From Meghimatium bilineatum (Eukaryota > Mollusca > Gastropoda > Stylommatophora > Philomycidae): a stretch of DNA of 64,000 nucleotides. Location of the stretch: positions 42,022,761-42,086,760 of the forward strand of contig CM067306.1 of assembly GCA_034231615.1 (NCBI GenBank), written 5' to 3'. The notes below the pieces were generated by a model. It did not search any database and was not told the origin of the DNA. It saw only the letters and a program-made list of their open reading frames with translations. This document shows, in pieces, positions 1-64,000 of this stretch (its first letter is position 1; every line of letters starts with the position of its first letter). The position numbers and the translations under genes are program-made.

Positions 1-2
1 CA

Positions 3-80
3 GCAGAGGACCAGTACTGCCAGAAGAAGTGTAATGGTGGATACACTTGGAAAGATCAGAACAACTATGGATGTGTCTAG
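3..80 (+). CDS. Possible last coding exon of an upstream gene (partial)
   Basis: Frame 3 is open from the window edge to a TAG at 78-80. It encodes a short Cys-containing tail with C-x3-C and a final G-C-V. No family is recognised. A long non-coding stretch with an AATAAA follows, as expected of a 3' UTR. It does not continue into the muscle-protein gene, whose first visible exon needs a phase-1 partner. Only 78 bases are visible, so this could also be chance or an alternative terminal exon. Confidence 0.25.
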   Translation, partial: AEDQYCQKKCNGGYTWKDQNNYGCV

Positions 81-2040
81 TTTGCAGTGATGATGATCCG
101 ACAACTAACTAGCTATCTAAAATACAGCAAGACAAGTATGAATGTTAACTCCCATGTTTGGCAACTAAAGTTTATTATATACTTGCAAGATAGACAGAAC
201 TGATTTTCAGTTGACAATAGTTGACACGTTTGAAGGAACTGTTTCGTGCAACATAGCATTATAAGCCTATTTATACAACTGTGAAATATCAAAATCCAAA
301 AAAGGAAGTAGAGCTGCAGTAACTGACTTTATCCTTCTCCAGACTAAAAGTAAAATATTGTAAGGTAAATGTGATATAAACAGTGGTTTAAACTGTAGTT
401 ATGTAAAAGTGCATTACTTCCTGTTTTGATATTTCACTTGTAGTGTAGGTTTATAGTTTTACTACAGCCCATGCTGTTATAATTATACTTGTAGTATCAG
501 AACTCAACAGATGTGTATTTGTCTTAGTATATGTAGAATAAGATTACTTTTTATTTTCTGTGTTGCTTCTGAGAGGCCTCTATTGAAAGTCACTTTAGGT
601 GACATTAAATAAAAATTTGATCTACCATAGGCCTATACCATTTCAGAAGGTGTTTGATACTGTAAGTGTATAGTACACATTTCTGAACTTGGGATGCTTT
701 TTATGGAACACATTTCTGAACTTGGGATACTTTGTGTGGTACAATTTTCTGAACTCTAGTACATTGTATGGTACAAATTTATAAATATGGGCTACTTTTT
801 ATGAGAAATTAATGAACAATTTGAAAGCTTAGTCAATCGAGTATAAAAATAACTGTGTAATGTGTTGTAAGTCTACTTTCATTTTACATCTCACTAGAAA
901 CAATTTGTACTGAAAATTTAAGCACTGCTTGCACATGTCATCAACACATAATAGATTAATTTTGCTGGTGTTGCTCTTGAAGAGAAATAAATGAAATAGA
1001 AACAATGAAATAGACCTATTAACTAATTCAATGCATTTAATCCTACAATTGTGAGAAAGTCTGAACAGTACGAACATATGTTTGTTTTTATCTGTTGTTA
1101 AAATCTGTTGTTATGTATTCCTACTTTATTGATTTTGTGTTATTGTTTATTATTTTTGAAATATAGTATCTATTTTCAGTTCTTGTGCAAGCATGTGCAA
1201 TGTTGTACTTCTAGTATTGTCCACCTACTCTGATATCTTCTTGCCTAGTATCCTCCAGTAATAGTTTTTTTTTCAGTTGTGATTCTACAAACATAGCTTC
1301 CCCTTGCTATAGCTCTGTCTGTCAAGTGAATGCTTATTTGCTTCTGTTTGACAAAGCTTCTGTGATTGTTGTTGCTGCTTTACATTTAATAACACAATCC
1401 AGGTCAATGAACATCTATAAAATTACTTAATCATATAATCTGAACGTTGAATAAGAAAAGTATGCACACAAAGTTTAATCCATGAAAGTAACCTTACAAT
1501 AATTCATTTTTATTTTTTCTTTACAAACTATCAACTTACCATCAAAGTATCAAAAGTTCAGAAACATTTTTGTTCTCAACATTGATAGTCATTTAATGTG
1601 ATTGGCCTTCCCAGAAATATAATCCCTTCTTCTATCACTAGCTAAAAATAATCTCAACTTTAACAATTTTATAATAATGATCACCATGCACATTTATAAA
1701 CCTAGACTGTAGGTGCACATGTATGCATCAATGTATGCAGAGGAAGAAGGTAGTAGTCTTTATGAATGCTCTGCAACAGCAATTAAAAATTTATTCATAC
1801 TTTTTAAAGAACATATGACAATAGTCATATCACCATTTCAGAGCTCAGTCAGGTATTCCTGCAACCATGACCTCTGAAAAAATAAGTAACAACTGATTGT
1901 AAGCATGACGTATATTAAAGAAAATAGAACTACATGGTGCTTTACAGTCAAAAAAGGAGAAGCATCTTCTGAATATAGTAGAAATTCAGCAGCTTAACAG
2001 TGAAAAGCAGCTTAAAAAAAAGTTACCGGTATACCACAAA
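81..2040. other. Non-coding stretch, possible 3' UTR then intergenic or intronic
   Basis: No exon-like ORF with splice sites is seen on either strand. A 30-40 bp motif containing C-A-T-T-T-C-T-G-A-A-C-T is repeated loosely at 675-790. Otherwise I see only AT-rich sequence with short homopolymers. Confidence 0.4.
608..613 (+). terminator. Candidate polyadenylation signal AATAAA
   Basis: AATAAA lies about 530 bp after the stop codon at 78-80. It would serve as the polyadenylation signal if 3-80 is a true terminal exon. In AT-rich DNA the hexamer is common by chance, so support is weak. Confidence 0.2.
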
Positions 2041-2084
2041 CCATCTTCAGTGATCACCCCATGCACAGGGACACTACATTGTGA

Positions 2085-2232
2085 CATTGTGTGTCCAGAA
2101 TTAGGGTTTATTAGCCATCTACGAACTCAGTCAAGTACATAACTCTAACTGAATTTCAAAAGTGGATGTAACAAATGGTCAGCATCACTTGTGATGGACA
2201 AATAACAACAATACATATATATATATATATAT
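2085..2232 (+). mobile_element. 3' end of a LINE (family L-E) with AT tail
   Basis: The segment is nearly collinear with the reverse complement of 42420-42530, the 3' end of the larger L-E copy. Shared blocks include the part encoding I-S-H-L-R-T and the downstream GTGATGGAC. It ends in an (AT)n run at about 2216-2232, a typical LINE microsatellite tail. It is 5'-truncated to about 150 bp. Confidence 0.7.
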
Positions 2233-3016
2233 TCTATACCTGCTATTGTTATCGCTCAATAATTTAGAATAGACCATATTATATTATTTGTCCTACTACT
2301 GGAGGCTCAATCTTTGTAAACTATAGTTTACTTTCAATTTGTCAGCCATTTTAAGATGAATTAATGCTTCAATATTTCAACTTAATAGCATCTGTTCAGT
2401 GTCACAGGATTTCATTACAATTCTGAACAAATTCTAGGTTCTTTTACTGTTAGCAGCTGACCTGGCCATATAGATAGCCTGTGTAAATTAGTCCAGATTT
2501 TGTGCACTTATTGCAGCCAGATATTAGTTTCACTATATTGTTTTCAATTCACAAACAGAAATTGTGAACATATGAGGAAATTTCAGAAGCAAACATAGTG
2601 TAAAGAAAAGTAAGGAATTATTAGTAATCCCCTATTATATTACAATTAGTGATGTGCTATTGCTAATGTTTGTCTTCTCTGTACTATTTTATTTAAAATA
2701 TTGTGTAAATTGGGATTTGTATTATTCGTTAATTTAAAAAGATTTTTTTTTATATCAAAACTCCCCAAAAAAGTTTAAACCCAACAGATTTTCTTGTTTG
2801 TATTAAACATAGTTAATTTGGGTATTTCTTTGTTTCCAACTGCCTGTCAATAGATGGAAATATAGATACATTCCCTGAATAAACTGTTTTTAATTTTATT
2901 GTGAGACTTCATTTATTTTGTACTTGAAATAATTTTATTGCATATCTTTACTGATGTTCTAACTCAGACATTTCATAACACAAGAAAATTTATCACTCAT
3001 CTCAGTATCACTTGCA

Positions 3017-3160
3017 AATTATAACTGTCTCAAACATGTCATTAACAATTATAACTGCTTCAAACATCTCATTAACAATTATAACTGCCTCAAACATTTC
3101 ATTAACAATTATAACTGCTTCAAACATCTTATTATCAATTATAACTGCACCAAACAATTC
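3017..3160. repeat. 30-bp tandem array, about 5 copies
   Basis: The unit begins AATTATAACTG and carries CAAACAT near its centre. Copies differ by a few substitutions, mainly at C/T positions. Confidence 0.9.
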
Positions 3161-3925
3161 TCTAATAAATACCTTTGTATACTAATGTGCTTTAATACCT
3201 CTAAACATCTCAGTTTACCTTTGCTGTAAAAGTTTGTTGATCAGTTTTCTGTTTATATTTGACAAGTGTATATTAATTTTTCTGCATATATATTCTTTAT
3301 TATGATTCAGTCAAGCAAAAAACACTTTGCATATTAGGGACAGCCATACTTTAGAGCATAAATATACAACATACTGATATTAATTCTTAAATATAAAAAA
3401 GTAATGGCCACAATTTGCTTACTTCACCTCAATGTCAGAACATCACATAGTGTTATCAATGAGAGAATAGATAACAATATAAGCAGGACTACTGTTGGAG
3501 AGTAATTGTGTACCTTGGTGAGACTATCAGACTGTTGTCTTCTTTCATACTTTTGGCCTCTTACAGACATTAGACAGTCACTCATCAGATCCAGCTAAAA
3601 CTTGTTATTATTATCATTATTAGTAACTTTGTTTTCCTATTTTGAATTTTTCTTTTATACTGTGCTTTCCCCTCATGTAATCACTCATACTTGCATCCTT
3701 CTTGCCTTTGTCTTTTTTGTATTCCTGACCTGTCAGTTTCTGCTACATGGCTGCATGTAGTCTTTGCTTTACTTGGTGGTTTCATTATGTGTCTGTCTGT
3801 CTCTATCTTAATAAAGTCTTTTAATCAAAATGTAAAGCCTGTGTATTGTTCCACATTAAACTTCTATTTAACCCTTGTATATTTTTTTCTCATATTCACT
3901 TACCAAATGATGCAGTCTTCCCCTC

Positions 3926-4305
3926 ACTCAATCTGAGACTATCAGATGTATCACACTGCAGTCTTCTGCTCATTCAATCTGACTATCAGATGTATCTCAC
4001 TGCAGCCTTCCGCTCACTCAATATGACTATCAGATGTATCTCACTGCAGCCTTCCGCTCACTCAATATGACTATCAGATGTATCTCACTGCAGCCTTCCG
4101 CTCACTCAATCTGAGACTATAAGATGTATCTCACTGCAGCCTTCCCCTCACTTAATCTGAGACTATCAGATGTGTCTCACTGAAGTGTTACCTCACTTAA
4201 TCTGAGACTATCAGATGTATCTCACTGCAGTCTTCCCATCACTCAATCTGTGAGACTATCAGATGTATCTTACTGAAGTCTTCCCCTCACTCAATCTGTG
4301 AGAAG
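3926..4305. repeat. 42-48 bp tandem array, about 8 copies
   Basis: Each unit contains GACTATCAGATGTATCTCAC and CTTCCCCTCACTCA. Unit length drifts between copies because of small deletions. ORFs across it are by-products of the repeat. Confidence 0.9.
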
Positions 4306-4359
4306 TTTTGCTTTCAGCTCATGGTCTGTGCATTTCTCTAGTATTATTTTTTAGTGTGA

Positions 4360-4965
4360 AGGATTTCCAGAACTTTTGTAAATCCCAGATGTTTGATTTT
4401 TGTTGCTTTAGGGTGCAGTGCCATTAGCGGGACAGTTTTCTACTCCAAATGGAACTTTGTTATGGCTTTCTTTCAATCTGGAGACATGCTAAAGATAAAA
4501 GGTTTAATTCCACACAAGTAGTCTAGGCACAGTCATTCAGTTAGCTTTATAACAGCGGAGATCATGAGATGGAACACTCAACACCACAGCCTACTTCTTA
4601 ATTTTCCTGTTATGATATGCATGTCAGGTGGCAGTATTACTAGTCTTTACTCCCCTGTTGAGTTCCAGTAACATAAGGGCAGCTTTGGGTAGATACTTAC
4701 CTTCTTCGTCTGCTGCTTTTGTTCTCAAACTCCTGCAGTTTCCAAAATGTAGTCTTAAGAATGAAATGTGTTGTGTCATGGTTTACAGCTTTGCTGTGAT
4801 ATCTACACCTTTTGGTCTGACATATCTGACTTCAGCATGACTTCTAGACAACTTTGATCTTGTATGTGATGTGATAGCCAACTGCACCCCATAACCTTCT
4901 CAGTTGCCTCTTACAACATGCATGGGAGGTAAGCAGTGTTACTTTTCTTTTCTCCTTTTTTCAAG
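4360..4965 (+). repeat. Dispersed repeat R1 (composite copy)
   Basis: From about 4705 the sequence matches other R1 copies at 9020, 33975, 34290 and 43620: a CTCAAACTCCTGCAG block, then TGGTTTACAGC, then a CTGACTTCAGCATG block, then CTCTTACAACATGCATGG. The part at 4360-4690 has a partner at 25530-25810, sharing TTTCCAGAACTTTTG and AGCGGAGATCAT-like blocks. The ORF at 4628-4840 is not a gene. Confidence 0.7.
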
Positions 4966-4984
4966 CACTGGCGACATACGGGCA

Positions 4985-5300
4985 TAGGTAGATATAATTG
5001 ATGTTCTATGTGCAGACAGGATTGTTGATCTATCAGTGGACATGATTGGTACTCTATGTGTAGACATGATTGTTGTCCTATATGCAGACATGGTTGTTGA
5101 TATGTGTGCAGCCATGATTGTTGTTCTATCAGAAAACATGTTTGTTTTTCTATGAGCAGACAGGATTGTTAATTTATGTGCAGATATGATTATTGTTCTA
5201 TGTGCAGACATGATTGTTGGTCTATGAGCAGATATGATTGTTGGTCTATGGGTAGATATGATTGTTGTTCTATGTGCAGACTTGATGGTTGTTCTATAAT
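4985..5300. repeat. 24-bp tandem array, about 12 copies
   Basis: The unit is close to GTTGTTCTATGTGCAGACAT followed by GATT. Because 24 is divisible by 3, the minus strand stays open for 90 codons here; this is not evidence for a gene. Confidence 0.9.
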
Positions 5301-5309
5301 TGCTTGAAG

Positions 5310-5990
5310 CTATTGCGTTACATCCTCTGAGTGATACTCAGAGCAAACAGCATGATATTCTGTTGAGAGAGACAAAGTATATTTGGGAAAACCTAAATAA
5401 CATTAAGTAAATCCTCAATAAAGTATGTTGGCTGCACACATGTAGGTTTGACTAGAATAAGTGGTAAGTTCTCTTAACAAATAGCAATACTCAAGGTAAG
5501 TTTGATATAAAATAGCATTTTTGTGTCCAGAACAAGTCAATTTGACAGACAACAATCTTGTAGGAGTTGTTTACTCTTAAGTCTCTTGCATGTTAAATGT
5601 AAACTTCAATGGGAACCTCTGTGTCATAGGGGTTAAGTCATGTAACTTGCGTTCATGGGGTCACATTTATGATCCCAGGTTGTGATTTCATATTTGCAAG
5701 TGTATTTTCTCAGAGATCACTAGAGATTATCACTTGAAGCTAGTTACATGCTATGAGTGGCACCCTTGACTTGTGACATGTTACTTGATTGAGAGGATTG
5801 GGTACATATAAGGGAATGTAGAAACAGTTAAGTCAATCCTCTACACCTTTTGAGTACCTTTTGGTACTCTAGACAAGTGGCATGTTGCTTTGTTGAGAAA
5901 AATTCAGCACATATGGGGAAACCCTGGTACAATTAAGTCAGTCCTCTGCGCCTTTTGAGTCTTAATGTAAACTCCAAGTTATCACACTCA
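5310..5990. repeat. Dispersed repeat R3, three partial copies
   Basis: Copies lie near 5310-5420, 5750-5850 and 5870-5960. They share a TTGAGAGA..GGGTACATAT block and CAATCCTCTACACCTTTTGAG. Further copies are at 21870-21965 and 63660-63800. A region near 5610-5720 resembles a tRNA-like SINE head but is too decayed to call. Confidence 0.6.
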
Positions 5991-6117
5991 AGTCCTTGAC
6001 AAAATTTATAACCTGTCAGCCGAAAGAATATTTGTGACATGAGTTTACTAATCAAATATTCCCATAATTCTAGTCAAATATTAAAATATCAGCTGTGACA
6101 ATAATAGTAATAGTAAT

Positions 6118-6885
6118 AATAATATGACCATTGTTGAAACTAGGGATTTAGTTCAATGACCAGTGCTGAAACTATGAATTTAGTTCAATGACCAGTGCTG
6201 AAACTAGAAATTTAGTTCAATGACCAGTGCTGAAACTAGAAATTTAGTTCTATGACCAGTGCTGAAACTATGAATTTAGTTCAATGACCAGTGCTGAAAC
6301 TAGAAATTTAGTTCAATGACCAGTGCTGAAACTATGAATTTAGTTCAATGACCAGTGCTGAAACTAGAAATTTAGTTCTATGACCAGTGCTGAAACTAGA
6401 AATTTAGTTCTATGACCTGTGCTGAAACTAGAAATTTAGTTCTATGACCTGTGCTGAAACTAGAAATTTAGTTCAATGACCAGTGCTGAAACTATGAATT
6501 TAGTTCAATGACCAGTGCTGAAACTATGAATTTAGTTCAATGACCAGTGCTGAAACTATGAATTTAGTTCAATGACCAGTGCTGAAACTAGAAATTTAGT
6601 TCAATGACCAGTGCTGAAACTATGAATTTAGTTCTATGACCTGTGCTGAAACTAGAAATTTAGTTCTATGACCTGTGCTGAAACTAGAAATTTAGTTCAA
6701 TGACCAGTGCTGAAACTAGAAATTTAGTTCAATGACCAGTGCTGAAACTATGAATTTAGTTCAATGACCAGTGCTGAAACTATGAATTTAGTTCAATGAC
6801 CAGTGCTGAAACTAGAAATTTAGTTCAATGACCAGTGCTGAAACTAGAAATTTAGTTCAATGACCAGTGCTGAAACTAGGAATTT
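6118..6885. repeat. 33-bp tandem array, about 23 copies
   Basis: The unit is close to TTCAATGACCAGTGCTGAAA followed by CTAGAAATTTAG. Variants (TATGAATTT/TAGAAATTT; CCAGT/CCTGT) alternate along the array. It ends about 180 bp upstream of exon 1 of the muscle gene. Confidence 0.95.
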
Positions 6886-7066
6886 TAAAACCTTGGGCAT
6901 TCTCTGTTCCCCTTTACATAAACTAAACTCATTTCAGCTGTGAAGCCCATGGGTATTGCTTTTTTTTCACATCCGCCCATGGTGACTGATTGCTCTATTA
7001 TTTCAGCCTCACTGTGAGCAAAAACTATAAATGAGTATAGTATTTGAGTTGCCTATTTTCTTGTAG

Positions 7067-7269
7067 ACAAACCATCCCCACCAGCACATTTGAGAGCAGA
7101 GAAAATAGACCGTGACTCCCTAACTCTGGTATGGGCTCCACCTGAAGATGATGATGGCACTATTACCAAGTACATACTTGAGCAACGACTGGCAGATTCT
7201 GACAAATGGGTGAAACTCACAGAAGCTCCTAGCAAGACCAAGTGGTTTATGGTCAACAATTTACCACCA
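7067..7269 (+). CDS. Exon 1 seen: first two thirds of FN3 domain 1
   Basis: The acceptor is TTTTCTTGTAG and the donor is GTAAGT. Entry is phase 1 and exit phase 0. The exon reads K-P-S-P-P near its start, then L-V-W-A-P-P-E-D-D-D-G and the Tyr-containing C strand (K-Y-I-L-E), which are FN3 hallmarks. The remaining strands are on exon 2. An upstream exon must supply the first base of the opening codon. Confidence 0.92.
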
Positions 7270-10200
7270 GTAAGTTTACTGTTTCTATGAATGTTTCTGG
7301 TAGTTTTACTTGCATGTACCAGTAGTTAACTTCTATTTATATATATATATCTATACATGTTACAGACAAATCTCCTATAGAGAGCATAAGATAAATATGT
7401 ACGTAATAAATCAAATAGAGATGTATACAGGTCCACAAGAACCATTGCTTTCAATAGTGAAATGATGTAAATTTGCATGGTTTGGACATGTATGTCAATA
7501 TGATTCCTTGTCAAAATCAATACTACTGGGAACAAAAGTAGAAGAAGCAGAGGATGGCAAATAAAAGCATATACAGACAACATCAATGACTCAACAGGAC
7601 AAGATTTTTCCTCACTCATCTGCATTGTTGAAGATAGAAATCGCAGAAGGACTCGTGTGTGTTGATACATCCATTATGGTACTCCTACAACACTGACATG
7701 TTATGGGTTTATAGATAGATACTGTGAGTTCCCATGATTCTAGTTAAATACTTCACTCAGCTGACACATAGTTACCCAATTCTACTTAGTTGTAGAGTTC
7801 CCATGATTCTAGTTAAATACTTCACTCAGCTGCCACATAGTTACCCAATTCTACTTAGTTGTAGAGTTCCCATGATTCTAGTTAAATACTTCACTCAGCT
7901 GACACATAGTTACCCAATTCTACTTAGTTGTAGAGTTCACATCTCACAGAATAATTTCAGCACATATTTTTTGTCTGTAGTGATCAATGTCAATATATAT
8001 GCCTAAGATGTAAGCCTACCTACTCTACCATTATTTTGAATGCTAATATTTGGCATAGGAGATCCAAGTAAGACTATAAAGGCTGAAAGTGGCTATAGAT
8101 TCTTTCCTCTCAAACAAATAGAAGTTGTTTTAAAACTCTTTACGCTTGAGCTGAAATCAACTATCTATCTAACTTCTCTTTTCCACAAATGCTGTCAGGC
8201 ATCGTGGGAAGTTTTCTGTCTTTGGCCATCTTTGTTGTGCTTGCCATGGTTAGGCAGTGGTTTTTAATCATCTCTATGATTGAACCTTCCCATTTTGTTC
8301 TTGGTGTTCCTCTTGCTTTGTAGCCATTCTTTCTGCTGTTGTATGCCTTGGTTAGCTGGTTGTGATGGTTTCATGCACATAAGGTGGACAATCTGGCTGA
8401 AATCAACAAGACAAATTATCTAGTACTGTCAGAAAACAATGGAAAAGTAACAGCAATTGTATTAACATTATAAGGCTTAGATCTCATAAACTTGTATCTA
8501 TGTTTCCATCCCCTCATCTCAACCTCACAGTTTTTTTTCTATCTGTCCATCTTCAATGCATTTTTGTTCTTTAAATTAGGTAATTAACAACTAAAATATT
8601 GATTGTTAACTTAAAATAAGAGTGCCATTATTAGTTGTTCCCATTTTACTGTAAACCACTTGCAGTGGCTTCTCAGAGTAGTTTATAACACATTTCATAA
8701 AAACTTGGTTTTATTCTGTGCTTATTTTGCACAATGCATTTTGCACTTGGGGTAGCCCATCAAGTACTCAATCGATTTCAATGAGATGACCTATCAGCAC
8801 AAATAAGTCACTAGTCTTGAGAATAGCCTAACATGCTGGAGATGTAGAGGAAACAGAGCACTTACACATTAGCTTTAATTACTATTCCTAATTTTCCATG
8901 AAGTCAGAAATTCCAATTAGGCCTACTTATTTTCATATATTTACCACAGCAAGATTTCAACTCTTGTGTTTTGACAATCCAAATTGGTCTCACTATACTA
9001 AAATGACTAGCTAGAGCCCCTTTGTTCATTCTTAAATTCCTGCAGATTAGCAAGATGTAGCCCAGAGAATGGAACAAATTGTATCAGGGTTTACAGGATG
9101 GCTGTGATATCTGCATGTTTTTCCTGACACATCCAACTTCAGCATAACTTCTGGATCACTGAATAAGGGGTGAAACCACCAACCTTCTCCCAAAACCCAT
9201 TAAGTCACCTATTTACAACATATATGGCATGTAACTGTTGCTATTATTTTCTCCCATTTCTGGTCGTGGAAACACACAGGCATCCCAGTAGTGCAAATGA
9301 TATTTCAAGAAAATTTGAGTTTAAATTTTAAATTGAGAAGTTTTAATTAGTTTACCAAATCAGAGTAAATCTATAAAATAGTGTTGCTTCAATAGTTGGT
9401 TATGGATTGACAACATGTGAAGAGTGGATAATTCTCAGTGGAACTGACTTTTAAAAGAAAATCTTAAACATTTTTGGTCAATTAGGTCACTTCTGATGAA
9501 GTTTTTATAATCTGTTCATATTTTTATGATTTAATGCCAATTCTGAGAGGTGGGGAAAATGCAACTTTACTCATTCACTGTTTTCCTACCACTTTTTCCC
9601 CAATCTTTAAAAGATCCATTGTTATTCTGTATTCTCATGTGTATTTTATTATTGTTGATATGTTGTTCAGAAAATGTTGCTAGAAAATATGAAACAGATA
9701 TTTTATCAGACTAGATCAAGGTAAGCCAAATCTGGCATGTCAGATATTTTTTACTGGCCTGCAAGGTTGATTTAAAATTTTGTTATATATTGATGCCTGA
9801 GCTCAGAAAATATCAAATCACAAACAATCTTAGCTAAACTATAAAATATGATGCTAAACAGCAGTGAATGTCATGTTCAATTTTTAATGTAGATGGTTGA
9901 AAACAGTTTTCTGAGTCAAATAGACTTCTGAAGACAATACCTGTTGCCACCTTTTGATGTTCTTTGTTGGAGACAACAACAATATTTTGCTTCATAAAAA
10001 CAGGTTCATGCTTGTTTGTTTAAAGGAAACATTTGACAATTGGCACAAATTCTATGATGTCCTTTTGAACTAAAAAGGGTAAAGAAAATTGCATGGATCC
10101 ATTACCATACAAATAATACAGAATTTAGCCCGCTAACCCAAAAAGATTGCCCACTTCTAGGCTAGATGGTGTCATTTTTTCACATCTCAGTCTTTATTCA

Positions 10201-13200
10201 TCAAATGTCAACACTATCATGTATGATATTTCAGGGACAGTCACTGGTATTCCGTGTATCAGCTGAGAATCCTGCTGGTAGAAGTGAACCAACAGAACTT
10301 TCTAGTCCCGTCACTCTCAAAGTTATTAAAGGTAGGTCATCAAGGAGAATATGTTCAAGCCTGATGTTACTGAATTACATTTTTGTGCCCTACATCATAT
10401 CCCAGAAACTGTCAGTGTTATTTGCATGTTGACATTGATGTCTTTGAATCACATTTTTAACAGCTATGTTTGAACTTCATGCTTTATAAAATCTGAGCTA
10501 GCATGTTACAGAAGCCAGTTTTAATTTACACAGAGCTGTAAATATATCTTCTGTAGTGTGGGGGATGGGTTTACCTATTACACAGAGCTGTAAATACATC
10601 TTCTGTAGTGTGGGGGATGGGTTTACCTATTAGACAGAGCTGTAAATACATCTTCTGTAGTGTGGGGGATGGGTTTACCTATTACACAGAGCTGTAAATA
10701 CATCTTCTGTAGTGTGGGGGATTGGTTTACCTATTACACAGAGCTGTAAATACATCTTCTGTAGTGTGGGGGATGGGTTTACCTATTACACAGAGCTGTA
10801 AATACATCTTCTGTAGTGTGGGGGATTGGTTAACCTATTAAAAAAAGGTCATTTTCCCATCTGTGTGTAATTAATTCTTTTTATGATAAATTTTGGAACA
10901 GTTAACCTTTTAATTTATTTTTTTTATTTTATTTTTTAACTGTGCGTTGAGGCGGCAGGGGAAGGTTATTACCCAAATTCCTAGTACAATGTAATGTTCT
11001 GATTTCCTTCAGGGGAGGGGGAATGGGAGATTAAACACTCCAAAGCCCCACCTCCCCAATCTATGGGTTTGAACTTGCATGTTAAAAAAATAAGTTGTAA
11101 CTGAATAGAAATTCTGTTAATACAACACTTTGTGATATGCATGCTCATACTTACTTTTTAATTTGTTTCTTATTTTTTTAATTTTAGTTGTTTATTAGAT
11201 GTGATTTGATTTCTCTTTGTTTTATTTTCAGTTCAGAGTTTGCAGGCTATAGGCCTATTAATTGTTATTCTTTTGGTTTAACATTTAGAAGCACATTATT
11301 TTCAAATGTATTTTTTACCTGATTTGTAGCATGATGTGTCTCATTTTTGTACATTTTTTTTCCATAGAATTGGCCACGAACCCAGGTGTTTTTGGTGAAG
11401 TAACAATGGTTTTTTTTTATCAGTCCATAATGTTAGATTTTAAATTGCTCCATAGTTTATAGATCCTGCAAGATAAACTTGCAGTCATTACTACATGTAG
11501 CAAACTTCAAGTCAAGATAAACTTGAGTCATTAGGATGTGTAGCAAACCTCAAGTCAAGATAAGCTTGCGGTCATTACTACATATACCAAACCTCAAGTC
11601 AATATAAGCTTGCGGTCATCACAATATGTAGCAAACCTCACGTCACAAATTATATGTGTTTTTTTATGTTGGCTCATGGGAATGTCATATATGTTATATT
11701 GTATGGGTTTGTTTTCTGTCTTGAATGTTATTTATGTTTGTTTCTCTTTTACACACAGACTTTATTTAATGATTTGCTTGCTTAAAGGTCTCAACTATGA
11801 AATGTATGCACACTATTTTTCACATTAAGTATCTGCTTGTTTACTTTTTTATTCAATACCTATAACACCCTCCCCACCCTCTATACTTATAACATCCACT
11901 CTCCCTTCAGGCTTAGGAAAACCTGAATTGATAATATAATATGTTTGCTGTTTGATTACTGCTTTATCTTCTATATATCAAATTTTGTACATATAGTGAT
12001 AAGAGAAGATGTTTGATTACTGCTTTATCTTCTATATATCAACATTATAAATATAGTGATAATAAAAGAAGCTTAATTACTGAACTAGTAGAGTGAGTTG
12101 ACTAGATTACTTCATAGTTTGTGGAACATGTTTTTGCTTTTATATCAGCACAAAACACTGATGAACTATTTTGACAAGAGAGTAAAGCTAATCTTTATTT
12201 TCATTAATTTATTTTAAATTTAGAAAAACCCCAGTCACCAAAGAAGGCCCCACTTGTTGAGGAAATTGGGGAAAACTATGTCTGCTTGTCTTGGATACCT
12301 CCAGAATCAGATGGTGGATCTCCAATCACTGGATACATTCTAGAGAGACTTGACATTAGTGGAAAGACATGGTTGCCAGTGAGCAAACAGTCGATCAAGG
12401 AAACAACTTACAAAGTGACAGATCTGAAAGATAATTTAACTTATGAATTCAGAGTCAGAGCTGAAAATGCCATTGGTTTGTCTGAACCTTCTCCATCATC
12501 AGAACCATTTATCTGTGGTCACAAAATAGGTAAGAAGAACATTATTGCTTGCTCTTAGATTTTCTGAACTAGTTCTTTTATGAATAGGAAAATTTAAATA
12601 ATGGTCAGTTTTATAGAAGAAAGAATATAACAATAAAAAATTGAATGATTTGAAGATCATAGGAAAACTATGTACGATGTAGTAAATAAATACCAGATAA
12701 ACTAAATGGCTTAACGCTTTCACTTATACAGTCGACTGTTGAAATGTTTACACCAATTGGTTCCAAAATGGACAGATATTTACAATTAATTTGATTTAAC
12801 GTTCTTCTTTCAATATGGACTGTAACCAAGTAAGTAAAGTAACCCATAGCATTTATTAATGCCATAGGGATGTGAAATGTTAGCGATCTCACATTTCAGA
12901 GGCTCTGCAAATGAAGGCTGTAGCCATCTCCTCTCCCTCGCAGTCCTTACTTCCCAGATTAATCCTGTACCCATTTAAGGCTGGGTCAACCTGGGAGTCG
13001 TTGCAATCTGAAAAACATTTCTGCCTCAACTGGGGAATGAACCCAGGAACACTCATATGCGAAGCCAGTGCGCTAACCACTGGGCTACGCAGCTCCCAAG
13101 AACAGAACTGTAACCAAGAACAGAAGTTCAATATATCTCTTAACTCTGATTCATTGATTCTGGTCACATGACAGTAAAGTGTGTGTGTTTTTAAGTTCAC

Positions 13201-16200
13201 TGAATAGGTAGGGTATAGCTACGACGCTGTGCGAGCGCCAGCCATTGTGAACAAACAAAAGCAAAATGGCATGACTGTATGCCAATAGTGTGCTAAAGGT
13301 TAACCAAGGTATGGTAGTGAAATTGTTAATAGCAATTTTATGTTGAACATATACATAAAAACGTATCAAAACATAGACCACTATCATCCATGTTATTTTT
13401 TAAATAAATTTTCAATGTGTTTATTTTTAGCTCTGGATATTCCCAAGTTCATTGCTGAGTTCGGTGACCTATCAGTTCCAGTTGGGCAAGATGCTAAATT
13501 TATGTGCCAAGTCATTGGACTACCAACACCTGAGATTACTTGGTATGTATCTAATTTCTATAAACACACACTGTGACATGTAACAAATATAGTGACATAT
13601 AGCAAATAAAGTAATATGTCCACTGTCACTTTCACATAAATAATGGCTGTAATGTATACAGCTGGTCATATGGAATTTGTGGTCAAAAGTAGGCATCAAA
13701 TGATTGCAGGCTTTGATTGGATGTCTATATATAAAGGTAAAGATAAGTAAAATTAAGAACCAGTGTTATTGCATACAATTTTCACGTAAGTGATCATCTA
13801 CGTGGCTATTGGTTGATCAGAAACTAACCTCTAACTAGTGTCACCTTCAGCACTTCATCAGTAGTGATGGTACCATGCTTTGAATTTTCAAATACATAAA
13901 TCCTTATACCCGACTTCCTTTTGGCTGGGTGAACCACATGAGACAAAGGCTTCGGTAAAACTGTCCGAATTGTAATAGAAAACAATTATATGACATTCTA
14001 CCATGTAGTTGATGAAAAATATTTTTTTCAATTGTTGAAATTCAGTTTACAGATAAAACCAAAACACAGAATTGATGTTTTGACCACAAGGCATATTTTA
14101 GGACAAAACACCATTTTAAAATCTTGAAATAGAATTGAACAAAACCGCATTCAAAAACATGTCAGCATCTATGTTTCCATAAAAAAATTATCAGACAGAA
14201 ATAAAGTAGAACACAACATAAATATTCAAAGTTACATGTAATATTTAATAATGTGGTGCTCATCTTCAGGTACCGCAACTACAAAGAAGTGTATGATGGC
14301 CGCAAGATTGTCATTCGCCATGAAGCCACCAACTTGACCTTAATCATCAAGAATGTGGAATTTGCAGATGCTGGAGATATTGAGTGCCAAGCTAAAAACA
14401 AATATGGTGCTGTTAGCATCAGAGCCAAGTTGCATGTACTGGGTGAGTTAAAGCCATCATCATCAAGTATCATATCCTTGACAGGGTGTAGTCATCATCA
14501 CAGACTTACTCAGCATCAGCACATCTTGCACTAGTCTTTCTACCATTTACAATTGTGATGTTTAGGTGATTTGTATGTCTTGTGTCCATCTACTCCTTGG
14601 TCTATCTCTCTTTTTTATTTCCTGTCATGATCCCCTTCATGAATGTCTTTCTAAAATTTTGATTATCATTATCTTGTGATATTTCTAAAATATTGTAATT
14701 TTCAGGAGATAATTTTGTTGTTTAATTGCCACTAAAGGGAAGTAACAATTCCATCTCCTTCTTATTGGAAAGATTGAGGACAAGCACTGATCACTAGTCT
14801 TTTGAATGTTTAACCTGAAAAAAATGATACAGTAAGGGTAGAGTGATGAGAGTACATACTAGTGCAGTTATTAGTACCCTGGCTTTCTAACCTGGTTGTG
14901 TAGGATTTATTCCCAGTTGAGGATGGTTTGTTCTGACAATAAATGGCTTCAGTGTCAAACCAGCCTCAGGTAATCTATGAGATGGTAGTCTTCTATCTTG
15001 AGAGTGAGTGCTATCCTTTTCTACATTAGCAAGTCATTCATATGAGGAATATCATGTTAGGCCCACATTTTTCATAGACTGTTGGCACACTAGAGATAGT
15101 TGATCAGGATAGTGTCAGATATATTTACATTCCCTAAATCAGTAATATAGAACATAAGACAAATATATTCCTTCAGCAACAAATAAACAAACTTACATGG
15201 TTATCAAGAAGTACCGCTGACAGTGGTGAAATGAAATACTCTTGCTTGGTTTAGACATGTAACAAGACAAAACTCACTTTCTACAACTATTTTGGAATGA
15301 ATAGTTGAGGGAGGGGGGGAGCAGATGAGGCTGAAAGATATATTTATGAATTTTCAACATCAAGGATTAGTCTCTCCATGTTTCCTGCAAGCATTTTATT
15401 TCTACACTGATGGTTTCCTAGACAGGTCACAATGTTATTTCAGTCTCTGAATGGTTAAACCATGTTATAATTTATAACATTCAGAAAAGAAATTACATAT
15501 TCTATTTAGAAAAAACTGTCACGTGATTCCATCAAACAGTGCCCCTCAAAAAGCATTACTAACAAACACGATGGACACATAGCCAGGGGCTGACCATGCA
15601 AACGATGGATTACAGAAATAAAAGAGTCAGAAACAAATATTTATGAAACACACAAAGAAGTCATCTCCAGAGAACAAAAAGTCTATACACCCACTTGCCA
15701 TTATATAAAAGGGCATACATGCAACTGAAGATAGAAATAACCTCAGATGTTGTGGTGGTAGGACTACCTGAAGGATGACTTTCTTTGTTTTGGATGGTTA
15801 TAAAGCTCTGACATAATTAAATTGTACTCATGTCCTGAAATGAAAGAAGCATATCTCACCATAAGTGATACCACTCATGTGCTTAGATGAAATGAGCAGA
15901 TCCTCACCATAAGTGATACCACTATCTCCTGAGATTAAAGTAGCACATCTTCACCATAAGTGATATCACTCATGTCCTGAGATGAAAGTAGCATATCTCA
16001 CCATATGTGATACCACTCATGTCCTGAAATGAAAGTAGCATATCTCAACATAAGTGATACCTTTTAGTGCGAGAGAAGAGTGCCATCTTTTTATCTTCAT
16101 CATTTGACATATTCTTTCCAGAATAAAGTCTTCCTTATGTATTCTCTGAACACTCCAAGATTTTGGGCATCAATTTATCATTTTGGTCAAAATATAGTCT

Positions 16201-19200
16201 TACATATTTCATACCATGAAGGATAAGGTTAAATTTATGAAGAAGCAGAGACTAGACAAGATAAGATAACTATAATTAAATCATTCACCCAAATTAAAAT
16301 AGTTTTTGTTTTAAATACCAGCATTGTTGTAATTTATGTCTGAATCTATTCCCACAGCTGCTCCTCAGATCGAGTTGCCAGATCGTTATGGCCAAGGGCT
16401 TCGTTTCTGTCGTGGTGACACTATCAAAGTCCGCATTCCAATATCAGGAACACCCACTCCTAAAACTATCTGGAGCAGAGGTCGTGAAATTTTGGAGGTT
16501 GGAGGTCGCAACGGTCGTGTGGACATTGCAGGAACTAACCTTCACTCAACCTTGATCATTGAGGACTGCATCAAATCTGATGAGGGTGTCTACATCTTAG
16601 AGATTGAGAACCAGCTGGGCTCAGCCAGAGTGGAAATTCCCATTGCTGTAGTTGGTATGTATATCTCATTTAGTCACATTAACAGTTTATTTTAGCTCTG
16701 CTGTTATTTTTTCACTCATCTCATTTGTGTCTCATTTAATCATACTAACAGTTACATTTATTTTAACACTGCTGTTAGTTATTTTTTCACTTATCTCATT
16801 TGTGTGATACTGAGTCAGAAATTGGAGCAAAGAATGGCTGTCTGATTGAAGATCAAAGTGAGTCAGAAGCCATGCTGAAGTTAAAATCTATTAAGTTTAA
16901 ACTTTCAGATATTGCAGCTAATCTGTAAACCATGACCCTTCACATTTTATTCTCCTTACTATATTCTGCTAATCTGCAGCAGTTTAAGAATTAAAGCAGA
17001 AAAAGATGTTACTGATCTTAACAATATATTGTAACATTTATTTCATACTTCCTCCATTGTACTGTCATTGATGTTCTGCCCCCTTATGCATACCACTAAT
17101 TTAGTACCTCTTATTCTATCTAGTATATTTCTTTTATTCTCTAGTTCAGTTCCATTAAGAACTTTATCAGTTAATGAAATATGAAGACTACATCATGTTC
17201 AATTATAGCTGCTGTACAGAGAAAATGTTCTGCCCAAAGAATCATAACAACAAAGACAGATATCTAATCCTGACCATATGTGTCCCAAATGTGGCAGAGT
17301 TGGACTTTTCAGTCATCTGCACACACACCAGTGAGATACAAGAACATAAGCCTTAAACTGTTGTCATCATTGGCTGTGATGGATAGCTCATTATTATTAT
17401 TATTTATTATTGTTATTATAGTTGTTATGAGCTGTAACTACATTAATTATGAAAACTTATCGAGAAAACATAATTTTTAGCCAGCTTATTTCCATGAGAA
17501 CCAAAATTGTATTTATATTATTCTTTGCAGAACCACCAGACCCACCCAACAAACCTGAGATCAAGGAAGCAGATAAGCACAGTGTGGACCTCTTCTGGGA
17601 ACCACCAGAATATGATGGAGGATCACCTATCACTGGTTATGTTGTTGAGCGCTGTGATCCTATTACAAGAATTTGGCGCTGGGCTTTGACGACCTCACAA
17701 CCATTCTGCACAGTTGCCTGTTTGGAAGAACATGGCGAGCACCGATTCCGTGTTATGGCTGAGAATCGGTTCGGTGTTAGCGAACCTAGCAAAGAATCAG
17801 AAATTGTCATCACCAAAGAAATACTGCCAGCTATCAACTATGATGAATTATGTAAGTCTGACTTATGATAATTGTTGCTTCTGTCCTGTAGATATAGGGA
17901 AAGGTGTGTTTGGAGGTTCAATACCTTCCCTTATGAAAATAGAGCATGAAACTTAGAATTATAAAAGCAGTAAAAAAATTTAATATAGCTCTTTCCTCTC
18001 TTCCCCCCCCTCCCCAATTTTTCCTTTAAATTTCCCCTCTTACAAAAAAGGGCGGGGGGGGAGCTTTTTTTAAACATTATTTTTTTTTTCCCCTTCCAAA
18101 CAAAATTATATCTGTAACCTGCATTAGGAATAGTGCAAGCTGTAGGAGCTGCTGGATCAATAGAGTTATGCTCTATCTGTCCCCCTATCTGTGCTCTACA
18201 CCTAGACCAACTGCTAACCAAATCTTAGGACTCAGTCTGCCCAGACACATCATTGTGGTTTTATTTTGCTTTTTCTCATCCTAGAATAAGGTATGTGTCC
18301 TCCGACATGTTCACCTCTGCCCAAAGTCGTTTATTGGACCAAGTATGTCATGAATGTGTCCTCCGACATGTTCATCTCTGCCCAAAGTTTATTGATTGAT
18401 TGGACCAAGTATGTCATGAATGTGTCCTCCGACATGTTCATCTCTGCCCAAAGTCATTTATTGGACCAAGTATGTCATGAATGTGTCCTCCGACATGTTC
18501 ATCTCTGCCCAAAGTCATTTATTGGACCAAGTATGTCATGAATGTGTCCTCTGACATGTTCATCTCTGCCCAAAGTCGTTTATTGGACCAAGTATGTTGT
18601 GAAGTTATTGTGATTCCTTAACAGAAACTTGGTGATTCTTGATTCTTGATTAAAAAACTGGCCTCACAGCACGTGGGGCATTCCCATAAGTGCTCCGCCC
18701 TATGTTCCAGCAGCCATTCAACTCGATGGTGTTTCGAATCCAATGCCGCAGAAACAGACGTCGACATTAGGACACAACTCTGGCCCTTGTGACAGTTTTC
18801 TTTGTTGTTCTGCCCACGCCGTGCCCGTAACTAGTTCAAGCACAACGTCGGCATGTCGGAACAACATGGTAACTGTTATCAAAGGTTATGACTATGGGAT
18901 TGTATAGATGACATGCCATGAAGCTTCTATAAGAAGATAACCTCAATATAAAGGCATGTCATCTACTAAGGTTTTCTGTTGCATGGTTGGTTTGTCTAGT
19001 AAATGATGTGTAGATGTAATTCTGAATTGGTTTATGTAATTTGTTTTCAGATGATGAGAAATTCCTGGGATCTCATATTGATGTCAACTGCATCCAGGGT
19101 GATGTTTTAGGAAAATACATTATCTGTGAAGAACTTGGAAGGTAATCTTTTCTTTTCAAATAGTCAATTTATATTACTACTCATACTATTGGCTTGTCTG

Positions 19201-22200
19201 GTCATAAGAGCTTTTTTTGTATCAAAACCTAAATGCACCCTTATATTACTGAAGCCCAAATAGGGAGCAAAGAATAGCATAACTTGAACCTACCAAGTAT
19301 GTTATAAGAGGAGACTATAACTTTGACCTAGCAAGTATGTTATAAGAGGAGACTAAGGAAATTTGAGAGATGGAGTTGGTTGTTCCATTGCATAGGAAAT
19401 TAAATTTACCACCAAAAAAAATTAAAACCCCCCAAAAAAAGACAAAGAGAGACTAGCACCTTGGAAATGTGATTATATGACAAGAAAGTACAGTAAAGCA
19501 CACAAAATGCAAAATTTTAACAAAAATATTAAAATTGTTAATATAAATAAAACAAAAAGCCTTAGCTTACTGTGATTTGTGACTTCAAGTTGTGTTGCCA
19601 GAAGTATGTTATGACAAGAATGTTACATGACCCAAGAGGAAGAAACTAAAAACATTTAGAGGTACCAAAGTAATCAAGTTTCATATACAATACTGTGTAT
19701 TAATACATTAATGACAACAGTTAAAGTTGTCAATCCAGCACTGTTGTGGTGAGGTACAGTTTAAGTCTGTGATGGCAAAGGTACCAGGTTTAAATCCTGC
19801 CATAAAATTGTGCATCCAGACCATTTAGAAAGTAATGGCAAGTTACTGAATGTAAATACTTCCAGGAAAATTATTACAGCCGAAATATGCTGCATTGAAG
19901 GCTACATCCTGAATAGATTATGCTGTCAATTATGATTATATGTGTAGAATAATTATTTTATAATTAATGAGCAAGTCAATACAATGGCAAGCATGGCCAG
20001 AGTGTTAATAGGTACATCACTGGATCGACCTGACATAGTCAATGCTTTAAGAGACCTTGTTTTCTCAGAAGATTGTTCTAGAACATTACCAAATACAGTA
20101 CATTTCTACTGTACTGCTGCAGGTGCTGTTCTAGAACAATGTAAAAGATAATAAATAGACATTGATACTAAATAATATCACTTTACTTTTACCAACAGGG
20201 GAGCCTTTGGAGTTGTCCACCGTGCTGTAGAGAGGGCCACAGGTAAAAATTGGGCTGCCAAGTTTATCCGATGCCGACCCCAGGATAAGGATGTGATCCG
20301 ACATGAAATTGATATTATGAACAGTCTTCATCATCCAAAACTTCTGCAACTACATGAAGCATTTGACCAAAGAGGAGAGATGGTTATGATTCTTGAGTTG
20401 TAAGTTATTGCAGGCAGATGTCACTGAGCTGGGTCATAGATTTTTGTGGTGTTGAGAGATTCATTCCCTAAGTAAATGGAACATCAGATTTAACCCAAAA
20501 TTTAGCACAAAAATAAGCAAAAAGAATTAGGAAATTTCCTTTTGAGATAATGCCACAACAAAATGATATGGTTTTCAAGCAAGAAATAAGTAAAGGTTCA
20601 AAAAATTGTTTCAATTAAACCTCCCCTATATCTTTTCTAATGCTTTACCTAAGTCAGATGTGGCCATTTGTACAAACAAAATGGTGATATGACTTTTGAT
20701 TCTCTGGACTAAGTACAGATGGAAATCTAGTAGGATCATTGTCTTGCTATAAGAGATCCAGTAGCAGGAGTTTGAGAAGTGAATACTATAAACAATAGTC
20801 TATGACCCTGTAATTTTGTATGTCATGTGTGTTTATGAGTTATGCATGTTTGTTTACATTTTGCTTTTCTAGGTTTATTTTGGTAACCATTTTCTAAGAT
20901 TTAAACCATTTGTAGTCTAAATGTTTCCTGGGTCCTTTCCAAAAATAAGGGTCTGCTGTTACACTTATTATCAAATCTGTGATGATCCACAATTTTGTGT
21001 AATTTTTGACATCATTTACTGCCAGATTAGTCATAGATGCAAAATTACTGTAATCATGCGTTTGTTATAGAGATGTACAATTCTGTTACAGTTATCAGGA
21101 CTAGTGCCAGATTAGACTTTTTCACGTCACCCCCATCTGCATGCCATCCACTGAGAGACCAACCCATATAACCCTCTTAAAATAAAAAAGGGAAATAATT
21201 TGCGGGGTAAAAAATTGCCTACATTTGATTTTGTTTCCACAAAACAGGTAGATTCTTAATTCGGGAAAAGACTGTATGACGTCTAGAAAGAGAATCAAAC
21301 TATTCTCATAATATTACTATAAGCCTCTTCTCTAACCACTTTGCTACCACAGCTTGAGATATCATGTAGCATAACTGAATAAATTAAGTTCTCTTGATCG
21401 CAATCATATGTTGATTAAGTAGTTTTCTCCTACAAATATCCTCATGTCTTCATCCTGAAAATTATATTCATTTATTGATTCCTTCATTTTTAGGCTGAGT
21501 GGAGGAGAACTGTTTGACCGACTTGTGGAGAAAGAATATACCCTTACTGAAGAAGACTGCATTACATACATGAAACAAATATGTGAGGGAGTGCAGCATA
21601 TGCACCATTCCAATGTCCTTCACCTGGATCTTAAGGTAATATTATATATAGGCTTATATAGTATTTGGTATTCTGCATCATAGTATATTTTTAGTAAATG
21701 ATTCCATAGTGAATAGTATCTGAGCACATTATATTACTTCAATATTTGTACTGTTCTCTTGTCACTTTGTGTTCATAATTTTATGAAGACACAAAAGGTG
21801 AAAGATGTTCAGTCCTCTCTCATGTTTTTATTATTATATGCATCTTCCTCTTCCTTATTCATTATCTATGTGGTACTCTTGGCAGGCAGCTTGCCACTTT
21901 GTTAAGAGGGATGGAGTACATATGGGGTAATCTGGGTACAATGAATGCAACCCTCTACACCTTTGCAACATGCAGAAATTGGATGTGTTAGGCTGAAAAG
22001 CACAGATATTGCAGCCAAGCTGTAGAGTGAAACATAACACACTCCATTTTCCAAGCTAAAACAAAACAGTTGGTAGCATATTCGGTACAATCACATATCA
22101 TGTGCTTTTTGAAATGTAGATGAAGTTTAATATTATGCACAGGTTCATTCCAAGTTCCCTATAGTGCAAGCAGTTTTTGTGTTGTCAGTTAAATTATATC

Positions 22201-25200
22201 ACTAGTAGGCTGTGTTGTCTGAAAAAGAAAATGGCTAATTGTAGCAGAGATTAAATTATGCCATGATTGAATGTGACAAATTCGCATCAGAGAATATGGG
22301 ATGACCGTGGATGTTAGGGGTAGGTTTAGACCTAACACTGCCCCCTAAACTCTTTACAACACCCCCTCCCTAATTCTATACATCTCTGTCCCAAGGAAGA
22401 CAGAAGCTGTGTTCTTCCAAGTTCAGCATTGATATGGCAGCTATTTCACTAATATAAATGAATCATCAGAGTGATGTCACAAAATACTAACAAGTTGTAA
22501 TCAGTGATTACTTAAAAACTGTGAGTGCAGTAGGCGCATGACATGTGATTGAACCACATATTCTATTTAGGACATAGTGATCTATACATATTTATTTGGC
22601 TCTTGTAATTTTTAGGCAATATCTACATCAATAGGTTGCCATTGCTTTATGAAGGTTCCAGAAACAAAATTGCCTGCTGCAGATATTGAACCCTGTACCT
22701 TCACCCTTTGTACTTCAAAGCCACAGATACTAACTACATTTCATCAACTGACAGAGGTTTGAGAACAAACTCAGAAGAAAATAGCTGAAGATTTATAAAT
22801 GTTTGACTACTTCTAACTCATTATATAAATGTTTGACTACTTCTAATTAATCATATATTATAAATGTCTGACTACTTCTAACTAATCATATAAATGTCTT
22901 ATTACTTCTAACTAATCATATAAATGTTTGACTACTTCTAATTAATCATATTTTTTTCCTCCATTTTTTTATACAGCCTGAGAATGTCATGTGTGTTACC
23001 AAAGAAAGCAATGACGTCAAGATCATTGACTTTGGTCTTGCCCAATGTCTTGAGGAAGGGAAGTCAGTCAAGGTTCTCTTTGGAACAGCTGAGTTCTGTG
23101 CCCCTGAAATTATCAACTATGAGCCTGTGTCATTCTCCACGGACATGTGGTCACTCGGAGTTGTAACTTATGTCTTGTGAGTTTCTTATTTGTCTGTATT
23201 GATTATCGAACCTACCTAACAGTACTCATGGTATATCTATAGGTTCATAGTAACCACTAGCAGATGTTATGATTCCTGTGGTTCACTGGTTAAATTTAGT
23301 TGTAAATTTCTAATATAAATTCGACCTTTAATTTGCAGGGTTTTTTTTTTATTGATTTTATTATTTTGGAATGATATTGAAAGTGACGAATATATGCTAT
23401 ATCCATAAATGGACATCCCCCCATACAGATGTGGAAATTAATGGGAAACTACCACATTATTCTCCCAAGAAGAAAGTCATGATGATCCAATACCACTGCT
23501 TGCATGATCAGAGTGAATGATTTAGTATAAAAACAGGTCCACCAATTGACGTATTTAGGTACAACGATTACAGCTGATGGAAGAAGTGCAACAGAAATCA
23601 GAAGTAGAATAAGGCTGGCAAAAACAACATTAAGAAAAAGGAAAAATATATTGTGTAATATGATCTTGTCATTAGGGGTGAAGAAGAGATTTCTGCAGTA
23701 CTATAAAACTCCTATACTAACATATGGATGCAGTCTTGGACAATAAACAAACACGAAAGTGGGAAATTAGAGGCAGTAGAGATGTTGTTCTTCAGAATAA
23801 CACTGAGCATATCATGGAGTGCCAGGTAAACTAATGTGGAGGTGTTGATAGAGTCAAATATGAGATGGATCTTAATCAATAATATAAGAAAAAGACAATC
23901 TTCATTTTCTGGCCACATTATGAGACAGGGAGATTTAGAGAACATAGTCACAACAGGCAAGATTGTACGCAACAAGGACAGGGCAACAATGTGAGAAAAT
24001 ATTAGTTCAACATCCTGGCATGGCAGGAAAACAACAATGGTCCTGATGCATAATACTGAAGATAGAGAGTTGTGGAGAGCCATGATCACCTACTCCAGCC
24101 GACATGACACCTGATAATGATGATTGACAGTGAATATTTTTTCATGAGTTGGAATGGTCAAGTCGTGCATCAGTGTAGAGCATTATTATAGTAAAACCAA
24201 ATACTTGTATTAGCACAAAGCTAGATCTGCGATGTGGTAATAGTTAAAATTTTGATGTAGTCTAATGGTTAGATTAAAACAATTGAGTGATCAAATTATA
24301 TAAGCACTTGTTGTGCATTTTAAAAGAAACCTGTTCTTTTTCTAGTTGAGATAAATTTCAGTCTACCCAGCTGAAAAAACTGTTCTCTTTCTAGATGAGA
24401 TAACTTTCAGTCAATCCAGCTGGAAAAAAAAATTGGGTACCTAGCTCAAGGACTTAGAGAACAAGGACTACCTCACTGTAGTCTAATTACTGCTGGGTCT
24501 CTTATATTTGTGCACACCATTTATGGTATTGGATGTTTCTTATTATAATGTATCTATTTCAGTAGAGCCCATTTATAACAAATTGGTCTGACCTGATGAA
24601 ATCTTTATGTAGTAACCAAAATTTGCTATATACAGTAAAAATAACCAAAATTTGCTATATACAGTTTTAAAAATAGCCATAATTTAATATATATACAATA
24701 AAAACAAAACTAATTGTTGATTTTAATAAGTGTTATTAAATACTTAATTTTGTTATGAAAGTATTCACTAAAAAGAGGTTCCTCTGTGTTTATTTCTTTT
24801 ATTGATTTATTTGTACTAGTGACTATTATTTTTTACTGTCATTCATTATTTCCTTTGTCTTATTCTGTTGAATAAGCTGGTTTCATTTCCTTTGAAGGTA
24901 AAAAGAAATGTTGTTTTTCACCATATTAGCAACTCTCCCTTTGACTGGTAAAATGTCTTCTTTTTTCACCTAAAAGACTTCACTCCCTTCAACTATAAAA
25001 ATGTCCTCTATCAACAATTTGGAAACTCTTCTCTTTGACTAACAGTGTATTTCATTTGATTTTGTCCTTTACTAAATTGTGGTCTCCCTGTTATACATTT
25101 TCTAATTGTATTCTGTGTGCACAGACTAAGTGGTTACTCACCATTTGCTGGAGATGACAACCACCAGACATTCCAGTTTGTCAACCAAGCAGACTATGAT

Positions 25201-26140
25201 TTTGATGATGAAGTGTGGGAACGTGTCTCTGATGATGCCAAAGACTTCATAAAGAATTTGCTCATTAAAGATAAAAAGTAAGACATTTATACATCTTGCT
25301 GTCAGAACTATTGTGCAAATATCCTTGAGAACTTTATACTTTTTAAATCAATTGTGGGTGCTGATGATAATAATGATGGTGGTAGTAACAATGGTTGGCC
25401 GGCCACGGTAATGACAATAGAACCCAGAGAAAGTACAAGTTTCTCCCTTTTGTTACCCCTGTGTTAGGAAGTAGAGTTTTACATAAAACTTGAGATTGGG
25501 TTTTCTCTATAATTTTTTTTAATATAAATTTTTCCAGAACTTTTGCAAGTCCCAGATGACCATTTTTAGTAATGTTGATTGTAGAGTATAATGCTATGAG
25601 CTGGACAGTCAACACTGCAGGAGAGGGGACATTCTTGCATTCTATAAGCATGCTGCAGATAAGAAGGTAGATAGAGTTTAGACATGGATCTTCAACAGAC
25701 TGCATCACAGCAGAGATCATAGGATGTGGTAGTCAACCCCAAGCTCACACTTCCTTAATCACCTCTTATTACTTGCATGACAAGTGGCAGTTCTACTATT
25801 CTTTGTCCCCCTTTCTGGCCCACACAATACACTAGCAATTGTTTATCTATAGATGAACCATTTCATTAACACTAAATTAGTAAATCATGAATTGGCATGT
25901 TCAAATGATATAATATAAAAGAATTTATATAGTTCAGCAGTGGGAAATGTTTTTTTGTGCCAAAGACCATTTGTAAATTTATAATATCATTCACAGACCA
26001 TTTATAAATTTATAAAATCATTTGCAGGCTATACAAAATTATTGACTTAAAAGTTAGCCTGCAATATTTACTTTAACATTTAAGTAACTCATCCTTAAAG
26101 TCATTGCTGAAATTTCTTCTCTTTGGTGAGATGTATGTAC

Positions 26141-26172
<32 letters not shown>

Positions 26173-29100
26173 GGTCCATACCATGCGATGTTTGTTATCA
26201 TGTCTTTCCACAGCCTTCTGTTTCATATGTTGTCAATCATTTCTGATGCCAATGTTCTCCCGTGCCACAATGCTAGATTTTCAAGCATCTTCTCTCGTGG
26301 TCTTCCCCTACCTCTCTTGCTCTTCAACTTGCCTGTTGTTATAATGGGTACATTATTATTATGATTCACTTAATATAAATTTATGGTGCTATGAAACAAG
26401 GCCATAGACTTATTGAATGCTTAGTCCAGTCTTGGTTGCTTCTGACAGACCAAACCAAATGATCCCCAGAGCTATTAATGGGCAATGGTCCAGAGGTTTT
26501 CCGCCCCTGGTCTAATCAAATGGAGTGCTTGTATATCCATAAAGCTAAAGCTGTGAAGTAATAATGGTTATAATGCTGATTTATTTAAATGGTTAGATAG
26601 AACAATGAAGTAATAAATTATATAAGCACTTATTTTTCAATCAAAAGAAATCTAATTAAATTGTTATCTATTGATCCATCTCTGTTCAATCTCAATTTTT
26701 CATATTTTCTACTGTCCCAGTCCTAATTTCTGCCTTTAAAGTTCCTATTCATTTATTTATTATTTCAACCCATCTATCAACTATCCACTCTCTGTTCATG
26801 AGTCTGTTAGTTCATCTGTTCCTTATCAAGCAATTAGCTTACCACCAAAGTTGAATGTGTATGGCAATTGGTGAAAAGAAAATGGGAACGCAATGCATAT
26901 TTGTTCTCTGAAGTACATCCTGCTGGAAATTAGTATGATCATTGTCCTGCTACAAGAAGGATCCACTGGGAGTTTGAGAATTAATGCTTACAGTCCTTTA
27001 ATTTACAATCCATCACATTTGAGTTTGTCTGTCCTCTAAACATCATTGTATTTTATTTCATTTGTCCATCATCCATCCTTCACTTTTACATTCCCTCATA
27101 TTTTAATTCATCTGTCCTTCATCTTTCAGTTTTACAATCACCCACATGTGCAAAAGTTAGTGTATCAGGTCAAAAAGTGAAGATATTGCATCTAATCTGT
27201 AACAATGACACATCCAACTGTTCTTCTGATTACATGTTGCTAATCTGAAGGAGTATAACAACAAATACAGAAGGTAATCATCTGCTGAAGTTGGATGTGC
27301 AAGATCTTTGGCACAAATAAAACTGCAACACAGCACATCTTTGTTCTCTGCACTATATATATCTTGCTAGAAATCTAGTAGGATCATTGTCCTACTACAA
27401 AAGAGATTGTGGAAGTTTAAGAATGAACAAAAAAAGCATATGTACGAGGGGGAGTCAATAAGTAAGTCACAAATTGATGTTGGATGGCAGGAAAATGCAG
27501 TAGGTGGTTTCTAAAGCTGTTTATAGTTGATATCATCATAGAACTTTATGTTTATGTTCGCTAGATGGCGCTAGCTGTACCTTGCGCATGCGCAGCACAA
27601 AAAACAAAATGGCTACTGTACTTACAGAGTGTACAATCAATGAACAACGTGCTGTTGTGCGTTTTTTATGGGCAAAAGGACTGCCTGCAAAAGACATTCA
27701 TAAAGAAATGCTTCCTGTTTATGCTGACAATTGTTTGTCCCGTAAAGCGGTGCACAGCTGGGTAAACAAATTTTCTCAAGGACGCTCTAAAATTGTTGAC
27801 GAAATCCGATCTGGTCGTGCTGTTGAAATTGCAACAGACGCATCTGTGCAGCGGGTTGAGGAGATGATTCGAGGTGACAGACGAGTAACGATAGACGCTG
27901 TAGCAGCTGCAATAGGGTGCTCACATGGTTCAGCATACAGCATCATGCATGACCGATTGAAATTTAAGAAAGTGTGTTCAAGGTGGGTGCCCAGACAATT
28001 GACGGACGAACACAAAATGAACCGATTAGGCTTGTCATTGGAGCATCTCTGTCAATACGCAAATGAAGGAGAAGACATGATGAACAGGATTATTACTGGG
28101 GACGAATCATGGGTGCATCACTACCAGCCGGAATCAAAGCGTGCTTCAATGCAATGGAAACATCCTTCTTCGCCTTGTGTCCAAAAATTCAAGGTTACAC
28201 CATCAGCAGGGAAGGTTATGCTGACAGTGTTCTGGGATTGTCAAGGAGTGCTTTTAACCAATTTCAAAAAGAAAGGTGACAATGTGAATTCTGAATCATA
28301 CTGTGAAGTTCTATCAGTGCTTCGGGATGCAATTCGAAGAAAACGTCCAGGGCTGCTGACTAGAGGAGTGCTACTCCTTCATGACAATGCTAGACCACAT
28401 ACGGCTCGATTAACTCAGGAGAAAATAAAAAATCTTGGTTGGAAAATTCTGGAACATCCTCCTTACAGCCCCGATTTAGCCCCTAGTGATTTTCACCTTT
28501 TTGGTCCACTAAAAACCCACCTTGGCGGGAAGCATTTCGCGACTGACGCAGAAGTTGAATGTGAAGTGAAAATGTGGCTTAAAAAGCAGAGCACGCAGTT
28601 CTACGCAGCAGGTTTGGGAGGACTCATAAAACGATGGGATAAATGCATCAATGTTGGTGGAAATTATGTTGAGAAGTAAAGGGATAATGTATGTGTAAAA
28701 ATAAACAGTTTTCAGGTTTTTATCGTCTTCAGTTTTTTTTCTAAAGAGCCATTTGTGACTTACTTATTGACTCCCCCTCGTACATTGATATTTTACTGGT
28801 CTGTTTGTCCACTATATTAATTTGGCTATATTTATTCATTCAGACAAAGGATGACAATAGATGAAGCTTTGAACCATCCATGGCTGAATGTAAGTTTGAC
28901 TATATATTCTTTTAACTCATATCTGGCATTGCATTTCTACTTTCTCTCATTTTGCTTTCATTGTGATTAAAAATGAGAATGAACTGGCTTTTTCATGACA
29001 TCATAATAATAATAATAACAACAAATCACATATATCATTGGCATCTTATCATGGCTTATTAATTGGTGATATCATCTTAGATTAATCCAAATAATTGCCT

Positions 29101-32100
29101 GGCCAGATATATGTCCAATTAATGTCATCAAACCAGACATTCATCATTTTTGGTGTGACAGTAACTTTCTATCTTCCTCATGCTCATTATTTTAACACAA
29201 GTTATTGAGAATTAATACAAGCCATGATTTCTTCATTTATATCGTAACAATTTTGATTTTGATCAAATGTAACATAAGAACAGTTGTTCTTCATATGTTT
29301 AAAATATTTTTACCTTAAGAATAAATGAGACATTAAATGTCATATCATTTTATATGCTGTTTCTATGCTGTCAGTTTGTGAGAGTTTGTCTTATAGTTTG
29401 AAATAGTCATTTTTCCATTCTTTTGTTAAAATTATGTTTAATATTTTTACAAGTGATTTATAAACCTCAAACCTGCCAACTTCAGAAAGGATACTTCTGT
29501 CTTTCAGCCCAAATTAACCCCTAGATTTTGTAATTTGACTCCAAAATCTGTATAAACAATACTTTACTGAAAGGGAAATGCTGAAAGTCAAGTTGAACAT
29601 ATTAGTGAAATATAAATTTGGTCTCTGGTTAACTTCTGTATATATTATCAAAAATTTGTACAAGTTGGCAGGTATGAATCTTAAAAAAGAAATGTTTGAA
29701 AAGAAAATTGTAAATTTTCTATAAATGATCAACAAAATTAACTAATGAATTACTGTCAATTTTTAAAATATGATGCACCACTTCAAGTGGTTTTCCATAG
29801 TAGTATGTCAGCAGTAGCATGTAAAAACAAGATTTTAGTCTGCTTATACTAAGAATTAATGTCTTTTCATGATTACATCAACATCATGTTCTGTTACTTG
29901 TCTGTGAAGCTGTTTCTACTATTTTTCCTGCATTTTGGTCCTGAAATAAAAATATCTGTACAAGATCCAATTGACTCATCCACTTGCACTGATTTTTCTA
30001 CTCAACTTATGATTAATCTGACACATCATCAGATCTGTTCTATTCATATTATGTTTAGTCTGATGTAGCATAAACATTTACTGACAGATTTTTACAAAAT
30101 TAAAACAGCTATACTATATTGAACAATTTTCATATTCTTAAAACATCTAGGTTATATCTAGTATAGATATTCACACTCACAAAAAAGCTAGTCTATATTA
30201 AAAGCTGTTCACAATGTAAAACAGTTTGGTTATATTGAAAGATTTTTTAATATTCGTTTGAAAACTATCACTTGACAATGGTCCAACTATACTTCCAGTA
30301 GGATGTAATCTGGAGAGCAGATATGGATTGTGTTCCATATTATTTGTTGCAATGTCCTGGCACATCTGACTGGTGGTATTTATCAATATTCACACTATGA
30401 AAACAGCTTGATTATATTGAAAGATATTCACTCTATGAAAACACCTTACATATATTAAAAGATGTTAAATATGAAAACAGCTTGGTTATAATAAAAAAGA
30501 TATTCACAGTGTGAAAATAGTTTGGTTATAATTGTTATAATATAATAACATCTTGGTGTGAAAACTGCTGGGATATATTATAAGATATTTGCATATGAAA
30601 AACTTTTGGTAATATTGAAAGATATAAAAATGGCTAGAGTATATTGATAGAGTGACAAAAAATAATTTGGTTATGTTGATGATCATGGAAATACCCAATA
30701 GAATATGAAATCTATTACACATTTTAAGTATTCTACTCCATATAAATACTGAATAACTCATAATTCCATATTATCTATCACTTCTTGCATTGTGAGTACT
30801 TTTCTTGTGAAATGATTGTTAGTACTTTTCTTGTGATATGATTGTGTGATTCTATCAAACATTGTGCTACTCTATTTATGGCATCCTCTCCCGCCCCACA
30901 GCCACGCCCTCGTGCACTGTCTGCTGATGATGTAGTTGATGTAAGTACTTGCCATCTTTTGATGTCTTCAGATTTTATAACATTGTATTTGTCATTACCA
31001 TCGTTCCATACCTGTCAACTTGTACAGACATTCTGTAGACTATTTACACATTATACTTAGACTCTTCAGTGTATACCATTAGTGAAGTAATCATATGTCC
31101 ATGTTTGTCTTCAGTGTATACCATTAATGAAGTACCTGGTAATCATATGTCCATGTTTGTCTTCAGAGTATACCATTAGTGAAGTAATCATTATACACAA
31201 TTTTGCAGAATTTGGAGCCAAAGTACACAATTTAGTGGCTATATACAACAAAATACAGAATTTAGTGTTTATTTTTGTCTAAAAAAAAGAAATTAGGGCT
31301 TATTTTGAGTTAAACGTGGAATTTAATGTTTATTTTGTCTAAAATACAGAATCTGTGGTAGTTGACAGGTATGAACTAGCATTGTTAAAATAACTTCAAG
31401 TAAATCACTGTTGTGTGTTGTGCATGTCAGTGTGTCCACTATTCATTTGTTGAACTTATCAACCAAATAACAATCAAAGGGCAACCATAAAAGTGAAAGG
31501 CACAACATCAGAGTTGTTCAAGGTTTTATAAAGGTGTAAGACAAGTGTGTACATTGTCACCTTACTTATCTATAATATAATAGCCATGTTCTATCATCTT
31601 CAGAATGCTCTATAAATAGTGCATTTACGTCATGGAATTCCCATGTGACATCAAATCAAAACGATTGGTGTCGTGACGTTATTCAAAGTAGATGACATTT
31701 TTGTATACAAATATTATTGGTGCACTAAAATGTAAACTTCTGTATTGGCTTGTGGTTAAATTTATCTAAAAAGTGTCAAAAAATAGAAGAGCAAAAATCT
31801 AGATTGTTGAGTCATCAAAGTCAAGAGTCACTCACTCTGATTCATGCCGCTAATGCTGCAAAGCATAGATATAGAATTGAAAGAGAAATGCAAAGAATTG
31901 ATCAAGAAACCTTTCAACAAAGACAAACATGACTTGTTAAGGATGCTGACTTGCATTGGCATCAAGCTAAGCTAGAATTATCAACGCAAAGAGAAAATTG
32001 ACAAGCTATGAATAGAAAATACCAACTTCGTCACAGACAGCATGAAGCTGTTGAGAAAACGCAGAGACGTTGAGCTGCAGATGCCAAGGCTCACTAATTG

Positions 32101-35100
32101 TCACAATTACATCAAAGTCAAGCAATTTTAAATGAAGCAGAAAATTTTGCTGATATGTTACTGCATATAACTGTGGAATTTTCGATATTATATGTCAATT
32201 TTGTAGTGCTAAACATTTTTAGAGTTGCCGAAAGGGAAAGATCATGCTCCCAAAATCACAAGATATCCATGATAATAAGCTGGAGTATCCCGAGTTCCAG
32301 CGCTTTATGCTCTCATATACACCCTACATACACACATTTTCATGAGAATATTCGTTCTTATAACAGCGCTCTTTCTTTTGTGTCGATGGTAGCAAAAATT
32401 ATGTATTATCAAGGTCCATATGTTTTAAAAATTCATGGAAAAACGTATTATCAAACTTCTCATATACAACCGCCATACAACAAAGTTCCACAGTTCGCTC
32501 AGTTGTGTGTTTTGGACAGTACTCAAGTAACAGACGTTTGACAAGCACACGCAGCAAATGCTACATGCAAAAGAGAAATTCTTTATAAAATTTATCAATT
32601 TTTTCGTCAGCACAATAGACTAGCACAGTCGTATCAGTTAATGCATGATATCAAAACAAGAGAGATTCCAAATGCTGCTCAAACTGTAAGAAAAATCTTG
32701 ATAGTAAACATTGTCTTCAAATGCAATTGTCAATCTGATCAACGTCATTATAATGAACCAACATCTAACAAAGTTGCAATGGTTTTCATCAACAAGATGG
32801 AAAACCACCCTTTCACCATGACATTCACATTTATTCATTCATAAAATATTGGTTATGGACTGTATTATGTCATGCTCGCTTTTGTTACCATACGATGAGC
32901 TGGGTTTGCAAGCACATTGGCAATGTGAAGCATATCAGGGTAAGCAACCCAAAAATTTCGCCTTGATGGGACAATGTGATCTGAACGAATCTAGTTTCAC
33001 ATATATGCAGAAAATATAATGAGAAATGTGAAACAGAATTCAGACCCATAAACATCAGAAGACTATAGATTCCAGAAATCAGATAAGACATAACAGAGTT
33101 CTACTAACAACAAATGAGCAAGATCTAAAGAACATACTAAAATCAACAAAAAGATTCAGCGAACATCAAAGCTTCTTTCTTAATATGAAAAAGACAAAAA
33201 TAATGACAACAAAAAAAGTGAAATCAAGACCTAGAATTAATATCACTAACTGTGTTCAAGAAGAAATGACAAATTTAGAATATTTAGAAGCTAACATAAA
33301 CAGTTCAGGTGACTACGCAATCAGGATCAAGAGGAGGACAGCAATGGCTAAACTAAAACAACTGAGAAAAACTGTGGCAGGGTACAAACATAGTAACAAA
33401 GGTATGCTTGTTACATACATGTGTGTTTTCAGTGGTGATCTAGAGATGTGAGGCATGGACAATAAATAAAACTGTGGCTTCTAAACACCACATTGAGAAG
33501 GAAGTTTTTTGTTTTTTTGCCATGTAAAGAGACACAGTGTTATGGAAAGAGTACACCTGAAGGGAGTGATAGAAGAAACTAGAGACAAAGGACACCCAAG
33601 ACGTTGTTTGACCAGAGATATCCAAGAATGTATGCATATGTCGCTGGAGGAGGCAGGACAACTTTCCCAAAACCTTGGAGATTTCAAGAGATTCATAAGG
33701 AAGACAAAGTTCTGGAAAAAATGTATCGCATAACAACAACAACATGTAATACGAAGCTCTGATATGACTATGAGGGTTAATAATTGAAAACTGCAAGGAT
33801 TTATTGTTGACTTACTGACTGACTTAGAATCTAAATTACTACCTTGTGATTATGATAAATATTTCCACTCTGAGTGAACTGACTTAGAACCTGATTCTTG
33901 ATTCACTAGAATCTGACTGACTTAGAATCTGAATTACTACCTTGTGATTATGATAAACATTCTTACAGTCTTTCTATTGTTCTTCTTCTTCTGCATTTGT
34001 TCTCAAACTCCTGCAGATTAGTGAGATGTAATCAGACAAATGAAGTGCGCTGTGCCATGGTTTACAGCTTTAGCTACACTATCTACAGCTTTGGCCAGAC
34101 ACATCTGACTTCAACATAGCTTCATGGTCAATTTGCCCCATCTATGGAATGGGATTACCAATTTCACCCTAAAATATCCTTAGTCACCCCTTATTGCATT
34201 TGTGTTTGGTAGCAGTATTGCTATTCTTTGTTCCCAACTTAGGCCTGACAGTACACTAATGAAATCTTTCTATTGATACATAAATTGATTTCTTATTTTT
34301 ATTCTTCTATGTTCAATTGAAACTCTTGCTGATTAGTAAGTAGTCCAGAGAACAGAATGCATTGTGGGTCACAACTTTGCCATGATATCTGCACATTTTG
34401 GCTTGACACATTCAACTTCAGAATGATTTTGGTCAATCTGGCCTATTAGATGGGACAGACAGCTGCATCTCCAATCTGACCTATGAGATGGGACAGGCAG
34501 CTACACCCTCCTCTTACTATGGCTTGTCACATAATGTTATTCTTTGCTCCTTTTGCAGACCCTGACAACAAACATGAGATTAATATAATTTTTTTCAGAA
34601 ATCGAATAATGACAATCAAGCAAATGAATTTGTTATCAGTTTTGGAAATGTGTAGCTCTTCTATTTTTATTTGTGGCTGGATATGTGACTTCAAATCACT
34701 TGAGAGATTATTTGTGGCTGGATATGTGACTTCAAATCACTTGAGAGATTATTTGTGGGTCAATTGTTCCTGATTTTTTTCATCTGTTGCCCATACCAGC
34801 AAATAATATAAATAAGTGTTTGTGTAATCGAATTACTTCAGATCTTCTTTTTCACTGGCTCATAATATAGAGAGAAAACTTGTAGTGTATAAGGTTGCAG
34901 ATATTATTCATCATCAAACCCATAATCGTTCAGGGTTGTAGGGGTGTCACTCTGGAAACATCAACACAAATATTTGGCTATGTCTCTCTGTTATCAGTTC
35001 TTTGTTTGAGTGTGGAGAATCTTAATCCTGTCTAGTCCTTAATATTATCAATCCATACTTTCCCCCTGACCTCCTCTTCTTCTTCCATACTCAAATGTTC

Positions 35101-38100
35101 CCTGCAAGATATTTCTTTGGAAAGAGAATCATGCTTTATCATGTGACCAAACACCAAAAACAGGTTGTAGCAGACAACAATTGAACCAACACCAATTTGC
35201 AGAATAGAGGTTTAATGTTGTAGTCCTTGATGAAATCACATATCTGTACAATTTGTGCATTGTTGTATGTGTCTCTATAATTCCATATTCATAGTAACTT
35301 GAGAATACACACATTAGATGTCTTGGCTAAAATTGTATCTTTTCTTAGATGTGTGAATTGACCATGTTTGATTCAAGTTGCACTGCAAAGTATTGCCAGC
35401 TGAATGAACCTGGTTCAAATCTCATCTACTACTTTATTATTATTGCAGATAAACTTGTTTAGAATAGTTACACATTGGTTATCATAGAAAGCATGTTATG
35501 TACGTGCATTGACTTTGATTTCACTTACAAGTCAGTAAATAAATGTGTCTGTGTAAAACACCATCTTCAGTTAGTTCTGAGCATCACAAAGACAAAACAT
35601 TCAAACATCAAATAAGATGTTTAATATTTTGACTAAAAAGACTATCAATTAAAGGATAAATGACATATTAAAGAATAAAACACTGCCCAACTTGGGAGAT
35701 TACATGCAGAAAGTTTTGTAGAAGTCTGTATGAAAAATGTGATATGATTTCACTAGACAAATTTCACAAGAGATTTGATGATTGTTTCTTGCAATTTTTG
35801 ATTGATATAGCATACTCTACATATTTTTTACCGTTTATAATTTTTTTTATCTGTCTACAATTCAGGGATCTACTCAGAAGAAACTTACTGGTCAACCTCT
35901 ATCAACTGCTCACCACAAAGACTATCGCACACGTACGAAACACAAGGTGAGTCCTACTTTAATATTATTCCTTCCATCAGAAATATTTACCTATTCTCAG
36001 AATTAGGAAGCATTATCTTCAGAGTATTGTTTCTGTAGCTGATTGAAAGTGATGGCAATTCTACAATCTTTACCTGCAATACAATGGCAAGTGACACATG
36101 ATGTTGGAGGCCTGTTGCTGCCAACCTTTGATGTGAAAATGGCAATTGATAATGATGGTGGTGGTTACACATCAATATTGAAATCTAAATAATAAGGAAT
36201 TAACATTGTAACCTAGTTAGCTTTCATATCATCAGACCAATAACTCCAAGGGATCATAGATGTGGCACTTTAAACGGACCAATAACACTATGGGGGTCAT
36301 AGAGGTGCCACTTTCAAAACATTTTTTAATTTCTTCTTCTTCTTCTTCTTCTTTCTGTCCTCATGTACCTTTTGGTGTTGAGGGGAGAGTGAGTGTACGG
36401 TCTTTTGCCCTTCTATTTGCCTCCTCTGCTGTTATATTTCCGAGTGTCTCTAATACACTATCTATCAACCTTTTACGAGGGTGTCCAATAGGTCTCCTGT
36501 TTTCGTATCGTTTGTTAAGTGTTTTTGGATAATACTTTGCTCTTTCTGTCTGGTTATGTGGCCGTACCATTTAACTTGTTGTTTCTGGATGTATTCTATT
36601 GTTGCTTTGATCCCTAATTGTTTCCTTAGTGCTTCATTCCTGATTTTGTCTCTCAAGCTAACTCCAATCATACGTCTCACACATTTCATTTCAGTGGTGT
36701 TAATCTTATGTATTGTTCTAGAATCTAATGTCCAAGTTTGACACTGATAACACAATGTTGGTAAGAAAATGGTGTTGAAAAGTGCTTTCTTTGTTTCTAG
36801 TGTAATATCTTTGTTTCTTAGTAAAGGTGTTAATTGACCAATGATCTGACAGGCCTTATTACATCTTGCATTTATTTCTGCTTCTTTTTTGTTGTCATAT
36901 CTCTATGTGCTGCCCAGATATTTGAATTCATCTACTTGTTTTAGTTGTTTATTATTTATCTGTATATTTGTTCTTTAGATCATCATTATAGCACTCTCAC
37001 ATCCATAGATATTCCAATCTCCCATTCCGTATGTCCTTCAGCATATGGTAACTAACTATTCCGGTTCTGTAGTGGTTAATAACTCTTCTTTTGATGACTA
37101 TATACCACTACTTTGCCAAAGATGGGTGTGTTGGCCATTGGTGCAAATAAAACAGCGACACAACGCATTTTCATTCTCTGAACTACATCTTGCTGGAAAT
37201 CTAGTTGGACCATATTCCTGCTACAAGAGAGATCCAATGTGAGTTTGAGAATGAACGCTGAAGAAAAAGATGAATATAACACTACTAGTAACTACATGCA
37301 ACTCCAAGGTTCTGAATTCTGATGATAGACATTGAAGAAGAAACACATATTGTATCATTCAATTGGCCTAACTTCTGAATAAACATTGCATGAGTAGAGT
37401 CTTATGATAAATGATTCAACAACTTTTCAATGAAATATTGAGAAAAAAATAAAATCAATTAAAAGTTGATTGTATGAGATGTCTTCTGATGAATGATTAG
37501 CTTCTCAATTAAATGTTTATTATATAAGATGTTGGTTCTTTCCAAGGAGATAGGTCTGCATTTCACATTTTTTAAGAAATCTGTACCATTCCGAAATTTT
37601 AAGTAATGTGTGATGTCACAATGCCGCTGCATTCCTAGTTACAAAATGGCTGCTGTAATTTTTTTAGACCAATAAAGTAATTGTTACCATTGCAAGGCAT
37701 ATTGCCAAATGCTAAGATATAGTTGGGGCACATACTATGATCTTAACCTACTATGCTGTTGGAAAGACTACCTGGAACTTTAAACAGCACTCTCAACAGA
37801 TTGAGCTGGTCGGGTAAATAATAAACACCAGGTTAGGGAAATATTCAATAAAAACACAAAGAACACAATATTATTCTCCCATTTTTCTTAAATTTCATCT
37901 CACATCCCGGAAAATATGTAGATCTATCTCCTAGGAAAGAACCAAGATGTTTTGTGATAAATGATTCAATAACTTTTCAATGAAATGTTTATATGAGATG
38001 TCTTATGATCAGTGATTAACTTCTCAATGAAATGTGGACTATATGAGATGTTTCTGATGAATGAATGAATAACTTCTCACAGTGGTAAAATGGAGTATAC

Positions 38101-41100
38101 AAACAGTCTTGGGTGTAATGAAAAAAATCAAGTATCTAAAACTTCCAGTTATTATATTTTAGAAAAAATAAAAATATCATCAACCCTGATAGCCTCTGCA
38201 TTCTCTAATTTTTAGAAATGTTTATAATTATGGTATTTGCCATTTTGTAATAGTCCCTGATCTCTGTTTTATTGTTTCTAGGAAGACGAGCTGGATGTTC
38301 TTCCCATTGGACGTTTATCTAGAGACAGTGCTGTCATGAGAAAAGAGGGTGATCAGGGCATTGTCATGAGGAAGCTAGTCATGGGTAAGTTCTATAAGAT
38401 TTCTGGACAAATTTCTACAATGGAAATGTTTGAAATATTCTGCTTAAGGAATAAGTTAAGAGTGATGGTTCTCAACATTATCTGAGATTAGTCATTTGAA
38501 TTGAGTATTCTAAACACTATTCCCTTTAGTTCAGTGCTCTGACAATTATGGGGAATAATGAACAATATGGGTTTTGCAGATAACATTATATGCCTAACTG
38601 CAGAATTGTACAAAAATCAAGATGCTGCCATAAAAGTGGAAGAGGTAACATCAGATTAGATTAAAGTACAGAAAGAAATAATACAATGGTGTACATTGTC
38701 ACCATATCTGTTTAACATATATGCAGAGAACATAATGAGAAATGTGAAACACAAAACAATGCAGCAAGAATTCAATGCCTACAGATTCCAGAAATTAGAT
38801 ATGCAGATGACACAGGACTATTAACATCAAATCAGAACATAATAAAAACAACAAAAAGCTTTAGTGAACAACAAAACCTCTTTCTAAATATGAAAAAGTC
38901 AAAAATAAGGACAACTGACAATGTGAAAAAAAAAGATCTACCGGGTAGTATTAATATTGGTAACAATGTTTTAAAAGAAGTGACAATTTCAAATATCTAG
39001 GAGCTAACATAAGCAGTGCTGAAGACTATGCAGTCGAGATCAGGAGTAGAACAACAATAGCAATGTCCAAATGAAAACAAGTGAAAAAACTTTGGTATGG
39101 AGCAAATACAGGAGTGTCTAAGGTTTGTTTGTTGCATACATGCATTTCCAGTGGTGACCTACAGTTACAGCCAAAAGAATAGAGGCCTTCAAAATGAAGT
39201 GCTATAGAAGAGCCCTGACAATACGATGTACAGTAAGAAAGACCAACCAAGACATGCTAAGAAAAATCAAAGTTCAAGGTTTTTAAACATCATATTAACT
39301 TTATGTCTTAGTAACTTGCTTAAAGGATTTCCTGCTATGGCAGAGCACATTTTTTAATATTTTTAGTAATTTATGATAGAATTTGTATTTTTACAATTTC
39401 TCCTTCACTATTCTGTCCACATGAACAATTCTGACATCAAATTACTAAGAAGTAGATAGACAATAAGAGTCAGTATAGATTGTTTGATTACAAATAATAT
39501 TGTGTTAGTTATGGAAAATTTGATTCAGACAATAAACAAGAAAATGTGGAGAAAAAAACAATAGAAATTAGTACATATCCAATCTTGTATCCCAGAAAAC
39601 TGAATGAATCATAAATGTCACCTTATCTTGAAATCAGCAAATGCATACAAAATATGCATTTTCCATAAATTTTTCTATTATTTAGGCCTACATTTTAGTG
39701 CGGGACTTATTTACATAACCTTATATATATATATAAACTTGTTATATTGAAAGTCAAACAGATTAACTCATAATTTTTATATGCACTTTCTTATACACTA
39801 TTTTAGAAATGCCAGAACATGCTCCATCTTTCTTGGAAGAGCTGACCAATGTCACAGGCTTTGAAGGATCAAGGACACAACTGGCATGCAAAGTTGTTGG
39901 CAAACCTACTCCTAAGGTCACATGGTAAGTTATTCATCATCATCAAACCCATAACTCTTCAGGGTCTAAGGGGTGCCAATCTGGCAATATCAACAGAAAC
40001 ATTCTGCCATGCCTCTGTGTTCTCAGTATCTTGTTTAAGTGTGGAGAATCTTATTCCTGTCCAGTCTTTAATATTATCAATCCATACTTTCTTTTGAGCT
40101 CTTCTTCTTCCCCCCTCAACTGTTTCCTGTAGGATAGTTTTAGAATGGGAATCATGCCTCACCACATCACCTAGCAACACAATCTTGTCAATTATTACTA
40201 TTGAATCTATCAGGTAATCTGTCCTGTTTAATTTATTTTATCTGTACACATTTGTTTGTTTGTTTGATTGTTTAGATGCACATAAATTATGAGAGTGATT
40301 AGGTCTTGCTTCCTATTTTTATTAATTTTTATTACTGTGACTCTCACCTTTTTTGTCAGATAAACTTGTTGATTATTAGATACATCATATGTGTCAGTCT
40401 AAGGAGATTATACACATCATATGTGTCAATTTAAAGAGATGATACATATCATATGTAACAGTCTAAGGAGATGATAAATGTCATATTTGCCAGTCTAAGG
40501 AGATGATAAATGTCATATTTGCCAGTCTAAGGAGATGATAAATGTCATATTTGCCAGTCTAAGGAGATGATAAATGTCATATGTGTCAGTTTAAGGAGAT
40601 GATAAATGTCATATGTGTCAGTTTAAGGAGATGGATACTTATCATCATCGTGTGACATATTCTTTCCAGAACGTAGTCTTCTTTATGGACCTTTTGAACA
40701 CCTCGCCATCCTGGGTGAGTTGACCTTCCTCCTCCAGGGACATGTTTAAACAGTCAGATATATTGATTGTCCATCGCTGTCTTGAGTGGCCTCTTCCACT
40801 GCTGCCATTTACCCTGCCTTCTGATATTAGTCTTTCCATGCTGTCATGTCTCTTTAGATGACCAAAAACATTTCCCTTTCTTGTTATGATGTTATTTAGG
40901 AGCCAGCCCTCTTTGACAATTAGTGATTGTAATACTTCTTTGGTTGTCTTTTTTGCTGTCCATAGTATATGCAAATTCTTTCTGCAGCATCTCAATTCAA
41001 AGGTAGCACTTTTCTTTGCCACTGTTTTATTTAGAATCCAAGCCTCACAGCTGTATGTAGCCACAAGGAACATGCATGTTCTTATCATACGCAGTTTTAC

Positions 41101-44100
41101 TTTGCTACTGATAGCAGTGCATACCAATGCATCAGGTCTAAAGTTGCCTCTGAAGAGGTTAGAAAGATAGACATAGACAACATGTACTCTTCAAATCAGA
41201 TTTGTTATGTATATTCTATTCTTGCTTCAGCAGATACAAAAATTGGCAAAATCAACTACAATAGACGTTGATCTTTAAGGGCTTTGTAGTCCACATGGAA
41301 CTTTTAGCTCTAGCTTGTTTCCTGATCATCTTTTGGGATGCAAAAAGTCATAATAATTAAATAGTTTGGGAAAAAAGGCCATCTTTCACAGAACTGAGAG
41401 TGACAGTGAGGACAATGTGTTCTGCAAAAAACACTTCACGTAGAAGACATAATGTGAAATATCCCTTGTATTAATTGTGACATAGAAGAATAAGATGAAT
41501 TTGATTTTATTTAAGGCTCAAGAATGGAGAACCACTTACGGAAGATAATAACCATCGTGTGACATTCAAAGATGGAGAAGCAACTCTTCAAATAAGTGAA
41601 CTTACTACTCAGGACTCTGGAACATACACTTGCCAGGCAGTCAACGAGCTTGGTGATGCTGAAACCAGTGCAACAGTCAATGTTGAAGGTAAGCTATCTA
41701 AACATTATAAACTTGTAGAATATTGTTATTATTCTCAGTTTGTTGATGGTTCTTTTCTGACTCATTAATTTAAGAGTATAATTACTATCCATCCTTGGTA
41801 TTCTTTAAGCTTTATTATAAATGTTTGCTGTATCAAATTTCTTGTCCATATTTAAAAAAAACTGTTGTCATTGAGTATTCCACCTTATACATTGTATATT
41901 AATTTAGTATTTTAGATAATAAAATGCTGATGGATGTAGTTTAAACTCTGTATAGCTAAAGACAACTTGAGTTATTGAATCAGCATCCTCGTACACAGAT
42001 TTCCCATAAGTGCTCAGCTGCCTAGCCAATAGTTGAACAGAAAACCTCTTGACTACTGTTGCCAACAGCACTTGCTCATTAGTGGTGGTAAAATTTCTCA
42101 TCCTTCCTAGATCACGAACCCTGGTATCCATTCCCTGGTGGCTGAGTAGATCCTGGAAGTTATTTTTGGCAACCCACGGGTGACGAGTGAACATTTGAAA
42201 CCACTGATCACTTGGTCAATAGTCGAGTGACTTGAACACAACACACTACCATCCACTCTCTCCTATTCAGCACAACAAAACACTATCATCTGAAACAACA
42301 GAAATGTACCAGTAGTAGTAATATAAAAATGGAGACTTCATCAAAAGACATTTCATATGGTAAAAAGAAAAGGTGTTAGTAACATTAGTGTGTGTGTGTT
42401 GTTCGTCCATCACAAGTGATGATGACCATTTGTTACATCCACTTTTGAAAATTAAATTTTAGTTATGTCCTTGATTATGAGTTCGTAGATGGCTAATGAG
42501 CCCTATTCGCGCTGTAAATGTCCTTGGACAGTTTGGGCATGGAATGATGACTGTAGACGGATCTTGGTCTATCCATGACTTTCTAGCTGCTCTCCGCTGT
42601 TGAGCTGCTGCATTTCTCTTCTTTTCACAAGATGATGCGCTCTTTTTTATTTTAGAACGCCATGTAGATCTATTTTGTGCTTGTTCTTCCCATGTATCAT
42701 GGTCTATTTCAAAGGCTTTCAGTGAGTTCTTTAATGAGTCCTTGTAGCGCTTCCTTTGGCCACCTTGAGATCGTATACCCTTCTCTAGCTCACCATAGAG
42801 AAGTATCTTTGGCAGACGATGGATTGGCATACGCACCAAATGACCTGCCAGACGAATCTGTGTCTGCATCAGGATAGTGTCAATGCTTGGGATACCAGCT
42901 CTATCAAGGACAGTGGTATCTGGAATCTTGTCTTGCCATCTGATGTTCATAACTTTTCTGAGACAATTTGTATGAAAATGATTGAGTTTTTTCACATGAC
43001 GTCTATACACAGTCCATGTTTCACTAGCGTATAGCAGCACTGGAAGTACCACTGCTCTGTAAACTTTCAGCTTAGTCTGTAGGTTAATGCCATTTCTACG
43101 CCAAACATTTGCATACAATCTGCCAAAAGTACTGCTTGCTTTGGCGATCCTTGTATACATTTCATCATCAACGTTGGCATTAATTATGTAACATTAGTGT
43201 ACACATAGTGTGACACATGGCTGAGAGATTGGAGCATTTGTCTCACATCTGTGAAGTCCAGGATTGACTCCCATTAAGGATTGGGTTTTTTTCTGTCGCA
43301 GGGTAAGTTTTTTTTTAAACACATTTTACATGATGTGGTGGAAGCAAGGGTAATGCTGCCTTTATCACACAGCCACAAACACCATGTCCCTGCAACTCTC
43401 TAACAGGAAGCATGCAGTATTTGACAGGTTACACTTAGCAATATAAAATATTTATGTAGTCTTCATTTTGTCTTTTCTCTTTTCACAGAAGTCAGACATA
43501 GGAGAAAGAGACTGGAGGATGAGGAGGCCATCATAAGACTCAAGTATGTTCTGCAGATATTTACATGTACATTGTTAAAAGTTTCCTACTTAAGAGCTTG
43601 TGATATCTCAGTTTAGAAAATTCAACTTATTCTTGAACATTCAACCTCATACTCTTAATGGTTAACAGGATGTAGTCTGAAGAATCTGTTATATTACTGT
43701 TTACAGATCAACTGCGATAGCTGCAAATTTCAACATGAGACATCCAACTTTAGTATGACTATTGGGTCATTTTGCCCATTGGGAGTGGACAAAAAAACTA
43801 CATCCACAAATCTCATTAGTCATCTCTAGCAACATGCAAGTCCCAGTGTTTCTATTCTTTGCTCCCTTAATATATTCACTGTAATAGATCTGTTATTGGA
43901 AGAAAAGTTATTAAATGTATGTAGCATGAGTAGGCCTGGACATCTGTAGAACAGAATGAGGGATATGTTTAACCAGCATGCAATGGGAACCATCAGTGTG
44001 TATAAAGATAAAGGTAATATATGTTATGAACCAGCTTCATAACAGATGGTTACACATGAAAGCTCAACCGCCTAGTTAGAGGTTGACTAGAAGCCACTTA

Positions 44101-47100
44101 ACTAGCATCGCTTACCACACTTGTTCAGTAGAAATGGTGCCGTTCCTCAACTATTCCAGGGCATGAGTTCTAGTGCCCTACTTATTGGTGACTGAGTGAA
44201 CCACTGGAGTAAGGCAGACAGGCTTACAGACAAACTGTGATGGCTGCTAAATTGTACCATGGATGGTACCAGGGTTCACCTGATAATGATGATGAGACAA
44301 TCGATTACCTTATATATCTTGATATAATGTACTGCAGCCCTACCGAAATTAGAAACACATTGAGGTCACTAAAGGGAAGTAACAAGTGCATTTTCCGATT
44401 TGTGGGAGGATTGAGAACATGTACCAATATAGTATTCTTGCTTTAATCCAAATATTGTCCTCTTTCCAGGCGTCCTACCCATGAATATGACATAGCTATC
44501 GCAGACACTAACATTGCACCAGAGTTCACACTTCCATTGGTGGATCAAACACGAACAGTAGGCGATGAGGTCACATTCACTGTCACAGGTAGATATTTTT
44601 TCTCATTACTACTACATCTTGTGTTATTATTCTCATTACTACTACATCTTATGTTATTATTCTCATTATTACTGCAGCTTGTGGTGTTATTCTTGTTATT
44701 CTCACTTATTGCTGCATTCAGTTCTGTTACTGGTGTCAGTGTGTATACCAAAGATGATTTTTGTATCATGTGTAAACAAAAGAGAAATATGTATATTACA
44801 TGTACAAGAAACTGTATGATGATTATTTAGATGTGGAAGATGTACATATTGTGTAATAACAAGAGTAACATATGATAAATGCATATACTAAATAATAAGA
44901 GATACTTATTGAATGCCTATACATTTTGTGTTAATAGTGACCTGTCGACCAGAACCTGATGTGACATGGTACCATAACAATCAAAAGGTATCACGCTCTA
45001 GTCGAATATCATTCCACCATGACAAGGGCGTATATCGTCTAACTGTCCTTAACTTAACTGTCAAAGATGCTGGAGAGTGGAGATGTCAGGCCATTAACGC
45101 ATATGGCGAGGCCTGGTGTGACTGTGATTTGAAGGTTATAGGTGAGTTTGAATAACAGATATGACCATTTATTTCTTGTTGCTTAAATTCTTCTTCTTCT
45201 TCTGCATTCGTTCTCAAACCCCTGCAGATTATTAGGATGTAGTTCGGAGAATGGAATGTGCTATATCATGATTTACAGCATTTCTGCGATATCAGCCTGA
45301 CACACCTGACTTCAGCATGGCTTTGGGTCACTTTATATATATCGGATGGGACAGCCAACTCCACCACAATGATTGAACATTGTGTAACTCTTGTGTTCAT
45401 GAGATGAATAAGTGATCAAACATTATGTAACTCTTGTGTTCATCAGCTGGACCATGCTTCAGCTAGTAAGTTCTTATCACAATCAATATTTCGTGAGACT
45501 GCAGTAAAACTGTTTAACTTTATCAATGAAAAAACACAATGAGTTTTACAATTGACAGAACAGACTGATTAGATATTTACTTTTAACGATTTTTATCAAG
45601 AAAAAAAATTCAGGACAAATGGGGAAAAAAAAATTAAACTAATAGTATTACTAATCATCTGTTACGATACATTTCTAATGACACTGACCATCTTGATGAT
45701 GCAGAATTGTAATCACTTCAATAAATACTGTGGAATCTCTCTATAGCTCATCTTTTTATAACACATTTCCCTATTTAACAACACTTATCAAAATCCTCGA
45801 TTATGTTTATTCTATATCGTATTATGATTTTCTGACATGAGAAGTTATAACTGATGATGCTACACTGTCTAGTTCTGTGGCAGCAAGGTACAGAATGTGT
45901 CTGTGACTGCCAAGGTATCTGGTTCAAAACCCACCACAGGCAATTGTGCATCCAGATCATTCAGAAATAAATGGCAAACTACTTAGCATATTTATATTAC
46001 CTATAAAATCAAAATACAGTCAAAAAATTCTGAGTTATAGCTATGACCTGAATAAGATACACTACCACATTTTATTTCATGCTATAATTGAGATTTTCTG
46101 ATCTGAGAATTTAAAACTAATAATGCTATATTTGTGATTTTCACTGAGAAATTACAACTAATAATGCTATATTTGTGATTTTCGCTGAGAAATTACAAAT
46201 AATCATGCTATATTTATGATTTTCTGATATGAGAAATTACAACTGATCATGCTATATTTGTGATTTTCTGATATAAAAGATAACATATTATACTTATTTA
46301 TTGACAGAACACATTCCAGAAGGCCACACTAAACCCAGGTTTGTGAAAGAACTAGAATACACGACAGCCACACAGGGAAGTTTGATCAGACTGCAGTGTG
46401 CTGTCACAGGAAACCCCAAACCAAGTATTCAATGGTTCGTACAGCCAAGAAACACAGTTCATTCATAACAATATTGCTATCTTCCCAGTTAATTTTATAC
46501 AAGTAAATTCAAGTAGGAAGCAAGATGTTAAGACAGCTATACTTTACAAAAGTCATCCGATGCAGTGAAAGTGTTAAGACAGCTATACTTTACAAAAGTC
46601 ATGTAATACAGGGAAAGTGTTAAGACAGTTATACTTTACTTTTTTTTGTATATTATTTTTGCTTTGTTTTTCTTCTTCTTCTGCATGTGCTCTCTGATAA
46701 CCAACACAAGAGTGTGTCCTTAGCTTTTGCCTCAGATTTGTATTTTCTGGCCAGACCCGATTTCTCTGTAATACTCCATGTCTGTACAGTGTTAACCTGA
46801 CCATATTAAAGTCATAAAGTTATATGGACCATGTGATCAACACTGATAGCAGCAAGTGTATGCAGTCTTTCATGTTATTGAATACCTGCTAACAAAATGA
46901 TCATTTGTGAGTAGAAAACCTCTTCTCAGAACATTACATACCGCTAACAATTTAGAGTTTCTTGGTGTGAAAGAAAGCTTTGAAGAAATCGCCCATTGCT
47001 CATGGGGAACAAGAGCTTCATTGCTCATAATTCCTCATAACCATGTGACATATTCTTTCCAGAATGTAGTCTTCCTTATAAATCTTTTGAATTCTCCTCG

Positions 47101-50100
47101 GTCTTGAGCATGTTGTCCCGCCTCCTTTAGGGACATGTGCAGGCATTCCTTTATGTCTTCTGTCAACCAGAATCTTGGTCGGCCTTTACCTCTGTTACCT
47201 TCTATCATCTTCTCCAATATCACTCTCTCCATACTTCTCTCCATACCATCATGTCTCTTATCATTTAGGGTAATATTGTAATTCCTAGGGATTGAAATAA
47301 AGTATTAACCATGCTAGAAAAATTATTCTTTGCGTGAATTTATGTTTTATATATATATATATTTTTTCTAAACTTAATTTGGAAAAAGAACATCAGTGTT
47401 AGAGTGAAAACCACATTTTATAACTCACTTTCTATTGTGATATTTGGCTGTGAGAGTTGGACACTCACTGCGAGCATGGAGAGAATATTGCAAGCCTTTG
47501 AATACAAATGTTATAGATTAATTTGGATCATCTCCTATAGGGATCGTGAGACAAATGTGTGTATAAGAAATACAATAGAGATGTATAAAGGTTCACAAGA
47601 ATGATAGCTTTCAATAGTTTGTTTGTTTGTTTTTCGTTCGCTCCATTGTAACCATCACGGATATCCGTGCGAATTCCGCCAGGAGCGTGATTACATTGTG
47701 CCACCGTTATGCGCCTTGTAGGCCTAGCACATCCGATTTCGGCATGCCTTGACAATTTGGGTGGGCTACCCTTAGCCTGTGACACCTCTATATCTGTCTC
47801 CAGGCACGCGTAGTGGCGACTCTTCGCCCAGACGATTTTTACTCTCGTCTGACTCGCACGAGGTGTTCCACTGTCTATGAACTTGCCTCGTGTAATTGGA
47901 CGTGCTGTGCCTGTGCCCATTGGGTACTGAACCGTTTCTCATCCGTGAGCCTGGTTCCTTAAAGGGAAGAACTCAACAGAGGAGTTGGACCCTGGCTCTT
48001 TCGCCCTCTTAGCCGAGGTGTCGTTCACCGACATCGTGTACCCCTTGTCCAAGTTCGAGTCTCACACCACGCGTTTGAGAGCAAGGCGTTCTCGAGCTGA
48101 GCGTCCTTGTCCCAATAGCACCTGAGCCCATCAGGCACTGAACCCTTTCTCTCTTCAAGTGTATTTCCGGTGTAGGAATCCTTGACAGTAGAGTTGGGCC
48201 AGGACTACCATCGTTGTCCCTTTCTTGCCTAAGCCCATCAGGTACAGAACCCTTTCTCTTTGTGAGCATATTTCCGGTTTAGGAAGGCTCGACATAAGAG
48301 TTGGGTTAGGTCTTCTTGCTTTACCAAACGCCAATGGATGGGTCTGAGTCTCTGCCTGTAAGAAACACAGGTAACTAGAAGCTCGTCTCGAGCTGACGGA
48401 GCTTGTAGTTCCCCTTTCCTAGGGACTTTTCACTTTCTATTTGCAGTTTGCGCTGCCCTCTAGCGCTGTTCTGCCCTTTCATTGTTTCATTGTACTCGGT
48501 ATGAAATCTATTTGTCTCTCGCCATGCATCTACCTTTACATGCATAATACATTGGCCGCCCCTCCAATTTTCGGACTGGACTGACTAGCTTCACTGTATG
48601 TCGACAGTGTCGCTATATGTGGTGATGCTGGGGGTGTCGGAGATATTGTCTGTCTCTTGTGCAGTAAAATCTCTTTCCATCTACTACCTCCACATTCTCG
48701 GACACGATCCCCAAAATATTTGGCCAGAATCAGCTCGAGCTGCTGTATTTCTGTTTCCAGGGTGCACCGCATGGAGGTACATTTGGGATCTTGGTTATCT
48801 GCTAACCCTGGGCCCGCCTAGAGCAATGCGTTCTCTTTGCACCCCGCTTTCAATAGTGAAATGACAAAAACTTGCATGGTTTGGACATGTATGCTGACAT
48901 AATTCCTTGTCAAAAACAATACTGCAGGGAAGGGTCGAGGTGGAAGAAGAAGAGGACAAATAAAAGCATGGACATACAACATTAAGGACTGAATAGGACA
49001 CGATTATCCTTCACTTGTCCGCATCATTAAAGATAGACATTGCTGGAGGACTCTGTGTGTTCATGCATTCAATGTGGTATCCCTACAACCCTGATGGGTT
49101 ATGGGTCTATAGATATATCTTTAGACAACTTTTGTATTTCTATTGTAGGTTCAAAGATCGCAAGAGAATTGACTCTGATGCTCACTACAAGATCAGAAGC
49201 TATGAAGATGGCACAATTACAGTTGTCATAGATAATGCTGAAGTGGATGATACTGGTTCCTACATGTGTGTTGCTGTGAACGATGCTGGATCTGTTTCCA
49301 CTGAAGCCAAGATCCGTGTACAAAGTAAGTATAAGATTGACTGGGGACAAGATCTGTTTAGAGAGTCAGTGCATGTCATATTGACTACTGACTGGAGACA
49401 AGACCTGTTTATAATGTGTGTGTTTTTATATGTCTGATATGTGAAGGACAATGAGTAGCTCATAACTCAAGTGTGTTTGCCAAGAGCTAGAAAGGGGAGC
49501 AAAGAATAGTGACATAGTTACCTGCCGTGCATGTTGTAAGAGGTGGGTAAGGAAGTTTTGGGGTTGAAGTCAGCTGTCCCATCCCTTAGACACTCAGCAT
49601 TCTCAATCTGGTGCTTCCAAGCACTCTGGTGCTCTTGTAAGGACATGTGCTTGTGCCATGCAGGTACAAAAGTACTCACAAGCACTAATGATTACATGTG
49701 GGCAGTGCTTTCCTTCTGAAAAGGTTGAGAACCCCTGCCTTAGATAGTCAAAGTGACCCTGAAGTTAGATGTGTCAGGCCAAAATGTGCAGATATCATTG
49801 CCATGCTGTAAACCATGACACAACGCATTCTATTCTCTGAACTACATCCTGTTAATCTACAGAAGTGCAGAAGTAACTTATATATTAATGAAAACCAATA
49901 CTCCTGTGGTTTTACCATTCAGCCCTGCACTGTATGCTATACAAGTCAGTGACAGGAAGAGGGAGTCTGAAATGTTGGACAGTTGTTGACAGGCAGGAGG
50001 GATGGCTGACAAAGGTTAATCACAACAATTTTTGTACCAGTTAAATTGTTTGAAATTGACATTTTTTTTCAAGAAATATTTTTAAAAATTGTAGTTTTTT

Positions 50101-53100
50101 CATTATTTTTCGCTGAAAAATGTTTTTGGGGTGGAATTTTATTTTTTGACACAATTAATCCTTTCAATTCATTTGCTCAGGAAAAATTCCAGGCTTAATT
50201 CCAAGAGCAAGGGGAATAACTCCACACAAATCAGAAGTGATTGTGTAAGAAAATTAATACAAAATACAATTCTCACTGTCAATTTTTCTAATTCAAATTC
50301 TGATTAACAGATAAATGGAAGATGTACTGATCTCTTCTAATTCAAATTCTGATTAACAGATAAATGGAAGATGTACTGATCTGTGAACATATCTTTGTGA
50401 ATATCATGTAAGATAAGTTCATTTTGTCATGTAACATGAGAGAGGACAAAAAAAAGCATCAGTTTCATGTCAGTTTCATTTACTTGTGTCAATTTGTTTG
50501 CTGATAAATGTTCAAATTAAAGCTGCGAAGCAGTCTCCCTTGCACAGCATGACAACAACAGTCTGTAACTATTAACTGCTCCAAACATATAGGCCTAGTT
50601 TACATAAAAAAAGCCCTAGATATCTGATAAAACAGGGTTCCAAAACTGATCTGGTTTTTCTGAAAATTTTGATACCTGCATACACAACGTATTAAAAATA
50701 TGTATGTAATTTATGGAGCATCACATTTCTGTTATGAAATAGTTTGTAATGCATCATTTCTGTATCAACTGTTCTATTAATGTATGTCTGTCCACATTTT
50801 ACAGTTATCTTCTATACTTTAATTGAAAATATGAGAATTAAAACCTAACTGCAATAATATTTACAGAAGTGTATGATCAGAGACCAACATATGACTCCTC
50901 CATCTTACCTTATGATGTCCAGCACCAACAAGAATCTGTAGAAACCAAGAAATATCGGGTCCAGGTACCACCAGACTTCACAGCTAAACTAAAAAATAAG
51001 ACAGCACCAGAGGGTACAACTGTTCGACTGAACTGTTCAGTGACAGGAATTCCAGAACCATCAATCCGATGGTTCAAGGATGACAAAGAGATATTCGATG
51101 GTCCTGAATACACATTGAGGGTAAGTTTTGAAGCTCTCAACAACAAGGATTAGTAACTGATAAATTGTATCATATTGTTTTTGTTTCACCATGGTGTACA
51201 CAAGATGAATAAGGTAAATATGTGTCATCCATGATCTTGTCAAAGAGAAAAGATACTGATTAGATGATGATGTCATAGTATTCATATATGACTGTCCGTC
51301 ATGGGGTTTTATAGCTAATGCAAGTGGTAAGATTTTTCCAAGTGCAACGGAGCATCTAGGACAACTGTTTCCAGTATCAGGATGGAGATCAAGGCTGTTA
51401 CTGCAGCTATCAAATGGCTCTCTGAAACTCATTTTATTACAGCAGTTATAGTGTCTGATTCTGAGTCTTTGCTTCAAAAGATTTAAAACAATCAGTTTTG
51501 CTACAAGTGGGTGGACTATCAAGTTTTTCTATAAAGCCTGTTCCTGCCTTTAGGGTATCACATGGATTTACTTCCCAGAATGCATGTTTTCATAGACAAA
51601 AGAGAGTGGAAAGAGGCAGAAACAAAAAGCAAACACATCTCAGAAACATCAAGAGACTCATGTAACTCTGTATGATTTACTCTTTGCAAATGATCAAGGT
51701 CTAATACATGAAGCAGAAAATAAACTACCAAGACACAAATTCACTACAGGCAGCATGCAAGGAATATAATATGAGATTAAACACATCAAAAATAGAAACT
51801 GTGAAAATATGCAGAGCAAAAGAACAGTGAAATGTGTATATTAATGGCACAAAACAGACATCAGAATTTAAATATCTGAGAAGCATTTTTACAGAAGATG
51901 GCAAAATTGAAAGAGAAATTGAGATGAGATGCCAAAAAGCAAAAGCTGTAACACACTGTGACCACAGCTTAAAAACTAAAAAAAACTGTTTAGAAAGTGT
52001 TTAAAAACACCATCACTTCCTCAGATAAATTAATGCTAGAATTATCAAAAAAAACTTTCTTCCAAAAGTTTATACATATTTTGGATTCAACGAGTCTGCT
52101 ACATTTCTAGATCTGTGTAAGATGGCTGGCTACGAAAGAATGTCCAGAAATGTCCACACACTAAAGTAGAAATGACGCTTACAAGCATGTCCAATTACAA
52201 CATCTCTATTTTAAGATAACCTTTAGACAGCAGGAATCAGCCAATCAAAGTATTTGAACACATTGAGGTGCTTTCAGTGATAAATTATATGAATATAATT
52301 GAAAATAACATGACCTATTGCTCCTTACGGAGATGTCCACAAAATGGGAGTAACTTTTCATCGCATCCTTGAGGATACCTCCGCAGCCAAGGGGTTAATA
52401 TGTAGGATATGCTTAATGCATATACTATAATTGATGACACATCTAGACTGTATTTGAGAAATCTAGTATTACATATGGTTTCAGTAGGACTGGACACCTG
52501 CTGGACAAAATGAGGAGGGTGCTCAACCAGCAAGTCACAGAAACCATCAGCATGCGCAATCTTTGGAATTGGCTGGGTGAGACTAAGCACCTATTGATCT
52601 TCACAGACTGTACTAATGTTAGTTCATAATCATAGGTGCTCAACCAGGAAGTCACAGGAACCATCGACTGGCATACACAACTTTTGAATTGACTGGATGA
52701 GACTAATCACCTATTGGTCTTCACAGACTGCACTAATGTTAGTTTATAATCATAGTTTCATGTTTTATCAACTCCTCTTATCTCTTACAACACTCTTCTC
52801 CAGATTCATGATTCCTCATGTACTCATTTGTTTTTTTTTACTACTTCCATAATCAAAGCATCAGTAACTTAGATAATAATTTAGGTATAGGCCCTAATAT
52901 GTATAACAATTGTGTTGATGTCAATAAAAAGTATGTTCACTGTTACTTTTTTTCTGACAGAATAACTATGGACTGTTGTCTCTTGAGATAGTATATTGCA
53001 AGCAATCACTGTCTGGGAAATATTCAGTGGAGGCTACAAACAGTGAGGGCACAGTTTCTTGCTCTTGCAAGTTGGAAGTTGAAGGTGAGGAGAGTTGAAC

Positions 53101-56100
53101 ATTGTTGACAGATCTATATAAGAAGTTTTGAACATTGTTGACAGATCTATGTAAGGAGAATTTAACATTGTTGACAGAAATATATAAAGAGTTTAACGCT
53201 GTTGACATATCAATGTAATGAGACTTGAACATTATTGACATGTTTATGTGTGAAGAGTTTAACATTTTTGATGTTTCAATGTGAGGAAAGTTGAAGTGGA
53301 GGGTGTCCTTGTATCCTTTTTATTGACCCAGGTGTCCAGTGTCAAGTGTCCAAATCCTTGCTGGTATTATTGTAATGTAACAGTAGCCCTAATGGCACCT
53401 GTGATACCAATGTACTTCTAGAAAGAAACTAATTCACTTCTTGTTCAACTGAAATATATCAATGCTCATATTGTTGATATAATAGGAGAAGAAGACAATG
53501 AAGGTGTCAATCTGGACTTCCTACGTCCCAAGTTTGTGACTCAGATTGAAGATATCTATGTGAATGAAGGTCAAGATGCAACCTTTACTTGTGTTGCCAC
53601 AGGGAAACCCATGCCAGCCTTTAAATGGTAAGAGATGTTTATTTATTTGAAACTTTGAGTGTTATTATTTCTAGAGAATATTATAATATTGGAGCATGGT
53701 TTTTGTATCAAATCAGAATAAAGTAGCTTATCATCATGGATATGGCATTTAAAGTGTTACAGATGATATCTGTGCATTTCCTATAAAATGCTTAAGATAA
53801 ATGTGTACATAAGAAATAATATAGATGCATACATGTTCCCCAGAAGTCTCTTATTTCAAGTGAGAAACAATGAACACTTGAATGGATTGGACATGTCAGC
53901 TAATATGATTCTTCCCTGTTAAAAATCATCCTGTAGGAACAGCCAAAAGTGGAAGGAGCATAATAAGGCAAAGAAAATCCTGAACAGACATCAATGACTG
54001 AGTGTCATGATTTCTCAATATTATCCATACCAGATCCTAGGATAGATGACACGTATTTTCAAGACGTATGAACAAAAATATAAACATAGACACTAAAGTT
54101 GCATTATACAAGACTATTATTATTCCAGCACTATGCTACCAGTGCCAAACCTGGACAATGACAGCACAAGACAAAAGAAAATAGTGACAACAGAAATAAC
54201 ATGTCTATGAAGACTACTCGGAGTGTCATTAAGAGATAGAATTAGAAATGATAACATCAGACAGATAACCAAAACAATACCAGTACTGGAACACATCAAA
54301 AGACAACAGATCAAGTGGTTTTCACACGCTTCCAGACTACCGACAGATAGCATGCCACAAATGGCCATGATACATAGACATAACAGTTATAAAGCCAGAG
54401 GCAGACCATGTAAAAGATGGATCACAGAAATCAAAGAAGCCACAGAAACAAGCTTACAAACAGCGCACAAGAAGACCATCTCCAGAGAATTCTTCCACCC
54501 CTGATGCTGCAAGGCAAATAAGGGCCACAGCATATAGATAGATAGAATCCTGGACAGACATCAATTAATTGACTGTCTTACAACACTGCAGATATAGACA
54601 TTATTAGCGAACGAAAGAAGAAGAATTGACTGTCATGATTTCTCCATATAATCCTGGATAGACATCAATTAACTGACTGTCATGATTTCTCCATATAATC
54701 CTGGATAGACATCAATTAACTGACTGTCATGATTTCTCCATATTCATATGCTTCACTAAAAATAGAAATAATTGGAGGACTCTATGTGTTACTTCATCCA
54801 ATGTAGCATCTTTTTTACTTTAATTGGTTATAGTTTTTATGAATATGATAATGATGGACTTAATAATTGTTCCTATGTTTCACACATAATTACTTGCCCT
54901 GGCAAGTTTTATGGAGAAAGTACCTTGTCCTTTTTCAGTACCTCTTCTTGGCTCTGTTGATTAGTTTCAAGGGAAATGAACTGCCAATATTCTTGGAAAC
55001 AAGCAGAACTGCAGGAGATGCCAGAAGATAGTTTAATACAATGTCAGTTTTAATGGATATAGCATTAGGTATTAGGTATGTCGATTATCATCTTTGCCAA
55101 CCGGACACATCCATAGTTGCTCCGATCTCCACTTCAGTAAATCTCTCAGGGTATAACGGCTGATGGTTCCGGTTCTATGTTTGTTCACTACTCTTTTTGA
55201 AATCTTTGTTAAGGGTTCTCTTTGGTCCACGCCCATCCTCACTCCCAATTCTTGCATTCTTGATATTGACTCATGCTTATTCATCTCAAAATCCTCTGAT
55301 CGTGAGAACTCATGAAGAGCAGTGAGCATGTCTGCTCGGTCCATAGGCTGACCATCTGTTGTGGTGGGGAGACTAGCTAATTTGTTGGCCCGTTTGTTTC
55401 CCTCCATGCCCGCATGTCTGGGGACAAAAATAAGCATGAGTTTTCATAGTGATGCCCGCATTTTAGCTCTCTCCAATGACTCTGCCCACTCCCTATGTAC
55501 ATCACCTACATCAGATGATGCACCTAAACAGGTGATGTACGTAGCTATGGCATACTGAAATTATCTTAATTATTGTTCCATTACATAAATTACTCTTCAT
55601 TGAGAGTTTAGTTCATTTGTACACACATTATTGAATATTTGGTATTCCATATTTCCTTACAGGCAAAGAGATATGATCAGTATCACAACATCCAAGCGGG
55701 TGGAGTCTGAATGGGACAATCATGGTCATGCCAGCTTGACATTAAAGAATGTCAAATCATCTGATGGAGGGCTGTATTACTGTGTGGCCCAATCCAGAGC
55801 TGGAAGAGCCAAATGTTCAGCACGTCTCCATGTCAAAGGTCTGCCTTTTTTATGCTTCAAGTTTGGTTAGAGCAAATTTATCAATCTCATGTACAATCAT
55901 ATATCATGCACTAGAAAACAATGATGATGTAACTTCTCACATTTACATAATTCATGCCTCTCTTCATTATTTTCTTGTATTCCAAGATCTGTCAGTTCTT
56001 AAATGGCTGACATGTAGTCTGTGCTATATTCCCTGATCTGTCAGTTCTCACATGGCTGATATATAGTCTTTGCTTGATTCCAAGACCTGTCAGCTCTCAC

Positions 56101-59100
56101 ATGGCTGACATGTAGTCTTTGCTTGATTCCAAGACTTGTCAGCACTCACATGGCTGACATGTAGTCTTCGCTTGATTCCAAAACCTGTCAGTTCCCACAT
56201 GGCTGACATTTTGTCTTTTCTTCATTCCCTGATCTGTCAGTTCCCACATGGCTGACATCTTGTCTTTTCTTCATTCCCTGATCTGTCAGTTCCCACATGA
56301 CTGACTTGTAGTCTTTGCTTGATTCCAAGACCTTTTAGTTCCCACATGGCTGACATGTAGTCTTTGCTTGATTCTCTGATTGGTCAGTTCCCACATGGCT
56401 GATACATAGTCTTTGCTTGATTCCAAGACCTGTCAGTTTTCACATTGCTGATATGTAGATTTTGCTTGATTTTGTGGTTCCTATTCTGTGTTTGTTTGTA
56501 CTTGTCTTAATAACATTATTTCTGTGTATTATTTCACATGAAACTGCTATTTAACAATTTTTATATTCTTTCTATATATACTTACCAATTGGTGCACAGT
56601 CTCACTGAAGTCTTCTGTTTATTCAATTTTAGAACTTCAACACTAGTTGAATAGTAATGTCCTGTGCAGGATATGTTTTATCTATATAAAGAACCTTTAG
56701 CAGTTTATAAATTAATAATGGTAGACCTCAAAGTCACTGTCTGTGCATAAATAGACTATTCCTACAATTTTAATTATCCAACTTCTGCATTCACTCTCAT
56801 TCTGGTTTGCATGACTATTGCAGAGAACACTGCTGATGTTTGGATGTTAACCTTTAGCAAGCCAGATTAAAAAATACGAAACGTCTCCCTGCCACCAGAT
56901 TCTTTTTTGAAAATTTGCGTTATTGATGGTGACTGTTTTGAAAATGTGATAATTATTTGGTTGTTAGAGATATTTAAATAATATTTGCACATATTAATAA
57001 AGAAAAACTAATTATGCATATATTGGTGTAATTTATGTACGTGTGTGTGTGGTACCAGACGTATGAGAAAGTGGTAAAGACGTTTTTCACAAAAAACATA
57101 TATTTTATAACAAATAAAAAGGAAAAAAATAAATAAAAAAATAACTTACCTTAGTTATCGAATTCCTTGGCAACACTGTAAACTAAATCACGCAAATCTG
57201 TTGTATTTATGTTCTTTCACTGCGAAATTATCAAAATATTGCCGGGAGAACTGTATAAACATGTAGATTTGCAGTCAAATCGTTCTTTGAGATTAGGTCT
57301 AGAGCCATTTTTGGTGCTACTTCAACATATTTGATATCAAACGTCTACAAGTCTCCAAACCAACACGGCATTCTTTATATTAACTGCTGTGAAACTAAAT
57401 AACTCAATAATTCATGATTCAAGCCACGATTCAATGTTATTTTATTCAAAATATGATGAAAGAAAGGTCTACAAAACCGGTTGACCATCATGGCATCGTA
57501 CCGGTGTGCAGATGTGGTCAGATTAATTGCTATAAAATTTGTATCTTCTGGCTAGCCATTATTACAATGATCATGTAGGACGTAGGAATTAACCGGCTTC
57601 AATAGCGCATGTTCCTGAGCAACCAATCAGGCTGTGGGGCATCTATTATAACGATATCTCATTGGATGAGGTATGTCGCCAACTGCGCTAGTCGCCATTT
57701 TGTTTTTCAGCAGCCGGAGTTGATATAGGCACGGTGTAGGTTAAACCTCGAAAGTTGTGATTCACTGAACCACAACCTCCATTATTTTTTATAGTAAATA
57801 GTTCTGATATAACCCAGTTGACTAACCCATTCTGTAGAATAAATGAGTTGCCTCACCATAAGAGAGATGTTTTATTAAACTTTTAAAAAATTGGATATGC
57901 CTGGCCATTGGTGTAGATAAAATACAGTGGTGACACTTCATTATTAGAACAACATTCTGCTGGAAATCTACTAGGACCATTGTTCTGCTACAAGATAGAT
58001 CCAGTAGGAGCTTCAGAATAAACAACCAAATAAAACAAAAATAGCTTAAATAACTGTTGGTCATAATATAGATCTAAATAGCTACAAAGCCTTGCATATC
58101 TGACAGAGTGACCAACTTGACAGGTCCAGTTAACAATAACAGCTGCAATCTTGTATACTCTGCAGCCAAATCACCATCTCCTATTGCCACAAAGGAAGCC
58201 CTTGAATCTGTCAGAATTGGTGCCAAAGATACCAGGTCATTAGAAGGAGCAAGGATACTGGGAGCACCTCCTAGTTTGTCCTTAATGTTACCCAGAACTT
58301 TGGATGTTGTGCTGGGAGAGAGCCTGAAGCTTGATTGTGCTGTACAGGGGTATCCAGTACCATTAGGTAATTGTGATAGCATGACTTGACATGTGTCATC
58401 ATTTATTTGATTCACTTCATGTTACCATAAGATTACATCCTTATTAAACTCTTTGTCTCCATAAACTGCCTTAAAGTTTTCCTGCTATGCCAGAGCACAT
58501 TTTAAAACATTTTTAGTAAGTTATGGTAGTATTTGAATTTTTACAATTTCTCCTTCACTATTCTGTCCACATTAACAATTCTGACATCCACATATTCAGA
58601 AATGGACAGGCAGTAAAACCCAGTTTAATTTGTTTGCTTACATTCAATATTGTGTTAGTTATGAAAAATATTTTTTTTTTAAACTAGACAATTTGGGGGG
58701 AAAACAATAGAAATGTGTACATACCCAAGCTTGTATCTCAGAAAACTGAGTCATAATCCATACATTTTGAAATAAAACACATCTGCATATATCCTGAACC
58801 ACTTTTTAATGCATGCAAGTTATTTATATATACAGAATTACTTATAAATGTCACATTGTCTTGATATCATCATATGCATACAAAATATGCATTCTCCTTA
58901 AAATTTTCTATTCTTTAGGACTACATTTTAGTGTCCAGGACTTATTTAAATAACCTTAGATATATATATATTACAAATTGCTATGCCTTATATAAAGGTC
59001 TGAGTATTCACATCCAAATGTAATACTCCAAAAATCATGTTTTAAAATGTAGGTAATAGTGATAGTCATATATATTGCATTGGAAGCGCCCCCTCAGCTT

Positions 59101-61802: not shown

Positions 61803-62167
61803 GTAAGACTGGTCAGTCTTATAATTTGCTTGTCTTTTTTAGTCTACAATTACTTTTATGTTCTGCCTAACTTATATCTGCAGCATGCTCTAGTTGTTGA
61901 ATTTAGAAGTTGATCTTTCTTTTATTGAGGCATGCCTTGTTCAACCATAGATATGAATACATTTCTAGGTTATATTACAGGTATATATTATAAAGAATAG
62001 TACAGATTATCAGTAAACATGTAGACATGTTCTTTAGCTATGTTTTTCTTCTTCTTCTAGTTCAATTTTGTTTAACTATGTCTATGCAGTATGTTGCTGT
62101 ACTTGAAAGTTCTTTAGTATTCCTGTATAGTTCTTTTTATGGATGTGTATCTCCTCTAAAGGCTAGT

Positions 62168-62820
62168 GCACGGTTTGCAACTGGTTTAACTGACTGGCAG
62201 TGTCTTGTAGGAAAATGTATTGCATCTGGTTTAACTGACTGGCAGTGTCTTGCAGGAAAATGTATTGCATCTGGTTTAACTGACTGGCAGTGTCTTGTAG
62301 GAAAATGTATTGCAACTGATTTAACTGACTGGCAGTGTCTTGCAGGAAAATGTATTGCATCTGGTTTAACTGACTGGCAGTGTCTTGCAGGAAAATGTAT
62401 TGCAACTGATTTAACTGACTGGCAGTGTCTTGCAGGAAAATGTATTGCATCTGGTTTAACTGACTGGCAGTGTCTTGCAGGAAAATGTATTGCATCTGGT
62501 TTAACTGACTGGCAGTGTCTTGTAGGAAAATGTATTGCATCTGGTTTAACTGACTGGCAGTGTCTTGTAGGAAAATGTATTGCATCTGGTTTAACTGGCT
62601 GGCAGTGTCTTGCAGGAAAATGTATTGCATCTGGTTTAACTGACTGGCAGTGTCTTGTAGGAAAATGTATTGCATCTGGTTTAACTGACTGGCAGTGTCT
62701 TGTAGGAAAATGTATTGCATCTGGTTTAACTGACTGGCAGTGTCTTGTAGGAAAATGTATTGCATCTGGTTTCACTGACTGGCAGTGTCTTGCAGGAAAA
62801 TTTGTTGCAGCTGGTTTAAC
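62168..62820. repeat. 45-bp tandem array, 14 copies, open in three frames
   Basis: The unit is GGTTTAACTGACTGGCAGTG plus TCTTG(T/C)AGGAAAATGTATTG and CATCT. Only a few positions vary (TGTAG/TGCAG; CATCTGG/CAACTGA). Because 45 is a multiple of 3, a + frame of 302 codons (unit D-W-Q-C-L-V/A-G-K-C-I-A-S-G-L-T) and two minus frames stay open. Near-identity means recent expansion. I treat it as an intronic minisatellite; see findings for the splice-site twist. Confidence 0.95.
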
Positions 62821-63274
62821 TTACTGCAATGAAGCACCAAATTTTATGAAAAGCACTCAGTTCTGCAGAGGAGTTGTTTTTTTCTTATTTAACGTTCCTT
62901 CTCACACTCTCGTTAGATATCTCTTGCACCAATGATCAGACACATCCACCTTTAGTGGTTGTACATATTACATTTAATATTTTATCAATTCAACTGAATG
63001 TTGAATATCCATAACCATATTGCAAATAAGCCAGTCTGTACATCACAATGTATTTTTCAGCATTTCTTACACTGCACACTGGCATCTTTCACCAATCTGA
63101 CTGTTATTCACAGTCAATATTGCTTAACCTTTTGCTGATGTCTGGGTCACTTATTGACCTGATCACAGACACCAACCTAATAAATTAGTGGAATCTTTTC
63201 TTATCTAAACAGTGAATGACTGATCTGAACAGATAATAGTCAAATAAATGTGCTGATATGGACAAACAAGCACA

Positions 63275-63400
63275 GTGGAATTTCTGTATAGCAAGTTGGT
63301 CCAGATTAAAGAAATATTTCTGTATGGCAAGTTGATCGAGACTTACAAAATATTTCTGTATAGCAAGTTGGTCTGGACTGAAGAAACATTTCTCTAATAA
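63275..63400. repeat. About 45-bp tandem array, 3 copies
   Basis: ATTTCTGTATAGCAAGTTGG plus TC(C/T)AGA(T/C)T recurs at 63282, 63320 and 63352. Confidence 0.85.
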
Positions 63401-63509
63401 CCAACATACAATAAACTAATTGGGGATTTTGAGAAATGTTGTTAAATACTGAATTTTGTTATAATTTTGTTATGCACTATACAAGGATTCAACTATATTA
63501 TTAGAGTTG

Positions 63510-63800
63510 GAAATGAGGTAAAGAATAGTAACATCTGTCATACTTGTCAAAAGAAGTTAGTAAGGAAGATTTGGTCATCATTTTGGCAATCTCATTCTCA
63601 CTTGATAATAAAATAAAATAATTGTTGAAAATGTATTTGCTTTGTTTAATTGAATATCCCTGGGGATTATCGCATGTAGCTATGAAGTTACTAGAAGTGA
63701 CACTCTCAGGAGATAGCATGCCACTTCATTGAGAGAGACAGAGTACATGTGGGATAACCCAAGTACAATGAAGTCAATCCTCTACACATTTTGAGCCCTT
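63510..63800 (-). repeat. R1 tip followed by an R3 copy
   Basis: 63510-63575 has the reversed R1 end (GAGGTAAAGAATAGTAACAT; AAGAAGTTAGTAAGGAAG). 63690-63800 is R3 (ATGCCACTTCATTGAGAGAG; GTCAATCCTCTACACATTTT). Confidence 0.55.
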
Positions 63801-64000
63801 TTCGGCAAATATGACAGCATTGCTTAAATTAGCAAAAGGAATATATATTATCAAATAGTTGATATAAATTACAAAGATAAATTTAGATATCTATACTAGA
63901 TTGTACAAAGAAGTGTAGACCATATACAGACAACTACCCAAAAAAAGTTGCATAAAATATAGACCTGGCTTGGTAACAATGTGACACATATTTGCTACAG

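Follow-up and report, generated by a model that had tools for sequence, protein, structure and literature searches.

The window analyzed here is the whole 64,000-nucleotide stretch of the Meghimatium bilineatum genome (contig CM067306.1, positions 42,022,761 to 42,086,760), in which a LINE reverse-transcriptase fragment is interrupted by an insert with the ends of a Helitron, while an uninterrupted copy of the same LINE lies downstream. The features of the locus are as follows:

31469-31568 (+): 5' part of the LINE reverse-transcriptase fragment, ending ...CTLSPYL; aligned with 38612-38706, with empty sites at two further genomic loci, L052 and L053
31569-32994 (+): non-autonomous copy of the Helitron, 1426 bp in length, with 90.6% identity to the 33-copy consensus
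31569-31583 (+): Helitron 5' terminus TCTATAATATAATAG, preceded by the target A; the same or a similar start was seen wherever a 5' end could be recognised (25 of 33 loci)
31770-31772 (+): point at which about 66 bp of the 9-copy consensus (about 206-271, start codon included) are missing; BLAST breakpoints at element positions 202/203
31772-32992 (+): decayed N-terminal Helitron transposase region, with frameshifts and stops
32956-32994 (+): Helitron 3' terminus, palindrome eroded, CTAG followed by the target T
32995-33740 (+): 3' part of the LINE, in which the reverse transcriptase resumes FHIYAENIMRNV; from the paralogue alignment, and from a genome search of 32995-33451 only
38612-39164 (+): paralogous copy of the LINE, uninterrupted, the empty site falling between 38710 and 38711; from alignment

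Several other features were seen in the window. A repeat of about 200 bp, possibly a SINE or MITE, lies behind the LINE (33980-34190), with diverged copies near 4702, 9029, 16907, 27154, 45187, and 49760. A 382-aa open frame without internal stops at 27531-28679 (+) encodes a mariner-type transposase (Pfam Transposase_1, E 2.6e-18), open frames at 16333-16695 and 17431-17868 (+) resemble by eye the Ig and Fn3 domains of a large muscle-type gene, and a 45-bp tandem repeat (14.5 copies, 96% matches) at 62175-62826 is open in several frames.

Deletion of 31569-32994 (1426 bp) in silico yielded a gap-free reverse-transcriptase stretch in which ...GVRQVCTLSPYL is followed directly by FHIYAENIMRNVKQ..., and an ungapped junction was also obtained on aligning the joined flanks with the paralogue at 38612-39164 (72%, 572 columns), in agreement with the initial annotation, which had proposed that removing the insert rejoins the LINE. 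The same annotation had started the LINE at 31430, but the alignment with the window paralogue begins near 31469 instead; at the other side, the simple tail of the LINE was placed by eye near 33727. Since both breaks are followed by a T, alignment alone leaves the insert boundary uncertain by one base; it is settled by the ends of the family, which are TC...CTAG. The empty site, previously inferred from the paralogous LINE, was found in two more copies elsewhere in the genome, where the uninterrupted site reads TTGTCACCGTACATATTTAACATATATG (L052) and TTGTCACTTTACTTATTTAACATATATG (L053); the surroundings of the L053 junction carry the same TTACTTATTT as the window LINE, with likeness on its 5' side limited to about 20 bases. 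The LINE is common in this genome, with copies of its 3' flank (32995-33451) at 74-82% identity among the 40 of 2011 candidates that were scored, window excluded. Its assignment as a reverse transcriptase rests on a motif in the translation and a weak Pfam match (RVT_1, E 0.025, below the curated cut-off). The LINE copy is older than the Helitron inside it.

When the element was searched against the genome that contains the window (1.61 Gb, 32 contigs), 2258 first-look candidates were returned, of which the best-matching 40 were scored (76 matches), so that the figures given here may not describe the whole family; 39 of the scored copies lie elsewhere than the window. Consensus and ends were derived from 33 loci (the window and L009-L040), and codon positions and 3' forms from all 40 copies. 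The insert starts TCTATAATATAATAG and ends CTAG, between A and T, as had been read before, and the same rule is followed by the family loci: in the first 12 copies read, wherever the ends are kept, homology to the element sets in at TCTATAATATAATAG and breaks off at CTAG or close to it. The search for further copies with the same ends that had been suggested for this element was successful, both ends being shared by other copies. We counted a 5' end as recognisable at a score of at least 38 (8 of the 33 loci dropped) and a 3' end at a score of at least 20 (L009, L025, L031, and L036 dropped, although L009 also reads CTAG then T). The 25 loci retained on the 5' side have the TC terminus, some with point changes in the first bases, and the base before it is A in 23 and G in two (L011 and L033). 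On the 3' side, T follows all 29 recognisable ends, whose terminal four bases are CTAG in 22, CTGG in one, and other one-base variants in six, the end of L028 having been moved by hand to its CTAG. Under a looser rule applied to all 40 copies, 35 3' ends were assigned and followed by T in 34 and A in one (four of the remaining five had no anchor and one was decayed), but some of these ends are shifted by a few bases and the 33-locus count is therefore the better one. Helentron and Helitron2 elements insert between T and T and have different ends. Here the target is A/T, not T/T, and the termini 5'-TC and 3'-CTRR, with insertion between A and T without target duplication, are those of Helitrons. 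Two peptide patterns searched in viral contigs matched 108 stretches, among which no relative was confirmed.

The position of the 1.4 kb inside the LINE is the only point in favor of regarding it as an integral part of the LINE family, either an extra domain or an intron, and we consider this close to negligible. The initial annotation had asked whether other LINEs carry the same 1.4 kb, and all three copies examined (38612-39164, L052, and L053) lack it, whereas the 39 other scored 1.4-kb copies are dispersed. When the 300-bp flanks of all 33 loci were compared, a local repeat was common to L013, L023, and L029 only; the two flanks of L035 resemble each other, and nothing further in this comparison passed E 1e-5.

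The 33-copy consensus is 1562 bp long, with a mean identity of 89.4% between it and its copies, and has one open frame of 440 codons running from the ATG at position 242 to the last base, without a stop of its own, such that it would continue into the flank. Its translation matched residues 11-387 of Helraiser (E 1.6e-69) and no Pfam model; the element is therefore without the Rep nuclease and helicase. As it encodes no RepHel transposase (HUH Rep plus PIF1-type helicase), it is non-autonomous. Two open pieces of the window insert match Helraiser (PDB 7lcc) at residues 178-246 (E 7.1e-9) and 254-342 (E 2.4e-5), and a third (32822-32992) gave no match. What had been described as the Helitron N-terminal domain is thus the N-terminal region of Helraiser and not Pfam 'Helitron_like_N', a model that covers a later part of the protein and that was matched by neither the window pieces nor the consensus translation.

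Differences from the consensus outside CpG sites are spread evenly over the frame: 1029/13416, 969/13983, and 992/14340 at codon positions 1, 2, and 3 across the 40 copies (7.7, 6.9, and 6.9%), next to 501/7040 (7.1%) in the leader. The family copies have decayed without constraint after insertion, a result that has no bearing on selection in the founder. We regard as improbable that the family is nevertheless a coding one in which selection preserved the N-terminal protein, which might for example bind DNA and regulate the full transposase. The 440-codon frame retained by the consensus speaks for it, as do the reports that Helraiser fragments without the N-terminal domain failed to cleave DNA and that this domain was suggested to bind DNA, as far as the account in PMC4778049 goes. 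However, a recent deletion derivative would keep such a frame without selection, the copies have no codon-position bias, and the frame is without its own stop. An earlier consensus of 9 copies even had two in-frame TGA codons, both at CpG sites and both CGA in the 33-copy set; the window TGA at 32539-32541 is likewise CGA in the 33-copy consensus.

The 33-copy consensus ends ATTTCGTCCCGACGGGATCCGAACGAATCTAG and contains the palindrome TCCCG-A-CGGGA 11 nt before CTAG, close to the position of the 19-bp palindrome described 11 nt from the end of Helraiser (PMC4778049). The palindrome is present in the consensus and in many copies, but not in the window copy. Its length varies among copies, with short forms, intermediate forms, and long forms with a second palindrome; among the 35 assigned ends these number 20, 6, and 9, respectively, some assignments being doubtful. 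The window 3' end is nearest to the intermediate form, and differs from a reference end that we wrote for that form at 8 of 39 bases, 5 of the 8 being CpG transitions. Neither the window 3' end (z 0.06) nor the short consensus 3' end (z -0.14) folded better than shuffled sequences. Because the family has the palindrome and the window differences are mostly CpG transitions, the absence of a hairpin from the window copy is best read as decay by mutation and not as an unusual design. The earlier suggestion of an internally deleted or unusual non-autonomous form therefore holds as to internal deletion and non-autonomy, whereas the missing hairpin is attributed to mutation.

The coding match running almost to the end of the insert, together with the lack of a hairpin in this copy, might instead suggest an isolated 3' truncation, in which the Helitron ended at a CTAG occurring by chance within its coding region and so acquired a new 3' end without a hairpin; de novo ends of this kind have been reported for bat Helitrons (PMC4778049). 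This explanation is very improbable, and an early idea that coding sequence running up to CTAG marks a chance truncation was dropped: of the 32 other loci, 28 have a recognisable 3' end of the same kind, many with the palindrome, and 5 of the 8 differences between the window end and the intermediate reference are CpG transitions. The motif GTAAGC near the element end had also been considered as a splice donor, and was dropped as the consensus continues to the shared 3' terminus.

Relatives of the full-length type were sought with the domain PF14214, for which the genome has 46 matches (all 81 candidates scored), 39 of them with stops inside. Four of these regions were read (L048 to L051), with a family match in L048, L050, and L051 and a weak one in L049. 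The 5' end is kept from consensus base 1 in L051 and from base 21 in L048, which shares consensus positions 21-721 and 779-1536 at 84-88%. Past the shared part, L048 contains the Rep domain, with matches to PF14214 (E 1.2e-36) and to Helraiser 459-596 (E 8.4e-38), and pieces of PIF1 (E 5e-12 and 6.5e-17). Numerous stops interrupt L048. L051 resembles it across this later part and includes a PF14214 match of its own. The family is therefore, in the main, the product of an internal deletion that starts shortly before the Rep domain and extends to the 3' end. In the stretch IYSFIKYWLWTVFDELVMDCMMSY of the consensus, which precedes the main deletion, L048 reads otherwise, so the family is not a pure single deletion of L048 and further change took place. 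The search for an autonomous parent that had been proposed led to broken full-length-type relatives (L048 and L051); none of the four regions read contained an intact full-length element.

In both relatives the helicase region is followed (L048:1377-2202, minus strand; L051:5865-6319) by consensus positions 3-152 (8-152 in L051) joined to 1268-1562 and ending in CTAG, a small derivative of the family that measures about 470 bp; the same succession is present at seven more places. The fused piece begins about 80 bp after the helicase stop in L048, and homology between L048 and L051 stops 11 nt past the derivative CTAG. No CTRRT was seen between the helicase stop and the derivative in L048, the one match in the scanned stretch preceding the stop. 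Using a junction query of 815 positions composed of the helicase end, spacer, and derivative, we found the helicase side joined to the derivative at nine places, including L048 and L051, among the 40 of 2394 candidates that were scored; the match reaches the derivative CTAG in four of the nine and ends earlier, at query positions 608-791, in five. The other 31 of the 40 scored places hold a mini family (consensus 1-152 plus 1268-1562) without the helicase side, 17 of them matching to query position 809 or beyond. A census with the helicase end plus spacer, for which all 27 candidates were scored, gave 13 places matching to within 9 bases of the spacer end; at least 9 of these 13, which keep the end of the helicase gene, are joined directly to the derivative, and the other four lie at C2:87509001-, C19:61906774+, C19:11389593+, and C7:26352818+.

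These arrangements are most simply explained if the derivative of about 470 bp was inserted downstream of the gene in a full-length element, to which it now supplies the 3' end, although this possible use of the derivative terminator by the full-length lineage rests on incomplete data. New 3' ends in connection with neighboring Helitrons have already been reported in bats (PMC4778049). The full-length-type relatives described here resemble those cases in being followed directly by the sequence of another Helitron and, in L048 and L051, in ending at its CTAG. Unlike in the bat cases as PMC4778049 presents them, the donor here comes from within the family, as one of its derivatives, and nine places share the junction. 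We regard as speculative, and on balance doubtful, the wider proposal that the autonomous lineage, having lost its original 3' end, persisted by using the terminator of its own deletion derivative inserted behind its helicase gene, parasite and host element sharing one end, and that transposition may in addition have been tuned by an N-terminal DNA-binding fragment produced from the 1.56-kb derivative.

Taken together, we conclude with a probability of roughly 0.96 that the insert is a fossil, a non-autonomous Helitron that had inserted into an older LINE; both ends, the target rule, the empty sites, the many copies, the relation to a full-length type, and decay without codon bias are demonstrated. 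The founder of the family was an internal-deletion derivative of a full RepHel Helitron that kept the 5' terminus, the leader, and most of the N-terminal coding region, joined to the last few tens of bases with the palindrome and CTAG. It would have been mobilized in trans by a full-length relative, with a nick at the 5' TC end followed by rolling-circle displacement, a stop at the palindrome and CTAG, and insertion between A and T without duplication of the target; movement in trans and the rolling-circle steps are inferred by analogy with Helraiser, as far as it is described in PMC4778049. The copies then decayed neutrally with heavy CpG loss.

The family shares with Helraiser/Helibat1 of bats (PDB 7lcc; as set out in PMC4778049) the 5'-TC, the CTAG-3', the A/T target, and a palindrome near the 3' end, as well as the homologous N-terminal region. 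Unlike Helraiser/Helibat1 it is non-autonomous, without Rep nuclease and helicase, and its palindrome is shorter in the commonest form and doubled in others. HelibatN (PMC4778049) and Hel-2 (PMC4344730) are, by what those sources state, likewise non-autonomous, with both Helitron ends and many copies. The family described here keeps a long N-terminal coding stretch, unlike HelibatN or Hel-2 as characterized there, and its consensus measures 1.56 kb compared to the 250 bp given for Hel-2 in PMC4344730. The locus is a well-supported example of a known phenomenon: because the empty site of this nested insertion is demonstrated, the ends of a many-copy Helitron family in this genome are fixed, and the nesting gives the relative age of the LINE copy and the Helitron. 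The derivative fused behind the helicase gene is of some interest for how rolling-circle transposons gain new ends.
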